The translations under genes were made by a program, and so were the position numbers. Shown piece by piece: positions 1 to 64,000 of a DNA stretch of 64,000 nt. Under the pieces are notes generated by a model. It ran no database searches, had not been told where the DNA came from, and worked only from the letters and a program-made list of their open reading frames with translations. Each line of letters begins with the position of its first letter. Within the stretch, counting starts at the first letter, position 1. This stretch comes from an uncultured Lentisphaeraceae bacterium (GTDB taxonomy: Bacteria; Verrucomicrobiota; Kiritimatiellia; RFP12; DVOR01): positions 62,001-126,000 of the forward strand of contig CASDPK010000001.1 in the NCBI GenBank assembly GCA_949282555.1, given 5' to 3'.

Positions 1-762
1 AACCTCTACTTCATCAAGGCCCGCGAAGCCGAATGCCGGAACATGAGCATCCGCGAAATCACCGCGGAGATCGCCTCGCTGATGGACATCATCTACTTCT
101 CCGCCCGCAAGCTGGGCTTTGCCCGCGGCGGCGGCATCTCGATGCGCCACCGGGAGGACGAACTGCGCATGAAGGAGCTCATCCCCCTCTATGAAGGCTT
201 CCTCACCTACGGCGGCATGTCCGTGCGCGAGATGGAAGCCATCGTGGTGGGCCTCGATGAAAGCATGGACGAGGACATCATCTCCCAAGGCCCGCAGTTC
301 ATCGAATACATGGCCAAAGAGCTCCACCGCCGCGGCGTGCCCGTGATCCTTCCCGCGGGCGGCCTCGGTTGCCACGTGAACGCCACGGAATTCCTCTCCC
401 ACATCCCGCAGGAGCAATATCCCGCCGGGGCTCTCGCCGCCGCGCTCTACATCGCCGGCGGCGTCCGCGGCATGGAGCGCGGCACCCTCTCCGAACAGCG
501 CAACGAAGACGGCTCCGAGCGCTTTGCCGAGCTTGAGCTCCTCCGCTTGGCCATGCCCCGGCGCGTCTACACGCTCTCGCAGGTGGAATACGCCATCGAC
601 CGCGTGGAATGGCTGTGGAAGAACCGCGCCCTCGTCGGCGGCCTCCGCTTCGTGGAGGAGCCCAAGGTGCTCCGCTTCTTCTTCGGGCGTTTGGAGCCCA
701 TCGGCGATTGGCAGGATCGGCTCGTGGCGAAGTTCCGCGAAGACTTCGGCGACTCCCTCTGA
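1..762 (+). CDS. Tyrosine phenol-lyase / tryptophanase family, C-terminal part
   Basis: This is the C-terminal ~253 residues of a PLP-dependent beta-eliminating lyase; the frame is open from base 1, so the start and the PLP-lysine lie outside the window. These enzymes split an aromatic amino acid into phenol or indole plus pyruvate and ammonia in the cytoplasm. The stretches LYEGFLTYGG, LLRLAMPRRVYT and EEPKVLRFFFGRLEP match the conserved C-terminal blocks. The segment GVRGMERG carries an arginine where tyrosine phenol-lyase has its phenol-contacting Arg381 and tryptophanase has isoleucine, which favours tyrosine phenol-lyase. The assignment to the family is firm; the substrate rests on that one residue. 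A strong terminator follows 23 bp after the stop. Confidence 0.85.
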   Translation, partial: NLYFIKAREAECRNMSIREITAEIASLMDIIYFSARKLGFARGGGISMRHREDELRMKELIPLYEGFLTYGGMSVREMEAIVVGLDESMDEDIISQGPQFIEYMAKELHRRGVPVILPAGGLGCHVNATEFLSHIPQEQYPAGALAAALYIAGGVRGMERGTLSEQRNEDGSERFAELELLRLAMPRRVYTLSQVEYAIDRVEWLWKNRALVGGLRFVEEPKVLRFFFGRLEPIGDWQDRLVAKFREDFGDSL

Positions 763-785
763 GCCTCGCCCTTCTTTCAAGCGAC

Positions 786-813
786 AACGGCCTCCTTCCG
801 GGAGGCCGTTTTT
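786..813 (+). terminator. Rho-independent terminator after the lyase gene
   Basis: A perfect 10-bp stem (AACGGCCTCC / GGAGGCCGTT) with a TTCCG loop runs straight into a T tract, 23 bp after the lyase stop codon. Confidence 0.9.
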
Positions 814-1057
814 GTTGGGCACGCCCTGCGGGGGCGGAAGAATCCGGACTCACAAGAAAGCCTTGGCTCCGTTTCCATCACATGGCATTGTGTCCGCTTG
901 GGCACGATTCCCAGCCCATAACCCTCTGAATCGTGCCCCTGAGACTCTGAACCGCTTGCACAGTCATGCGCCGGCGGCAAACGTTGTGGGGTGCCTACGA
1001 CTGTGCGCAACCCCAACGGCCGAACGCCCTGCATCCCCAGACGACACGATGAGGCAC
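814..1057. other. Gene-free stretch with two inverted repeats
   Basis: No convincing gene is present. Two inverted repeats stand in a row: GGGCACGATTC (900-910) with GAATCGTGCCC (928-938) around a 17-base loop, then GCACAGTC with GACTGTGC (about 957-1003). On the minus strand around 880-920 the sequence could encode a 13-residue stretch like the end of gloA (see findings). It may be structured RNA, an operator, or decayed coding sequence. Confidence 0.4.
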
Positions 1058-1063
1058 TATAAT
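1058..1063 (+). promoter_or_regulatory. Perfect -10 hexamer ahead of the phosphodiesterase gene
   Basis: TATAAT stands 57 bases before the ATG at 1120. No good -35 hexamer is visible at 16-18 bp spacing, so the promoter is only partly supported. Confidence 0.4.
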
Positions 1064-1119
1064 GGGGATATGCCGTGGGTGCATCGCCGGACGGTTTGCC
1101 AAGAAAGGAGCCCCTTCTC

Positions 1120-2028
1120 ATGAGGAAATGCATAGTGTTGGCCATTATGGCCCTCGTCTCCATCTCCACCGCCCTTGCCGGCACCCCGAAAGCCAAACAC
1201 GTGGTGCTCATTGGCCTGGATGGATGGGGCGCCTACAGTGTGCGCAAGGCTGACCCAACGACCATCCCAAACATCCGAAAGGTGATGGAGAGGGGTGCGT
1301 GGACATTGCGGGACCGCGCGGTGTTGCCCTCCTCCAGCGCAATCAATTGGGCCACGATGTTCATGGGCGTGCCCACGGAAATCCACGGCTACACCAACTG
1401 GAACTCCAAAAAACCCGAAATCAAGCCAAACGTGACAAACGAGCGCGGCATCCAGCCGACCATCTTCTCCGAATTGCGCCGCCAGCGGCCGGACGCACGC
1501 ATTGAGGCGTTCGTGGAGTGGGACGTCTATGAATTCCTGATGGACAAGGCCATCTTGGACAACTTCCACCTCGATCCGGGCAATCACCAAAAACTGCCGG
1601 ACGCGCTCGTCGCCGAGGCCGCCAAGGCCATCAAGCAGCGAAAGCCAACCCTCTTGGCCATCTGCCTTGACATGATGGACAACGTCGGCCACGACGCCGG
1701 CCACGACACCCCCGCCTACTACAACTACCTGGCAAAGGCCGATGGCTACATCGGGACACTCCTCAACGCCATCGAAGAGGCCGGCATCGCCCAAGACACC
1801 ATCGTCATCCTAACGGCGGATCACGGGGGCATCGGCAAAAAGCATGGCGGCAAGAGCTTGGAAGAGTTGGAAATCCCCTTCATCATCGCGGGCTCCAACG
1901 TCAAGGCCTCCGGCGAAATCAAGGAAGAGATGATGCAGTATGATTGCGCGGCGATGATCGCCTACGCGCTTGGCATCCAGCCCCACCCCGTCTGGCGTGG
2001 CCGGGCCATCCCCCGCCTCTTCGAGTGA
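1120..2028 (+). CDS. Secreted type I phosphodiesterase / nucleotide pyrophosphatase-like protein
   Basis: The product is a 302-residue member of the alkaline phosphatase superfamily, probably periplasmic. The start is ATG 1120, preceded by AAAGGAG (1104-1110), and gives a typical signal peptide (MRKCIVLAIMALVSISTALA). Metal and catalytic blocks of the superfamily are visible in order: LIGLDGWG (first metal Asp), SSSAINW (nucleophile region), DNVGHDAGHD and TADHGG (later metal ligands). Such enzymes hydrolyse phosphodiesters, pyrophosphates or phosphonate-type bonds; the substrate cannot be told from the sequence. The gene is monocistronic, with a terminator 80 bp downstream. A sulfatase is less likely because no CxPSR-type motif is present. 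Confidence 0.78.
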   Translation: MRKCIVLAIMALVSISTALAGTPKAKHVVLIGLDGWGAYSVRKADPTTIPNIRKVMERGAWTLRDRAVLPSSSAINWATMFMGVPTEIHGYTNWNSKKPEIKPNVTNERGIQPTIFSELRRQRPDARIEAFVEWDVYEFLMDKAILDNFHLDPGNHQKLPDALVAEAAKAIKQRKPTLLAICLDMMDNVGHDAGHDTPAYYNYLAKADGYIGTLLNAIEEAGIAQDTIVILTADHGGIGKKHGGKSLEELEIPFIIAGSNVKASGEIKEEMMQYDCAAMIAYALGIQPHPVWRGRAIPRLFE

Positions 2029-2107
2029 AAGGCGGGAAAGGCCCGGAAGAATTGCGGCCATCGTGCCCAGTTTTCCTCGTTTTCTCCAACCCTCTGGTAT
2101 TTCAGGC

Positions 2108-2137
2108 AAAAGGGCCCCCTTCGAAGGGGGCCCTTTT
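2108..2137. terminator. Bidirectional terminator between convergent genes
   Basis: A 30-bp perfect palindrome centred on CG at 2122-2123 has A and T runs at its ends. It can end both the phosphodiesterase gene (plus) and gloA (minus). Confidence 0.88.
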
Positions 2138-2195
2138 ATTGATTCAGGCTTATAAAATTGCCTCGTACAACGGGCAAATCAAGATACGCTTGCGT

Positions 2196-2564
2196 TTATG
2201 ACCGCTTGGGCACGATTTCCAGCCAGTAGCCATCGGGATCTTTGATGAAATAGATGCCCATGGCGGGATTTTCGTGGCAGATGCAGCCCATCGCCTGATG
2301 GCGTGCGTGCAGGGCGTCGTAGTCCTCGGCGTCGAAGGCCAAGTGGAACTCCTCGTCGCCCAAGTTGTAGGGTTCATGGCGATCGCGCAGCCATGTCAGT
2401 TCCAGGCGGAAGGCCGTCTTCCCATCGCTCAGATAGACAATGCGGAAGCTGCCGTCCTCCGCGTCGATTTGTCCGCAGGGCTCCAATCCGAGGGCCTCTT
2501 TGTAGAAGGCAAGGCTCTTTTCGAGATTGAGCACGTTGAAGTTGAAATGCGCAAACGTCGGCAT
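2196..2564 (-). CDS. gloA: Lactoylglutathione lyase (glyoxalase I)
   Basis: The product has 122 residues, close to the usual ~135. It isomerises the hemithioacetal of methylglyoxal and a thiol to a lactoyl thioester in the cytoplasm. The four metal ligands of the GloA family sit at the expected spacing: His6, Glu55, His74 and Glu116. The ATG at 2564 follows an AAAGGA site; a longer upstream frame exists but lacks a ribosome site and overlaps the acetyltransferase gene. It lies 22 bp downstream of that gene on the same strand, so the two are probably cotranscribed. The family is recognised securely; whether the thiol is glutathione is unknown. Confidence 0.88.
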   Translation of the reverse strand: MPTFAHFNFNVLNLEKSLAFYKEALGLEPCGQIDAEDGSFRIVYLSDGKTAFRLELTWLRDRHEPYNLGDEEFHLAFDAEDYDALHARHQAMGCICHENPAMGIYFIKDPDGYWLEIVPKRS

Positions 2565-2586
2565 GGGGGGTTCCTTTCGTTCGGTT

Positions 2587-3180
2587 TTATGCGTTCTCGC
2601 GGGGAAGGTGGCGCAAGGGGCGCGCGGGGACGCCGGCCACCACGGTAAAGGGCGGCACATCGTGGGTGACCACGCTCCCGGCGCCGATCGTGCACCCCTC
2701 ACCGATCGTCACGCCGGGCAACACGCGCACACCGGCGCCCAACCAGCAGCGGGGGCCAATGGTGACGGGCCGCGCCCGGGTGACATAGCGCAAGCCGCCG
2801 GTGGCGGGATCGGGCACCATGCGTTCGGAGGGGTTCAGCGGGTGTTCCGGTGCGGAGAGGATGGTGCCCGCGCCGATCAATGTGCCATCTCCCACGATGA
2901 TGGGATTGTCGTCCTGAAAAATACACTGATAGCCCACGTAGACATCGTTCCCCAAGCGAATGTTTTCCCCGTAATCGCACATGAAGGGCGATTCCACCCA
3001 CGTGCGCTCCCCCACCGCGCCCAGCAAACGGCGCAGACACGCCGCGCGGCCCTCCGGATCAACCGTGAGCGGCCCGTTGAGCTCCCGCAGAAGGCGGCGG
3101 GCCTCCCAATACCGCGCCAACAGCTCCGGCGAACGTCCATCATAAGGAAGCCCCGCCAACATCTTTTCCTTTTCCGTCAT
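2587..3180 (-). CDS. Maltose/galactoside-type O-acetyltransferase
   Basis: The product is a 197-residue LbH (left-handed beta-helix) acetyltransferase of the LacA/Maa/NodL type, which moves acetyl from acetyl-CoA to a hydroxyl of a sugar or sugar-like acceptor. The N-terminal cap (KEKMLAGLPYDGRSPELLARYWEARRLLRELN) is typical, followed by hexapeptide repeats (IGPRCWLGAGVRVLPGVTIG, then IGAGSVVTHDVP). The catalytic His of the family is in APEHPLNP. ATG 3180 is preceded by GAAAGGGG and gives the usual length. It is first in a two-gene unit with gloA. The acceptor is unknown. Confidence 0.85.
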   Translation of the reverse strand: MTEKEKMLAGLPYDGRSPELLARYWEARRLLRELNGPLTVDPEGRAACLRRLLGAVGERTWVESPFMCDYGENIRLGNDVYVGYQCIFQDDNPIIVGDGTLIGAGTILSAPEHPLNPSERMVPDPATGGLRYVTRARPVTIGPRCWLGAGVRVLPGVTIGEGCTIGAGSVVTHDVPPFTVVAGVPARPLRHLPRENA

Positions 3181-3220
3181 CGTCAGCCCCTTTCGGAAGG
3201 AGGCGCAGGCACGCCGACAC

Positions 3221-3244
3221 AAAAAAACCGCACCCAACGTGCGG
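3221..3244 (-). terminator. Terminator after tRNA-Val
   Basis: Read on the minus strand, CCGCAC-GTTGG-GTGCGG is followed by seven T. It lies 4 bp after the CCA of the tRNA and separates the tRNA transcript from the acetyltransferase gene. Confidence 0.85.
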
Positions 3245-3248
3245 CCAA

Positions 3249-3325
3249 TGGTGGGCTGTGCTGGACTCGAACCAGCGACCCCTACCGTGTGAAGGTAGTG
3301 CTCTAACCAACTGAGCTAACAGCCC
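3249..3325 (-). tRNA. tRNA-Val (anticodon CAC)
   Basis: A full cloverleaf reads on the minus strand: acceptor GGGCTGT/ACAGCCC, D arm GCTCAGTTGGTTAGAGC, anticodon arm CTACC-TTCACAC-GGTAG, and T arm GCTGG-TTCGAGT-CCAGC. The loop places CAC at positions 34-36, which decodes GTG (valine). The discriminator is A and the CCA end is encoded (3249-3251). Confidence 0.97.
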
Positions 3326-3338
3326 GAAAACGCGCCGA

Positions 3339-3368
3339 ATGATAGCAAAACCATCCCCTTTCGGGCAA
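3339..3368 (-). promoter_or_regulatory. Promoter of tRNA-Val
   Basis: On the minus strand TTGCCC is followed after 18 bp by TATCAT, 13 bp ahead of the first base of the tRNA. The same -35 hexamer occurs in the promoter at 22065-22093. Confidence 0.6.
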
Positions 3369-3849
3369 GTCCATTTCCGCGCACCGAATCGTTTCGCCAC
3401 GTTCCGCAGGGCCAACCGGGAGGGGCGGCCCATTGCGCTTACGGCACCCCCGCGCCCCCTCGCAAAGGGGCGAAAAGAGGGGCACTCTCCTGCGCATTCA
3501 GAAGAGCAATCTCAAAAGAATCTCAAGAATAATACCCATGGCATACTCCTTCCATCCGCGCAACGTCGACGGACAAGGGAATTATAGCACACATCCCATA
3601 TCGGTAGAGCGTATTCTTTCCAACGCCCAGGGCGTGCGAATCACGAGGCTCCGCATCGCCGGCCGGGATGCTCCGCATCTCTCCTTGAGAGGCTCCGTGT
3701 CGGAATACTGCGCGGCCCGGTTCGAGGGAGACCGTGAGCACTCCGTGTGGGTGGGGTGTGAGGACTTCCCTTTCATACCGGCCAGCACCCCGGTTCCTTG
3801 GCCTCCGCACTTATGCAATTTTCACATATTACAACATGATGTTTAAGTC
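3369..3849. other. Gene-free stretch with a cluster of CTCCG-type repeat units
   Basis: No gene is supported. From 3645 to about 3815 it holds repeated units of the form GGCTCCGYRTC: at 3645, 3668, 3689, 3737 and 3799. Several can fold into short hairpins (GCATC...GATGC, GATGC-TCC-GCATC, CTCTC-CTT-GAGAG). Related units occur in other intergenic regions (see the repeat entries). The part from 3369 to 3640 shows nothing I can name. Confidence 0.5.
3645..3752 (+). repeat. Cluster of GGCTCCGYRTC units
   Basis: Four imperfect units with the core CTCCG(C/T)(A/G)T are packed in about 110 bp, partly as inverted repeats. The same core appears singly at 4680-4697, 36519-36533 and 53270-53284, always between genes. 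Confidence 0.55.
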
Positions 3850-3878
3850 TTGACGGGGGGAGGGGGGAGGATGATATT
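3850..3878 (+). promoter_or_regulatory. Promoter of the PEP-CTERM gene
   Basis: TTGACG is followed after exactly 17 bp by GATATT. The spacer is a G-rich run. The ATG lies 90 bp downstream. Confidence 0.5.
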
Positions 3879-3967
3879 CCACTTGTCGTTTCGGCTTTTC
3901 TTCGTGTGTGCGAGGGAACAGAACGATATCAAGGTGCGTAATGCGCTTCGGAAAGGATGGTCATCAT

Positions 3968-4599
3968 ATGAAAAGCATCATCATACTTATGGGACTCTGC
4001 ATCACCGGCATGGTCTCCGCCATCACGACAAGCTGGACACCGGTAAAGGAGGAGACGCAGATTTCCGGCAATACCGCCATTTGGACTTGGGAAAGTAATA
4101 AGGCAAACAATGGGTGCTCTTACAACGGCAATGCCGACTTCGCGATTCGCGTGACGTTCACCAATGTCACGTTACTTGAAGCCCAAAAGAACTGGAAGGC
4201 CCTTCTAGGGTTCAAAAGTGGATATGATAAGTATTCGTTCCAGAGCAACCAAAAAGGATTATGGGTTACCCAAGGAGCGACGCTTAAGCCAGATTTTTTC
4301 ACTTGGGAGGGAACAAAGAACTTCTCTGTGACGCTTGCTTATGACAATACACTCCATACATTGAAGTTTTACCTTGGGAATGAAAACATTCATACGATCT
4401 CCGATGTTACAATCGGGGATTGGGTCACCTTCGGCGTTGGAAGTGACGGCGGGGAAAACCGTCCCCTTACAGGACTTTTTCTAGTGGAACGTACAAAGTT
4501 GAATACACCAATGATATCGGCTTAGTCCCCGAACCCACCGTGTTGGCGTTGCTGGCAATGAGCATAGCAGGCCTGGCGCTTCGTCGTAAAACGATCTGA
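3968..4599 (+). CDS. PEP-CTERM-anchored secreted protein, frame interrupted
   Basis: The first frame starts at ATG 3968 (AAAGGA 10 bp before) with a signal peptide ending near ITGMVSA, and stops at TAG 4523-4525. The body is Asn/Thr-rich and beta-like with no family I recognise. Directly overlapping the stop, the next frame encodes VPEPTVLALLAMSIAGLALR plus a basic tail and stop at 4597-4599, a textbook PEP-CTERM signal: VPEP, a hydrophobic helix, then Arg/Lys. One extra T in the T5 run at 4476-4480 joins the frames and gives a smooth sequence GLFSSGTYKVEYTND before VPEP. PEP-CTERM proteins are sorted to the envelope by an exosortase; none is in this window. The break may be a sequencing error, decay, or phase variation. 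Confidence 0.72.
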
Positions 4600-4624
4600 T
4601 TTTGGCGAATTACACATTCCGCAG

Positions 4625-4658
4625 AGAGATTCCGCCCATGCGGAATCTCTTTTGTTTT
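4625..4658 (+). terminator. Terminator after the PEP-CTERM gene
   Basis: An 11-bp perfect stem AGAGATTCCGC / GCGGAATCTCT with a CCAT loop is followed by TTTGTTTT. It lies 25 bp after the PEP-CTERM stop at 4599, which supports the second frame as the true end. Confidence 0.88.
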
Positions 4659-4678
4659 ACCCGAGTGTAGGATCACTC

Positions 4679-4697
4679 AAGAGGCTCCGTATCGGGG
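4679..4697 (+). repeat. Single GGCTCCGTATC unit
   Basis: AGAGGCTCCGTATCGGGGG matches the core of the dispersed element, here between a terminator and the Pho-box array of the porin gene. Confidence 0.5.
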
Positions 4698-4736
4698 GAG
4701 ATGAACCTATGGGGAAGCGTTTGCGAGGGGGAAGGC

Positions 4737-4776
4737 CCCAAACAGATTTCTAACGTTTCGGAGACATCGGCATAAC
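4737..4776 (+). promoter_or_regulatory. Putative Pho box array upstream of the porin
   Basis: Four 7-bp direct repeats stand at an exact 11-bp period: CCCAAAC (ends 4743), TTCTAAC (4754), CGGAGAC (4765) and GCATAAC (4776), each separated by 4 bp. An 11-bp period is the hallmark of PhoB/PhoP sites. A -10-like GACTAT lies at 4789-4794, 12 bp after the last repeat, and no -35 hexamer is seen, as expected for an activator-dependent promoter. A second array sits before pstS. Confidence 0.72.
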
Positions 4777-4833
4777 GGAAGCTTGGGAGACTATGCGGCG
4801 TTTTTCAACCACCCAATAGGGAGAAGAGACGAA

Positions 4834-6192
4834 ATGAAACGTTGCATGACTCTGGCGATGGCGTTGCTCACGGGCGTGTGTGCCCTGGCGGCTGAGCCGA
4901 GCGACACCCCGGCCCTCGAGAAGAGCCGGCCCGTGAACTTCGACTTCGGCGGCGATTTGCGTCTGCGCTACGATGGCGCGAACAACATGCCCGACGAAAA
5001 GCACGGCGAGAAGGGCCACACCGATTATGCCCGCGTCCGCACCCGCGTGTGGGGCAAGGTGACGGCCGGCAAGCTGGAAGGCTTCCTGCGCGTGGCCGAT
5101 GAGTTCCGCTATTACCGCTCCCCCGACAAGGACAAGGGCAAGCAGCGCTTCCCCGACCAGATCTTCATCGACAACCTCTACCTGAGCTACAAAGACCTCT
5201 TTGACATGGTGGACGTGAAGGTGGGCCGTCAGGAAATGGCCTTCGGCGCCAAGCGCATCATCAGCGACGGCACCGGCGGCGACGGCTCCCGCTCGAACTA
5301 CTTCGACGCCATCCGCCTGACCTTCGACTTCGGCAACAAGCGCACCCTCGACGCCTTCGCCACCTACATGGCCCGCGAGGATTGGATGCCGACCCTGGGC
5401 GAAACCCACGACGCGAAGAGCAAGCACACCAAGGGCTATGACTACGACGTCACCGGCTACAACCACAATGAGTACGGCGCCGGCCTTTACTACCAAGACC
5501 GCTCCAACAAGGATCTCGGCTGGGACGCCTACTACGTGTGGAAGGTGGAAGACGGCGAGCACTCCAAGGTGATCGCCAAGGGCGACAACTTCCAGACCCA
5601 CACCTTCGGCGTGCGCCTGTTGCCGCGCTTCACGAAGACCCTCTCCGGTGAGCTCGAAGTCGCCGGGCAGCTCGGCGACGATTCCCTCGCGGCGGCCATG
5701 GCCTACGGCGGGCTGACGTATGCCCCGGATTGGGCGCTCAAGCCCAAGTTCACCGCGGCCGTGCAGTACATGAGCGGCGATGAGGAAGGCGCGCGCGGCG
5801 ACAACGCCTGGCACCCCGTCTTCAACCGTGAGACCGGAATCGGCGAGCTCGTGGCCCCGATGTTCAACAAGTACGCCTACAACAACTTCCTCTATCCGCA
5901 CCTGAAGGTGGACTTGGTGCCCGCGGCGAACCAAAAGCTCGCCTTCCAGACCGGCCCAATGTTCGCCCCCGTGCGTGAGGATGCCGGCAACGGCGAGAGC
6001 TACGGCACCTTCCGCGGCTACTACGCCTCGCTGAAGTACACCCTCGAAGTGGGCAAGATGATGGATTGCGAAGCGCTCAAGGGCATGGCGCTGGCCTTCA
6101 CCGGCGAGTACCTCTCCAAGGGCGATTACTTCAAGGATGATCAGGACGGCGACGCCCTCTTCGGCCGAGTGGAACTCTCCTACAAGTTCTGA
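4834..6192 (+). CDS. Outer-membrane beta-barrel porin, alginate-export-like, phosphate regulon
   Basis: The product has 452 residues with a signal peptide (MKRCMTLAMALLTGVCALAA). It ends in YKF, the terminal aromatic pattern of outer-membrane barrels, and shows alternating amphipathic strands throughout. The N-terminal run FDFGGDLRLRYDGANN and the phrase KVGRQEMAFGAKRIISD are characteristic of the alginate-export (AlgE-like) porin fold. Its place before pstS and the Pho-box array upstream suggest that it lets phosphate or phosphorylated compounds cross the outer membrane, in the way OprO/OprP or PhoE do, although it is not obviously of those families. ATG 4834 follows AGGGAG. pstS starts 89 bp downstream with its own Pho-box array. 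Confidence 0.75.
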   Translation: MKRCMTLAMALLTGVCALAAEPSDTPALEKSRPVNFDFGGDLRLRYDGANNMPDEKHGEKGHTDYARVRTRVWGKVTAGKLEGFLRVADEFRYYRSPDKDKGKQRFPDQIFIDNLYLSYKDLFDMVDVKVGRQEMAFGAKRIISDGTGGDGSRSNYFDAIRLTFDFGNKRTLDAFATYMAREDWMPTLGETHDAKSKHTKGYDYDVTGYNHNEYGAGLYYQDRSNKDLGWDAYYVWKVEDGEHSKVIAKGDNFQTHTFGVRLLPRFTKTLSGELEVAGQLGDDSLAAAMAYGGLTYAPDWALKPKFTAAVQYMSGDEEGARGDNAWHPVFNRETGIGELVAPMFNKYAYNNFLYPHLKVDLVPAANQKLAFQTGPMFAPVREDAGNGESYGTFRGYYASLKYTLEVGKMMDCEALKGMALAFTGEYLSKGDYFKDDQDGDALFGRVELSYKF

Positions 6193-6199
6193 TCCGGCG

Positions 6200-6239
6200 G
6201 CCTAACCGATTTCTAACGAATCCCAAACAAAGCCCGCAC
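6200..6239 (+). promoter_or_regulatory. Putative Pho box array upstream of pstS
   Basis: Four 7-bp direct repeats at an exact 11-bp period: GCCTAAC (ends 6206), TTCTAAC (6217), CCCAAAC (6228) and CCCGCAC (6239). Two of them are identical to repeats in the porin array. A -10-like CATACT lies at 6250-6255, 10 bp after the last repeat. In both arrays the final AC of every repeat is invariant. Confidence 0.75.
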
Positions 6240-6281
6240 GCGGCGATGCCATACTGCGGGCCATCACAAAGGAGAAATGAG

Positions 6282-7199
6282 ATGAAGACCAAGACCCTTG
6301 CGATTGCCGCCGCCCTCGTGGCCGGCCTCTGCGGCGCCGAGCGCCTCACGCTCAACGGCGCCGGGGCGTCCTTCCCCGCCCCCGTCTACCAAGTGTGGAC
6401 CTACACCTACACGCAGGCCAACCTCGGCGCCGCGGTGAACTACCAGTCCGTCGGCTCCGGCGCGGGCATCAACCAGATCAAGGCCGGCACGGTGGACTTC
6501 GCGGGCACCGATTCGCCCCTCACCGAGGCCCAGTGCAAGGAGGCCGGGCTCACGCAGTTCCCGATGCTCACGGGCGCCGTGGTGCCGATCGTCAACCTGC
6601 CGCGCGTGAAGGCCGGCCAGCTGAAGCTCTCCAACGAAACCCTCGCCAAGCTCTTCCTCGGCGAAATCACCAACTGGAACGATCCGCGCATCGCCGCCGA
6701 GAACCCCGGCGTGCGCCTGCCGAAGGATCTGCCGGTGACCGTGGTGCACCGTTCCGACAGCTCGGGCACCAGCTTCGTGTACACCAGCTGGCTCTCCTCC
6801 GTCTCGGCGGAGTGGAAGGCCAAGGTGGGCGCGGGCGCGAGCGTGAAATGGCCGGTGGGCATCGGCGGGCAGAAGAACCCCGGCGTGTGCAACAGCGTGG
6901 CCAAGGTGCGCGGCGCCATCGGCTACACGGAATACACCTACGCGCTGGAGGCCAAGCTCACCACCGTGTCCCTGAAGGACAAGGCCGGCGCCTGGCAGCA
7001 GCCCGATTCCCCCGCGTGGCCGATCCTCGGCACCACCTACATCCTCGTGCGCAACGACGCCCCCGCCGCGAAGCTTGACGCGCTGAAGGCCTACTTCCGC
7101 TGGTGCTTCAAGGATGGCGCCCCCCAGGCCACCGCCCTGCACTACACCCCCCTCGCCAAAGAGGAAGCCGACAAGGTCCTCAACGGCGTGTTGAAGTAA
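6282..7199 (+). CDS. pstS: Phosphate ABC transporter, substrate-binding protein
   Basis: The product has 305 residues and binds inorganic phosphate in the periplasm for delivery to PstCA. It has a signal peptide (MKTKTLAIAAALVAGLCGAE). The family blocks are clear: GAGASFPAPVYQVW, SVGSGAGINQI, DFAGTDSPL, HRSDSSGTSFVYTSWL and GAIGYTEYTYA. The HRSDSSGT segment supplies phosphate-binding residues. ATG 6282 follows AAAGGAG; an earlier ATG at 6246 would lie at the promoter. It heads pstS-pstC-pstA-pstB-phoU-phoB-phoR, where gaps are 29-45 bp except for one 4-bp overlap. It is somewhat shorter than the E. coli protein. Confidence 0.96.
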   Translation: MKTKTLAIAAALVAGLCGAERLTLNGAGASFPAPVYQVWTYTYTQANLGAAVNYQSVGSGAGINQIKAGTVDFAGTDSPLTEAQCKEAGLTQFPMLTGAVVPIVNLPRVKAGQLKLSNETLAKLFLGEITNWNDPRIAAENPGVRLPKDLPVTVVHRSDSSGTSFVYTSWLSSVSAEWKAKVGAGASVKWPVGIGGQKNPGVCNSVAKVRGAIGYTEYTYALEAKLTTVSLKDKAGAWQQPDSPAWPILGTTYILVRNDAPAAKLDALKAYFRWCFKDGAPQATALHYTPLAKEEADKVLNGVLK

Positions 7200-7235
7200 A
7201 CCGTGGACGGAACCGTGAATCTGCGAGGAACGAGC

Positions 7236-8174
7236 ATGAATGCGACGACGCATGAGCCCGAGACCCGACAGGGGCGCCCGTCCCTCGCGGTCGCGGCTCC
7301 GCACGCCTGCTTCGACATCTCCTTCCGGACGCTCTGCCTGATCTGCGCGGTGCTGTGCGGCCTGCTGATGGTCGCCTTCTTCGCGCAGCTGGCGCTCGCC
7401 TCCGGCGATGCGTGGCGGGCCTTTGGGCTGCGCTTCTTCGTGTCGTCGGAGTGGAACCCGGTGACGAACGTCTACGGCGCGTTGCCGGCCATCGTCGGCA
7501 CGCTGCTCACCACGGCGCTGGCGCTGGCCATCGCGCTGCCGCTGGCGTTCGTCTCGGCACTGTTCATCGTGGATGCGCCGCCGTGGCTTTCGCGCATTTT
7601 GGGGCAGGCGGTGGATCTGCTGGCGGCCATCCCCTCGATCATCTACGGCATGTGGGGCCTCTTCGTGCTCTGCCCGCTGATGCAGGAGCTGTGGTGGCGC
7701 TTTGACATCGACACCAACGGCTTCGGCGTGCTGACGGCCGCCCTGATCCTCACGCTCATGATCCTGCCCTACATCTGCGCCGTGATGCGCGACGTGCTGC
7801 GGATGACGCCGCCCATGTTGCGCGAATCGGCCTTTGGCGTGGGGTGCACGCGGTGGGAGACCGCCCGCGACATCCTCCTGCGCTATGGCATCCGCGGGCT
7901 GTTGGGCGGCGTGTTCATTGGCCTGGGGCGCGCGCTGGGCGAGACGATGGCCGTGCTCTTCGTGGCCGGCAACGTGATGGAGGTGCCCGGATCGCTCTTC
8001 GATGGGTGCACCACCATCGCCGCCACGCTGGCCAACAATTTCGCGGAGGCCGATGGGCTCCAGCGCAGCGCGCTCTTCGCGCTGGGATTGATCCTGCTGG
8101 TCATGGCGTTCGCGATTCAGGTGCTCGCGCAGTACTACCTGCGGATGACGGGCGCCAAGCGAGGTGAGAAATGA
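7236..8174 (+). CDS. pstC: Phosphate ABC transporter permease PstC
   Basis: This is an inner-membrane permease of 312 residues with about six hydrophobic helices and the EAA-type loop (TPPMLRESAFGVGCTRWETARDILL) that contacts the ATPase. IPSIIYGMWGLFVL is a conserved PstC helix. ATG 7236 follows GAGGAA by 5 bp; a GTG at 7203 in frame has no ribosome site. The stop overlaps the start of pstA by 4 bases (ATGA), implying coupled translation. The N-terminal ~30 residues are hydrophilic. Confidence 0.95.
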   Translation: MNATTHEPETRQGRPSLAVAAPHACFDISFRTLCLICAVLCGLLMVAFFAQLALASGDAWRAFGLRFFVSSEWNPVTNVYGALPAIVGTLLTTALALAIALPLAFVSALFIVDAPPWLSRILGQAVDLLAAIPSIIYGMWGLFVLCPLMQELWWRFDIDTNGFGVLTAALILTLMILPYICAVMRDVLRMTPPMLRESAFGVGCTRWETARDILLRYGIRGLLGGVFIGLGRALGETMAVLFVAGNVMEVPGSLFDGCTTIAATLANNFAEADGLQRSALFALGLILLVMAFAIQVLAQYYLRMTGAKRGEK

Positions 8175-9058
8175 AGCAGCGACCTTCCTCCCTTCCCGCC
8201 CACGGCATGCCCCTGCGCCCGCTCTGGGGCCGCAAACTTCAGGATTGGGCCGTGCAGGGCTTCTCGGTGCTGGCCCTGACGGTGGCGGTGGGCGCGATGC
8301 TGTGGATTCTGTGCACCATCGTGGCCCGCGGCAGCGAGGCCTTGGGCTGGGGCTTCCTGACCAATCCCTCCAAGCCCTACGGCCTGCCGGACGCCGGCAT
8401 CGCCAACGCCCTGCTGGGCACGCTGCTGGTGACCCTGTGCGCCGCCTTGATCGCGGTGCCCCCGGCGCTGTGCGCGGGCATTTGGCTGGCGGAGTTCGGC
8501 AAACGCTCGCGCTTGGCCGACACCCTGCGCTTCTGCGCCAACGTGATGATGGGGATGCCCTCGGTCATTGTGGGCCTCTTCGTCTACATGGCGCTGGTGG
8601 TGCCAATGGGGTGCTTCTCGGGCTTCGCCGGGTCGGTGGCGCTGGCCATCCTGATGTTCCCCGTGGTCATGCGCACCACCGAGGATATGCTGGCGATGGT
8701 GCCCGACACGTTGCGCGAATCGGGGCTGGCCCTCGGCCTCACCCGCTGCCGCGTGACGCTCCAAATCATCTGCCGCGCCGCCCGCAACGGCATGGTCACG
8801 GGCGTGCTCCTCTCCGTGGCGCGCGTCTCGGGCGAAACGGCCCCGCTGCTCTTCACCGCCCTCTTCGCCGACGCTTGGCCCACGCGCTTTTTCTCCGGCC
8901 CCACGGCCAACGTCCCCGTGCTCATCACGGAATACGCCACGAACTCCCCCTTCGAGGCCATGCACCGCGCCGGCTGGGGCGCCGCCCTCGTCATCGCGCT
9001 GCTGGTGCTGGCGGTGAACCTCGTGGCGCGCATCCTCTTCCGTGAGCGGAAAGCCTGA
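8171..9058 (+). CDS. pstA: Phosphate ABC transporter permease PstA
   Basis: The product has 295 residues and about six membrane helices, and pairs with PstC to form the phosphate channel. The EAA loop is [20 protein letters not shown], and [17 protein letters not shown] is the family helix equivalent to that of PstC. The segment [17 protein letters not shown] is typical of PstA. The start overlaps the pstC stop (ATGA at 8171-8174). Confidence 0.95.
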
Positions 9059-9093
9059 TTCCCGCGCCCGAACCTTTAGCGACACAGCCTGTT

Positions 9094-9867
9094 ATGGACA
9101 CTTCGACGCCAAACATCAAAATCCGCGCCCGCAACCTCTCCTTCTTCTACGAAGGGGGCCATCAGGCGCTCTTCGAGAACAACCTCGACATCCCCGAACG
9201 CCAAGTCACGGCGGTGATCGGCCCCTCCGGGTGCGGCAAGTCCACCCACCTGCGCACCTACAACCGCATCTACTCCCTCCACCGCGGACAGCGCGCCGAG
9301 GGCGAGGTGCTCTTGGACGGCGAGAACATCCTTGACCCCAAGACGGACCTCTTGGCCCTCCGCCGCCGCGTGGGCATGATCTTCCAAAAGCCCACGCCCT
9401 TCCCCATGAGCGTCTTTGACAACGTGGCCTATCCCTTGCGCCTCCACTTCCGCCTCTCCCGGCGCGAGATCGAGGAGCGCGTCGAGGCCGCCCTCACCGG
9501 CGCCAGCCTGTGGGACGAGGTGAAAGACCAGCTCCGCCGCTCCGGCTTGGCCCTCTCCGGCGGGCAACAACAGCGCCTCTGCATCGCCCGCGCCATCGCC
9601 GCCGAGCCCGAAGTGCTCCTGATGGACGAGCCCACCAGCGCCATTGACCCGGTGGCCACGCTCAAGATCGAAGACCTCGTGCTCCGTTTGCGCGAGCGTT
9701 TCACCATCGTCATCGTCACCCACAACATGCAACAGGCCGCCCGCATCAGCGACCGCACCGCCTTCTTCTACAAAGGCCGCATCGTGGAAGTGGGCGACAC
9801 CAAGCAGATCTTCACCGCCCCCCGCGAAAAGCAGACCGAGGATTACATCACCGGCCGCTTCGGATGA
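9094..9867 (+). CDS. pstB: Phosphate ABC transporter ATP-binding protein
   Basis: The product has 257 residues and powers phosphate import at the inner face of the membrane. Walker A (GPSGCGKST), Q-loop ([17 protein letters not shown]), signature [16 protein letters not shown], Walker B ([12 protein letters not shown]) and the switch His (VTHNMQQA) are all intact. The [12 protein letters not shown] phrase is diagnostic of PstB. No clear ribosome site precedes ATG 9094, so translation may depend on coupling with pstA, 35 bp upstream. Confidence 0.97.
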
Positions 9868-9896
9868 TCCCGGGAAGCCGACACAAAGGAACCGCC

Positions 9897-10562
9897 ATGC
9901 GAGACCGTTTTACCTACGAGATCGAGGTGCTCAAGCAGCGCCTGCTCGACCTTGCCACCTCCACCGAGCGCGCCTTGGTGCGCGCCATCCGCGCCGTCGA
10001 TGGCGCCCAGGCCGACGATGCCCGCGCCGTCATTGCCGAGGACAGCCGGATCGACGGCGCCGAAGTCGCCATCGAGGAGGAGTGCCTCAAGCTGATGGCT
10101 CTCTATCAGCCCGTCGCCGGAGACCTCCGCACCCTCGTCACCGTCCTGAAGATCAACGGCGAATTGGAACGCGCCGCCGACCTCGCGGCAAACATCGCCG
10201 CCCGCGCCATCGACATGGCCGAACACCCCGTCCAGCCCGCCGACCGGTGCGACTTCTCGCCGATGGTGACCCGCGCCCACAAGATGCTCCGCGGCGCGCT
10301 CGACGCCTTCGTCTGCCACCGTTCCGACCTCGCCCGGAAGATCCTGTTGGAAGACGACGCGGTGGACGCCCTCAACGCCGCCCACTATGCCGACGCCGTC
10401 GAAAGGCTCTTGAAAAAGCCCGAGCAGGCGCGCTACACTCTCTCCTGCATCACCGTGTCGCATGCCATCGAACGCATCGCCGACATCGCCACCAACATCT
10501 GCGAGGACGTCATCTACCTTGAGGAAGGCCAGATCGTCCGCCACATGGCGCGGGAAGGCTGA
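9897..10562 (+). CDS. phoU: Phosphate transport regulator PhoU
   Basis: The product has 221 residues, all helical, with two PhoU repeats that each form a three-helix bundle. The metal-binding E/D-rich motif is seen in the first repeat (residues ~40-60, around EDSRIDGAEVAIEEECLKLM) and near the end (AIERIADIATNICEDVIYL). PhoU links the Pst transporter to the PhoR kinase and keeps the regulon silent when phosphate is ample. ATG 9897 follows AAAGGA; pstB ends 29 bp upstream. Confidence 0.95.
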   Translation: MRDRFTYEIEVLKQRLLDLATSTERALVRAIRAVDGAQADDARAVIAEDSRIDGAEVAIEEECLKLMALYQPVAGDLRTLVTVLKINGELERAADLAANIAARAIDMAEHPVQPADRCDFSPMVTRAHKMLRGALDAFVCHRSDLARKILLEDDAVDALNAAHYADAVERLLKKPEQARYTLSCITVSHAIERIADIATNICEDVIYLEEGQIVRHMAREG

Positions 10563-10591
10563 TCCGCACACCCGGCTCACCGCCGCACGAC
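10563..10591 (+). promoter_or_regulatory. Weak Pho-box-like repeats before phoB
   Basis: TCCGCAC, GGCTCAC and GCACGAC end at 10569, 10580 and 10591, again 11 bp apart. Only the final AC is shared with the strong arrays, so this could be chance in GC-rich sequence. If real it would give phoB its own autoregulated promoter. Confidence 0.25.
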
Positions 10592-10607
10592 CGAAGGGAA
10601 CGTTGCC

Positions 10608-11285
10608 ATGCCCAACATGATTCTGATCGCCGAGGACGAAGAGGCCATCCGCGAGCTCATCCGCATCAACCTTTCCGCCAACGGCTTCGCCTGCGATGAG
10701 GCGGAGGACGGCCTCCAGGCCCTCACTCGCGCCAAGGCCGCCAAGCCGGACCTCATTTTGCTCGACTGGATGCTCCCGGGATTGGATGGGCTCGGCGTGC
10801 TCCGCCGCCTGAAAGCCGATTCCGACCTCGCCGCCGTCCCCGTGATCATGCTCACGGCCAAGGGCGAAGAGAGCGACATCGTGCTGGGGCTCGAGATGGG
10901 CGCGGCGGACTACGTCACCAAACCCTTCAGCAACAAGGTGCTCGTGGCCCGCATCCGCGCCCAGCTCCGCCGGGGCGAGGAGGAACCCACCGAGGAAATC
11001 ATCCGCTACGCCTCCCTCACCCTCCTGCCCGGCCAACGCCGTGCCACCCTCGGCAACGAAGAGCTCTCCCTCACCTGCGGGGAGTTCGATCTGCTCGCCC
11101 TGCTCTGCGCCCGCCCCGGCCACGTCTACACCCGGAGCCAGATCGTCGCCCGCACCAAAGGCGACGACTACCCCGTCACCGACCGCGCCGTCGATGTCCA
11201 AGTCGTCAGCCTCCGCCGCAAACTCGGAGCCTTCGGCGAACGTCTCGAGACCGTCCGCGGCGTCGGCTACCGGATGCGCGGCTGA
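10608..11285 (+). CDS. phoB: Phosphate regulon response regulator
   Basis: The product is a 225-residue OmpR/PhoB-type regulator. The receiver domain (residues ~1-118) has the acidic pair (AEDEE), phospho-acceptor Asp53 in LLDWMLPG, the Thr in MLTAKG and the Lys in TKPF. The winged-helix DNA-binding domain (~residues 130-225) includes LTCGEFDLLALLCARPGHVYTR and VDVQVVSLRRKLG. Phosphorylated by PhoR, it should bind the 11-bp-period repeats upstream of the porin and pstS. ATG 10608 has GAAGGGA in front. Confidence 0.93.
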   Translation: MPNMILIAEDEEAIRELIRINLSANGFACDEAEDGLQALTRAKAAKPDLILLDWMLPGLDGLGVLRRLKADSDLAAVPVIMLTAKGEESDIVLGLEMGAADYVTKPFSNKVLVARIRAQLRRGEEEPTEEIIRYASLTLLPGQRRATLGNEELSLTCGEFDLLALLCARPGHVYTRSQIVARTKGDDYPVTDRAVDVQVVSLRRKLGAFGERLETVRGVGYRMRG

Positions 11286-11329
11286 TCCGCCACCCCTTTC
11301 CTCTGTCCCCTCTGCCCCACCTGCTCCCC

Positions 11330-13093
11330 ATGAAACACCGCGACCTTATCCTTCTAGCGCTCCCCGTGAGCATCCTTGCCCTTGTGGCCCTTGCCGTGGG
11401 GCTGCTGGTGGTGCAGTTCCGCGCCTTCGAGCGCTCCTACATGGACGATGCGCGGGAGAACCTCGCCCAGCGCACCCGCTTCATCGCCGAATTGCTCCTG
11501 CCCGACCTCCGGCGCGGCGACGTTGCCTCCGTGGCGAAGCGGATCGACTTCTTCCGCGGCAAGCCACTGCGCATCACGGTCATTGACGCAAAGGGCACCG
11601 TCGTGGCCGATTCCGACGCCAACGCCTCGCGCCTCGCCAACCATGCCGACCGCCCGGAGGTGGCCGACCCCGCGGAACCCGATGGCTTCGTGACCCGCTA
11701 CTCCGTGACGATGCACGCCTGGCTCCTCTATCACGCCATCCGCGAAGAAGGCTGGACCATCCGCGCCTCGTTGCCCATGTCCGCCGTCGGCGGCGCCGTC
11801 AGCCAAGTGCGCCTCACCGTTGCGCTCGCGCTGTTGTTGGGCGCGGGGCTTGCCGGCGGCGTGGCGCTCTACCTCTTCCTGCGGGTGCGCCCGCACTTCA
11901 ACGCCCTCCAAAACTCCGCCGTCGCCATCGCCCGCGGCCGTTTGGAGACGCCCATCAGCGTGCCCCACGTCGGCCCCCTGCGCGAATTGTCCAAGGCCGT
12001 CGCGGTCATGGCCCGCCAGCTCCGCAGCCGCATTGACGACCTCCGCCGCGAGCGCAACGAGTTCGACGCGCTCTTCAACGCCCTGCGCGAACCCCTCCTC
12101 CTCGTCTCCCACACCGGCGAAGTGCTCTCCTCCAACCGTGCCGCCGCCCGCCTCTTCGGCGAAGCGATCCGTCGGCCCGGCTTCCGCATCGAGCGCACCG
12201 TCTGCCCCGAACTCGTGGCCTACGTCCGCAACGCCTTCGAGGCCCCCACGCTCCACGGCCGCGAAATCCCCTTCGATGATGGTGGCACGCCCCGTTCGCT
12301 CTTGGCCCACGCCGTGCGCATGGAGCGCGAAGGCACCCTTTGCATCCTCCTGTTGCTGACCGATCTCACCGACCTCCGCCGCTTGGAGGGCTTCCGCACC
12401 GACTTCGTGGCCAACGTCTCCCACGAGATCAAGACCCCGCTCACGGCCATCCTCTCCACCGTCGAAACCCTCACCGACACCCCGCTGGATGATGGCGGCC
12501 GCGCCAAATGCCTGGAAATCCTCGCCCGTCAGGCCCGCCGACTCAACGACCTCGTGCAGGACATCCTTTCCCTTGCCGCCATCGAGCGCCGCCAGACCGC
12601 GGCCCCGGAAGACTTCGCCCCCGTGCGTTTGGATGCCGTGGCCGCCGATGCCTTGGCCCTTTGCCAAGATGAGGCCGAACGCGCCGGCGTGACCCTCACC
12701 CTCTCCCCCGAAACGCTCCCGGCCCTCTCCGTGAAGGGCGACGCCCGGCTTTTGGAGCAATCCGTCGTCAATCTCATCGGCAACGCCCTGCGCCACTCCG
12801 GCAGCCCGACGGTTGAGATCGGCCTGCGGCGCGAGGGCTCCGACGCCCTCCTCACCGTCCGCGACGAAGGATGCGGCATCGCCGCCGAAGATCAGCCCCG
12901 CCTCTTTGAGCGCTTCTACCGCGTCCACAAAGACCGTTCCCGCGAAAAGGGCGGCACCGGCCTGGGCCTGGCCATCGTCAAACATATCGCCCTGCTCCAC
13001 CGCGGCATGGTCGATGTCGTCTCCGCCCCCGGGCAAGGCGCCTGCTTCACCCTCCGCCTCCCGCTGGCCAATCCATCCGCGCAGAACGCCTGA
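11330..13093 (+). CDS. phoR: Phosphate regulon sensor histidine kinase
   Basis: The product is a 587-residue membrane histidine kinase. Order: helix (residues ~8-27), a ~130-residue periplasmic region, a second helix (~165-185), HAMP, a PAS domain (~residues 240-340), HisKA with phospho-acceptor His365 in [12 protein letters not shown], and HATPase with N box [11 protein letters not shown]1 DEGCGIA and G2 [12 protein letters not shown]. The HAMP-PAS-HisKA order and the position after phoB fit PhoR. The sizeable periplasmic loop differs from E. coli PhoR, which has almost none, and resembles the Gram-positive PhoR layout. It is the last gene of the phosphate cluster. Confidence 0.93.
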
Positions 13094-13146
13094 CCCCCTC
13101 CGCGCGGGGGCGCCGCGCGGCGCGCAAAATCCGCGTGCCGCAAAAA

Positions 13147-13179
13147 CCTCTTGACTTTTCAAGAGGAATAATCGATACT
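13147..13179 (+). promoter_or_regulatory. adhE promoter with an inverted repeat over the -35 box
   Basis: TTGACT (13151-13156) and GATACT (13174-13179) are spaced exactly 17 bp. A perfect 8-bp inverted repeat, CCTCTTGA-CTTT-TCAAGAGG (13147-13166), covers the -35 box, a good place for a repressor to bind. Confidence 0.75.
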
Positions 13180-13221
13180 TTCATACCGATTTGCCGATTG
13201 AACCCATAAAGGAGAAAGCCC

Positions 13222-15924
13222 ATGGCAACGAAGAAAGCCGCCGAAAAGGCACCCGCGAAGGCTGCGGCCCCTGTGAAGCCCGCCAAGCCCGTGGTCGACG
13301 AGGAGGCGCAACTCAAGGAATTGGATGCGCTGATGGAGCGCGTGAAGAAGGCTCAGGCCATCTACGCCACCTACACCCAGGAACAGGTCGACAAGATTTT
13401 CCGCGAGTGCGCGCTTTCCGCGTGTGCCCACCGCATCGAGCTGGCCAAGCTCGCCGTTGAGGAAACGGGCATGGGCGTGGTCGAGGACAAGGTGGTGAAG
13501 AACCACTTCGCCTCCGAATACATCTACAACTCCTACAAGAACGTCAAGACCTGCGGCGAGCTGGAGTACGACGCGACCTACGGCATCCGCCGCATCGCCG
13601 AGCCCATCGGCATCATCGCCGGCATCGTGCCCACCACGAACCCCACCTCCACCGCCATCTTCAAGGCCCTCATCGCCCTGAAGACCCGCAACGGCATCGT
13701 CTTCAGCCCCCACCCGCGCGCCAAGCGCGCCACCTATGAAGCGGCCATGATCATTGAGCGCGCCGCCGTCCGCGCCGGCGCCCCCGAAGGCATCGTCGGC
13801 TGCATCAAGGAGCCCACGATGGCCCTCTCGGCCGCGCTCATGCACCACAAGCACACCAACCTGATCCTCGCCACCGGCGGCCCGGGCATGGTGCAGGCGG
13901 CCTACTCCTCCGGCAAGCCCGCCCTCGGCGTGGGCGCCGGCAACACCCCGGCCCTCATCGACGAGACCGCCCACTACAAGATGGCCGTCTCCTCCATCCT
14001 CATGTCCAAGACCTTCGACAACGGCATGATCTGCGCCTCCGAACAGGCCGTCATCGTCGTCGATTCCATGTATGAGACGGTGAAGAAGGAGTTCATCGAG
14101 CGCGGCGCCTACATCCTCTCCCCCGCCGAGCGCAAGAAAGTCTCCGCCACCATCTTCGTGGACGGGCACCTCAACGCCAAGATCGTCGGCCAGCCCGCGT
14201 GGAAGATCGCCGAGATGGCCGGCATCTCCGTGCCCAAGGAAGCCAAGGTGCTCATCGGCGAGACCAAGGAAATCACCATGGGCCCCGAAGAGCCCTTCTC
14301 CCACGAGAAGCTCTCCCCCGTGCTCGCGCTCTACCGCGCCAAGAACTTCGAGGAAGGCGCGATCATGGCCAAGAAGCTCATCGAAGGCGGCGGCCTCGGC
14401 CACACCTCCGTGCTCTACACCTCCCCCGCGAACACCGACCGCATCAAGGCCTACGGCTCGCTGGTGAAGACCGGCCGCGTGCTGGTGAACATCCCCGCCT
14501 CCCAGGGCGCCATCGGCGACCTCTACAACTTCAAGCTCGCCCCCTCGCTGACCCTCGGCTGCGGCAGCTGGGGCGGCAACGCCGTCTCGGAAAACATCGG
14601 AGTGAAGCACCTCATGAACATCAAGACCATCGCCGAGCGCCGCGAGAACATGCTTTGGTTCAAGGTCCCGCCGAAAGTCTACTTCAAGTACGGCTGCCTG
14701 CCCTTCGCGCTCCGTGAAATCAAGGACCGCAAGCGCGCCTTCCTCGTCACCGACAAGCCGCTCTTCGACCTCGGCTACACCGAAAAGGTCACCAGCGTCC
14801 TCGAAGACATGGGCCTTGACGTGGAGATCTTCTACGAGGTCAAGCCCGATCCGGACACCGACACCATCGAAGAAGGCCTCTCCCGGATGAACTCCTTCAA
14901 GCCCGACCTCATCATCGCCCTCGGCGGCGGCTCGCCCATGGACGCGGCCAAGATGATGTGGCTCCGCTACGAGAATCCCGACGCCCGCTTCGAAGACATG
15001 GCCATGCGCTTCATGGACATCGAAAAGCGCATCTACACCTTCCCCAAACTCGGCGCCAAGGCCATCATGGTGGCCATCCCCACCACCTCCGGCACCGGTT
15101 CGGAAGTGACGCCCTTCGCCGTGGTCACGGATTCCCGCACCCACAAGAAGTATCCCATCGCCGACTACGCCCTCACCCCCGACATGGCGATCGCCGATCC
15201 TGAGCTGGTGCTCTCCATGCCCCGCGGCCTCACCGCCGCCTCCGGCATCGACGCCCTCACGCACGCCCTCGAGGCCATGGTCTCCGTGCTCTCCACCGAG
15301 TGGTCCAACGCCCTCAGCCTGGAAGCCGCCCGCCTCGTCTTCAAGTACCTCAAGCTGAGCTACGACGAGGGCTCCTCCAACAAGAAGGCCCGCGAGAAGA
15401 TGCACTACGCCTCCAACATCGCCGGCATGGCCTTCGCCAACGCCTTCCTCGGGCTCTGCCACTCCATGGCCCACAAGCTCGGCGCGAAGTACAACATCCC
15501 CCACGGCATCGCCAACGCCCTGCTCATCTGCGACATCATCCGCTACAACGCGGTTGAGAATCCCACCAAGCAGGCGATCTTCCCGCAGTACACCTATCCC
15601 ATGGCCCGCTCCCGCTACGCCCGCGTCGCCGACGTCCTCGGCCTCGCCTACGGCAAGAGCGACGCCGAGAAGGTGGAAGCCCTCGTCCAGGGCATCGAAG
15701 CGCTCAAGAAGTCCGTCAACATCCCCGAGTCCATCCAGGCCTGGGGCGTCCCCGAAGACGAATTCCTGCGCAACCTCGACGCCCTCTCCGAGGATGCCTT
15801 CGACGATCAGTGCACCCCGGCCAACCCCCGCTACCCGCTGATCCCCGAAATCCGCGAGATCTACCTCAAGGCCTACTACGGCCCGAAGTACAAGGCCGCC
15901 GAGGGCGCTCCCAAGATCATGTGA
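13222..15924 (+). CDS. adhE: Bifunctional acetaldehyde-CoA / alcohol dehydrogenase
   Basis: The product has 900 residues, the usual AdhE size plus an N-terminal tail. It reduces acetyl-CoA to acetaldehyde and then ethanol, using two NADH, and re-oxidises NADH in fermentation. The aldehyde dehydrogenase half (~residues 30-440) has catalytic Cys271 in NGMICASEQAVIVV; the iron alcohol dehydrogenase half (~465-890) has ALGGGSPMDAAK and the iron-ligand region HSMAHKLGAKYNIPHG. Spirosome-forming AdhE proteins share this design. The first ~25 residues are Lys/Ala/Pro-rich and unusual for the family. ATG 13222 follows AAAGGAG. It is monocistronic, with its own promoter and terminator. Confidence 0.97.
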   Translation: MATKKAAEKAPAKAAAPVKPAKPVVDEEAQLKELDALMERVKKAQAIYATYTQEQVDKIFRECALSACAHRIELAKLAVEETGMGVVEDKVVKNHFASEYIYNSYKNVKTCGELEYDATYGIRRIAEPIGIIAGIVPTTNPTSTAIFKALIALKTRNGIVFSPHPRAKRATYEAAMIIERAAVRAGAPEGIVGCIKEPTMALSAALMHHKHTNLILATGGPGMVQAAYSSGKPALGVGAGNTPALIDETAHYKMAVSSILMSKTFDNGMICASEQAVIVVDSMYETVKKEFIERGAYILSPAERKKVSATIFVDGHLNAKIVGQPAWKIAEMAGISVPKEAKVLIGETKEITMGPEEPFSHEKLSPVLALYRAKNFEEGAIMAKKLIEGGGLGHTSVLYTSPANTDRIKAYGSLVKTGRVLVNIPASQGAIGDLYNFKLAPSLTLGCGSWGGNAVSENIGVKHLMNIKTIAERRENMLWFKVPPKVYFKYGCLPFALREIKDRKRAFLVTDKPLFDLGYTEKVTSVLEDMGLDVEIFYEVKPDPDTDTIEEGLSRMNSFKPDLIIALGGGSPMDAAKMMWLRYENPDARFEDMAMRFMDIEKRIYTFPKLGAKAIMVAIPTTSGTGSEVTPFAVVTDSRTHKKYPIADYALTPDMAIADPELVLSMPRGLTAASGIDALTHALEAMVSVLSTEWSNALSLEAARLVFKYLKLSYDEGSSNKKAREKMHYASNIAGMAFANAFLGLCHSMAHKLGAKYNIPHGIANALLICDIIRYNAVENPTKQAIFPQYTYPMARSRYARVADVLGLAYGKSDAEKVEALVQGIEALKKSVNIPESIQAWGVPEDEFLRNLDALSEDAFDDQCTPANPRYPLIPEIREIYLKAYYGPKYKAAEGAPKIM

Positions 15925-15944
15925 GCCTGACGCTCCGGCAAACC

Positions 15945-15977
15945 AAAAGGGCCTCCCGCACGGGAGGCCCCTTTTTT
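15945..15977. terminator. Terminator between adhE and the GNAT gene
   Basis: GGGCCTCCCG pairs with CGGGAGGCCC, with an A run before and a T run (TTTTTT) after, so it can act for both convergent genes. Confidence 0.88.
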
Positions 15978-16012
15978 GTCGCCTCGGCCCAACACCGCCG
16001 CATCGCGAAACG

Positions 16013-16561
16013 TCACGGCGCCGGCCGCATCACCTTCTCAAAACGAAAATAAGCCTCCCGGCCCGGAATCGGCGCGCCGGAAGCGTCGCACACCTCGGGC
16101 GCCTCGGGGTCCCGATGGTGCGGATTGAAAAACTCGACAATGTGAAAACCGCACTTATTCACATAAAAGTGAATGTTTCGCCGCTCGAAATAGGGCGTTA
16201 TCGTCTGCCAAACCCTCGCCTCGGGATAATGCGCCTCGATGGCCCTCCACGCGGCAAGCCCCAACCCATGGCCATGCCACTCCGGCGCAATGAAAAAGAG
16301 ATCGAGCGAACAACGCCACCGCCCAGCCTCCGCCGAAACCACCGCACCGCCGACCCGCTGCCCCTGCCAAACGACATGGAACGCCTCGGCCCCCGCCGCA
16401 TGACACGCCTCCCGAACCTCCTCTTCGGAAGGAATGGGATCGCATTCCCCAAAGGTTTCTTTGAGCGCGATGGAAAAAGCCGCCTGCATCCTTCGCGCAA
16501 ACGAAGGAAGGTCTTCCGAATGGATCGGCTCCAAGGTGACAAGGGCGTGTGGTTCCGTCAT
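16013..16561 (-). CDS. GNAT family N-acetyltransferase
   Basis: The product has 182 residues with the GNAT acetyl-CoA-binding motif in FIAPEWHGHGLGLAAWRAIE and the following beta-bulge and helix (ARVWQTITPYFERRNIHFYVNKCGFHIVEFF). The substrate cannot be told; similar genes act on small amines or protein N termini. ATG 16561 follows a GGAG site. It stands alone, convergent with adhE. Confidence 0.82.
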   Translation of the reverse strand: MTEPHALVTLEPIHSEDLPSFARRMQAAFSIALKETFGECDPIPSEEEVREACHAAGAEAFHVVWQGQRVGGAVVSAEAGRWRCSLDLFFIAPEWHGHGLGLAAWRAIEAHYPEARVWQTITPYFERRNIHFYVNKCGFHIVEFFNPHHRDPEAPEVCDASGAPIPGREAYFRFEKVMRPAP

Positions 16562-16756
16562 CGCTGCGCTCCTTCACTGTCCGGGGGCCATCCCCGAACG
16601 ACGCCCTGAGCATAACACAATCCGGCCCAAAATCCATGCCCCCATTTGACGCCTTCGGCCAGCTTCTCCGCGCTACGGAGCATCTCCCCTCGCCCCCTAC
16701 CGCAGTTCGAGGCGAGATACAGTGCATCACACATGGGGAGACTCCGCCCCCAAAAC

Positions 16757-16787
16757 AAAAAGGGGCCTCCCCGCGAGGGGAGACCCA
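16757..16787 (-). terminator. Terminator after the GH3 gene
   Basis: On the minus strand GGTCTCCCC-TCG-CGGGGAGGCC (one mismatch) is followed by CCTTTTTG, 28 bp after the GH3 stop. Confidence 0.8.
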
Positions 16788-16814
16788 AAGGATGGCAACC
16801 GTCAGGCAGTGCGC

Positions 16815-19499
16815 TCACTCGGCGAGCGCCGCGGGCGGATGGCCCACCAGCGTGTCCGGGGCGACGGCGCACGGCTCCTCCCATGCCGGGAGCTCCACCG
16901 CGACGCGGTGCGCAAGGTCACGGCTGGAGGTGCCGACGGCGAGGGTGAAGGTGCCGGCCTCATGGCGCCAGCCGGGCAAGGCCACGTCCCAATAGGCGAA
17001 GGCGCGAGGCTCCAGCGTGAGCTCTGCGGTCCCGGTTTCGCCGGGGGCGAGGCGAAGTTTGGCAAAAGCCTTGAGCTGACGCGGCGCACGCGGCACAGGG
17101 CCTTGGGCCGGGGGCTCAACATAAACCTGCACCACGGCGGCGCCGGCACGTGCGGAGGTGTTGGTGACAGGGACGCGGAGCGTCACCCCATCGCCGCGCA
17201 CCTTCGCCTCGGGCGTGCCGAAGGCAAAGGTGGCATAACCCAGGCCGTAACCGAAGGGGAAGAGCGGGGCGATGGACTTGGCGTCGAACCAACGATAGCC
17301 CAGAAGGAGGCCTTCCTTGTGCTTTGACGCATCCGCCTTGTAGCAATCCAGCGCATGGGCGGGGGAATCGGCCAAACGCCGCGGCCACGTGCAGGTGAGG
17401 CGGCCGGAAGGCTCGCGCTTGCCGAGGAGCACATCCGCCAGCGCATGGCCCGCCTCCTGTCCGGAATAAGACATCAACAAGAGCGTCTTCGCCTGATCCG
17501 CCCACGGGAGCTCCAGCGGCGAACCGGCATGGAGGACAACCACGGTGCGGGCCTTTTCGCGCAGAAGGGCGGCAATGGATTCGTTCTCACCCGGCGCGAG
17601 CAACAGATCCGGGCGGTCGCCGCCCTCGCATTCCAAGGCACGGCCCCACCCATGGCGGGTGCCGGGCATGAGAATCACGGTGTCGGCCTTCTTCGCCTCG
17701 GCAAGCAGGGCCGACACATCGACGCCGCGCTCGGAGGGCAGACGCCAGCCAAAGGCCAGCACGGCGTCGCCGCCGGCCTGACGGTATTCGAGGACAAGGT
17801 CATGCTCGCTCCCCGCCGCGAGGTCAATCTCGGCGGAACGGGTACGGGCGGCGCCATCCTGCCAATCATCGATGAGCGGCTTGCCGTCGAGCACCAGACG
17901 TGCGCCATCGTCACAGGTGAAACCGAAGGTGTAGCGGCCGCTTTCGGGGGCGCGGAAACGTGTGCGCCAGCGCATGGAAAAGTTCGTTCCCTTTTCCTCC
18001 TTGGCCAAGCCGGGGGCCCGGATGAATCCGGTGGCGGCAGGCGTGCCGGAAAGGGCGCCGTTGGCGAAACGCTCCCACGTCCAGCCCGCATCGCGCATCC
18101 CGGTGTCGTTGGTCTTGGAGGGGTTTTCCGTCAAAAGAATCGCATCCGGGAGCGAACCAAAGGAGGTCTTCGGCGCGGGGAAGGGCACCTGAACGATCTC
18201 AACGCCGGGGAGCGCGGCACGCAATCCTTCCAGCGGCGTGATTTCGTAGGGCGGCTTTCCTTCGGCACTCGAACCGCCGCGGCAATGACGCTCGGTGGCG
18301 TTGCGCCCAACGACAAGGACACGGCGGAGGGCCTTCGGCGCGAGCGGCAACAACCCGTTGTCGTTCTTCAGCAACACCATGCCGTCGGCGGCGATTTCGC
18401 GGGCCAGCGCCTGATGTTCGGGGGTGTTGCGCGCGCCTTTGGCACGGGTGCGGCCATCCAGCTTGCCGAGCTTGGCCTGAACGTAGAGCACACGGCGGGC
18501 CATGTCGTCCAACCGGGCCTCGGGCACCTTGCCCTCACGGACGGCTTGGGCCAGCGGCTCCTTGAAATAACGGATGGACTGCCCGGCACTCATTTCCAAA
18601 TCGGTGCCGCCGAGGGCGCCTTCAACCGTGTCATGCACCGAACCCCAGTCGGTCATCACCAGCCCGGGGAAGCCCCACTCACCCTTCAGCACGCCATTGT
18701 TGAGCCAAGCGTTGTGACTGCAAAAGGGGCCATTGAGGCGGTTGTAGGCATTCATCACCGTCAAGACGCCGCCTTCTTTGACAGCCGCCTCGAAGGCGGG
18801 CAGGTAAAGCTCGCGCAAGGTGCGCTCGTCCACCTGCTCATCCACGTTTCCGCGGTTCCATTCCTGGCTGTTCGCGGCGAAATGCTTGACGCAGGCGGCC
18901 ACGTCTTTGGACTGGATGCCCCGAATCACGGGCACCGCCATGCGTGCGGTCAAATAAGGGTCTTCACCCATGTATTCCCAGTTGCGCCCGCACAGGGGGG
19001 TGCGTGCAAGGTTTACGCCCGGCCCGAGCAAAATATCCTTGCCGCGATCGCGGGCTTCCGTGCCCATCGCCTCGCCGAAACGGCGGGCAAGCTCCGGGTC
19101 CCAAGTCGCCGCAAGCACCGACAATGCGGGGAAGACCGTCGAGGCATCGGTCATGTCGTCCCCGGGGCGAAGTTTGGCGAAGCTCTCCATCCGGAGATCC
19201 TGCCGCACCGTGTGCGGCCCGTCGGAAAGCGTGAGCGGCGTGGGGATGCCCTTGGCCGGATTGGCCGCGACGCTCATGGTGCCTTCGCCGTGGGTCAAAG
19301 CGACCTTCTCCTCCAACGTCAGGCGATTCAGCACGTCTTCGGCCTGACGCATGGCCGCATCGTCACGCGGCGCACGGCGGGGCCCGGTGGCGGCGCAGGC
19401 CGCAAGCCCCACGATGGCGCAGGCAACCGCCGACCCCATCAACCAATGCGAAGCCCGAAATCGCCGGGCCGCCACAGTCTCTTCCTTCGTTTCGCTCAT
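16815..19499 (-). CDS. Glycoside hydrolase family 3 lipoprotein with PA14 domain
   Basis: The product has 894 residues. A hydrophobic segment ending LAAC puts a lipid-anchored Cys at residue 35. The GH3 N-terminal barrel follows (SDGPHTVRQD, KHFAANSQEWNRG), with the nucleophile Asp284 in VMTDWGS. The C-terminal GH3 domain is interrupted by a PA14 domain (~residues 486-593, with YTFGFTCDDGARLVLDG), as in many beta-glucosidases and related enzymes that clip terminal beta-linked sugars. A fibronectin III-like domain ends the protein (~790-870). The exact sugar is not decidable here. Near-neighbour GH29 suggests glycan foraging. ATG 19499 has AAGGAG about 10 bp before. Confidence 0.9.
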   Translation of the reverse strand: MSETKEETVAARRFRASHWLMGSAVACAIVGLAACAATGPRRAPRDDAAMRQAEDVLNRLTLEEKVALTHGEGTMSVAANPAKGIPTPLTLSDGPHTVRQDLRMESFAKLRPGDDMTDASTVFPALSVLAATWDPELARRFGEAMGTEARDRGKDILLGPGVNLARTPLCGRNWEYMGEDPYLTARMAVPVIRGIQSKDVAACVKHFAANSQEWNRGNVDEQVDERTLRELYLPAFEAAVKEGGVLTVMNAYNRLNGPFCSHNAWLNNGVLKGEWGFPGLVMTDWGSVHDTVEGALGGTDLEMSAGQSIRYFKEPLAQAVREGKVPEARLDDMARRVLYVQAKLGKLDGRTRAKGARNTPEHQALAREIAADGMVLLKNDNGLLPLAPKALRRVLVVGRNATERHCRGGSSAEGKPPYEITPLEGLRAALPGVEIVQVPFPAPKTSFGSLPDAILLTENPSKTNDTGMRDAGWTWERFANGALSGTPAATGFIRAPGLAKEEKGTNFSMRWRTRFRAPESGRYTFGFTCDDGARLVLDGKPLIDDWQDGAARTRSAEIDLAAGSEHDLVLEYRQAGGDAVLAFGWRLPSERGVDVSALLAEAKKADTVILMPGTRHGWGRALECEGGDRPDLLLAPGENESIAALLREKARTVVVLHAGSPLELPWADQAKTLLLMSYSGQEAGHALADVLLGKREPSGRLTCTWPRRLADSPAHALDCYKADASKHKEGLLLGYRWFDAKSIAPLFPFGYGLGYATFAFGTPEAKVRGDGVTLRVPVTNTSARAGAAVVQVYVEPPAQGPVPRAPRQLKAFAKLRLAPGETGTAELTLEPRAFAYWDVALPGWRHEAGTFTLAVGTSSRDLAHRVAVELPAWEEPCAVAPDTLVGHPPAALAE

Positions 19500-19604
19500 C
19501 GCTGTGGAACTCCTTGTGTCTAGGTTATGGTTCCACCATACATCATCCGAATCCCCAACGGCAAGGGCACAAAACCCTTTTTGCGTTTCTGCCTACCAAA
19601 GAAC

Positions 19605-19635
19605 GCAGGCCCCACGCCGTGCGCATGGGGTCTGC
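19605..19635 (-). terminator. Probable terminator after the ABC transporter operon
   Basis: On the minus strand GCAGACCCCA and TGGGGCCTGC form a stem with one mismatch and an 11-base loop, followed by a modest T-rich run (GTTCTTTGG). Confidence 0.5.
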
Positions 19636-19658
19636 CTGAACCTCGTTGGAGGGGAAGG

Positions 19659-20396
19659 TCAAAGAACCTTGGAGAGGAAGTCGCGGACGCGGGGATTCGT
19701 CTGCGCCCCGAAAAAGGTCTCGGGGGCGCCCTCGGCGGCGATGCGGCCGTGATCCATGAAGAGGATACGGTCGGCCACCTCGCGGGCAAAGGCGATTTCG
19801 TGCGTCACCACCACCATCGTGAGGCCCTCGCCGGCAAGCTCCTTCATCAACGCCAGCACTTCGCCGACCATCTCAGGGTCGAGGGCGGAGGTGGGTTCGT
19901 CGAAGAGGATCGCATCGGGGGCCATGGCCAACGCGCGGACGATGGCGATGCGCTGTTTCTGTCCGCCGGAGAGCTGGGGCGGATAGGCGTCGCGGCGGTC
20001 GGCCAAGCCGATGCGCCCCAGCAAGGCCATGGCTTTGGCCTCGGCCTCGGCGCGGGACTGCCGCCCAATGAGCATGGGGGCCAACGTGATGTTGCGCAGG
20101 ACGGTGAGGTGGGGGAAGAGGTTGAAGTGCTGGAAGACCATCCCCACGCGGGCGCGGTAGCGGTTCACGTCGGCCCGACGCGCCAGCACGCTCTCCCCAT
20201 GGAAGCGGATGTCGCCGCCGTCGGGGCGCTCCAGCAGGTTGAGGCACCGCAGGAAGGTCGATTTCCCGGAGCCGGAAGGGCCAATCACAAAGACGGCCTC
20301 CCCGCGGCGGATCTCCGCATCCACGCCATCCACGGCCGTGTGGGCGCCGAATCGCTTGACGAGCCCACGAACTTCAAGAACCGTATCCTCAGCCAT
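19659..20396 (-). CDS. Polar amino-acid ABC transporter ATP-binding protein
   Basis: The product has 245 residues of the GlnQ/HisP type, driving import of a polar amino acid. Walker A (GPSGSGKST), Q-loop ([17 protein letters not shown]), signature [16 protein letters not shown], Walker B ([19 protein letters not shown]) and switch His ([15 protein letters not shown]) are intact. The QHFNLFPH phrase marks the polar amino-acid group. ATG 20396 overlaps the end of the permease gene by 8 bases, so both are translated together. Confidence 0.92.
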
Positions 20397-21993
20397 GGCG
20401 TTTGAGCCTCCGTTCGAGCATTCCCAGCAGGAAGGTGAAAAGGGAAACCACCGCAAGATAGATCGCCGCGACGGCCAGCAACGGCAGGAACGCCGTGTAC
20501 GTTTGGCTGCGGATGATGTCGCCGGCCTTCGTCAAATCCATCAAGGCGATGTAGCCGGCCACCGACGTTTCCTTGAGCAGCACGATGAACTCATTGCCCA
20601 GGGCCGGGAGGACGTTCCGGAAGGCCTGCGGCAACACGATGTGGCCCATCGTGCGCAGATAGCCCAGCCCCAGGGAGCGGCCGGCCTCGGCCTGGCCTTT
20701 GTCGATGGACATGATGCCGGCGCGGATGATTTCGGAGACGTAGGCCCCCGAGTTGAGGCCGAAGGCCACCACCGCCACCAGCACCTTGCTCACGTTCACG
20801 GAGCCGAAGATGACAAAGTAGATGATGAGGAGCTGCACCACCACAGGCGTGCCGCGGATGACCGTGAGATAGATCCGGCAGAAGGCGTTCAGCGCCGTGA
20901 GCCCGCCCACCGTGTCGTGCGTGGCGCGAACCACCGCCACGGCAAAGCCAATCACCAACCCGATGAGCACGGCGAAGAGGGAGATCTCCAGCGTCGTCAG
21001 GAAGCCGTCGAGGAGATAACGCCACCGCTGCCCCTCCACGAAGTTGGTCCGCACGGAGCGGCACAGGCCCTCCCACGCGCTCAGAACCCGCCGGATCACG
21101 CCCATCTCCGCGTCGCCGGAGAGGGTCTTGTCCGCGGCGATGGCGGCAAGGCGGGCCCGAAGCGCAGGGTCGGAGGCGACCTCCTCCACGATGTCGGAAA
21201 CGTCGATGCGTTCCCGCAGTGCCTTTGGGTCATGCGCCTTCTGCCGCCGCATCGCCTCTTCGTAACGCGCGGTCAGGCGGCCCAGCGCCCCGCTGGCCCG
21301 CATCGCGTCGATGATGGCGCTGGCCTGCGCGCAGAGCCGCGTGTTGTCCTTGGCGAAGGCAAGAGCATAAGTCTCGCGCACCACCGGTTCGGAAACCAAA
21401 CGAAGGCCCGGAGTGCGCGAGACAAAAACTTCCGCCGGCTGGCGATCCACCACCGCCGCCTCCACCTTGCCCGTGCGTACGGCGGTGATGGCGAAGATGA
21501 CATTTTGGAAACGCTCAGGTTCCCCGAAGGTTCGGGTGACAAAGAGATCGCCCGTGGAGCCGCTTTGCACGCCGATGCGGACGCCCTTCAGCTCTTTGGG
21601 CGACCGCAACGGGCTTTCCTTGCGCACCACGGCCACTTGGGCCGCCTCCACATACGGCGAGGAAAAGAGCACCTGACGGCGGCGTTCCTCCGTCACCGTG
21701 AGCCCCGAGGCGCCAACATCGGCCTTGCCGGTGGCCACGGCGGGGATCACCGCGTCGAAGGCCATATCCTGCACCTCGAGCGGTCGGCCCAGGCAACGGG
21801 CCAGCACGGAGGCCAGCGCGGGGTCGATGCCGTCGATGCCGTCACGGACATGATATTCGTAGGGCGGGAATGTCGCCTCGCAAATCATGGTCAAGGGCGG
21901 TTTGGAAACGTCCGCCTCGCTCTCGGAACACCCGAGGCAAAGCGCCAAAAATCCCCCCGTCAAAGCGAGGCCAATACGCAAACTTCGGAACAC
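20389..21993 (-). CDS. Amino-acid ABC transporter, binding protein fused to permease
   Basis: The product has 534 residues with two parts. Residues ~30-260 are a periplasmic solute-binding domain (type 3 family; [23 protein letters not shown]-like [25 protein letters not shown]). Residues ~320-534 are a HisM/GlnP-like permease with the EAA loop [24 protein letters not shown] and [15 protein letters not shown]. Fusing the receptor to the membrane domain tethers it, as in GlnPQ-type systems. I take GTG 21993 as the start, because GGAAGGA lies 6 bp before; a GTG at 22032 is possible. The substrate is probably a polar amino acid. Confidence 0.88.
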
Positions 21994-22064
21994 CGCGCGT
22001 CCTTCCCAATGTGTGCAACGTTCGGGGCGCACGGATGCGTACCCCGCAGGTGAGAATGCGGGTT

Positions 22065-22093
22065 ATTATACAGGGCGTTCCCCATAAGGGCAA
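22065..22093 (-). promoter_or_regulatory. Promoter of the amino-acid transporter operon
   Basis: On the minus strand TTGCCC and a perfect TATAAT are spaced 17 bp. The expected transcript start is about 65 bp before GTG 21993, which supports that start. Confidence 0.65.
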
Positions 22094-22132
22094 ACCCGAA
22101 CGATGGGAAATGTGTCCAACGCGACGAATCCC

Positions 22133-22161
22133 GTGACAGCTCGGCAAGAATGGGATATGAT
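22133..22161 (+). promoter_or_regulatory. Promoter of the GH29 gene
   Basis: GTGACA and TATGAT (5 of 6 matches each) are spaced 17 bp. The in-frame ATG at 22150 lies inside this promoter, so translation must begin later, at 22207. Confidence 0.7.
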
Positions 22162-22206
22162 GTGAGTGGGGCGTACGGGCTCCGCAGGGCAAAAAAGAAA
22201 ACCATC

Positions 22207-24036
22207 ATGAACGCAAAGCAATGGATGATGTTGGCGTTGGCCGCACTGGGTGTGGCCTTTGTCCCACAGGCGGGGCAGACAGCCCCTGCCACCGCACCCG
22301 AACACGTCGTGAGCGACAAGGAGAGAACCCCGACGGCGCAGGACGCCAAGATGGAATGGTTCCGCGAGGCGCGCTTCGGGCTCTTCTTCAACTTCGGGCT
22401 CTATTCCTACTATGGCGGCATCTGGAAGGGACAGGTGCGGATGTCGAACCGTTGCTCCGAATGGATGATGATCGCGGCGCGGGCGCCTGTGGCGGAATAT
22501 GCCGCGGCCGCAAAGGTCTTTGACCCTCAGGGATTCGATGCCGATGAGTGGATCCGCACGGTTCGGGAGGCGGGGGCGCGTTATGTGGTCTTCGACGCGA
22601 AGCACCACGATGGCTTCGCCCTGTTCCGCACGGAGGCCAGCCCCTTCAACATTGTGGACGCCACCCCGTTCGGACGTGACCTTGTGGCCGAAATCGCGGC
22701 CGCCTGCCGGAAATACGGCGTGAAGTTCGGCATCTACTATTCCCAGAATCTCGATTGGCACCACCCCGGAGGCGGCGGTGGCGGGTGGGACCCCGCGCAG
22801 AAGGGACGCATGGAGGATTACCTCGAAACCGTCTGCATCCCCCAACTGCGCGAACTCCTCACCAACTACGGCAAGGTGGACATCCTGTGGTACGACATCC
22901 CCAACGGCGTCCCGCAGGCCTACGCGGAGCGCATCGACCGCATGGTGCGTGAGCTCCAGCCGGAGATGATCATCAACAACCGCCTCCGCCACGGCATCCC
23001 CTACGACATCCAGACGCCGGAAAACTTCGTCCCGGCCACCGGCCTCCCCGGCGTGGACTGGGAAACCTGCCTCACCTTCAACCACAGCTGGGGCTATTCC
23101 GCCACCGACCACGACTGGAAGAGCGCCCGCGACGTGTTGCACTACCTCTGTGACACCGCCTCCAAGGGCGGGAACCTCCTGTTGAACCTCGGGCCCGACG
23201 CTTACGGCATCATCCCCCGCCCCTGCGTTGACCGCCTAAAGGCGATCGGCGCATGGCTCGGACGCAACGGTGAGGCGATCTATGGCACGCAAGCTTCGCC
23301 CTTCCCCTTCCTGCCGGACTGGGGGCGCTTCACGCTCCGCCGGGGGGCCGATGGGCACGACACGCTCAACGCCATCGTCTTTGATCCCCCCTCCTCGGGA
23401 GAACTTCTCCTCCCCGGCCTTGTCTCCCCCATCCGCGGCGCTTGGCGCCTCGGCGCCGAGGGAAGGATTCCCTTGGAGATTCGCGCCGACGACGCCATGG
23501 GCCCCTCCATCCGCTTGGACAAGGCCGCCGGCACACTGCAAGACTTCGTGGTGACCATCGCACTCGAAGGCCGTGCCAAACTGTCGGAAACGATTCTCCC
23601 GGCCGCCGATGGTTCCGTTGTGTTGCCCCCGCGCCTGGCCAAATGTCACGGCGGCCTCCGCTTGAACGAAATGAACATCGCCGGGCTCAAAGGAAGCGAA
23701 GAGTCCCTCGGTTACTGGACTTCGCCGAAGGCCGGCGCCGCGTGGACCTTCCGCACGCAGCGCCCCGCCCGATATGCGGTGGAATTGCGCTACGGCGCCC
23801 CCGCCGCCTCCGACGGCAGCGTCATCGCGTTGGTCTTTGGGGAGCAAGCGCTTCCATTCAAGATTCGCCCCACCGGGAATTGGACGCGCTTCACCGCCGC
23901 ACGTGTGGGAGAGATTGCCCTCCCCGCGGGCACGCACACCCTCTCGTTGCGGCTTGACCATCTCCAAGGCGAAGGCCCCTGCAATGTCGGCACCCTCCGC
24001 CTAATCCCCCTCCCGGCAGAACCCTCAAAGCCGTAA
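22207..24036 (+). CDS. Alpha-L-fucosidase (GH29), secreted
   Basis: The product has 609 residues with a signal peptide (~26 residues, ending near QAGQTAPA). The GH29 barrel begins with WFREARFGLFFNFGLYSYYGG; the region DAKHHDGFALF is the conserved KHHDGF block, and the nucleophile is Asp230 in VDILWYDIPNG. It removes alpha-L-fucose from glycans, for example host mucin or plant and algal polymers. C-terminal beta domains follow (~residues 345-600), including a likely carbohydrate-binding region near the end (YWTSPKAGAAWTFRTQ). The start ATG 22207 is supported by the promoter at 22133-22161; the ribosome site is weak. Confidence 0.92.
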   Translation: MNAKQWMMLALAALGVAFVPQAGQTAPATAPEHVVSDKERTPTAQDAKMEWFREARFGLFFNFGLYSYYGGIWKGQVRMSNRCSEWMMIAARAPVAEYAAAAKVFDPQGFDADEWIRTVREAGARYVVFDAKHHDGFALFRTEASPFNIVDATPFGRDLVAEIAAACRKYGVKFGIYYSQNLDWHHPGGGGGGWDPAQKGRMEDYLETVCIPQLRELLTNYGKVDILWYDIPNGVPQAYAERIDRMVRELQPEMIINNRLRHGIPYDIQTPENFVPATGLPGVDWETCLTFNHSWGYSATDHDWKSARDVLHYLCDTASKGGNLLLNLGPDAYGIIPRPCVDRLKAIGAWLGRNGEAIYGTQASPFPFLPDWGRFTLRRGADGHDTLNAIVFDPPSSGELLLPGLVSPIRGAWRLGAEGRIPLEIRADDAMGPSIRLDKAAGTLQDFVVTIALEGRAKLSETILPAADGSVVLPPRLAKCHGGLRLNEMNIAGLKGSEESLGYWTSPKAGAAWTFRTQRPARYAVELRYGAPAASDGSVIALVFGEQALPFKIRPTGNWTRFTAARVGEIALPAGTHTLSLRLDHLQGEGPCNVGTLRLIPLPAEPSKP

Positions 24037-24086
24037 GAACCCAACCTGCACGGATTTGGTTCATTCAGACGAAAGGACCCCACACC

Positions 24087-25052
24087 ATGGCATCACTTCC
24101 CGCTTCACGGCGTTCCTTCCTTACGCTTTCGGGACTCGCGCCGATGGGACTCTTCGCAGCGTCAAACGCGCCATCCGTCGCCCCTTCGCCACAGACCGCC
24201 GACACCATTGTGACCTTGGAAGGGGCGCGACTGACCGTGCGCTCCCGAATGATTGCAAAGCCGTGCCGCCTAACGGTGATTGGCGATGCGCATTACGCGA
24301 CGGACGATGCCCGCGGGGAACCTTTTCGGAAACACTCCAAAAGAATGTCCGGAGGCCCGCAGAAGATGGGCCCCCTGCGTCAAAAGATGCAAGCGGCCAA
24401 GGCGGCGGGGTGTGACGCCGCCCTCCTGCTTGGAGATATCCTGAATTTCCCAAGCGAGGCCGGCGCCGAAGAATTGGCCGCGGTCATCCGTGAGGCGCCC
24501 CTTCCCTGTCTGTACACCGCCGGAAATCATGATTGGCACTATGAAGGCCTGCCAGGCCCCGAAGTCTCCCTCCGGAAAGAATGGATCGACAAGCGCCTGC
24601 GTCCGCTCTATGGCGGGAGGGACCCCATGGCCTACGCGGAGCGTTTCGGAGATCTAAAAGTGCTGATGGTGGATGATTCCACCTACAGCATTCTGCCGGA
24701 GCAACTGGACTTCATCCGCCGAGAGCTGGCGGACGGCGTTCCAACAATCTTGGGCGTTCACATCCCCCTCTATGTTCCCTGGCGGCGGGATGACATCTTT
24801 TTTGGCGTGGGCCATCCCGATTGGAATGCCGCTCACGACCCCTACCATCAGATTGAGCGCCGCGAACGTTGGCCGGAGGCCGGACACACGGAGGTGACCT
24901 TTGCCTTCCGGCGTGAACTCCTCGCCTGCCCGCATCTGCTGGGCGTCGTCGCCGGGCATATCCACACCCAAAGTCTCGACCTTTTCGACGGGAAGTTCCA
25001 ATTCGTTCTCCCCAAGGCGACCCCCTGCGAACTCCTGTTCCTTCCCCGCTGA
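24087..25052 (+). CDS. Tat-exported metallophosphoesterase
   Basis: The product has 321 residues of the calcineurin-like phosphoesterase fold. The N terminus SRRSFLTLSG is a good twin-arginine export motif. The metal-site blocks are in order: GDAHY, GDILNF, GNHDWH, GVHIPLY and GHIHTQ. Such enzymes hydrolyse phosphomono- or diesters with two metal ions; Tat export implies metal loading in the cytoplasm. The substrate is unknown. AAAGGA precedes ATG 24087. It follows the GH29 gene by 50 bp and may be cotranscribed with it. Confidence 0.85.
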   Translation: MASLPASRRSFLTLSGLAPMGLFAASNAPSVAPSPQTADTIVTLEGARLTVRSRMIAKPCRLTVIGDAHYATDDARGEPFRKHSKRMSGGPQKMGPLRQKMQAAKAAGCDAALLLGDILNFPSEAGAEELAAVIREAPLPCLYTAGNHDWHYEGLPGPEVSLRKEWIDKRLRPLYGGRDPMAYAERFGDLKVLMVDDSTYSILPEQLDFIRRELADGVPTILGVHIPLYVPWRRDDIFFGVGHPDWNAAHDPYHQIERRERWPEAGHTEVTFAFRRELLACPHLLGVVAGHIHTQSLDLFDGKFQFVLPKATPCELLFLPR

Positions 25053-25142
25053 AGCCGACATGAAGAGGATCGCCGCATCTGTTCCACGAACACGAGCCCC
25101 CATCGCACCCCTTTTTGACCTACCAAAGAATTGGACACGCTC

Positions 25143-27773
25143 ATGATGATGAAGAAACGGTGGTTCCGCCTTGCCATGTTGTTGATTTGGGTCTGCTCCG
25201 GATTTCTCGGCGGGGCCGCTTGGGGACGTGACGAGGGGCCATGGGGCCGCCGAACGCGTCCGCAGGAAAACGTGCCACCGGAGCAACAAATGGGCTTGCC
25301 GAGTGTTCGCGTGACGGCAGACACCTTCGACAAATCCGTCACCCGAACAAAACCGCGTTTCAAGGGCCCCTTCACCGTGGGAATCGTCTTCGTGGACTTC
25401 CCGGATTGTGAAACCATCGACGTGGAAGCCTGCCTAAAGCGGCAAAGTGAGGGCGCCGAAACGTATTACAAACGTTACACGTTGAATCAATGCTGGCCGG
25501 TTTTCAAGGTTCTGGGTGTCTATCGTGCACCAAACCCATTGGGTTATTACGTGAAGTACGATACCCGAAACAACCTGATCGGAAGCTCCTCGGCCGAAGA
25601 GGTCTCCGCGCGTGTGGGGGAATTGTGGCGGGATGCGTTTCGGAGCGTCAATCCGCAAGGCTCTTGGGGGAAGCCGAAAGAAACGGTGGATGTCCGTGTT
25701 CTTGCCTACGCGACCAAACGTCTGCCCGTGACCCGGGAAACGCCCGCGCAGACACGCATCCTTGACCGACTCCCCGCTTTGCGGAAACAATATCCCAAGA
25801 TAACGCTCCGCCAATCCGAGGCGGAACTCTCCGCCATTGGTTGGCAGGAACATCGCAACGGCGAACGCGATCTCCTTGAAGACTATCGCCCCGCCCGCGC
25901 GATTGCATGGGGAGATCCCCTATGGCCCAACTCGCGCGTCATCGTGCAAGCCGAAGGAAGCGCCTCCACCATGATCCACGAACTTGGCCACGTGCTGGGG
26001 GCGCCCGACACCTATCACGCGCCGGAACGCAACGACGGTCTGCCCGGCAACCCCGTCATCGCCGGGGGCGGCCCCACCGCGCCCCTCTATTGCCGCTATC
26101 GCTATTGCGGCCTGCTTGGGCCGGATGCCTACCCAATCGTCCGAAAAGACACAACGCTCCGTTTGGCGCCACGCTGGGGAACCTTCGACGGCTCCGCCCC
26201 TCTCGGGATTTTCATCCCCACGGAACACCCCAACTATCTCCTGCACTTGGAATATGAACCCAGCGCCGACCACGCCTTCGGCGCGACCCGCGACAAAGAG
26301 GGCATCGGAAAGATCTCGGGCGAACACTCTCCCCTTGGCGGAATCTACCTCTATTACATCAATGTGACCCAAGGCGATCCCTACCATGGGCCCCCGGACC
26401 TCGTCTATTCTTACCGTAAGCGAGACCCCCACTTCCGCGGCGTCACCGAGCCATCTCCCGGCGCCGCCGGAAATGATGTCGGCCCCCGACGCCGGCGAAC
26501 GCAGGAAAACCCTCTCGCGATTTTCCGCGAGGGTGATTCCTTTGACGCGACGAGCGATCCCGCCAATCTCCTCCCCAACCTTTTGCCCACGGGAGTGACC
26601 CTCACCTTTGGCCCGCAAACCGCCGAAGGCGCCGAAGTGACCATCGGTATGCCCACTCGCCGATTGCAAGGGCAAGAGCTCCGCCGCTCCCTCCTCCCCG
26701 TCCTACGTTTGGAGCCCATCACCGAGCTGCTGCCCACCAGCTTCCGCGCCTCCTTGACCGTCCGTTTCCGCGGAGAGCCGACCTTTGCGGACTTCGGCTT
26801 CTGTTACGGGCCCGCGCCCAATCCCACCGTGCGCAACGCCCTCTGTCCTCTGTGGGGCTTTTCGGATTGGCGTGACACGGCACGCATCACCGGCCTGCGC
26901 CCCGGCTCCACGCTTTACGTCCGTGCCTACGCCCGGAATGCCCTCGGCGTGGCCTATTCTCCCGAATGCCACAAAGTCACCCTCCCCTCCTCCGTTGAGG
27001 AAGTGCCTCCCCTCCTGCTCGACCACTACCACGTGCCCCTCATGAGCGGACATTACGACCGCGACGGCTACATCTACAACCACACCGGAGCCGCCGCATT
27101 CCTCAAACTTATGGCCCTCTTCCGCAGACCTCTTGATGGTTCCCGCCCATCCGCAAAGGATGGCTTCTCCTATGATCGGCTCCACCCTGCCCCGGGGGGC
27201 CCGCTCCCTCCACGGCCAGAACGCCGTTACGGCCCCACCATCACCGATCTTACGGCCGCTTACGCCAAAGCGATCGAACTCGCCGAAGCGGCCGCCCTCT
27301 TTTCGGGGCCCTTCCCGGAGGATTTCGATCAACGCATCGCCAAAACGCTCCGCCTGCGGCAGACCTCAACCATGCTCCCGCCCGCGCTGGCGCAGGCTGC
27401 CCGGAACGCCGGCCTCACACCGGCCCAAGCCAAAGCCCTGATGGCGCCTGTCGTGCCGTTGGAGCCCCTCTCCCTGCAGCTCCTTCTGCCGCGCATCCAA
27501 GCCTCCCTCCGGGCTTCGCTCCCCGTGCTCTGCGTGCGCGCCTCCACCTTTGAATCCAATCGACGCTACGGCCTCTACACCTGCCTCATCGATGGATGGC
27601 GCCCGAACCCGGACGATCCCGCCAACCCTATCCTGCTCCACCTCAATTTTCCCACCGGCTACGACCGCAACCCCTCCACCAACCGCCCGACGGGCTGGTA
27701 TGCGCCTGACATCCTCTTCGATCACACCGACGCCGGGAAACTGATCTTCCTCAATCCGCCCTCTCGCCGCTGA
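25143..27773 (+). CDS. Secreted zinc metalloprotease, M6-like, multidomain
   Basis: The product has about 876 residues and an N-terminal signal sequence. The zinc motif HELGHVLGAPD starts at His279 and fits the HExxHxxGxxD pattern of metzincins and immune-inhibitor A-type (M6) peptidases; the preceding ~230 residues (VGIVFVDFPDCE) match that style. A fibronectin III-like domain follows (~residues 535-620, ending in LYVRAYARNALGVAYS). The last ~250 residues include LYTCLIDGW and LLHLNF ... GWY, reminiscent of the second half of C10 cysteine peptidases but without the catalytic His. Three ATG codons (25143-25151) compete and no ribosome site is clear. Confidence 0.7.
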   Translation: MMMKKRWFRLAMLLIWVCSGFLGGAAWGRDEGPWGRRTRPQENVPPEQQMGLPSVRVTADTFDKSVTRTKPRFKGPFTVGIVFVDFPDCETIDVEACLKRQSEGAETYYKRYTLNQCWPVFKVLGVYRAPNPLGYYVKYDTRNNLIGSSSAEEVSARVGELWRDAFRSVNPQGSWGKPKETVDVRVLAYATKRLPVTRETPAQTRILDRLPALRKQYPKITLRQSEAELSAIGWQEHRNGERDLLEDYRPARAIAWGDPLWPNSRVIVQAEGSASTMIHELGHVLGAPDTYHAPERNDGLPGNPVIAGGGPTAPLYCRYRYCGLLGPDAYPIVRKDTTLRLAPRWGTFDGSAPLGIFIPTEHPNYLLHLEYEPSADHAFGATRDKEGIGKISGEHSPLGGIYLYYINVTQGDPYHGPPDLVYSYRKRDPHFRGVTEPSPGAAGNDVGPRRRRTQENPLAIFREGDSFDATSDPANLLPNLLPTGVTLTFGPQTAEGAEVTIGMPTRRLQGQELRRSLLPVLRLEPITELLPTSFRASLTVRFRGEPTFADFGFCYGPAPNPTVRNALCPLWGFSDWRDTARITGLRPGSTLYVRAYARNALGVAYSPECHKVTLPSSVEEVPPLLLDHYHVPLMSGHYDRDGYIYNHTGAAAFLKLMALFRRPLDGSRPSAKDGFSYDRLHPAPGGPLPPRPERRYGPTITDLTAAYAKAIELAEAAALFSGPFPEDFDQRIAKTLRLRQTSTMLPPALAQAARNAGLTPAQAKALMAPVVPLEPLSLQLLLPRIQASLRASLPVLCVRASTFESNRRYGLYTCLIDGWRPNPDDPANPILLHLNFPTGYDRNPSTNRPTGWYAPDILFDHTDAGKLIFLNPPSRR

Positions 27774-27808
27774 CCCCAACGGCTCGCCGACCCTCCTGCG
27801 GCGTCACG

Positions 27809-28327
27809 TCATCGCCGCTGGGGGCGCCAGACTTTGACGGTGAGGGTTCGCCGACCCCAGCGAAGCGCGGCTTCATGGGTGGGAAACCACAAATCGATGT
27901 GCGCGCCCTGAATGGCCGACCCTGCATCCTCGCCGCGGGCGTAGCCGTAGCCGGGCACTTGAAAGACCGTGCCATAAGGGTAGCGGCGGCGATCGACGGC
28001 CGCGGTGCCGTGGCGCGTCTCGGTGCCGGTGGCGGTGACGCCCACCTCCTTGCGGTGCCCCTTGAGGGGCCCGGAACTGTAGACGGGCGTGCCAAGGCGG
28101 AGCCAACTGCGCTCCCAACCGCAACACTCGCCGCAATCGCAATAGCCGGTGGTGAGAATGCGCTCATAGGTGGGCTTGACCCCGCGCGGGGGGCGGATGC
28201 CCGAACAGCCGAGAATGCCGGCCAACACCGCGCAAAGCGCCACCCCTGCGACACCGCGAAACCTCCGGCCCCGGGGCCCAAAAAGACCCCGGCGGCACAG
28301 CGGTTCGTCGCGCGTCCCCGCGTCCAT
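27809..28327 (-). CDS. 3D-domain lipoprotein
   Basis: The product has 172 residues. A signal segment ending ILGC gives a lipobox with the Cys near residue 41. The rest is a 3D domain (named for three conserved Asp, as in MltA and YabE): TTGYCDCGECCGW at its start, TATGTETRHGTAAVDRRRYPYGTVFQVPGYG, then GAHIDLWF. This double-psi barrel is found in lytic transglycosylases and Rpf-like cell-wall enzymes, so it probably acts on, or binds, peptidoglycan. The ribosome site for ATG 28327 is weak; the flavodiiron gene ends 31 bp upstream and may share its transcript. Confidence 0.82.
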   Translation of the reverse strand: MDAGTRDEPLCRRGLFGPRGRRFRGVAGVALCAVLAGILGCSGIRPPRGVKPTYERILTTGYCDCGECCGWERSWLRLGTPVYSSGPLKGHRKEVGVTATGTETRHGTAAVDRRRYPYGTVFQVPGYGYARGEDAGSAIQGAHIDLWFPTHEAALRWGRRTLTVKVWRPQRR

Positions 28328-28358
28328 CGTTCGTGCGCGTCCCCGTTCGGGGCGCCGT

Positions 28359-29546
28359 TTACGGCACTTGCACCGCCACGCCGGCCAGCGCACGGCCGGC
28401 GGCACGGCAGGCTTCGAGGGTGGCTTCGTCGGGGACGAAGCGGCAGGTGATCGGCTCACGCAGGAGCGTGCAGCCCATGGCCTTGAGATAGCCTTCCGCC
28501 TCTTCGGCGCCCTTGCTGGCCCAACCATAGGAGCCAAAGGCGAAGGCCGTCTTCCCGGCGGGCTTCAGGCCGCGGGCGTAGGTGAGGCAGGCGGCGACGC
28601 GAGGCATCAGCCCCTGGTTGAGCGTGGGGGTGCCCACGGCAAAGGCGGCGCAGTCCATCAGCTCGGTGATGACTTCGGTGTCGCCGACGACGGAGAGGTC
28701 GAGCAGTTTCACCTCGGCGGGCGTTTCGTTGGCGCCTTGGGCGACGGCCTCTGCCATGCGGCGGGTGCTCTGCCACATGGTGGAATAGAGCACGATGACC
28801 TTGCGGGCGGGCTTGCTGACGCGCCAATCGAGATACGCGGACAGAATGCGGTCGAAGTGCGCGCGCCAAATGACGCCGTGCGAGGGGGCCACGATGCGGA
28901 GCTTCAGGCCCAAAAGTTTCTTCGCGGCCGTCTCGACGGGGCGGGCGTAGGGGAGGACGATGTTGGCGTAGTAGGTCTTGGCCTCCTGCATCACCTCTTC
29001 CATGTTCGCCTCGTCATCGAAGCGGCAGGAGGTGGCGTAGTGCTGGCCGAAGATATCCATCGAGAAGAGGATCTCCTCTTCCTGGAGATAGGTCACCATG
29101 CTTTCGGGCCAGTGGCACATCACGGTGTCGAAGAACTGCAAGGTGCGGCCGCCCAAATCGAGCGTCTCGCCCTCCTTGACCACCTGCCAGCGCCAACCTT
29201 CCGTGGCGTAATGGCGCTCAAGGGCGTCCTTGCACTTGGCGTTGCAGACCACGGTGGCGTTGGGGCACGCGGCGACCATCGCGGGCAAGGCGCCGGAGTG
29301 ATCGGGCTCGGCGTGGTTGCAGACGAGGTAGTCCACCTCCGTCAGCGGGCAGAGCGCCGCGACGTTGCGCTTGAGGCTTTCGGCATAAGGGCCCTTGACC
29401 GTGTCGATGAGGGCCGTCTTCCCGGCGCCTTTCACCAGATAGGCGTTGTACGAGGAGCCGCGCTTGGTCTGATAACCATGGAAGTCGCGCACGGGCCAAT
29501 CCACATAGCCCACCCAATTCACGTTCGAGGCAAGTTCGGTGTTCAT
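28359..29546 (-). CDS. Flavodiiron protein (A-type flavoprotein)
   Basis: The product has 395 residues and detoxifies O2 (to water) or NO (to N2O) in anaerobes, in the cytoplasm. The metallo-beta-lactamase-like half carries the diiron ligands His78, Glu80, Asp82 and His83 (NHAEPDHSG), His145, Asp164 and His223. The flavodoxin half begins at ~residue 248 (VIVLYSTMWQSTRRMAEAV), binding FMN. There is no rubredoxin tail, so electrons must come from a separate rubredoxin or flavin reductase not seen here. A strong AAAGGAG precedes ATG 29546, and a TATACT -10-like hexamer lies at 29578-29583. Confidence 0.95.
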   Translation of the reverse strand: MNTELASNVNWVGYVDWPVRDFHGYQTKRGSSYNAYLVKGAGKTALIDTVKGPYAESLKRNVAALCPLTEVDYLVCNHAEPDHSGALPAMVAACPNATVVCNAKCKDALERHYATEGWRWQVVKEGETLDLGGRTLQFFDTVMCHWPESMVTYLQEEEILFSMDIFGQHYATSCRFDDEANMEEVMQEAKTYYANIVLPYARPVETAAKKLLGLKLRIVAPSHGVIWRAHFDRILSAYLDWRVSKPARKVIVLYSTMWQSTRRMAEAVAQGANETPAEVKLLDLSVVGDTEVITELMDCAAFAVGTPTLNQGLMPRVAACLTYARGLKPAGKTAFAFGSYGWASKGAEEAEGYLKAMGCTLLREPITCRFVPDEATLEACRAAGRALAGVAVQVP

Positions 29547-29690
29547 CTGAGACTCCTTTCGGCTGAAAACGCTTTATAGTATAGCACGACTGCGTCCGCC
29601 GGGAGGCACCCCGTTTCCAACCGATGGAAACGCTGGGCCGCACGCCGTCTTCGTGCTAGGATGGTTCCGTCGCAAAGAAAGGATGTGCCG

Positions 29691-31790
29691 ATGAGACGAA
29701 TCGCCGTTGTGCTCCTGAGTGCAGCCCTCTGCGCCGGGACCCTGTCCGCGCTGACGCAGGAGGATTACGCCCGCTCCGAAAAGGTGTGGGACGCACAAAA
29801 GCACGTCTATGAGGGTCGCGTCCAACCCCAGTGGCTCGCCAACGGCGCCGGATTCTGGTTTGAGACGCGGACACGCGCCGGCCGACGCTTCCGCCTCGTG
29901 CGATGCGCCGATGGCCGCCGTTGGGAGGCCGAGACGAAGGAAGCCCTCGCCGCCGCCGCGAAAGCCGACGCCCCGCAACTCGCCGAAGCGCTCACCGCCC
30001 CGCCCGAATCCAAGCCCACGCCCCCCGCCATTGACCGCTCCCGTTCCCCGGACGGAAAGTGGCAGCTCTTCCTGCGCGACCATAACCTGTGGCTCCGCGG
30101 AACCCAACCGAAAGACGCCCCGCCGCCCGTCCAGCTCACCTACGATGGCTCCAACGATTTCCCCTACGAGCTCGCCTCCGCCGAATGGTCGCCCGACAGC
30201 ACGCGCGTGGCCGTCAATCGCCTCCGCCGGGCACCGCCGCCCATCCTTCCCCTGCGCACCTCCGCCCCCAAAGACGCCCTCCTCCCCAAACTCCGCGAAG
30301 TGGGCTACGCCCGCCCCGGCGATGCCCTCGATTTCCGCCTCCCCACCCTCATCGACATCCCCAACCGCCGCGTCATCCCTCTCGACCACGCGGGCCTTTC
30401 CCCGCAATACTGGCTCTCGCCCCCAAAGTGGCGCCCCGACGCCAACGCCTTCACCTTTGAATTCATCCCCCGCGGCTTCGGAAGCTTCCGCATCGTCGAG
30501 GTCTCGCGCGACGGCGTGGCCCGCGACCGCGTGGACGAGCGTTCGGACACCTTCGTGCCCCATTCCCTGCGCCAACGCCACGACCTCGCCGACGGCCTCT
30601 CCACCCTTTGGGTCACCGAACGCACCGGCTGGCGGCAACTGTGGCGCTTTTTCGCCGATGGCCGCCCGCCGCTCCCCCTCACCCGGGGCGACTTCGTTGT
30701 GCGCCACATCGTGCGTGTGGATGAGGCCGCCGGAACGGTCTGGTTCACCGCCGGATGCCTGAATCCCGATGAAAATCCCTCCCAGCTGCACCTCTGCGCC
30801 GCGCGGCTCGACGGCTCCGGCTGGCGCGACCTCACCCCCGAACCCGCCCACCACGAAACCTTCTTCTCGCCCAATGGCGCCTTCTTCGTGGACAACGCCT
30901 CCCGCCCCGACCGCCCGTGGGTCTCCACCCTCCGCCGCGCAATCGATGGCAGCCTCGTCGCCGAGCTCCAAAAGGCCGACATCACCGACCTGCTCGCCTC
31001 CGGCTGGGCCCTGCCCCAAGTCTTCCGCGCCAAAGGCCGCGACGGCGCCACCGACATCTGGGGCGTCCTGCGCCTCCCGCCGAAGTTCGACCCCGCCAAA
31101 CGCTATCCCGTGCTGGAACACATCTATGCCGGCCCGCACACCGCCATGGTGCCGGGCGCCTTCGCGGAGGTGGACTACTTCTCCGACATCTTCTGCGCCC
31201 TTGGCTTCGTGGTGGTGCGCATCGACGGCATGGGCACCGCTTGGCGCTCCAAAGCCTTCCACGACGTCTGCTGGAAAAACCTGCGCGACGCCGGCTTCCC
31301 CGACCGCATCGCCTGGATGAAGGCCGCCGCCCAAGAACGCCCGTGGCTCGACCTTTCGCGCGTCGGCATCTTCGGCTGGTCCGCCGGCGGCCAAAACGCC
31401 ATGGCCGCCCTCCTTTGGCACAACGACTTCTACAAGGCGGCCATCGCCCTCTGCGGTTGCCACGACAACCGCCTCGACAAAACCTGGTGGAACGAACAAT
31501 GGATGGGCTGGCCCATCGGCCCGTGGTACGCGGAAAACTCCAACGTCGTCAACGCCCACCGCCTCAAGGGCAAGCTCTTCCTCATCAACGGCGAGGAGGA
31601 TGACAACGTGGATCCCGCCTCCACCCTTCAGGTCGTCAACGCCCTCATCGCCGCCGGCAAGGATTTCGAGCAACTCTACCTGCCCAACACCGGCCACTTC
31701 ATCAACGGCCCCTTCGTGGAGCGGAAGATGAAAGACTTCTTCGTCCGCGCCCTTCTCGGCGAAACGCCGCCCGCGTGGCCCGAGCGTTAG
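29691..31790 (+). CDS. S9 family peptidase (dipeptidyl-peptidase IV-like), secreted
   Basis: The product has 699 residues with a signal peptide (MRRIAVVLLSAALCAGTLSA). An N-terminal beta-propeller domain (~residues 40-440) precedes an alpha/beta-hydrolase domain. The catalytic triad is visible: Ser564 in GWSAGGQNA, Asp638 in GEEDDNVDP and His669 in NTGHFING. This arrangement fits prolyl oligopeptidase family S9B/S9C peptidases, which trim peptides in the periplasm. AAAGAAAGGA precedes ATG 29691. It ends convergent with larE with a 4-base overlap. Confidence 0.9.
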   Translation: MRRIAVVLLSAALCAGTLSALTQEDYARSEKVWDAQKHVYEGRVQPQWLANGAGFWFETRTRAGRRFRLVRCADGRRWEAETKEALAAAAKADAPQLAEALTAPPESKPTPPAIDRSRSPDGKWQLFLRDHNLWLRGTQPKDAPPPVQLTYDGSNDFPYELASAEWSPDSTRVAVNRLRRAPPPILPLRTSAPKDALLPKLREVGYARPGDALDFRLPTLIDIPNRRVIPLDHAGLSPQYWLSPPKWRPDANAFTFEFIPRGFGSFRIVEVSRDGVARDRVDERSDTFVPHSLRQRHDLADGLSTLWVTERTGWRQLWRFFADGRPPLPLTRGDFVVRHIVRVDEAAGTVWFTAGCLNPDENPSQLHLCAARLDGSGWRDLTPEPAHHETFFSPNGAFFVDNASRPDRPWVSTLRRAIDGSLVAELQKADITDLLASGWALPQVFRAKGRDGATDIWGVLRLPPKFDPAKRYPVLEHIYAGPHTAMVPGAFAEVDYFSDIFCALGFVVVRIDGMGTAWRSKAFHDVCWKNLRDAGFPDRIAWMKAAAQERPWLDLSRVGIFGWSAGGQNAMAALLWHNDFYKAAIALCGCHDNRLDKTWWNEQWMGWPIGPWYAENSNVVNAHRLKGKLFLINGEEDDNVDPASTLQVVNALIAAGKDFEQLYLPNTGHFINGPFVERKMKDFFVRALLGETPPAWPER

Positions 31791-32554
31791 CGTCCGGCGA
31801 GATCCAGCGACACGGTGCGCAGGCCCAACGTGGCGAGATGCGCCAAGATCGCCGCGCGTTGCGCCAAAACACTTCCGAAGCAGGCGGGCGGCACCTCAAT
31901 CCGTGCCGCGTCGCCTTGAATCCGCAGGCGGAATGGCGTCGCCCGCGGCAGAAGCCCCCGCAGGAAAGCCTCTCCGGCTTCGGCCGTCTGCAGGGCCTTC
32001 TCGGTGAGTGCCGTGCCATAGGGGAAGCGCGTGGCCAAACAGGGCGCGGAAGGCGTGTCGGCACAGGGCAGACCGAGCGCGGCGGCCATCGCGCGCACCG
32101 CGGCCTTGGGGATGCCCAGCTCCGCCAATGGCGAGCGCACCCCCCATTCGCGAAGCGCGCGCAGTCCGGGACGATCTTCCAGCAGGTCATCGGCGTTGGT
32201 GCCGTCCATCAACGTGGCAAGGCCGCGGGTGCGGGCCAATGCGGCGAACCGCCCGAACAAATCATGCTTGCAGCGATAACAACGATCCGGCGGATTGTCC
32301 CGAAGGCCCGGCACCGCGAGCGCATCCACCTCCACGATCTCTTGCGGCACGCCTCCCGCGTCCGCCCCCCACGGGGCGAAAACGGAGCGCATGGTCAGCG
32401 CCAACAGCGGAAACGGCGTCTCCCGCCGCAACCCCTCCAGCACCGCCAGCAACAGCGCGGAATCCACCCCGCCGGAATAGGCCAAGGCGATGCCGCCCGC
32501 CATCAGCGGACGCAGCGCCGCCCGCAGACGGTCAAGCGTTTCCCGCGCATCCAT
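31787..32554 (-). CDS. larE: Sulfur-donor enzyme of nickel-pincer cofactor synthesis
   Basis: The product has 255 residues of the LarE family, an ATP-using enzyme that thiolates the carboxyl groups made by LarB; in several species it gives up the sulfur of its own cysteine. The PP-loop SGGVDS is at residues 27-32; RCYRCKHDLF, MDGTNADD and SAPCLATRFPYGT follow. The Cys in APCLATRFPYG corresponds to the sacrificial cysteine region. ATG 32554 lies inside the end of larC (23-base overlap), so the genes are coupled. It is the last gene of the lar operon. Confidence 0.93.
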   Translation of the reverse strand: MDARETLDRLRAALRPLMAGGIALAYSGGVDSALLLAVLEGLRRETPFPLLALTMRSVFAPWGADAGGVPQEIVEVDALAVPGLRDNPPDRCYRCKHDLFGRFAALARTRGLATLMDGTNADDLLEDRPGLRALREWGVRSPLAELGIPKAAVRAMAAALGLPCADTPSAPCLATRFPYGTALTEKALQTAEAGEAFLRGLLPRATPFRLRIQGDAARIEVPPACFGSVLAQRAAILAHLATLGLRTVSLDLAGR

Positions 32555-33752
32555 CGTCAATCATGCGTTGGGCGGCGGCTTGGGCCTCGGCGGCCAAGGC
32601 GGCGAAAGGGCGCCCGGAGCGTTCGGCCAAGGCGCACACATCGTCATGCTCGGGCTTCACGCGCACGCCGTCGGGGCCCATGCAACGTTTGACGCGCACC
32701 TCCCCCTCGGGCAACTTCACCGTCACCGTCTCACGCGGCAGGCACGTCCGCTCGAGCGGCCACTTCCGCAGACCGATGGCCGGGGTGGCGCGGAAAATGG
32801 CGGCCTCCACCTCGGGCAGGCGCGCTTCGTCGGCCAACGCCTGCAACTGATAGGCCGGCCGGCCCTTCTTCATGAAGCAAGGGAGGGTGCAAACGTCACG
32901 CGCGCCGGCGGCCAACACCTCTTCGGCGGCCCGCCCCAGCGCCTCACCCGTCACGTCGTCCAAATTCGTGACCACCTGCCACACGCGGTCGGGCGCGGAG
33001 GCCTCCTCCAGCAACAAGGCTCGGAGGGCATTGGGGCGGCCGATCTCGCGCGTGCCCAGCCCCACCCCCACCCGCGCCACGCGGAAGGCGGGGGGCAACG
33101 TGGCGCGCGTGCGGAAGGTGGCCGCCAGCGCAATGCCGGTGGGCGTCACCAATTCCGTTGGGATCGCGGCCCGGCGCAAGGGGATGCCGCTGGCCGCCGC
33201 CAGATTCAGCACCGCCGGCACGGGCACCGGCAATTCGCCATGGGCGCAGACCACGGTGCCGGATCCCTCGGTGAGCCCATCGACCACGCACTCCGGGGCG
33301 CCCAGCGCATCGTAGAGCACGCAAGCCCCCACGATGTCGGCAATGGAATCCACCGCGCCCACCTCATGGAAGTGAACCTCACCCACCCCGCATCCGTGCG
33401 CCTTGGCTTCGGCCTCGGCGACCCAACGGAAGGCCCGCAGGGCCAATGCCCGCGCACGGTCGGTGAGGGCGCCGCGGGCGATCAGCGCCTCAATGTCCGC
33501 CAAATGGCGATGGGGGTGATGATGGGCGTGGTCGCCATGCGTGTGCCCGTGGTGATCATGCTCCCCCGCAACGGAAAAGCGAACGCCCGCCAAACCGTGG
33601 GAGGCCCCGCGCGTCACCGTTGTCTCCAAGCCCTCCACGCCCAAACTTGCGAGCGCGGCGTCAAGCGCGGCCTGCGGGGCGCCCAAGTCCAGCAACGCCG
33701 CCACCATCATGTCGCCCGCGACGCCGCAGGCGCCTTCCAACCAAAGCGTCAT
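32532..33752 (-). CDS. larC: Nickel insertase of nickel-pincer cofactor synthesis
   Basis: The product has 406 residues. LarC inserts nickel into the thiolated pincer nucleotide in a CTP-dependent reaction. The N-terminal LarC1 part (LWLEGACGVAGDMMVAALLDLG, FHEVGAVDSIADIVG) includes a His-rich stretch near residues 65-85 (HDHHGHTHGDHAHHHPHRH), a likely nickel store. The LarC2 part (TNLDDVTGEALG, LPCFMKKGRP) continues in the same frame; in Lactobacillus plantarum the two parts are joined by a programmed frameshift. ATG 33752 follows GAAAGGG. larB ends 4 bp upstream. Confidence 0.94.
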   Translation of the reverse strand: MTLWLEGACGVAGDMMVAALLDLGAPQAALDAALASLGVEGLETTVTRGASHGLAGVRFSVAGEHDHHGHTHGDHAHHHPHRHLADIEALIARGALTDRARALALRAFRWVAEAEAKAHGCGVGEVHFHEVGAVDSIADIVGACVLYDALGAPECVVDGLTEGSGTVVCAHGELPVPVPAVLNLAAASGIPLRRAAIPTELVTPTGIALAATFRTRATLPPAFRVARVGVGLGTREIGRPNALRALLLEEASAPDRVWQVVTNLDDVTGEALGRAAEEVLAAGARDVCTLPCFMKKGRPAYQLQALADEARLPEVEAAIFRATPAIGLRKWPLERTCLPRETVTVKLPEGEVRVKRCMGPDGVRVKPEHDDVCALAERSGRPFAALAAEAQAAAQRMIDDGCAGNA

Positions 33753-33756
33753 CTCA

Positions 33757-34449
33757 TTATGCCCTTTCCCGAAGACGAAGCATCCGCACGGCGGCGGCCG
33801 CGGCTCCGAACCCATTGTCGATGTTCACCACGGTGACCCCTTCGGCACAGGCATTGACCATCGTCAGGAGCGGCGTCAGCCCTTGCAGCGAGGCGCCATA
33901 ACCCACCGACGTCGGCACGGCCACCACCGGCGCGGCGACCAAACCCGCCACCACGCCCGGCAAGGCGCCCTCCATCCCCGCCACGGCAATCACCACGTCC
34001 GCCGCGCGAATGGCCTCCAGCCGCCCCAACAGACGGTGCAGCCCCGCCACGCCCACATCGAACTCACGCGCCACCCGCGCGCCGAAGAAGGCCGCGCACC
34101 GCGCCGCCTCCTCCGCCACCGGCAAATCGCCCGTGCCCCCGGTGCACACGCACACGGTGCCAAGCGTGGGCTCGGGCGGCGTGCCGCAAACGTACGTGCG
34201 GCTCATCGGGTCGTGATCCCCCGCCCAATCGCAAGCCTTCAGGGCTTCGGCTTGGGCAGGCGACACCCGGGTGGCCAACGCGGCGCCGTTGCGCCGGAGC
34301 AATTCCGCGACGATCGCCGTCAGCTGTTCCGGCGTTTTGCCCGGGCCATAGACCGTTTCGGCAAGGCCCGTGCGCGCGGCCCGGCCAAGATCCAGCCGGG
34401 CAAAGCCCAGATCGGCGGTCGTCCCGTCCATGTCCATGCGCGTCCTCAC
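33757..34449 (-). CDS. larB: Nicotinate adenine dinucleotide carboxylase/hydrolase
   Basis: The product has 230 residues and is related to PurE (AIR carboxylase). LarB carboxylates the pyridinium ring of nicotinic acid adenine dinucleotide and releases AMP, the first step of nickel-pincer cofactor synthesis. The block VCVCTGGTGDLPVAEEAA, then VAGMEGALPGVVAGLV and VPTSVGYGAS, are diagnostic. GTG 34449 overlaps the stop of the transporter gene (GTGA), implying coupling; ATG 34437 is an alternative. Confidence 0.93.
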   Translation of the reverse strand: MRTRMDMDGTTADLGFARLDLGRAARTGLAETVYGPGKTPEQLTAIVAELLRRNGAALATRVSPAQAEALKACDWAGDHDPMSRTYVCGTPPEPTLGTVCVCTGGTGDLPVAEEAARCAAFFGARVAREFDVGVAGLHRLLGRLEAIRAADVVIAVAGMEGALPGVVAGLVAAPVVAVPTSVGYGASLQGLTPLLTMVNACAEGVTVVNIDNGFGAAAAAVRMLRLRERA

Positions 34450-35330
34450 GCGTGGCGGCGCAGGGGAAGCGTCAGCGCAAAGCCCGCCGCGGCCACGGCC
34501 AGCACGCCCACGGCCCCGGCCAGCAGACCGGAAAGGCCCTCATGCGAAACGCCGGGCAGCAGATAATCCGCGAAGGGGGCGGCCGTGAAGTTTGGCGCGC
34601 CGGGCAAAAGGGAGAAGCGCTCCATCGTCCACTCAAAGGCATCCGGGAAGGCAGAGGCAAAGGGCGAGAGCGACAACGCCGCGGCGACCAACGCGGTCAG
34701 CGCCACCGTGCCGCGGCGCGGCAACGCCACACCCTCCGCGGGCCGCACCAGCGCCAAAAGGCCCAGCGTCGCCACGCCCTCCACGCACGCCAACGCAAGA
34801 TGCACGGCCAGCAACGTGCCCACCGCCGAAAGCGGCGCTTTGCCGCACGCCAACAGTTCCACGCCAAGGGCCACGGCCGCCAGCATCACCGACGCGCCGC
34901 CCGCCAAGGCCACGGCCGCGCCGCGCGCCCATCCGCGCCCACGCAGCCACGCCGTCAGCAGGCCGCCCACGCCCGCGCCGAGCAGGGCCATATTCAGCAC
35001 ATTGGCCCCCAACATCAGCAAACCGCCATCGGCAAAGAGCAACGTCTGCGCCAGCAGCACCAAGGCCATGCACAGCACGCCGCCGGGCACCCCCAACAGC
35101 GCGGAGGCGAAAACGCCGCCGACCAAGTGGCCGGAAACGCCGCCCCACACAGGATAATTCAGCATTTGGAGCGCGAACACCGCCGCGCCCGTCAGCGCAA
35201 AATCACCGGCACGCGGGGCCGACGCGGGCCGACGCACGAGAAGCGCCGCCGAAGCCGCCACGCCAACGAGCGAAACCGCCGCCGTCACGGGGCAAACGGC
35301 ACCAGAGAGCATTTCGGAAGGAATGTGCAT
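34446..35330 (-). CDS. ECF-type nickel/cobalt transporter component, CbiM-PDGLE fusion
   Basis: The product is a 294-residue membrane protein of the CbiM/NikM/LarM family. It begins MHIP, whose second residue (His) with the N terminus binds the metal. About six helices follow (PVWGGVSGHLVGGVFASALLG is the family core). The C-terminal ~75 residues are a PDGLE-type (CbiN-like) domain (PDAFEWTMERF ... FADYLLPGVSHEGLSGLLAG). Its place ahead of larB, larC and larE suggests nickel supply for the pincer cofactor. The ATPase and Q components are not in the window. AAAGGA precedes ATG 35330, and a -10-like TATCAT lies at 35355-35360. Confidence 0.88.
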   Translation of the reverse strand: MHIPSEMLSGAVCPVTAAVSLVGVAASAALLVRRPASAPRAGDFALTGAAVFALQMLNYPVWGGVSGHLVGGVFASALLGVPGGVLCMALVLLAQTLLFADGGLLMLGANVLNMALLGAGVGGLLTAWLRGRGWARGAAVALAGGASVMLAAVALGVELLACGKAPLSAVGTLLAVHLALACVEGVATLGLLALVRPAEGVALPRRGTVALTALVAAALSLSPFASAFPDAFEWTMERFSLLPGAPNFTAAPFADYLLPGVSHEGLSGLLAGAVGVLAVAAAGFALTLPLRRHA

Positions 35331-35416
35331 AGTGTGATGATCCTTTCTTTTGGAATGATAGCATATGAAGCTCGGCTTCGGGCCGGAAATAATGAAGCCC
35401 GCACCCTTTCGCGTCG

Positions 35417-36424
35417 TCAGACCTCCACGAGCTGATAGGCCCTTGAGCCCAGCCCCAGCGCGGCCGCATGGGCCAGCGTATGCAGACCGTTGCGGCTCTC
35501 CATGCGCTCAACGAGGGCCTTCCCGTCGGGCGCGGCATACACGAGATCCACGCACGCTTGGTCGAGCGCCACGGGGTCAAGCGCGCCAAGGATGCCGACA
35601 TCCTTCATCGTTGGGGCCGCGGGATGGCTGTCGCAATCGCAATCCACCGACAGATGATTCATCACGTTGAGGTACGCCATGGCGCCGGGGCGCGCGTCGC
35701 AGACGGCCTTCGCGGCCTCCGCCATCGCCTCCAGGAAGCCATCCTGATCATCCGCCAACCACCGGGCATCCGTCCGCCCCGCCGAATGGATGAGCAACTT
35801 CCCCGCCCGGGAGGCGAAACCGATGGAGAGATTCTTCAGCGCCCCGCCAAAACCGCCCATCGCGTGCCCCTTGAAGTGCGACAACACGAGGAACGACGCA
35901 TAGTCGCGGAAATGCGCGCCCACAAGATCCTGCCGCAACCGCACCGCGCCCTTGGGCGCCGGCAACGTCATCGTGCCGATGCCATCCATGATGTCCACCG
36001 TCGCGATGTCGGCCCAGCCATGCTCCACCGCCGCGCGGATATGGTCGTGCAACGTGCCGCGCCGGCCGCCGTAGGCCGTGTTGCACTCCACGATGTTGGC
36101 GTCCAGCGCCTGCACCAGCCCTTTCACCAACTGCGGGTTCAGGAAGTGCCGACCGCCCGGTTCGCCGGTGGACACCTTGGCCCCCACTTTGCCCGGAAGC
36201 CTCACCCCCAAAGCCGCATAAACCCGTTGCAGCCCGGCGGGGGAAATCTCCCGCGTGAAAAAGACCTTCGGCCCCGTCTTCCCGGCCCACGCGTTCCGAC
36301 CCTGCGGGGCCGCCGCGGATTGCCCTCCCGAAACCTCTTTCCAGATGCCGTCAAAATCATCGGCCATCGTCCGCCCCGCCGCCAGCGAAGCCAACGACGC
36401 CACAAGAAACTCCCGACGCTTCAT
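35417..36424 (-). CDS. DUF362 domain protein with Tat signal
   Basis: The product has 335 residues. The N terminus MKRREFLVASLASLAAG has a twin-arginine export signal. The body is a DUF362 domain (VECNTAYGGRRGTLHDH, VLSHFKGHAMGGFGGALKNL, LDPVALDQACVDLV), a family of unsettled function that often goes with iron-sulfur domains; no ferredoxin-type Cys cluster is present here. It lies 86 bp upstream of the nickel transporter gene on the same strand and may join that operon. A strong AAAGGAG precedes ATG 36424; a longer start at 36442 lacks a ribosome site. Confidence 0.82.
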   Translation of the reverse strand: MKRREFLVASLASLAAGRTMADDFDGIWKEVSGGQSAAAPQGRNAWAGKTGPKVFFTREISPAGLQRVYAALGVRLPGKVGAKVSTGEPGGRHFLNPQLVKGLVQALDANIVECNTAYGGRRGTLHDHIRAAVEHGWADIATVDIMDGIGTMTLPAPKGAVRLRQDLVGAHFRDYASFLVLSHFKGHAMGGFGGALKNLSIGFASRAGKLLIHSAGRTDARWLADDQDGFLEAMAEAAKAVCDARPGAMAYLNVMNHLSVDCDCDSHPAAPTMKDVGILGALDPVALDQACVDLVYAAPDGKALVERMESRNGLHTLAHAAALGLGSRAYQLVEV

Positions 36425-36454
36425 GGTTCGTCTCCTTTCCATTGATTGTTTTTA

Positions 36455-36485
36455 ATCATACGCCCTGGAGCCGACTCCAAGTCAA
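36455..36485 (-). promoter_or_regulatory. Promoter of the DUF362 gene
   Basis: On the minus strand TTGACT and TATGAT are separated by 19 bp, a little long. The -35 context CCTCTTGACTT is the same as in the adhE promoter. Confidence 0.5.
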
Positions 36486-36518
36486 GAGGAAATCTTCTCG
36501 CATGGGGCGACAATCGAA

Positions 36519-36573
36519 AGGCTCCGTATCCCGATCCGAAGGACCCTGCATCCCACTCCGGAATGCGGTAGGC
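36519..36573 (+). repeat. GGCTCCGTATCCC element between DUF362 and the giant gene
   Basis: AAGGCTCCGTATCCC is identical over 15 bp to the copy at 53270-53284; both are followed within ten bases by a GAAG-containing stretch. A short hairpin (GCATCC...GGAATGC) follows. Confidence 0.6.
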
Positions 36574-36618
36574 CACGACACGTTGCCCACGCCTTCAGAC
36601 GATCGAATGACGAAGCGA

Positions 36619-36657
36619 GAAAAAACCGAAGCCGCCCGAGTGGGGCGGCTTCGGTTT
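36619..36657 (-). terminator. Terminator after the giant gene
   Basis: A 12-bp perfect stem (GGGCGGCTTCGG on one arm, 36643-36654) with a GAGTG loop; on the minus strand it ends in a T run. It lies 16 bp after the stop of the 15.8-kb gene. Confidence 0.92.
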
Positions 36658-36672
36658 CAGCTTTCGCAGGAC

Positions 36673-39600
36673 TTACTGCGCGGCTTCGGCGGCCTTCGCG
36701 CTGGGCTGATAATCCACCTTGAAGAAGCGGTATTCCTTGCCCTCGCACGTGATGGACGGCGTGGATTCGCCCCCAACAGGAATCGTCTTCAAGAGATCCC
36801 ACTTCTCGTCGGAGAGGTTGACCTTACCGCGAACGGCGTAAACCGCCTTATCATTCGCAGCATTGGCAACCGTCTCCGTGACATCGGCAGGCGCAGACGA
36901 GGCCGCCGCACGCGCCCTCGACCGGCCGGTGGAGGCAGGCGCAGAAGTCGCCATCAACTTCCAGCTGAGGTTCAACCGTTCATCGGCCACAGAGATACCG
37001 CTGACGGCGATGTTGAAATCCGCCCCCTGAAGTTGACCGATCGCAGCCGGATCAAGCGTGTTCAACAGAGCGTTTTCGCTCGCATCCTCGCTGAGGGACA
37101 CCGCTCCACTCGTGGCATCCACGCCATAGGTCCGCAGGCCGAAGAGCTGGGCCCCATAGGCCGTGAGGGCACGGTTTCCATTGGCATCCGTCGTCCAGAG
37201 CGCGACACCCGAGCCGCCGGCATAGGAACCACCAATGTAGTTGTCACACCACTTGGAGAAGTCTCCGGTGACATCCTGGCCACTCTGGCGGCCCTGGAGC
37301 CATTCCCAGCTATCGGCAAGCTTGTCGCTGTCCGTATCCACGTCCTGAACGTAGAACTCAACGGCAATGTCCGACCCCTGCAAGCGAGGCTGAACCCCGA
37401 CCGGATCGTAATAATACCCGTCGAGACTGGCCGCTCCGGTGTAGGCATAGCCCCAAGGCTCCCAAACATCGCGCTGTCCGTTGCCATTGAGGTCGAAATA
37501 CGCCATCAAGTAGATGGGATCGGCGCTGGGAAGTCCACGGATCTCAACATCGAAGGCCGTGCTCCAGAACTGCTCCTTGCCGCCCTTCAGAATCTTCCGA
37601 TCCTTGGACATCACCACATAGGGATTGAGCTTGGCGACTTCGGCATTGTCCGCATCATGGACAAGGAGATCGGAGACCGCCGCCGTGGGATTGCCCACAA
37701 AGGCCGGCGTGCGATACGCCTCGACAATGATACGGGCGCCATCGAAGTCCTCGTCGGTCGTGAGGACACCGTTGTAGCGGATCTTCGTCCGCACGTAGTA
37801 GGAGTCCGCGACCTTGTAGTTCGCCCCACCTTCCGACATGCCGGGGGTGGCGGAATCATTGAGGCCGATGTTGAACGCGCCCTCCAACACCTTGGAGGTG
37901 CCATTGTAGGGGTTCAGGCTGAGCGTGTAGGTGTAGGAACCATTGCCGAAGAGCGTGGCCCCGTTCGGGCTGAGTTCGCCCACACCGCGCGGCAGCGTGT
38001 AGCGGTAGCGATACTGCTGCTGCCCGCTGGAGACGGAGCCCTCCATCGCGGCAGGCGAAACCCCGCGCACAGTGGCGTTGTAAACCTCCGTGGACGTGAT
38101 GGAAGCGCCGGACGCATCGCGAATCTTCTGGATCTTCAGCGTGAAGGTCGGCACCTGCACGTTGCTCTTCCACTCGAAGGTCAGCTCGGGATTGTTCTGC
38201 ACCGCGCCGCCCTTCGGAGAGACCATGGCCGCATTGTCTTCGTCAAGGCGTCCGAAGTAGTTGGTCACCACGGCGATATTGTAATCCGTCCACGTCGGGA
38301 CGCTGCCGCCGGCGTTGTACACGTTCTCGGGCACCAACCAGACCTTGTAAGAGGTGGCAAGCTGGTTCTTGGCTTCCGTTCCGGGAAGACCCGAGGCACT
38401 GGCCGCGAAGATATCGTTCTCCGTGAGGTAGGGCTTCTGGGAGTTGTAAAGCTCCTTGTAAACCACCACCTCAGAGTTCTGCGACGGCTCCGAGCCGGCG
38501 ATGTTCTCGAACGGCGTGAGCAGGAGGTAGTAGTTCATGCCAACCCCAACGGGGAACTTCGTGGGATCCAGCGGCTTGCCCGTGCTCGGGTTCATCAGCG
38601 AGGAACCATCCACGCTTTCAACCGTGCCGGTCTCCGCCTCATTGACCAACTGGTCAAGGATCGGCTTCACGTTCACACGGACGGAGCCGGGAGGCGCCAA
38701 GCGCGTGAGCGCCGTGTGCAACGTTGTTCCGGTGGTGTCGAAACCGATATCCACATCGTGCTGATCAGGCACACCGGCAGGCTCATCCTCGTCCCAAGCG
38801 CCATTACCATCCAGATCCAAGAAGATGAAGAAGTTGTTCTTCCCTTCACGGAGGTGGCCGGCGATCGGCACCTGAACGGTGTGCAACGCGCCATTTCCGA
38901 GGTAAGGCGTCGAGAAGACCACATCAGGCGCACCACCGCCCGTGGAATCCGCAAAGCCCTGGATCACCAGCGTGGCATTCGTCACCGTCAAGGCCTCGAA
39001 GTAATCCGCCTTCAGCGTCAGCGAGGGGCGCGGATAATCGTCGCCCGCCGTGGCGGAAGCCGTGTACGTTGGAGCAGTGCGCTTGCCATCGGGCGAGAGG
39101 GCCGCGCGCACCTCGGCCCAGTTGCTCCAACCGTCCGCGTCCGGATCCAGCGCGGCGTCGTGCTGATCAACGCTCACGCCGTTCTTGGCTTCCCACTTCT
39201 CCTCCATGAAGTCGCCGTCAGTGTAGAGCAAGCCCAAGGTCGGGGCGCCGCGGGTGTTCCACTGAGGCACCTGCGCATCGGGCGTGCCCGTGCCAAGCGT
39301 GGAGGCGCGAAGCGGATTGGCGCGGGCACGGAATTCCGCGAAATTCGGCAGCCCATCAACATCCGCATCGACATACGGTCCGTTCTCGCCCTTGTCCGAC
39401 TGCGGATCAAGGCCGTAGTAGTTCTCCCACCAAGTCGGCAGACCGTCGTTGTCGAAGTCTGTGTCGCGCAGGGCATTGGACTGCGCATAGACCACCGTCT
39501 TCAGCCACGACGCTCCGACCGATGTCTGAGGCGTATCGGTCACCGGCGAATCCGGGTCGTAGTCGAACCACGTGGAGACGGCATTGCCATCCTCATCCTT

Positions 39601-42600
39601 CGGGCCATTCGGATCGTCCGGATCCGGAGTTTCAGGGCTTTCGGGATCCGGCTCATCACCACCCGGATGCTTTGGCCCTTCGGGATCGGTCGGATCGTTC
39701 GGGTCAACGGTTTCGCCGGGCTCAAACGTCTTGTTGCCACCCATGGAGGTGTGCTCCAGGACATCAACCACCTTGTTGTTGTCGATATCCACATCCTGAA
39801 TGTAGAACGATGCCACGGCCTCCGTGCCGGAAAGGATCGGAGCGACGGTCTGCGGATCAAAGTAGTTGCCCGTCGGGGCAGACTTACCCGCAGTGTAATA
39901 GCCCCAAGGTTCCCACCGATCACGCTTACCGTTGCCGTTCACGTCGAAGTACGCGATAAGGTAAACCGCCTCGGAGCTGCAAAGACCGCGCAACTGCGCA
40001 GAGATCGCCGTGCGCCAGAACGCGCCATTGGCATTACCCGCGGGGCGGACCTTGTCCTTGGCCACAGAGACGCACGGATTGTAACCCGCCGCCTCACCAA
40101 GGGCCTCGTCATAATCCAACAAATCATCCACAGAAGCCGCCGCGACGCCGTTGAAGGAGGCGGAGTAATGCGCCTCAATGCGCAGGCGGCTGCCATTCTT
40201 CTTCAGGAGGGTGTCCTTCTCGGCATCCCCGGAGAGGAGGGTGCCGGTGTAGTACACCTTCACGGGGAGGAAGTTGGATTCCTGGCGCGGATACCAAGCG
40301 TCCGTGCGCTCCACGCCGGCCTCGCGCATCACCACGCGGAAGATACGCTTGCCAGAGACGTCGGTGGAATCCACCGAACCGCCGAGTTCAATCGGATCGG
40401 CATTGTAAGGCTTGAGACGGATGGACACCGCGTACTCACCGTCGCCGATATAGGTCTTGCCATCGGCTGCCAGCGTTCCCAGCAGATGCGAGAGGTCGTA
40501 TTCGTAGATCGGACGACCGGCCGTGCTCTCGACGGGCGTGCCACAAGGCAAATCAGTGCCTTGGAAAACGACGGCGGGCTCCGCCAGCGTTTCAAAGGCG
40601 TTCTCGCCCTGAGTCTCATCGCCCTTGGCCGCAGGCTTGAGGGCCTTGGTCTTCCAAAGCGTGAGATCAAAGCTCGGCACACGGACATCGGCCGTCCACC
40701 GCACCTTCATGGCGGAAGTATTGTGGAGATACTCACCGGCGGCGGGATGCTCCAAAGAAGCCAACTTCCGCTCAAAGGAGGAGTAGACGTTGGTCACCAT
40801 GCCGATGCAATAGGGCTCGAGGGCCGCGATATCCTCGGAGTCTTCCATCTCTTCGGGATAGAGGAAGACCTTGTAGGTCGTCGCGCCGAAGGCGCCCTTC
40901 GTGCGGGCCGGGAGGCCATTCGGATACGTCTCGGCGATCTGCGCCTCATAGACATAGGGCTTCTTGCCATCGTAGGGCTCGGTGTAGACTTCCACGGCGG
41001 GCAAGGCACCCTCAGAATCGGCGACCTGCGTCACGGAGAGGATGTACTTCGCGTTCGGGTCGTAGACGAAGGGCTCCTTGGCTTCCTCGCCGTCCTGGCC
41101 CTCCTTGGCCGTCTGGGCGGAGGCCAACAGGGAAGCGGTCGGCACACGGACAAAGCCAGGGGCCGCGGCATCCGTGAGCGTCACGTGCAACGTGCGGTTG
41201 TTCTTGTCCCAACCCACGTCCGTGGTGAGCACATCGGGCGTCCCGGCAGGTTCACCGGGATCGAAGACGCCGTTCCCGTTCTTGTCCAAGAAGAGGAAGA
41301 AGCGGTTGATGCCTTCGCGCAGGTGACCTTCGGCGGCGTCGCGCACCGTGTAGTTGCACGGGAAGCCATCCGTCGGCAGGTAATCATAGGAGATTGTCAA
41401 CGTGGAGTCACCGACGGCACCGCCCTCGGCGAACACGCTCGGCATGGTGTTATCGAGCGTCAACGTCACCGCACCACTCTCGTAATCCACGGTACCAACG
41501 GTCACATGGGTGACCTTGGACTCTTCGGAACGGGCGGCACCCGTGGCCCCAACAAGCGCACCAGAACCGTTGTCGTAGAAGAGATAGGTGTCAACAAGCG
41601 TGATCCCACCGCCCGTGGATTCTGTGGAACCACTCGTCCCATAATTCGGATTATGGTTCACCGCACCGTTGCTCCACTCGTAATAGCGGAGCCATCCCTG
41701 GCCAATGGTTCCTCCGGAAACCAACGCCGTGCGGGCATCACGCACCTTGATGGAACCCCGGCAGATTGTGCCGGGCGTCATGTAACCCGAGACCGTGCCG
41801 ATTTGCATGAAACCCATCGTGATGGAACCCGTGGTTGAACCGCTGGCCGAACGGAACGGAATGACAAACGTTGCGTCAGGAGTCTCGGAAGTCGAGGATT
41901 CCGAGTAAGCGTGCAACACAATGTTCACGGATTCCGCCGTTTCAAGATCGCTGACAGCCCCCTCATAATCAATCTTGAAGGAGAGCGCGGGCTGAGGGAA
42001 TTCGGCGATGCGATTGCCGGCGTTGTCGGAGGTGTGGATGGCTCCGGGATTGGTGCTCCGGCGGCCATAACCGATGTAACGGGCCTCGGACCAGTTGCTC
42101 CAGCCATCATTGTCGGGATCGTTCCAAGCATCGTTGCGATCCACGCTCAACACATTGGCATACGCAGCCTCCCAATGATCCTCCATGAAGTCATTGTCGG
42201 TGTAGAGCAGGCCGAAGATCCGCTCGCCGCGCGTGCTCCACTGGGGCACGTGGAAGTCCGGCACACCGTTGCCGAGGGTGGATTCCTTGTTGGGATTGGA
42301 ACGGGCCATGTATTCGGCGTAGTTGGTGAGGTAGTCGCCATCATCGTCGCCATGGGGGCCATTGGAGCCGGTGGCGTCACGCGGGTCAAGGCCGTAGTAG
42401 CTCTCCCACCAGTTGGGCATTCCATCGCCGTCGGCATCATAGGTGGAGCCGGCGCCGAAGTTGTCGTAGAGCCACTTGCCACCCACGGTCATGTTGCTCT
42501 CGCCATCACGGTCGAACCACGTGGAGAAGCCATCCTCGCCGGGCTTTTCGGGATTGTTCTCGGCAAGCGCGCTGGCAGGGTCGGTAGAAGGCGAACCCGT

Positions 42601-45600
42601 CCAGCTCATCCGGTCGTACTTCGCAAAGACGTCGCCAAGCAACAACAGATCCGCGGAAGGCATCGTGCTGTAGGCATCGAACTCCAAGTAATTGACGGGA
42701 TCGAAGGTAATGGTTGAAACGTAGCGGTAGCCATAGGGATTGCCCGTGGTGCGGACGCCAGGATACGACACCGTGGCCGTGACATTGGTGCCTGCGGCAT
42801 GAGGCGTCCAATAGACCGAGTCGGCGGGCTTCAGGTCGGCGACACTGCCGGAGGGCGCGACCAACTTGGGCGAACCCTGAACGTAGGTGATTCCCGCAAG
42901 AAGCCACGGATAGTCGCGCTCCACATCCATCAACGGCAGGTGCGCCACGGTGTTGTGTGCCATCGGCACGAACTCCGTCTCGGTGTACATGGTGCCACGG
43001 AGAACCGCCGGGAGGGTGGCATAATAAGACGTATGCACCTCTTCCGCAGTCGGGAGCGCTCCGAAGACGGAAGGACGATCCGCTTGCGCCTCCGCAGAAG
43101 CCTTCAGCCCCTTGCGGCGGTAGAGGAAGGAGCCGGGAACCGTTTCACCTCCCACCGTCTTCTGACCGGGATAGATTTCCCAAGGCGTCCCCTCCGGTTC
43201 AACGGTTCCAGCCTGGCGTGTGCCGGCAGGAATATCATCGAAGGTGAAGAGGGCCAACAACTCTGGCTCCGTTAGAGCCTGGTAGAACCCATTACCGTTG
43301 TAACGGGTGGTGAAGGCCGTGAGACGATTGGCCTCCAGCTCAGCCTGCGTCAGCTCAAGGCGGTAGTTCGAACGGATCTGATCATCCGTCCGCGCACCGT
43401 CCCAAATACGCACTTCGTCGATGTAACCATGATAGGCCGAAGCATAGAGGTCCTCGAAGGCCGCATCGTCCGGGAGTTTCGCGGAGGAAGCGAACCAGCC
43501 GTCCGCAGGCGTCGCACCGATCACCAGCGGAGCCTTGCGGTAGGTATAGAGCGTGACGTCATCGTTCGGGAAGGCATGGAGCGAGATGGTGCCATTGGCG
43601 GGCTCCAAGCGCGAGGGGGCCTCGTCGGCTTTCACGCCATTGACATAGATTCGCAACGTGGAGCCATCGTAAGTGGCGGCGATATGCGACCATTCCCCAG
43701 CCTTCACACCCATTCCGGAGGCAGCCTTGGCCGTCGGCGAGAGTTGCGGCTCACCAGTGCTCACCACGGTGCCGTTCTGAAGTGCCGTGGCGGTGCCGGT
43801 GTAACGGACGAAGGGCAGATAGACCTGCGATGTCGCATCGAAGGAGAGACCCACTTGGAAGTTGTGGCGGATCTGCGAAGCCGTGGTCTCCGTGGATTCG
43901 TCGAAGCGCCACGGGCGGTCAATCAGGATCTGCTCGCCGGTCTGCCCCGCGTCAGGCTTGATCCAGCACTCGACGGAGAACTTCAACAGAGCCATAGGCC
44001 CGAAGCGCGTGTTGTCGCGAGACTGCATGACGCCCTTGCCCGCGAAGTACGCGGACTGCTGGCGGTCGGGCGAACGCAACGCCTGCGCATCACCGCTCAG
44101 GATGTTGTCATTCGTCTGCTCGACGAGGTCGGGCGTTCCGTCGCCATCGGTGTCATAACCTTCGTTGATTTCGTAAGGCAGAACCGAATCCGTCGGGATT
44201 GGATAATTCTCCAGCAATCCATTTGTACGGTTGACCACATACGGGAAGGCCATGGTGCGCCAGTTGAGCGTCCAATAATCCGTGCGCTCGCTTCCGCTCA
44301 CGCCATGGTCATCGACCTGACCTTCACCGCCCACCGTCGTCTCATCAAGCACATTGGCGTTGAGGAGGCTGTAGAAGCGACGGACAAAGGAGTTGGCATT
44401 GGAGGGATCCGTCATCCACAACGGAGAGGGATCCGTTCCGCTCCGAGATTCCGGATAGAATCCATTGACGGTCTCCTGGTAGTTGGTCAAGCCGTCACCA
44501 TCGGGATCCGCTTCCGGCACACCCGCCATCCAAGGATAGGAGTAGTAGTCATAACCCGTCACCGAGCCGCTCCGCAGGGAATCGTTGAGGAAGGGATTGA
44601 CCTGCGCGGGCGAAAGCTCAATGCTCTCCTCGTGTCCGTGCGGGAAGCAACTCCGAATGTTGTACAGCCATCCCAAACCACCACAATGATAGCTCTCGGC
44701 AATCTTATCGGTGGAGTAATTGACGGCATCCACAAAGGGATAGTTCGTCTCGGCCGAATCCTCAGAGATGGGCCCAAGCAGAGGATTCAGGCCGTGGAAG
44801 ATTTCCCAATAATCGTCCATACCGTCCAAATCGGTATCCGGCACGCGAGGCGACGTGGTCACGAAGGGATCCTCGTAGACCAAGTCAGAAGCCGCATTGG
44901 CCTCGGTCTTGCCATTGCGCACCATCGGGCAATTGCCACCCACGGAAATGGTCATGCGCAAGGCAACCTCATCGGCGCCCATCGGCTCACGGCTCACCAG
45001 CGGAAGACCAAAGAGCACCACACTCTCGCCATAATCCGTGAGGTTGCGGCTCATTGCCTGACGCCCACGGACGGAATACGGATCGCGTCCCTCCGTATTG
45101 CCCTTGTAAGCATCGAACGGCAGGATGACATGGTGGTAACCAATCGGCGCGAGATACTTGCGATAGATCGGATAAACCGTGTCACCATTGGCGCCGGGGT
45201 TCAGCGGCCAGTAGAGGCTTTCCGCATAACCCGTGAGGTTGGAATCCTCCTCGAAGGTATGATAATCGCCACGCGTAGGCTGGGACCACAGGCCGCCATT
45301 GAAACCACGAATCGCCTGACGATACTGCTCCAAGATGAAGGGAGCCTCACTCTTGCGAATGGCCGCTTCGTAAGCGTCGGGCGCATCCGTCTTTGCCACC
45401 GCCTCGGCGAAACCTTCCGGATACGGCGCCTCAAGGCCATAATTCAGATTCGCCGGGAACGGCACTTTGCCATGCATACGCCCAACCAACGACGTGCGGA
45501 ACGTCATGTGTCCGGAATCGAGCACGCCCTTCTTGCTGAGCATATGGAGGATCTGCTCACGGCGAGCCTTCCAAAGGGCCTCCATCCCGCCACCGGCCCG

Positions 45601-48600
45601 GCACCATTCGTCAATCCAGCCCTGACGCGCAGGATAATACCCTTGGCCCATTGCCAAGCCGTCCTGCAGGGCCTTGATCTGAGCATCGATGGTGGTGATG
45701 TAACCCATCACGGTGGCGGAATCCGTCTCAAGCGGATCGGCACGCATCAAACGGCCGAAGGCGAAGTCCAACCGTTGCGCCGAAGTACGCAACATGTCAA
45801 GATCGGTCTGCAACGCACCGTTGACGGACGCCGCGACCACTTCACCCTGCAACGCAAGCGTTTCAATGAAGTTCCACGCATAATCGGTGCCGAAGCCCGA
45901 GATCGCAAACGCGCCCAAGCCGTGCATTTCATCCTCCGCCAGCGCACCCAAGAGGCTGGAGAACGTGCGATAGGCACTATCCAAAGGATTGCGATAGAGG
46001 GCAAAACGCGCTTTCAATGCCTGAGCATTCTTAATCGCCGCATCGTAAAGCGTTGCAATCTGCTTCACCGCCGCAGGATCACGAGGATTCTCATAAGAAT
46101 ACCCTTTATCCTCATCGCCAATGACGGACTCCAGCAGAGCAACCGCACCAGCGCCGCCGGCGTTCAGGTTGGGGGTGATCGCCAACAAGTAGTTGCGATA
46201 ATCGTGGATCGAATCGGAGAAGGTCTTGAGCGCGGCCTCAACACCAATCTGCTCACCTTCCTCATTCACCGCCTGATCCACGCCATCCGTGTCGGCAATC
46301 AAGAGACTGTCGGCGTCCGGCAGCAGCAATGTGCGGTTCCACACACGGCTGAGCGCCAGCGAGACCGCATAATTGTAAGCCGTGCTTCCCGTGCCGTACA
46401 CCCAATAAGAGACGTATTCCGCCAATGCCTGCGAAAGCGGATGCACGTAATAGATCTCGGGGACCGCTTCGTTACCGAGAAGGTTGCGCATGTAGTACCG
46501 ATCGGAGGGAATGAGCCCGGGGTTGCCCAAATCCATGCCGGCCGTGTACACATCCGGCAGATCCGCGACCTTTGCCCATTCAAAGCGGCCCGTACCCAAG
46601 GAAGCGTTCCACGTACGCACGCCGGGACGATCCTTATAGAGACGCGCGGCATCGGGTCCGAGGTCATAACGGGTCTGACGCAACATTCCCGTGAGATATT
46701 CCTGAATGTTGGGCAGGCCGTCACGATCGGGATCGCGAGAGGCATCGCCGGCCGCCATCGGATTCGGGGTTCCATCGCCCGCCGTACCCGAGAACCAACG
46801 ATATTCCCAACCATCGGTCATGCCGTCGCCATCGGTGTCCATGGTCGTGGGATCGCAACCGCCACCGGCGGCCAAAAGCATCTCATTGCCTTCATCGCCA
46901 TCCCACAAACCATCAAAGTCCGTGTCGGGATTGAACGGATCGGACGGCAGAACCTTGTTCGTCCACCCTTCCGGAGCGTTGCCGGCCGCCACGCAAGCGA
47001 ATTCCTCCGCACCGGTCAAGCCATCGCCATCGGCGTCGCCCGTCAGGAAAAGCGCCGTGTCCAGCAAATCCTCAGGATATGCCCCGGTGTGGTCGATGAG
47101 GTCACCGCCGACATAAGCGGACCAACCATCCGGCACGCCATCCCCATTCGTGTCCGCCTTCGTCGGGTTCGTGGACCACGCCTTCAGCTGATCCCACTTG
47201 TCTCCCTTCCAAGCGCGCGTACGCAACACTCCGGAGAAGAATTCCTCCTTGCTGGTGAAGGGACGGGTGTTGCGGGCATAGAACACACGGTTGGCGACCG
47301 TCGTGTCTCCGGTCCAAGCGGTCATCGGGTCGAAGCCGAACGCCTCATACACCTCATGGTCGCGGAGCTGGGCATAGCCCGTGGTTCCGGGCTCATACCA
47401 CACCTCCGCGTCTTCCTGATCCGTATCGCGGATACGGTTGAAGTCGTAGGCCATCGTCTTGGTGACAAGATTGCCCTCCTCCAACTCCGTCCAACTCACG
47501 GAGCCAGAGCCTTCAACCCACCTCACCAAGCGATAATTGGCGGCGTCCGTCGCGTAAACATCGTTCGCGATGTTGTAATTGAAGGCATAGCCATGCTTGT
47601 AATCCGGGAGCGTGATGACGCTCACACACGCGAAGTAGTCACCGTCAGGGTTGGCATCGCCATCGGCAACGGTGGGGTTCGTGCCCATGTAGACTTCCCA
47701 GCCATCAGGCATATAGTCATTGTCGGTGTCACAATCGATTGGGTTCGTGCCGATGGCGATTTCTTCCATCACGCCCAAACCGTCATTGTCCGGATCCGCC
47801 AACGAAGAGGCCACCAAGGGATTGAACGCATTCAGCACGTCATCCGCCGAGATGGGATCCCAGAAGTTCCCCTTACAATGGGTGCTGTTGCCAATCTTTG
47901 TGTAGGGATTGTTGCCGGGGACATTTCCCTCGCCGGCATACTCCAAGCGCGGATCGAAGCCCATGCGATACTTGCGGCCGAGCGCGAAAGAGGCCCCTCC
48001 TCCCCACTGCTGGGCATTCGTCCGCATGCGATCGGTCATGTCAATGGCCGGCCAAACGCTGCCATCCACCGCCACATGGTTGTAGATGATGTTGCCGTTT
48101 TCATCGCGCTTGACGGTTTCGTTCCCTTCCCCGTCATATTCGTATTCCACGACGTACCGCACGGGGCCGTAGGCAATACGGGAAGCGTAGTACCAGAAGA
48201 AGTATTCCAGCGCGTTCGGCAGACCGTCGCCATCCTGATCGGCGGAGGTCGTCGCACGCTCCAGCCAGCAGGTCAAGCGCGGATCGATGACGCCAAAGTT
48301 GTTCTTCACCGGTTTGAAGGGCTCGTCCAGCAACTGACCCGCAGAGAGGCGGAAATCGCAGTAGTGATAACCCGAAGTGCCATCGGCCAAGACCAAGCCC
48401 GCCTCAAGAACCAAGTGACCAAAGCCATCGGCACCGCCCACGCTGTCCACACGACGCAACACGACCTCGCCGCCGTTTGCCGTACGGAAGAGCGCGTTGT
48501 AAGTCTCCATCTGCGTTCCGTACGGGAACATCACCGGACGCGCAGGCGTCACATCCTCTCCGAGAGGGTCAATACCGGGAAGCGAGAGCTCATCCACCAA

Positions 48601-51600
48601 CTCATCCGCCATTCGATTGCCATTGGCGTCATAGTGATCATACGCCCACGCGGCGTAGAGCGCGATGACGCACTCGTAATCCGGGCTCGCGTCATTGACG
48701 TTCACGAGCACGTTGGCGGAGTGATACACCACCGAACCATCGGCACGCGTCGCCCCGCTGTGGACGGGAATGCCCGCCTCATCGACCACATAACGCCAAT
48801 CGGCGAAAGCCTGATCGCCCAGCTCATTCGCGGGCAAAACGTCGGTGGCGTAGTAGATGCCGCGCGAACCCGTCGTGATCGCGCTGCCCGCACGCTTCGA
48901 GGTGTTCGCAAGTTTGATCTGGGTATAGCCCGCATCCGACCACAACGCCCGCTCATTCTGACGCTCCCGGAGCGTGCCGGCCATTGCGTAGGCGAACTTG
49001 GTTCCATCAACATAGACCACGTCGCCATCCTTGTTCGTGAAGTCCTTGCGAACCTTCACAATCCACTGCGGCGCACTGATCCACTCGCCGGCGTTGAGCT
49101 CACCCAAGGGGCCCGTGGCGGCGTTCAAGGCTTCGTCACGGCCACGCAGGCGCGTCTTGTAATCATAAACCGTTCCGGTCAGCGCGAAGGAACCGACCGG
49201 CGTCCCCGTGGCATTGGCCGAACGATAGACACCATCCGCGCCGGCCCAGCCCAACGCAGGGAAATTGTCGGTGATCGTCACGGTGACGGTTCCATTGGTT
49301 CCATCCTGTGTGGTCGTGGTGGAACCGGTGGCGCCCTCGCCCGCCATGGAAGCGCCTTCCACCTTGGCACGGCCATCCGTGGCGCCAAACGTCTTCAGCA
49401 CCCAGCCATCGGGAACACCATCCGTGTTGTAGTCACCGAGATCGAAGAGGTACGGTTCGTCCGTCGTCCACTCCGGCCACTGAGCCTTGGCCGCATTGGC
49501 ATTGGCGTCATCGTAGTCACCGCCGAGGTATTCGCGAACGAACACGGCGGAAAGCATAATGTCCGACCATTCGGAAGCGCCACCGTCACCGCCGCCGCCG
49601 CCCTTCACGAAGTCACGGCCAAAGGAGATCACGCGGCTGTACACATTCTGGTTCGGATCATCGCCCGTGGGGAGGAGTTCCGCATATTCGGACGTCGCCG
49701 ACCACTTATAGAAGAAGGAATCATAAAGCTTGGAAACCGTGGCTTCCGTGTAGCCGGGGTTCGCCGCGCCAGCCGCGAGCGGAACCGCCTGAACGGTCAC
49801 GAGCGTGTTGCCGCCGCTCTTGGCCATCGTGGTGAAGGTATAGTTGGGGCCGAAGCTCCACGCACCCATGTGTCCGGGATCGCCGGGCGTCTGCGTGCCC
49901 CAAAGCACATAACCCAAGCCACCTGTTGTCTTGGACCAGGTGTAGAACTGGAACATCTGCTCCGTGCTGAGCGTGAGCGTGCCGGAGGAGGGAACCGAAG
50001 CGCCCGAAGAGTCAATCACCGTGAGCGTCCACGTCGGCGTGGCTCCGGAAGTGTAGGTATGCTCAAAGGCGATGTTGCTCTGCGTGGCCTTTCCGTTACG
50101 GTCCCGACGATACCTTCCGTTTTCCTTGATATCGTCCACATTGAGACCATAGGTATTGGCGATGTTGGCCAGCTCGGCTTCCCAACCCGCGACACCGAGG
50201 AGACCTTCCATCACGTCGTCATTGGCATAGAGCAAGGTCTGCGTCTCGCCATCGCCGAAGTTCATCTGAGCGATGAGATAATCGCTCGCCACATCGTTCG
50301 CCGTGAAGTTGAAGCGGACGGGGCTGTTGAGTGCGCCGTTGGCGGGCGGGTTGGAGGAGATGATGGCCGGGGCACGGTTCTGAACGTAGGGCGTCACCTT
50401 GATGTCGCACTCATCGTTCTTGCCCGTGATCACACCCAGCGCATTGCAGGAGGCGGCGGAGAAGACGATGTCGCCGAGCGTGCCCGTCTTGCCGGAACCC
50501 AAGATGCTGTCATTCATCGTGACCTGCGCTCCCGTGAGCACGCGCTCCCGGGTGTAATCGTTGACGGCCGCGACATAGAAGGTGGCGGAGGTCTGCCCCT
50601 TCTCAACGGAGACCTTGAGCGTGGGCGTGGAGGAAAGGCTCAGATTGACGCCCTGATTCTGGAGCACCACATACTTGCCGATGGCCTCCAGCGCATTCAT
50701 CTCCTCCCCATTGACATTGATGGTGGAGGTCTTGTCGATGTCATAGCCCTCATCGGTGATGGGGAAGATGAGGAAGGTGCGCTTCTTGGTGTTATCGACG
50801 GGCACCGTGAGCGTGTACTGGAGGAAGGAGGTCTCGCCTTCCTGAGTGGTGCCGGTCTGGAGGAATTCCGTGGCAATGCCGGTGTTGCCTTCGGCAGGCG
50901 TCAGGTTGATGGTCTCACGCTTGGGCGTGCTCTCAATCTGGAGGTAGAAGGACTGATCCTTATCCGTGTTCTTGAGACCGGGCACATGGATGCGATATTC
51001 GGTGACGCCGCCGGAAGCGTTCGCCGCGATGGTGAACTCAATCGCATAATCCGTCTGCGCATCGGGGTCCATCTCCACATCGTGATGCGCCCACGTCACA
51101 CGTCCGGCGTTCGTGGAGGAAATCTGCTGGACGGCCGCATAGAGCTTGCCGGCCGTGCGGATGGTGTCAAGGGCCGTCTTGCGGATGAAGACCGTCACCG
51201 TTTCACCGGCGGCGGCGACAATCGTTCCGCCCTTCACGGTCGCACCCGTGGCAAGGGGGGCATTCGCATCATCCGTCAAACCTGCGGTGATCTCCGTCGC
51301 GAGCTCAAAGTCGCCATCCACCATGTCGGTGCTCAACACTTCATAAGAAGCCTGGTTGGCGGTGAGGGGAGATTCCTCAATCTTGCCTTCCACATAAGCG
51401 AAGACGTTCGTGGGAAGCCCCGCGACCGTGCCATCGTCACGCACACCATAGCACACACGCACCGTTTCGCCGGCCGGGATGCCCTGAGGGATGTTGAGGT
51501 AGAAACGCTGCGCCGCGAACGTGCCCTCTCCGCCGGCAGCCGCGCTGGGCCCCGTGAAGAAGCCGGATTCATCGAACGCCGCGACGGTCACCGCTTCGGG

Positions 51601-52506
51601 GTCCGCCACTTCCACGATGGTTTCCGTTCCCTTCGTCATGGGGGTGACGGAAACGTTCATGTATTCCTTCCGACCGTCTTCCTTGATGCGCTCAACCCAA
51701 ACGTAGCACTGATTCACCAGCGCGCTGTTGGTGAAGCCCACCGGCAGAGCGTCGGCAGGCGTGGTGACGGTGAAGGGCACGAGGCCATGATAGAGCTTGC
51801 CATAGTTGCGGTTGCCCTGTTCGCCGATGGTGAGGGTGTAGCCCGACACCGGCCAGTCGCGGCCGGCGCCCGTATCCAAAGCAGGCGTGCCGCTCTGGCC
51901 AATCATGCAGGCCTGGCTCATGCCCACGCCATTGTCGATCGGCGTGCCGGCAACGGTCTGCGCCGTGAGGGTGATTTCCGAGATCTCACCCCCCACGCTC
52001 ACGTGCCCATCGGCCGTGGTCGCCCACGAAATGGCTTCGACGATATCACCCGGGCGGACGTTGTACACGAAGCGCAAGGTGTCCTTGTTCCGGCCCTGCC
52101 CCATGTAGTACGCCACGGCGGTGGTCGTCTCCTCGGTGTTCGACTCATTGGAGTTCAACGGGGAGATGCCATCCTTGGAGCTGGTTCCCTTGAGGGGAAT
52201 GTTCAGCACCAAGTAAGGACGCTTCGTGCCGTTCGAGCTGTAACTGTTGCCGGTGATCATCCAGCGCGTGGGGCTCGACGCATTGACGTCCGCGAGTTTC
52301 ACATCGAAGTAGATCTGCGGTGTGGTCCCCTGTGAGAGCGGCAGGTTGGGATTCCCATCACCGGGAACAACCTTCTTGATGGACTCGATGCGGATATTGC
52401 CTTCCAAATAGGTCTTGTCCGCGGCGGATTGGGCCCGGCCCATTCCCACGCCAAACAGGGCCCATGCGGCCGCCATCGCGATCATGAACGTTTGTTTCGT
52501 TTTCAT
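36673..52506 (-). CDS. Giant secreted protein with Ca-type Asp repeats and a LamG domain
   Basis: The product has about 5277 residues, starting at ATG 52506 (GAGG 10 bp upstream) with a signal peptide ending near GVGMGRAQ. Residues ~1-1400 are beta-rich, Ig/PKD-like (e.g. NPPANGALNSPVRFNFTAND). From ~1420 to ~5060 at least 14 segments of the type DxDxDGxxDxWE, often followed by GTNP or GLDP, resemble thrombospondin type 3 calcium repeats. A LamG/concanavalin-like domain is at ~2840-3045 (SVECWIKPDAG, WSHIAATYDG, GYIDEVRIWDG). Residues ~3320-4245 and ~4300-5062 are two related modules joined by a Pro/Asp-rich linker. There is no LPxTG or PEP-CTERM end. I infer a very long calcium-stiffened surface or matrix protein; an adhesin role is likely but unproven. 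It follows a lipoprotein gene by 52 bp. Confidence 0.85.
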   Translation of the reverse strand: MKTKQTFMIAMAAAWALFGVGMGRAQSAADKTYLEGNIRIESIKKVVPGDGNPNLPLSQGTTPQIYFDVKLADVNASSPTRWMITGNSYSSNGTKRPYLVLNIPLKGTSSKDGISPLNSNESNTEETTTAVAYYMGQGRNKDTLRFVYNVRPGDIVEAISWATTADGHVSVGGEISEITLTAQTVAGTPIDNGVGMSQACMIGQSGTPALDTGAGRDWPVSGYTLTIGEQGNRNYGKLYHGLVPFTVTTPADALPVGFTNSALVNQCYVWVERIKEDGRKEYMNVSVTPMTKGTETIVEVADPEAVTVAAFDESGFFTGPSAAAGGEGTFAAQRFYLNIPQGIPAGETVRVCYGVRDDGTVAGLPTNVFAYVEGKIEESPLTANQASYEVLSTDMVDGDFELATEITAGLTDDANAPLATGATVKGGTIVAAAGETVTVFIRKTALDTIRTAGKLYAAVQQISSTNAGRVTWAHHDVEMDPDAQTDYAIEFTIAANASGGVTEYRIHVPGLKNTDKDQSFYLQIESTPKRETINLTPAEGNTGIATEFLQTGTTQEGETSFLQYTLTVPVDNTKKRTFLIFPITDEGYDIDKTSTINVNGEEMNALEAIGKYVVLQNQGVNLSLSSTPTLKVSVEKGQTSATFYVAAVNDYTRERVLTGAQVTMNDSILGSGKTGTLGDIVFSAASCNALGVITGKNDECDIKVTPYVQNRAPAIISSNPPANGALNSPVRFNFTANDVASDYLIAQMNFGDGETQTLLYANDDVMEGLLGVAGWEAELANIANTYGLNVDDIKENGRYRRDRNGKATQSNIAFEHTYTSGATPTWTLTVIDSSGASVPSSGTLTLSTEQMFQFYTWSKTTGGLGYVLWGTQTPGDPGHMGAWSFGPNYTFTTMAKSGGNTLVTVQAVPLAAGAANPGYTEATVSKLYDSFFYKWSATSEYAELLPTGDDPNQNVYSRVISFGRDFVKGGGGGDGGASEWSDIMLSAVFVREYLGGDYDDANANAAKAQWPEWTTDEPYLFDLGDYNTDGVPDGWVLKTFGATDGRAKVEGASMAGEGATGSTTTTQDGTNGTVTVTITDNFPALGWAGADGVYRSANATGTPVGSFALTGTVYDYKTRLRGRDEALNAATGPLGELNAGEWISAPQWIVKVRKDFTNKDGDVVYVDGTKFAYAMAGTLRERQNERALWSDAGYTQIKLANTSKRAGSAITTGSRGIYYATDVLPANELGDQAFADWRYVVDEAGIPVHSGATRADGSVVYHSANVLVNVNDASPDYECVIALYAAWAYDHYDANGNRMADELVDELSLPGIDPLGEDVTPARPVMFPYGTQMETYNALFRTANGGEVVLRRVDSVGGADGFGHLVLEAGLVLADGTSGYHYCDFRLSAGQLLDEPFKPVKNNFGVIDPRLTCWLERATTSADQDGDGLPNALEYFFWYYASRIAYGPVRYVVEYEYDGEGNETVKRDENGNIIYNHVAVDGSVWPAIDMTDRMRTNAQQWGGGASFALGRKYRMGFDPRLEYAGEGNVPGNNPYTKIGNSTHCKGNFWDPISADDVLNAFNPLVASSLADPDNDGLGVMEEIAIGTNPIDCDTDNDYMPDGWEVYMGTNPTVADGDANPDGDYFACVSVITLPDYKHGYAFNYNIANDVYATDAANYRLVRWVEGSGSVSWTELEEGNLVTKTMAYDFNRIRDTDQEDAEVWYEPGTTGYAQLRDHEVYEAFGFDPMTAWTGDTTVANRVFYARNTRPFTSKEEFFSGVLRTRAWKGDKWDQLKAWSTNPTKADTNGDGVPDGWSAYVGGDLIDHTGAYPEDLLDTALFLTGDADGDGLTGAEEFACVAAGNAPEGWTNKVLPSDPFNPDTDFDGLWDGDEGNEMLLAAGGGCDPTTMDTDGDGMTDGWEYRWFSGTAGDGTPNPMAAGDASRDPDRDGLPNIQEYLTGMLRQTRYDLGPDAARLYKDRPGVRTWNASLGTGRFEWAKVADLPDVYTAGMDLGNPGLIPSDRYYMRNLLGNEAVPEIYYVHPLSQALAEYVSYWVYGTGSTAYNYAVSLALSRVWNRTLLLPDADSLLIADTDGVDQAVNEEGEQIGVEAALKTFSDSIHDYRNYLLAITPNLNAGGAGAVALLESVIGDEDKGYSYENPRDPAAVKQIATLYDAAIKNAQALKARFALYRNPLDSAYRTFSSLLGALAEDEMHGLGAFAISGFGTDYAWNFIETLALQGEVVAASVNGALQTDLDMLRTSAQRLDFAFGRLMRADPLETDSATVMGYITTIDAQIKALQDGLAMGQGYYPARQGWIDEWCRAGGGMEALWKARREQILHMLSKKGVLDSGHMTFRTSLVGRMHGKVPFPANLNYGLEAPYPEGFAEAVAKTDAPDAYEAAIRKSEAPFILEQYRQAIRGFNGGLWSQPTRGDYHTFEEDSNLTGYAESLYWPLNPGANGDTVYPIYRKYLAPIGYHHVILPFDAYKGNTEGRDPYSVRGRQAMSRNLTDYGESVVLFGLPLVSREPMGADEVALRMTISVGGNCPMVRNGKTEANAASDLVYEDPFVTTSPRVPDTDLDGMDDYWEIFHGLNPLLGPISEDSAETNYPFVDAVNYSTDKIAESYHCGGLGWLYNIRSCFPHGHEESIELSPAQVNPFLNDSLRSGSVTGYDYYSYPWMAGVPEADPDGDGLTNYQETVNGFYPESRSGTDPSPLWMTDPSNANSFVRRFYSLLNANVLDETTVGGEGQVDDHGVSGSERTDYWTLNWRTMAFPYVVNRTNGLLENYPIPTDSVLPYEINEGYDTDGDGTPDLVEQTNDNILSGDAQALRSPDRQQSAYFAGKGVMQSRDNTRFGPMALLKFSVECWIKPDAGQTGEQILIDRPWRFDESTETTASQIRHNFQVGLSFDATSQVYLPFVRYTGTATALQNGTVVSTGEPQLSPTAKAASGMGVKAGEWSHIAATYDGSTLRIYVNGVKADEAPSRLEPANGTISLHAFPNDDVTLYTYRKAPLVIGATPADGWFASSAKLPDDAAFEDLYASAYHGYIDEVRIWDGARTDDQIRSNYRLELTQAELEANRLTAFTTRYNGNGFYQALTEPELLALFTFDDIPAGTRQAGTVEPEGTPWEIYPGQKTVGGETVPGSFLYRRKGLKASAEAQADRPSVFGALPTAEEVHTSYYATLPAVLRGTMYTETEFVPMAHNTVAHLPLMDVERDYPWLLAGITYVQGSPKLVAPSGSVADLKPADSVYWTPHAAGTNVTATVSYPGVRTTGNPYGYRYVSTITFDPVNYLEFDAYSTMPSADLLLLGDVFAKYDRMSWTGSPSTDPASALAENNPEKPGEDGFSTWFDRDGESNMTVGGKWLYDNFGAGSTYDADGDGMPNWWESYYGLDPRDATGSNGPHGDDDGDYLTNYAEYMARSNPNKESTLGNGVPDFHVPQWSTRGERIFGLLYTDNDFMEDHWEAAYANVLSVDRNDAWNDPDNDGWSNWSEARYIGYGRRSTNPGAIHTSDNAGNRIAEFPQPALSFKIDYEGAVSDLETAESVNIVLHAYSESSTSETPDATFVIPFRSASGSTTGSITMGFMQIGTVSGYMTPGTICRGSIKVRDARTALVSGGTIGQGWLRYYEWSNGAVNHNPNYGTSGSTESTGGGITLVDTYLFYDNGSGALVGATGAARSEESKVTHVTVGTVDYESGAVTLTLDNTMPSVFAEGGAVGDSTLTISYDYLPTDGFPCNYTVRDAAEGHLREGINRFFLFLDKNGNGVFDPGEPAGTPDVLTTDVGWDKNNRTLHVTLTDAAAPGFVRVPTASLLASAQTAKEGQDGEEAKEPFVYDPNAKYILSVTQVADSEGALPAVEVYTEPYDGKKPYVYEAQIAETYPNGLPARTKGAFGATTYKVFLYPEEMEDSEDIAALEPYCIGMVTNVYSSFERKLASLEHPAAGEYLHNTSAMKVRWTADVRVPSFDLTLWKTKALKPAAKGDETQGENAFETLAEPAVVFQGTDLPCGTPVESTAGRPIYEYDLSHLLGTLAADGKTYIGDGEYAVSIRLKPYNADPIELGGSVDSTDVSGKRIFRVVMREAGVERTDAWYPRQESNFLPVKVYYTGTLLSGDAEKDTLLKKNGSRLRIEAHYSASFNGVAAASVDDLLDYDEALGEAAGYNPCVSVAKDKVRPAGNANGAFWRTAISAQLRGLCSSEAVYLIAYFDVNGNGKRDRWEPWGYYTAGKSAPTGNYFDPQTVAPILSGTEAVASFYIQDVDIDNNKVVDVLEHTSMGGNKTFEPGETVDPNDPTDPEGPKHPGGDEPDPESPETPDPDDPNGPKDEDGNAVSTWFDYDPDSPVTDTPQTSVGASWLKTVVYAQSNALRDTDFDNDGLPTWWENYYGLDPQSDKGENGPYVDADVDGLPNFAEFRARANPLRASTLGTGTPDAQVPQWNTRGAPTLGLLYTDGDFMEEKWEAKNGVSVDQHDAALDPDADGWSNWAEVRAALSPDGKRTAPTYTASATAGDDYPRPSLTLKADYFEALTVTNATLVIQGFADSTGGGAPDVVFSTPYLGNGALHTVQVPIAGHLREGKNNFFIFLDLDGNGAWDEDEPAGVPDQHDVDIGFDTTGTTLHTALTRLAPPGSVRVNVKPILDQLVNEAETGTVESVDGSSLMNPSTGKPLDPTKFPVGVGMNYYLLLTPFENIAGSEPSQNSEVVVYKELYNSQKPYLTENDIFAASASGLPGTEAKNQLATSYKVWLVPENVYNAGGSVPTWTDYNIAVVTNYFGRLDEDNAAMVSPKGGAVQNNPELTFEWKSNVQVPTFTLKIQKIRDASGASITSTEVYNATVRGVSPAAMEGSVSSGQQQYRYRYTLPRGVGELSPNGATLFGNGSYTYTLSLNPYNGTSKVLEGAFNIGLNDSATPGMSEGGANYKVADSYYVRTKIRYNGVLTTDEDFDGARIIVEAYRTPAFVGNPTAAVSDLLVHDADNAEVAKLNPYVVMSKDRKILKGGKEQFWSTAFDVEIRGLPSADPIYLMAYFDLNGNGQRDVWEPWGYAYTGAASLDGYYYDPVGVQPRLQGSDIAVEFYVQDVDTDSDKLADSWEWLQGRQSGQDVTGDFSKWCDNYIGGSYAGGSGVALWTTDANGNRALTAYGAQLFGLRTYGVDATSGAVSLSEDASENALLNTLDPAAIGQLQGADFNIAVSGISVADERLNLSWKLMATSAPASTGRSRARAAASSAPADVTETVANAANDKAVYAVRGKVNLSDEKWDLLKTIPVGGESTPSITCEGKEYRFFKVDYQPSAKAAEAAQ

Positions 52507-52558
52507 ACCGTCTTGCCTCACTCGAGGGTTCTGTCAAAGGGGTTGATCCGTCGGGGGC

Positions 52559-53176
52559 TTATGCCTGCCCCGCGGGGGTGGATGGTTTGGGAAGGGGTTG
52601 CTTCTTGGCCTCGCTCTTGGCCTTTTCGGCCTCACGCTCGGCACGGGTGGGCAGACCTGCGGCCTTGGCCTCGGCATCCGCCTTCGCGCGCAAAGCGTCG
52701 TAGGCTTTCTGCTCAGCCGTCATCCGAGCGCGGATGGCTGCCACATTTTCAAGCCGCTTGGCCTCCACGGCCGCCTCCGCCTCCCGCTGAGCCTTGAGCA
52801 ACACGTTATAGTGGTCGTTCTTCGCCAGCTCAGCCTCAATCAGGGCGGCGGGGAGTTCACGGTTGCCCATGCGTTTCTTCAACGCGGTCACCAATTGCCC
52901 GCGGAAATGATCGGCGGCGGATTTGGCCTTCGCGGCCGCCTGAGAAAGTCGCACAAAATCATTCGCCGCCGCCTGGAGCTGCGTCATGTACTGCTTGTCC
53001 TGCGTACGCGTTTCCACATCCGCAAGACCGGGACGCCCCTCAGGGAACTGACGGTCCAACGCTTCGTAAGGTTTCGATTCGTCCTCCCCGCAACCTTGAA
53101 AAATCAAGGCTCCGAAGAGAAAAGCCATGCACGCGGCGAACCTTCGCGCCGTGTGCGGAGAACATCCATCCCGCAT
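52559..53176 (-). CDS. Small coiled-coil lipoprotein, upstream partner of the giant gene
   Basis: The product has 205 residues, no recognised family. A signal segment (FAACMAFLFGALIFQGC) ends in a Cys that could be lipidated, although the preceding FQG is not a standard lipobox. The mature part is highly charged and helical; residues ~115-190 (EAEAAVEAKRLENVAAIR and on) look like a long coiled coil, and the end is Lys/Pro-rich. AGAGGA lies 5 bp before ATG 53176. The 52-bp gap and absence of a terminator suggest that it is cotranscribed with the giant gene, perhaps as an anchor or periplasmic guide. Confidence 0.7.
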   Translation of the reverse strand: MRDGCSPHTARRFAACMAFLFGALIFQGCGEDESKPYEALDRQFPEGRPGLADVETRTQDKQYMTQLQAAANDFVRLSQAAAKAKSAADHFRGQLVTALKKRMGNRELPAALIEAELAKNDHYNVLLKAQREAEAAVEAKRLENVAAIRARMTAEQKAYDALRAKADAEAKAAGLPTRAEREAEKAKSEAKKQPLPKPSTPAGQA

Positions 53177-53267
53177 ACAAATCCTCTGTGCTGATTCAAG
53201 CATATGTCAGTAAAGTACCACATCGCACACCACCACGCAACCGCAAAGCACGGCAAGGAAGCCGAAA

Positions 53268-53331
53268 TCGAAGGCTCCGTATCCCACAACGGAAGACTCC
53301 GTGGCACGACCTCGGACACTCCGTCTTCCAA
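53268..53331 (+). repeat. GGCTCCGTATCCC element with a hairpin
   Basis: AAGGCTCCGTATCCC (53270-53284) is followed by an inverted repeat GGAAGAC...GTCTTCC, with an inner GTG...CAC pair and TCC bulges on both sides. Two further CTCCGT units lie in the hairpin. Confidence 0.6.
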
Positions 53332-53368
53332 AAGCCGAAAGGGAACGTGAGGGCAAAAGCCACCCCAC

Positions 53369-53402
53369 AAAAAAAAATGGCAGGGAACCAACGTTCCCTG
53401 CC
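53369..53402 (-). terminator. Terminator after the polysaccharide export operon
   Basis: On the minus strand GGCAGGGAAC-GTTG-GTTCCCTGCC is followed by A and nine T. It lies 36 bp after the Wzc-like gene and separates that operon from the lipoprotein and giant gene. Confidence 0.93.
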
Positions 53403-53437
53403 ACGTTCCGCCGTTTTGGCGATGTGATGTCGAACGC

Positions 53438-55840
53438 TCAATCGTCGTCGGACGCGAGCGCATCGTCCACGGGGCGATCGTCTGGGGCGAGATCCGCCGA
53501 CTTGGGGGTTTCGGCATCGACGGTGAAGACCGCTTTCTTGAGTTCCTCGGGGGAATCCTTCGTCTTGGCGCGAGGGACATAGGTGGAGGTGGAGTAGCCG
53601 TAGCGCGTCTCATACTTTCCGAAACCGGCCCAGCGGCCGAAATCGACATTGTTGACGATGACGCCAAGCAGGCGGGCCCCCACTTCGGAAAGACGGCGGG
53701 CGGCGAATTGAATCGGCCCAAAGCGAGTCTTGTCCGGCGTGGCGACGAGCAGAACGGAATCCACGAGGTTGGCCAGCACGATCACGTCGCCCACAAGGCC
53801 GAAGGGCGGCGAGTCGATGACGATGTGGTCGTAGTGCTTGCGGGCCCAGTCGAAGAACTCGGTGATCACGTTGGTGCCCATGAGCACGGAGGGGCTAATG
53901 GAGCTGGAAGCGCGGGAGAAGACCACATGGAGGTTGGGCACCTGCGTCTCCTGCGGAAGTGAGTCGAAAAGTCCGGCATCGTTGCGCGCGAGGATGTGCG
54001 GCAAGGAGGGGAAAGAATCAGGAGCCCGTCCGAAAATGCCGGCAAGGCGCGGACGGCGCATATCGAAGTCCACCAGTAGCGTTTTTTGCCCCGACTGCGC
54101 ATAGGCGATGGCAAGGTTGCTCGAAGAACACGTCTTACCCTCAGCGGGCTGCGTGGACATGCAGAGAAGCACCTTGGTGAGATCGTGGTAACGCGGCGAG
54201 TCCAAAAGGTTGCGGAGGCCGGCCATGGATTCGGCGTATTGCGAGAAGGGATCATCGTGCATGGTGAGGGCCACCTGCGAACGCTGCTTGCGGCGGAGGT
54301 GGGGGAAGACGGCCAACGCCTTGAGGCGGAGGCGCTGCTCAATGTCGGTGACGCCGACGAGCTTGTCTTCCATATGATCCAGCAAGAGCACAAAGAGCGT
54401 GCCGAAGGCCACGCCGATGAGGATGCCGGCCGTGAACACGATGTAAGGATTCGGGCTGGCCTGCTTCTCGGGGACGAGCGCGGCACGGACAAGCTTGATG
54501 GTGGCGGCGTTTTCGTCGGCCTTCAACTCGGCAACGCGCGCACGGGCACGGAGGTCGGTGGCCTTCTGCACTTCGATTTCACGGGAGCGCTCAAGCTGCT
54601 GAATCGCCATCTCGGCGCTGATGATCTCGGTGTCCAACCCAATGAGGCGGGCACGGAGGCCGGAGGCCTCTTCCACCACGGGCTGACGCTGACGTTCGAG
54701 AAACTCCAGCTGAGCCTTTCCGGTGTCATACGCCCGCTGGGCCGTCTCGGCGAATTGATCGCGGTAAACCTCCTCCTCGCGGGCTTTCAGCTTCACGTCG
54801 GGATGGTTTTCGGTGAGGCGCGTCAGAAGCGTCTTCTTGGCGACGGCGGCCTCCTGCCAACGCTGGAAGGCGGTGACGATCTCGGAGGAACGCGGGATCC
54901 CCTCGGGCAACGTGCCAAACTTGGTGGGATCCTCCTTAACAATACTGAGCGCCGCCACGAGCTCCTTCACCGATGTGATCTGCGCCTCAAGCTCGATGGC
55001 CCGGGCATCAAGGGCGGCAAGGCGCGTCTGCGCGTTCTCCCGTTCACGGTTGAGCGACTCAATCTTGCGGCTCTTGCGCAGATCGAGCAAGTCGGAATCC
55101 ATCTGCGAAAGGATATGCTCCTCATTGTCGAGCATTGCCGTGAGCCAAGCGACGGCGGTTTCGGACTGCGCCTTGTTCTGCTCATCCATGAAGGTCTTGC
55201 AGGTGGCCACGCAGGCATTCGCCAAATCCGCCGCAAGCGCGGGATCGCCCGCCGTGACCGTCACCTTCACGAGGCGCGACATCGGCACCAGCTCCATCTC
55301 CGTGCCTTCCTTGAGGCACTCCATGAGTTCCTCGGTCGAGACGGAAGAGCCGCTGTGCTCCGTGCGATAAAGGTCAATGATGCGCTTATGGACGTTTGGC
55401 GTGTTGAACATCTCGCGCCGGGTGTTGAAGACCTCCTTCAACGGCGTGGCACCGCCGCCGGAGCCATAGCCTTCATCCGTGTAGACCTGTCCCTGTACCA
55501 TGGAGGGACCGCGCACACTCATTTCGTAGTAAGCCTCGGCCTCCCATTTCACCGGCAGGAGCTGGTAAATCACGAAAGCCGCCAGCAACCCCAGAATCAG
55601 GAAGACGAAAATCGTCATCCAGTGGTTGGCGCACACACGAATGATGCGCCCCACGCTCAAGGCGCCCGTGCCACCCTCATCCCCTTCCGGGAAAGCCTGC
55701 GCGCCGCTGCCATATGCCGAAGGATACGCCGGCGACCCATACGCCGGCATTCCGCCGTATATCATGCCCGTGCCCATGGTCTGAGGCGAATAACGATGGT
55801 AATAAAGGCTGCGGCCCTTGTGCTCTGTTTCCTCGGACAT
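53438..55840 (-). CDS. Wzc-like bacterial tyrosine kinase / polysaccharide co-polymerase
   Basis: The product has 800 residues. A Tyr/Gly/Pro-rich cytosolic N terminus (~60 residues) precedes the first helix (WMTIFVFLILGLLAAFVIYQL), a periplasmic Wzz region with long coiled coils (~residues 95-490), a second helix (YIVFTAGILIGVAFGTLFVLLL), and a C-terminal BY-kinase. Walker A is STQPAEGKTCSSSNLA, A-prime LLVDFDMRRPRL and Walker B IVIDSPP. A Tyr cluster (GKYETRYGYSTSTY) sits near the end for autophosphorylation, then an acidic tail. It controls chain length and export of exopolysaccharide together with the Wza-like protein. ATG 55840 has AAAGGA 11 bp before. Confidence 0.92.
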   Translation of the reverse strand: MSEETEHKGRSLYYHRYSPQTMGTGMIYGGMPAYGSPAYPSAYGSGAQAFPEGDEGGTGALSVGRIIRVCANHWMTIFVFLILGLLAAFVIYQLLPVKWEAEAYYEMSVRGPSMVQGQVYTDEGYGSGGGATPLKEVFNTRREMFNTPNVHKRIIDLYRTEHSGSSVSTEELMECLKEGTEMELVPMSRLVKVTVTAGDPALAADLANACVATCKTFMDEQNKAQSETAVAWLTAMLDNEEHILSQMDSDLLDLRKSRKIESLNRERENAQTRLAALDARAIELEAQITSVKELVAALSIVKEDPTKFGTLPEGIPRSSEIVTAFQRWQEAAVAKKTLLTRLTENHPDVKLKAREEEVYRDQFAETAQRAYDTGKAQLEFLERQRQPVVEEASGLRARLIGLDTEIISAEMAIQQLERSREIEVQKATDLRARARVAELKADENAATIKLVRAALVPEKQASPNPYIVFTAGILIGVAFGTLFVLLLDHMEDKLVGVTDIEQRLRLKALAVFPHLRRKQRSQVALTMHDDPFSQYAESMAGLRNLLDSPRYHDLTKVLLCMSTQPAEGKTCSSSNLAIAYAQSGQKTLLVDFDMRRPRLAGIFGRAPDSFPSLPHILARNDAGLFDSLPQETQVPNLHVVFSRASSSISPSVLMGTNVITEFFDWARKHYDHIVIDSPPFGLVGDVIVLANLVDSVLLVATPDKTRFGPIQFAARRLSEVGARLLGVIVNNVDFGRWAGFGKYETRYGYSTSTYVPRAKTKDSPEELKKAVFTVDAETPKSADLAPDDRPVDDALASDDD

Positions 55841-55886
55841 CGTTCGTCCCATCCTTTCAAATCCTCTTGCGCCCGCACCGCCCGAA

Positions 55887-57260
55887 TCATCGGGCCCTGG
55901 GCATCCATCCGCCCATGCAGGCGCATACCGTCAAAAATACGCAAAGCACCGCCGGCGTGTGCAGCGGCGTTCCCACCAGCGATGCCAACAACACGCAAAG
56001 CACCCCCAGCAACGACCCCGCCAGCACGAACACATAACGCAAACTGTAATGGTGCCGCGTGTCCTGCCGAAACTCCACCCACCGCATCAGGCAACGGCCC
56101 AACATCGCCGCCCCCGGCAACAGGAGCAGAAGTCCGCCCACCATGCCGCGCTCCGTGAGCAACCGCAGAAAATCGCAGGGCAAAGCCGTGCCGCCCGTCT
56201 TCCACAGCGACCAATCCAGCCGCCCCTTCAGGTAGAAACGCGCCATCTCGCCGAATCCCTCAGGCCCAACGCCCAGCATCGGATTCACGCCCAGCACCTG
56301 CAACGACAATCCCGCACGGAACGACCATTGCGAGGCAAAGGTCTCCATCGCCCCCGACCATTCCGACATCCCCAACCCCGCGCGCACCGCCTCCGCTCCC
56401 GGCACCAACGCCAGCCCGATGCCCGCCACAAACAAGGGCGGCAACAACATGGCGCAATGCCAAAGCAACCGCGGGAATCTTCCGCTGGCCCGCACCGCAA
56501 AAACCGAAAACGCCAGCCAAATCACCACCACCGGCACCGACACCCCGAGCAACGCCGCATGGCCCGCCGCAAACAATCCAAGCTCATTGACACACGCCGC
56601 CGCCAGCGCCACGACAAACGTCCCCACGCGCCCTTCCAAAAACGCCTCTCCCGCGACGCCGAAGCAAACGCACAACATCAGAAGCCACAGCGCCGAAACA
56701 TCGTAGCCTCCCCCAAGCCAGGCAAAGGAAGGCATCTCACCCGTCACGCACGCCACACCCACGCCGCCAACGGCCACAAGCCCCGTCAGCAATCCCAACC
56801 CAATCAGCGCGAAAAGGCGCTGTTTGCGCGGCAACGCACACCGCACCGCAAGCGCACAAGCCAACGCACCCAAGAGACCCACGAGGAAGGTCTCCCCCGC
56901 CCCCCGCTCAATGCTGGAAGGAAAGAAAGGCATCGGCGGCGGAGAAAAGACCCAACGGCGCAATTCAGAGGCGTAAGCCAGCACCCGAGGCCCATTGAAC
57001 AACTGGAGGCCGACATACAGCACCCCCAACAACCCCGCCCATGTGACGACATCCTTGCGCAATGCCTGCCCCACACGCACACGCGCCATCCAAAAACTTT
57101 CGCCCTTGAGCACGGGTGGCAGACAGAGCACCATCAGCAGAAGCGACGACGCCAACCACAGCCCCAACCCAACGGAAAGCCGGGGGACAAAGCAAAGGGT
57201 GCCTGCCGTCACCAACAGGTGGGCAAGCACCCAGTATTTGGTCAGCAACAAACGGACCAC
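55887..57260 (-). CDS. Wzy/WaaL-like O-antigen polymerase or ligase
   Basis: The product is a 457-residue membrane protein with about eleven hydrophobic segments and a large loop near the end. NPMLGVGPEGFGEMARFYL followed by LLTERGMVGGLLLLL is the Wzy_C-type block of polymerases and ligases, which join lipid-linked sugar units at the periplasmic face. Whether it polymerises an exopolysaccharide or ligates to a lipid core cannot be told; its position between the barrel and the Wzc-like gene favours a polymerase. GTG 57260 begins 18 bases after the stop of the barrel gene. Confidence 0.82.
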   Translation of the reverse strand: MVRLLLTKYWVLAHLLVTAGTLCFVPRLSVGLGLWLASSLLLMVLCLPPVLKGESFWMARVRVGQALRKDVVTWAGLLGVLYVGLQLFNGPRVLAYASELRRWVFSPPPMPFFPSSIERGAGETFLVGLLGALACALAVRCALPRKQRLFALIGLGLLTGLVAVGGVGVACVTGEMPSFAWLGGGYDVSALWLLMLCVCFGVAGEAFLEGRVGTFVVALAAACVNELGLFAAGHAALLGVSVPVVVIWLAFSVFAVRASGRFPRLLWHCAMLLPPLFVAGIGLALVPGAEAVRAGLGMSEWSGAMETFASQWSFRAGLSLQVLGVNPMLGVGPEGFGEMARFYLKGRLDWSLWKTGGTALPCDFLRLLTERGMVGGLLLLLPGAAMLGRCLMRWVEFRQDTRHHYSLRYVFVLAGSLLGVLCVLLASLVGTPLHTPAVLCVFLTVCACMGGWMPRAR

Positions 57261-57278
57261 GACCGGAGCGCTGCCTTA

Positions 57279-58490
57279 TCAGAACGTGAAGGAGAGGCCA
57301 ATGTCTCCGCGCAGATTGTCTCTGTCGTCACGGTCGCCGGAATACATATCCGACTTCCAAGAGACACCACCATACAGCGAAGCATAATCATTGACCTTCC
57401 AGTAGGTGTTGAACGCAATCTGGAGATAGGTGCGCTCATAATCCTGGCTGCCGTTCCAATTGTCAGGCGCGGTGTGCTCTTCGTAAAAAGCCGCCAAGTT
57501 GAGGCGTGAGCTAAAGCTGTCGGTCCACTGGAAGTTGACCGCACCCGTCAAATTGTGCGACCAAACATAGTAGGCCTTGGAATCGCCATTGTACTCAGGC
57601 TCATAACGGGAAGAGAGAGCCAATGAGAGGGCGATTTTCCGAGAGAGCTTGTAGGCACCGCTGATATCATAGGAAGGGCCAAACTCTGTCTCACCATAAT
57701 AACCGCTGTAGTCATAGATGCCGACACCGACCATCGCGCTGTAAGAGAAGCGCTTGGAGAGGTCGCCGGAGACTCCGGTCATGATGTAGTAAGACTCAGA
57801 GGTATTGCCGTACTCAGGATCGTCCACGGACATCGAGAGCGAGACGTTCAAATAGGTCTTGAAGCTGATGGCACGACCACCCATGACGCTGAAATTATAG
57901 GTGTCAGTGGTCTGCTTCCAACCATCCAACTCCTTGGAGCGGCTCCAACCCGCACCAATCGACAACTGCCACTTATCGGTTCTGTAACCCAATGCACCAT
58001 TGGCGGTGTATGTCTCGCGACGATCTTCGTCAATGCGAGAGAGCCCGTAAGGACTCCACGTGTCACCGTAAAACTCATCGTTCTCAGAGCGCGAATACGA
58101 CGTGGAGAGTGTGAGGTTCCAGTATTGGCTCAACTCACGGCGCAAACCGATGTTCACACCATAAGAATCGCTGTCCTGCGCATCCTTGTCCTCGAAGCCG
58201 CGCTCCATGGTGTAGAACCCGTTGATGCCGAGGTTCGTGCGCTTCGCGTCATACCCGAAGGAAAGCGTCGGCTGCACACGCCAACCACCGCCGGACTCCT
58301 CATCATGAGACGTGTCACGGGCATTGGACTCCCAAAAGGCGCCGATGCTGACGGAAGGCGTCAAAACCGCTTTTCCACCGGCAAACTGAAAACCGGTGCC
58401 TTCCTTCTTGACGTCAAAGATACCGCCCTGAACGGCGGAGGCCATAAGGCAACCACACAAAAGCGCGGCAAGGGCAAGGGGCTTTTTCAT
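57279..58490 (-). CDS. Outer-membrane beta-barrel protein of the exopolysaccharide operon
   Basis: The product has 403 residues with a signal peptide (MKKPLALAALLCGCLMASA). It is made of alternating beta strands with aromatic girdles and ends in LSFTF, typical of outer-membrane barrels. The type is similar to the barrels commonly found in exopolysaccharide clusters, where they may let the polymer out or hold the export complex. GAAGGA precedes ATG 58490. A similar role to alginate AlgK/AlgE or PgaA pores is possible but not shown. Confidence 0.78.
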   Translation of the reverse strand: MKKPLALAALLCGCLMASAVQGGIFDVKKEGTGFQFAGGKAVLTPSVSIGAFWESNARDTSHDEESGGGWRVQPTLSFGYDAKRTNLGINGFYTMERGFEDKDAQDSDSYGVNIGLRRELSQYWNLTLSTSYSRSENDEFYGDTWSPYGLSRIDEDRRETYTANGALGYRTDKWQLSIGAGWSRSKELDGWKQTTDTYNFSVMGGRAISFKTYLNVSLSMSVDDPEYGNTSESYYIMTGVSGDLSKRFSYSAMVGVGIYDYSGYYGETEFGPSYDISGAYKLSRKIALSLALSSRYEPEYNGDSKAYYVWSHNLTGAVNFQWTDSFSSRLNLAAFYEEHTAPDNWNGSQDYERTYLQIAFNTYWKVNDYASLYGGVSWKSDMYSGDRDDRDNLRGDIGLSFTF

Positions 58491-58513
58491 CGCTGATGTT
58501 CCTTCACACAGTT

Positions 58514-59518
58514 TTAACGGACATACTGATTGCCATAGCTCGGGCTAGGCTTGGGAAGGGGCTGACCGGCAGGGAACCGTTCTCCGGGAACACCCACAAC
58601 ATTCGCAAAGCCGGGCAACGTGGGCACCATGGAATCGGTGCGGACGGCAAGCGGATCTTCGACGGCCGCCCAATCATAGGTGGCCGCGCGCATGGCGTCA
58701 AAGGTGAGGCCAAGACTGTCCGCGGCCCACCGGGAAAGCAACGGAACCTTTGCCTCATCGGCGGCAGGCTTCGTCCTTTCCGAAGCAATCGTCTCAGCCG
58801 CTTCGGCAGCAGCCGGAGCCGGTGTCTCTTCGGCAGGGACAACCACAGAGGCGGCATCCGGATCGACGGCAGGGGTCGGCGCAACCTCATCAACGCCGGC
58901 AGCGGCGGCGATCATTTCACGGTTGCCCTCTTCGGAAGCCTTCAGATAGGTCGAAGCCGCAGCTTGAACAGAGGCAGGAAGCGCCGCAATCACAACCGGG
59001 CGAGTGCGATTCGGGTCCGACGAAGCCTTCGTGAACGTGGCGGCAAGGATGCCCATGCGCACGGTAGGCGAATCCGTGCCGGAAGCTTCAATGTATTGAG
59101 AGACACTCTTTACAATGCCAGAGGCCAACTTGTCATACTGCTCGGACGTAAGGCCCTTGACTTCATTGGCGGTGACTTTCTCGCCAAAATTGTCCGACAA
59201 CAAATCCGCAACGCCTTGGAGCTGAGCCACAGGCACGGAGTTGAAAACTTCGGCAATGACATTGACCTTTTGCGCTTCCGCTCCGCTGATAAGGGCACGA
59301 GAGGCCGTGACCAAGGACTCCGTCTTTGCCGCATCGTCAATCGGTTGCGCGGCGACCGCTCCGATCACTTCACGGGCGAAAGCCTGGCGCTCAGCCTCCG
59401 GTTTGGTCAACATGGCATTGGAGATGGCATTGGGAGTAAGATCCGCCTCCGTAAGGGCGGCGCACAAAGGACCAACGCCCAGCAGGGCCATCGTCGCCAA
59501 CAAGATCATTCGATTCAT
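58514..59518 (-). CDS. Secreted helical protein of unknown function in the exopolysaccharide operon
   Basis: The product has 334 residues that I do not recognise. A signal peptide (MNRMILLATMALLGVGPLCA) precedes a helical, Ala-rich domain (~residues 22-210), an Ala/Pro/Glu-rich linker (~212-252) and a C-terminal stretch rich in Pro and Gly ending GNQYVR. It lies between the Wza-like gene and the barrel in one operon, so it may help assemble or cap the export channel. The ribosome site is weak (GAGTGAG). Confidence 0.65.
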   Translation of the reverse strand: MNRMILLATMALLGVGPLCAALTEADLTPNAISNAMLTKPEAERQAFAREVIGAVAAQPIDDAAKTESLVTASRALISGAEAQKVNVIAEVFNSVPVAQLQGVADLLSDNFGEKVTANEVKGLTSEQYDKLASGIVKSVSQYIEASGTDSPTVRMGILAATFTKASSDPNRTRPVVIAALPASVQAAASTYLKASEEGNREMIAAAAGVDEVAPTPAVDPDAASVVVPAEETPAPAAAEAAETIASERTKPAADEAKVPLLSRWAADSLGLTFDAMRAATYDWAAVEDPLAVRTDSMVPTLPGFANVVGVPGERFPAGQPLPKPSPSYGNQYVR

Positions 59519-59568
59519 TTCTGACTCACTCGCTTTCTACGCTGATCTGCGTCTACAACAAACTTCAC

Positions 59569-60204
59569 TTACCAATTACTCTCCGGAACATAAAGCACGT
59601 CGCCGGGCATGAGCACAATGTTCTGCTCGGTGGCACCCCGGGTGCCAATGCCCTCTGTGTCGATGGTGACCTGTTGCTTGGTGCCGTCGGCCATGTTGCG
59701 TGTGAGACGCACGCCATTCACATTGGCCCACTGGCCCATTCCACCGGCCATCTGCAACGCCTGCATGACCGTGAGGTCACACGTCTGCGGAATGTTCACC
59801 ACGCCCTGTTGCGCGACACACCCTGTCACAAGCACGGATCCGTAGGGAGAGGAGCCGCCTTCGCTCATGGGAACATAGTAGGCGGAAACAAGCGGATCCA
59901 CGTAAAACTCTCTGTACCGCTTCGTCAGCTCCTCTTGAAATTGCTCAATCGTCATTCCCGCGCATTTCACGGAGTTGATATAAGGCAGAACAATATCACC
60001 GGAGGCCGAAACCTCCTTCACCTCTTCATTGAGGACCGGTTCGCCCGAGGCTGACACGGAAACACGCACCTTTACGCCAACACGAAGCTGCGGCACAATG
60101 ACGCCCGGCTTCAATTCGCTGGCGGAAACCTCCGTCACCCCGCGACTGCCAAAGCAACCGCAGAGCACCAAAAGGCCCAAGGTCAAAAGATAGATCCGTC
60201 GCAT
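59569..60204 (-). CDS. Polysaccharide export lipoprotein, Wza-like
   Basis: The product has 211 residues, shorter than Wza (~380). A signal segment ends LVLCGC, so the Cys is probably lipidated. The Poly_export domain follows (LRVGVKVRVSVSASGEP, SGDIVLPYINSVKCAGMTIEQFQEEL) and then one SLBB-type domain (GSVLVTGCVAQQGVVNIP, TVMQALQMAGGMG, IVLMPGDVLYVPES). It would form the periplasmic and outer-membrane channel for polymer export, working with the Wzc-like protein. It lacks the C-terminal amphipathic helix of E. coli Wza, so the adjacent barrel may supply the pore. GGAG lies 6 bp before ATG 60204. Confidence 0.9.
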   Translation of the reverse strand: MRRIYLLTLGLLVLCGCFGSRGVTEVSASELKPGVIVPQLRVGVKVRVSVSASGEPVLNEEVKEVSASGDIVLPYINSVKCAGMTIEQFQEELTKRYREFYVDPLVSAYYVPMSEGGSSPYGSVLVTGCVAQQGVVNIPQTCDLTVMQALQMAGGMGQWANVNGVRLTRNMADGTKQQVTIDTEGIGTRGATEQNIVLMPGDVLYVPESNW

Positions 60205-60233
60205 TACGTCTCCACTACAAATCAATACCCCAT

Positions 60234-60262
60234 ACTATACCATCCTGTTTTCACTCTTGCAA
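60234..60262 (-). promoter_or_regulatory. Promoter of the exopolysaccharide operon
   Basis: On the minus strand TTGCAA and TATAGT are spaced exactly 17 bp, about 30 bp before the Wza-like gene. No terminator is seen between this gene and the end of the Wzc-like gene. Confidence 0.65.
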
Positions 60263-60308
60263 CCACTCATTTCACAGATAGATTTGAGTTGCCCAAAGAG
60301 TCATCCCC

Positions 60309-61358
60309 TCAGAGGGTACCCACACGTGTCTCAGCAGCCTTACGCAACGGGCTCCACCACGCCTCGTTATCAAGGTACCACTGCACAGTCCGGCGCAATC
60401 CTGTGTCAAACGTCTCCTGTGGACGCCAGCCAAGTTCTGTCATAAGTTTCGAAGGATCGATGGCATAACGGGCGTCATGCCCAGGACGGTCTTGGACAAA
60501 GGTGATCTGTTCGGCATAGGATTTTCCGTCCTTGCGTGGACGCAATTCGTCAAGGATGGAACAAATGTTTTGAACCACCTGAAGATTCGTGCGCTCATTA
60601 TGGCCGCCGACATTGTAAGTCTCACCCGGACGACCAGCATTCAAAACCAGCCAAAGCGCACGGACATGGTCTTCGACAAATAGCCAATCACGGACATTGT
60701 CACCCTTCCCATAAATAGGCAACGGGCGACCAGCCAAAGCGTTTAACGTCACCAACGGAATCAATTTTTCAGGAAAATGGTACGGCCCGTAATTGTTTGA
60801 GCAGTTTGTTTTCAATGTCGGAAGGCCGTAAGTGTGGAACCATGCAGAGGCCAAATGGTCCGCACTGGCTTTCGATGCCGAATATGGCGAACGCGGATCG
60901 TAATTCGACTGTTCGGAAAAAAGCCCTTCCGGCCCCAAAGACCCATAAACTTCATCCGTTGAAATCAAAAGAAAACGAAACGCCTCCTTGGCCGCTTTCT
61001 CCAATGTGTTCCAGTAAGCCCTGGCGGCTTCGAGCAATGTATACGTCCCAATCACATTCGTTTGAAGAAACAATCCCGGCCCATCAATCGAGCGATCCAC
61101 ATGGCTTTCCGCAGCAAGGTGCAACACGCCGTCAGGTTTGAACTGAGAAAAGGCTTCTGCCATAACGGCTGCATCGCAAATATCCGCCTGCAAAAAATGA
61201 TAATTGGGTCGATCCGAGACGGAAGCCACGGAAGAAAGGTTTCCCGCATAGGTCAACTTATCAACGTTGAGCACCTCCACACCGGCATTGACCAGCATCC
61301 GAACAGCCGCCGAACCAATGAACCCAGCGCCACCCGTAATCAAAACACGTTGTTTCAT
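60309..61358 (-). CDS. rfbB: dTDP-glucose 4,6-dehydratase
   Basis: The product has 349 residues, usual for RfbB/RmlB. It converts dTDP-glucose to dTDP-4-keto-6-deoxyglucose on the way to rhamnose and other deoxy sugars for surface glycans. NAD-binding GGAGFIGS is near the N terminus; STDEVYG and the catalytic YSASK follow; the C-terminal block [12 protein letters not shown] is typical. CAGGAG precedes ATG 61358. The other rml genes are absent from the window. It follows nth by 26 bp on the same strand. Confidence 0.95.
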
Positions 61359-61384
61359 TCTGTTCACTCCTGTGATATGACCAT

Positions 61385-62074
61385 TCACGCACGTTTATTC
61401 TCGGCGGCAACCAAACAAAACTTTCTGACAGGACATCCTTCGCAACGTGGGCCTCGAGGCTTACAGCGTGTCTGTCCAAAGGAAACAAAAAGCGAGTTCC
61501 ACGAAATCCATAACCGTTCAGGAAGGCATCTTCTGAGAGCCATTTCCGTTTCAAAAGGCGACTCTGTCCGAACGATTCCAAGACGGTTATTGATACGATG
61601 AACATGCGTATCGACGCAAATGGCCGGAAGACCAAAACCAAGAGCCACAACCAAGTTTGCCGTTTTGCGACCCACACCAGGAAGTTCTGTCAGTTCATCA
61701 ACCGTGTTTGGAATTTGCCCTCCAAATCGTTTCTGAAGAACTTCAGGCAGTTTCTTCAAATGGTGGGCCTTCGTTTTATAAAAACCAACCGGAAAGATTA
61801 ATCGAGCGATTTCCTCTTCGGAGAGTTGGGCAAGCATCTCAACTGTTTGGGCCACCGGAAACAAGCGTTCCAACGCCTCTGCAGTCGTTTTATCCTTCGT
61901 CCTGGCCGAAAGGATCGTTCCAACAAGAATTTTATATGGATCCTTCGTCTGCACGGCAACCAAATCCATGATCGGAGCATCCACCCGTGCAAACTCCCCC
62001 GCCAATGCGTCATGTATCTCATCCAACGCATCAACCGTTCGTCCCTTGAAAATCACTTTGTCTTTTTGCTTCAT
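61385..62074 (-). CDS. nth: Endonuclease III
   Basis: The product has 229 residues and is a DNA glycosylase/AP lyase that removes oxidised pyrimidines. The helix-hairpin-helix [13 protein letters not shown] carries catalytic Lys137; Asp155 is in VDTHVHR. The C-terminal 4Fe-4S site is complete: Cys204, Cys211, Cys214 and Cys220 (C-x6-C-x2-C-x5-C). A -10-like TATACT lies only 8 bp before ATG 62074 (62083-62088), which would give an almost leaderless mRNA if used. It is joined to rfbB by a short gap. Confidence 0.95.
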
Positions 62075-62169
62075 GTCCCATGAGTATAGCAAAGCCCTGA
62101 AACGCTTACCTTTCAATAGCCTCACAAACAAGTGAACGTGGAAATGACATCCTTAAATCACACACAAGA

Positions 62170-64000
62170 TCATTTCGACTTATTGGCGAAACCCTTTTTC
62201 AATGCCACCGCAAGCAACGCCACATCCGCGGGATTCACCCCTGGGATTTCTGAAGCCATACGAAGCGTTTCCGGACGAATTCGAGTCAATTTCTCACAGG
62301 CCTCAAAACGAAGTCCTTTTATGGACGCATAATCAAATTCTTTCGGAATCTTTATCGACCCGGAATGTATTAATCGTTTTGCTTGTGCGGCCTCATGAGC
62401 GATATAACCCTCATATTTTGCCCGAAGTGTGAGCTCTTCTTTCCATTCGGCTGGAATTTCGGCATATTCAGAACAAGCACTCACCGAATCGTTTTTGCAT
62501 GGACAACTCACATCATTGTTTGCGCCATTTCTACAGGCATCTTTCTTTGCCACGGAAGCACTCTCAAACGATTCACCATCCCGTGCAAGCAATTTCCATC
62601 TGTTCAGTCCTTTTCCATCAAGCCAATCTGAGCGCCATTTCAACTCCGTTTCATTCAACCATGCATCCTCTTGCTTTGAGAGATCCAACAACTCATTGGA
62701 AACAATTCCAAGTCTTTCTGCATGATGGCGAAGCCGAAGGTGCGCATTTCCCGGACGAAGCAATAGACGCCTTTCCGCACGCGAGGTAAACATTCGATAA
62801 GGTTCATCCGTTCCTTTGGTGATGAGATCATCCACCATCACCCCGATGTAAGCCTCATCTCTGGAAAGAATAAGGGGAGCCTTTCCAAGCACCGAAAGCG
62901 CTGCATTCACTCCGGCAAGAAAGCCTTGTGCCGCGGCTTCCTCATAACCAGTCGTTCCATTGATCTGTCCCGCAAGATAAAGTGTGGGAACATCCTTCAC
63001 TGCAAGACATGCATTCAAAGCCCGTGGATCTATGCAGTCATACTCAATGGCATAACCAGGAGCGGCAAATTCCGCGTTTTCAAGTCCCGGAACCGTCTTG
63101 GCCAAGCGTAGCTGAACCTCTTCGGGAAGGGAATTGGAGAGGCCATTTGGGTAGCACCAAGGGCAATCCACACCCTCAGGTTCAAGAATGACGTGATGCC
63201 CTCCTCTGTCACCAAAGCGAACGATTTTGTCTTCGATGCTCGGACAATAGCGGACACCCTCACCCGAAATCTTTCCACCATAAAGGGCGGAGCGTTCAAG
63301 ATTCTCACGAATAATGGCATGACTCTCAATTGTCGTGTGAGTTTCAAAGCAAGCAAATTGTCCTGTCTTTGCTCGCTCAAACGCCGCTGCCATTTCGGAA
63401 AGCGCGCGATTATCGTCCAAAACAACAGGTGAAGTCGCACTTTCTGAACGATATGTTGCAAAACCGTCAACCACTTTCCATATGGAAGAAGCAACGCACA
63501 AACCATTTGGCCCAAAAGACAGATACTTATCATTCTGACCAAAAAGTGTCTGTGTTCCGTTATTTGCCTTCTCTGTTTCCGTTTTTTTCGATGTTCCACG
63601 TGGAACATCGGCAGACGAAGCAAACAATTTCATGCGCCTTGAAAAGAAAGGCACGGGATTGTTTTCACCTTCTTGTCGGACTGTCTTAGACCAATCAACA
63701 GAGGCGTTATAAATGCGCGGAGGCGTCCCTGTCTTCAAACGTCTCCATCCCAAAGAAGGCGAGAGTTGACGAAGCGTCTCCGGAAGTTTGACAGCCAGAC
63801 GTGCATCTCCAGCTCCATCTTTTTCACAATGCCCAATCCATATTTTTCCACCAAGTGCCGTTCCGGAGGTCAAAACAATTCTCTTTGAATAAAATTTTCG
63901 CCCATCCGAAAGAAGAACGCCCTCAGGAAGAATCTTCTTATTGCTCTCCTCTTTTGACAACAACAGATCCACAACGGTCCCCTCAATAAGTGAAAGGTTT
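62170..64000 (-). CDS. mnmG: tRNA uridine-34 carboxymethylaminomethyl enzyme MnmG, 5' end cut off
   Basis: This covers the C-terminal ~609 residues; the N-terminal FAD-binding part lies beyond the window edge, and the frame stays open to base 64000 ([15 protein letters not shown]). With MnmE, MnmG modifies U34 of tRNAs using FAD and folate. [36 protein letters not shown] and [18 protein letters not shown] are diagnostic. Two stretches look inserted: ~80 residues after NPVPFFS, which contains the parS site, and a Cys-rich stretch ([15 protein letters not shown]) near residues 480-510 of the partial protein. Base composition is visibly lower in GC than in most of the window. The gene is often close to the replication origin. 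Confidence 0.95.
63592..63607. promoter_or_regulatory. parS: parS centromere site inside mnmG
   Basis: TGTTCCACGTGGAACA is a perfect 16-bp palindrome that matches the chromosomal parS consensus (TGTTNCACGTGNAACA) bound by ParB. The palindrome extends by three more bases on each side (63589-63610). It encodes DVPRGTS within a stretch absent from the E. coli protein. Confidence 0.85.

Follow-up and report, generated by a model that had tools for sequence, protein, structure and literature searches.

What is the function of four short words, repeated at exact steps of 11 bp, that precede a porin gene in the genome of an uncultured gut Kiritimatiellota bacterium? The question concerns positions 4737-4776 of the window, that is, the whole stretch of 64,000 nucleotides (64 kb) analysed here. 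Our answer, drawn from comparative sequence analysis, is that these words very probably form the docking site of the phosphate-starvation regulator PhoB, and we estimate at roughly 0.9 the probability that the array serves as operator in a promoter activated by PhoB. The sequence-level support lies in the repeat itself, in how well it is conserved and how constantly it is spaced from a conserved -10 element, in the genes that follow, and in the linkage to phoBR. The porin promoter region contains the following elements:

4623-4652, + strand: putative terminator-like hairpin of the preceding gene, of a kind no commoner than in shuffled sequence
4737-4743, + strand: candidate Pho-box unit 1, CCCAAAC, as read in the letters; columns 1-5 of the aligned motif
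4748-4754, + strand: candidate unit 2, TTCTAAC, the best conserved of this array
4759-4765, + strand: candidate unit 3, CGGAGAC, the weakest, with the A alone invariant among relatives
4770-4776, + strand: candidate unit 4, GCATAAC, occupying the place of a -35 element
4784-4792, + strand: extended -10 element TGG-GAGACT (consensus TGcGATACT), conserved columns 46-54, its hexamer 10 bp past unit 4

The sequence-only reading had given these four heptamers, their coordinates and the exact 11-bp steps correctly, letter for letter. Direct repeats of 7-bp units with 4-bp spacers, of which at least two make a Pho box, are the format of PhoB and PhoP operators (PMC4415409, PMC4832192). The hairpin may close the preceding gene and so separate it from the porin promoter. 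That gene (3908-4600) is seemingly frameshifted near 4470-4490, either by an assembly error or in reality: Its open reading frame stops at 4525, and the other frame runs on to 4600 as ...SGTYKVEYTNDIGLVPEPTVLALLAMSIAGLALRRKTI, a PEP-CTERM-like sorting signal.

The genes downstream constitute a complete pst-pho operon, in which the porin is followed by pstSCAB-phoU-phoBR in an order conserved in relatives, and a second array stands before pstS:

4834-6192, + strand: outer-membrane porin gene, a beta-barrel of the Alginate_exp family (PF13372), with orthologs before pstS in most relatives
6200-6239, + strand: second four-unit candidate Pho array, with GCCTAAC (6200-6206), TTCTAAC (6211-6217), CCCAAAC (6222-6228) and CCCGCAC (6233-6239)
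6247-6255, + strand: extended -10 element TGC-CATACT of the pstS promoter, its hexamer 10 bp past unit 4
6282-7199, + strand: pstS, phosphate-binding protein (TIGR00975)
7203-8174, + strand: pstC (TIGR02138)
8171-9058, + strand: pstA (TIGR00974)
9094-9867, + strand: pstB (TIGR00972)
9894-10562, + strand: phoU (TIGR02135)
10608-11285, + strand: phoB, response regulator of OmpR/PhoB type and the protein proposed to bind the array
11330-13093, + strand: phoR, sensor histidine kinase

Over the eight units of both arrays, the counts offered earlier also hold: All eight end in AC, six have A before it and six have C at position 3. The PhoB/PhoR pair is encoded within the same cluster (10608-13093), its PhoB being best matched by the TIGR02154 model at 236 bits, below that curated equivalog's cut-off of 296, a point against the operator reading; a close ortholog of this PhoB is present in 15 of the 17 genomes of the genus.

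The array is conserved in relatives. Gibbs sampling of 25 regions upstream of porin and pstS genes, taken from 15 relatives and the source genome, with a 62-bp sampling width and no period preset, returned a single gapless motif of 62 columns, which remained gapless under MAFFT alignment. This motif has a near-invariant A at columns 4, 15, 26 and 37, reproducing the 11-bp period, and the extended -10 sequence TGcgATACT at columns 46-54, in which T46, A50 and T54 are invariant. Because porin and pstS sites align in one register, unit 4 lies 10 bp ahead of the -10 element in both promoters (columns 39-48), a distance that is fixed before the orthologous genes of relatives. The array therefore takes the position of the -35 element, about 10 bp ahead of a -10 element of sigma-70 type; as expected for a promoter lacking a -35 element, a consensus promoter scan found no sigma-70 promoter at the array site. 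The most divergent sites, those before pstS in loci L045 and L047, fit the motif more poorly and may have been placed one unit off. In two other loci (L032 of genome G016 and L033 of genome G004) the pstS array is lost, and the cluster must therefore depend on the porin promoter. In principle, the same operator could serve to repress the porin, since Pho operators can repress some genes, as in Streptomyces. This is very unlikely here, given that the placement is that of activated promoters: Just as at pstS, unit 4 stands in the position of a -35 element, and the extended -10 element follows after 10 bp.

Could the repeat nevertheless be a chance run of AC dinucleotides, or a mere side effect of core-promoter conservation? 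Taken alone, a run of four bare ACs at 11-bp steps would be no great surprise, and unit 3 matches poorly. However, on both strands of the window four ACs at this period occur at exactly two sites, the porin and pstS arrays, each with at least three AAC; the periods 8, 9, 10 and 12 yield two to nine such runs each, and none with three AAC was found at periods 8-10 and 12-14. A 42-column matrix built from 21 sites of relatives, excluding those of the source genome, scores 33.9 at 4739 (porin) and 34.6 at 6202 (pstS). The runner-up in the window, at 10.8, is the pstS array read one unit out of register, followed by a score of 6.0; in 60 Markov-shuffled versions of the whole window the maximum was 16.9. 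As a point against a PhoB operator, the same matrix detected no array at the phosphodiesterase-like gene at 1075-2028 of the window. A search of the source genome with a plain pattern of three TAAC at period 11, allowing one mismatch, showed no enrichment over the reversed control (5 vs. 14) and was abandoned in favor of the matrix; it is thus the full matrix, together with context, that confers specificity. An accidental origin is contradicted further by the genome-wide ranking and by the periodicity in other families, both presented below, and we give it almost no weight.

The genome-wide distribution of the motif accords with a phosphate regulon. With a model of 20 sites from relatives, the source genome being left out, exactly three matches at E≤10 were obtained in its 2.4 Mb: the pstS array first (9.7e-10), the porin array second (1.5e-8) and, third (0.16), a site 40 bp before a gene for a Na/Pi cotransporter (PF02690). 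The array consequently precedes phosphate-acquisition genes and is enriched there across the genome. Elsewhere in the genus, cotransporter genes and second copies of the porin have further sites upstream; in all 13 cotransporter upstream regions checked in the genus an array is present, and each beats all 200 shuffles for a three-unit array. A scan of 115 genomes from the order gave 39 sites at E≤1e-3, 20 of which are the training sites; among the remaining 19, for 18 of which the downstream gene was examined, 16 precede porin, pstS or Na/Pi-cotransporter genes, two of these 16 (in G086) being near-identical to training sites in G095. The sequence-only reading had proposed precisely this kind of analysis, a matrix, a scan of relatives and a search for enrichment before phosphate genes, and its outcome supports Pho-type operator arrays before both porin and pstS.

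The other two non-training sites precede different genes. One (L159, G009:C20:5591-5640; E 2.8e-4) lies 11 bp before a gene for a fused acyltransferase with Acyltransf_2 and Acetyltransf_5 domains, resembling the ornithine-lipid synthase OlsF, and suggests a phosphate-controlled replacement of membrane lipids. Its ortholog in the source genome (G000:C47:5036) has no array, and the OlsF-like acyltransferase is accordingly not counted among the targets there. The other (L200, G084:C42:2743-2790; E 1.5e-4) lies before a gene for a small zinc-ribbon membrane protein.

Gene arrangement varies in some relatives. Separate second porin genes outside the pst cluster bear a Pho array in G008 (L154, G008:C6) and G007 (L156, G007:C6), two genomes in which no porin was found ahead of the pst cluster. 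In G016 (L155/L062, G016:C9:784-4844), phoBR is located outside the pst cluster and phoB closely precedes the Na/Pi cotransporter gene, which has a Pho array of its own. Genome G004 encodes two PhoB-like regulators (G004:C154:6344 and G004:C173:9399), with 59% and 77% identity to the source PhoB, and no close Na/Pi cotransporter was detectable in it.

How peculiar to this lineage is the word that the array repeats? Over 80 units of the genus the consensus is (C)-C-T-A-A-C-(G/A), or nCTAAC(G/A)n4, with the second A in 99% and the last C in 85% of the units. The word YCCTAAC put forward by the sequence-only reading is therefore sound in its CTAAC core, its YC at positions 1-2 being weak among these units. 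It had also been considered a consensus of this lineage distinct from those of other phyla, as its difference from the E. coli word might suggest; in the open-access literature searched, moreover, we found no description of a Pho operator for Kiritimatiellota or Verrucomicrobia, nor of CTAAC Pho boxes. Yet when 66 phoB-bearing loci outside the genus were scanned with the unit core derived from it, 40 of them reached a three-unit score of at least 16 at period 11, and each of the other periods in the range 7 to 16 gave at most 4; with the threshold raised to 18, period 11 yielded 51 arrays and periods 9, 10, 12 and 13 yielded none. Of these arrays, 35 fall within 400 bp upstream of pst or pho genes, a zone covering 5% of the sequence (binomial p 7e-34, a figure that assumes independent loci, an assumption that related genomes violate), and several others precede a long pstC or other genes missed by the definition of the zone. 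The loci belong to Opitutales, Victivallaceae, Desulfobacterota and others, with matches equal in quality to those of the lineage itself; their taxa are taken from record titles, mostly of metagenome bins, in which single labels may be wrong. Given also the similar CTTAACCT of cyanobacteria (PMC1906773), the word is not restricted to this lineage. The array would rather be an ordinary kind of Pho switch, the exact word of which we did not find described for this group, yet which proves common to several phyla. In two Desulfosarcina-like loci, L113 (3789, 3874) and L116 (3884, 3971), a long pstC has two separate arrays upstream, some 85 bp from each other.

The protein side offers a possible counterpart to the word. 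In E. coli PhoB, Arg201 bonds a guanine in the DNA complex, according to a paper that cites the crystal structure (PMC3973317). The source PhoB and those of the loci from other phyla retain the residues corresponding to Arg193, Val197, Arg203, Thr217 and Arg219 of the E. coli protein. At the Arg201 position the source PhoB has Ser, replaced by Asn or Thr in near relatives; the PhoBs of the loci variously carry Ser, Asn, Gly, Ala or Thr there, with Val at the Arg200 position in nearly all. The recognition helix of the loci reads VTDR(A/S)(V/I)DVQ-x-x-x-LR(R/K)KL, where conservation of the stretch covered by the seed is partly due to selection, as the loci were found with seeds including DDYPVTDR; positions 194-204 lie outside that seed. 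The absence of the G from the operator word fits the replacement of Arg201 by a small or polar residue. It might be argued that a different response regulator of the OmpR family, rather than the local PhoB, binds the repeats and co-regulates these genes, considering that members of this family all read direct repeats of about this period (PMC4832192) and that the nearest solved structures for the source PhoB are proteins of MtrA, RegX3 and PhoP type. This is unlikely, because the arrays stand before pst and pho genes, often phoB itself, in several phyla, phoB lies within the cluster, and the changed residue of the recognition helix fits the changed word. Returning to PhoB as the ligand, we tentatively suggest, with somewhat less than even confidence, that CTAAC arrays throughout the PVC group and Desulfobacterota are read by a large PhoB subfamily which has the helix VTDR(A/S)(V/I)DVQ(I/V/M)(V/L)(N/S/G/A/T)LR and lacks Arg201. 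Were this true, CTAAC/TTAACC would be a widespread and possibly ancestral Pho code, and the CTGTCAT of E. coli would be a derived form linked to the acquisition of Arg200/Arg201.

Comparison with known systems places the array in context. The PhoP boxes of Bacillus subtilis are TTAACA-like and share a TAACA core with the units described here; the difference from this type stressed by the sequence-only reading thus amounts to only about one base, the Bacillus word being that of the reading itself and of general knowledge. The claimed difference from E. coli was right, for the boxes are not of CTGTCAT type, with a G read by Arg201: The word is nCTAAC(G/A), in four units at both promoters of the window, and Val and Ser, Asn or Thr replace Arg200 and Arg201. 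In other respects the likeness to E. coli is close, since its PhoB-activated promoters (pstS, phoA, phoE and phoB) have 7+4-bp repeats of period 11 which replace the -35 element and sit 10 bp before the -10 element (PMC1906773, PMC4415409), and the targets are equally a phosphate porin (predicted here), the pst operon and phoBR; the porin, unlike PhoE, is of the Alginate_exp family. The boxes of cyanobacterial SphR, a PhoB-type regulator, consist of CTTAACCT in at least three tandem copies with a 3-bp linker (PMC1906773), and are nearly identical in their TTAAC/CTAAC core and 11-bp period; they differ in having C after AAC, where G or A is found here, C instead of T before TAAC is common here, and phylum and target set are different. 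Streptomyces coelicolor PhoP boxes have the same period and 7+4 layout, in 11-bp units with GTTCACC in the place of CTAAC (PMC4832192, PMC4415409). The PhoB box of Desulfovibrio vulgaris, (c/t)GT(n)AC with a 4-bp spacer (PMC3333781), is likewise a direct repeat ending in AC, but has a 6-bp repeat with a GTnAC word, whereas the other Desulfobacterota PhoBs examined go with CTAAC arrays.

A coherent mechanism can be proposed on these grounds, in which PhoB binding, activation, the response to phosphate and the passage of phosphate through the porin are all predictions. Under phosphate starvation, PhoR would phosphorylate PhoB, both specified by the last genes of the cluster. In its phosphorylated form PhoB would then line up along a single face of the DNA, two dimers in tandem covering the four direct repeats of 11 bp in head-to-tail order. 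The models for this are E. coli PhoB and the PhoP of Mycobacterium tuberculosis, the latter of which binds three- and four-unit arrays more tightly (PMC4832192, PMC4415409). From unit 4, PhoB would hold the sigma factor at a promoter that lacks a -35 element and has the extended -10 element (TGnGATACT) 10 bp downstream, and thereby switch the porin on. The similarly built promoter before pstS would drive pstSCAB-phoU-phoBR, and the third array of the genome the Na/Pi cotransporter. The porin would pass phosphate through the outer membrane for import by Pst and the cotransporter, until restored phosphate turned the system off via PhoU and PhoR.

For these uncultured Kiritimatiellota of animal guts, the array provides a tested definition of the phosphate-starvation regulon that can be applied genome-wide, comprising the porin, the pst-pho operon and the Na/Pi cotransporter. 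In the wider family of PhoB regulators, the paired change of a residue (Arg201) and of the operator word across phyla renders the rules of PhoB recognition directly testable.
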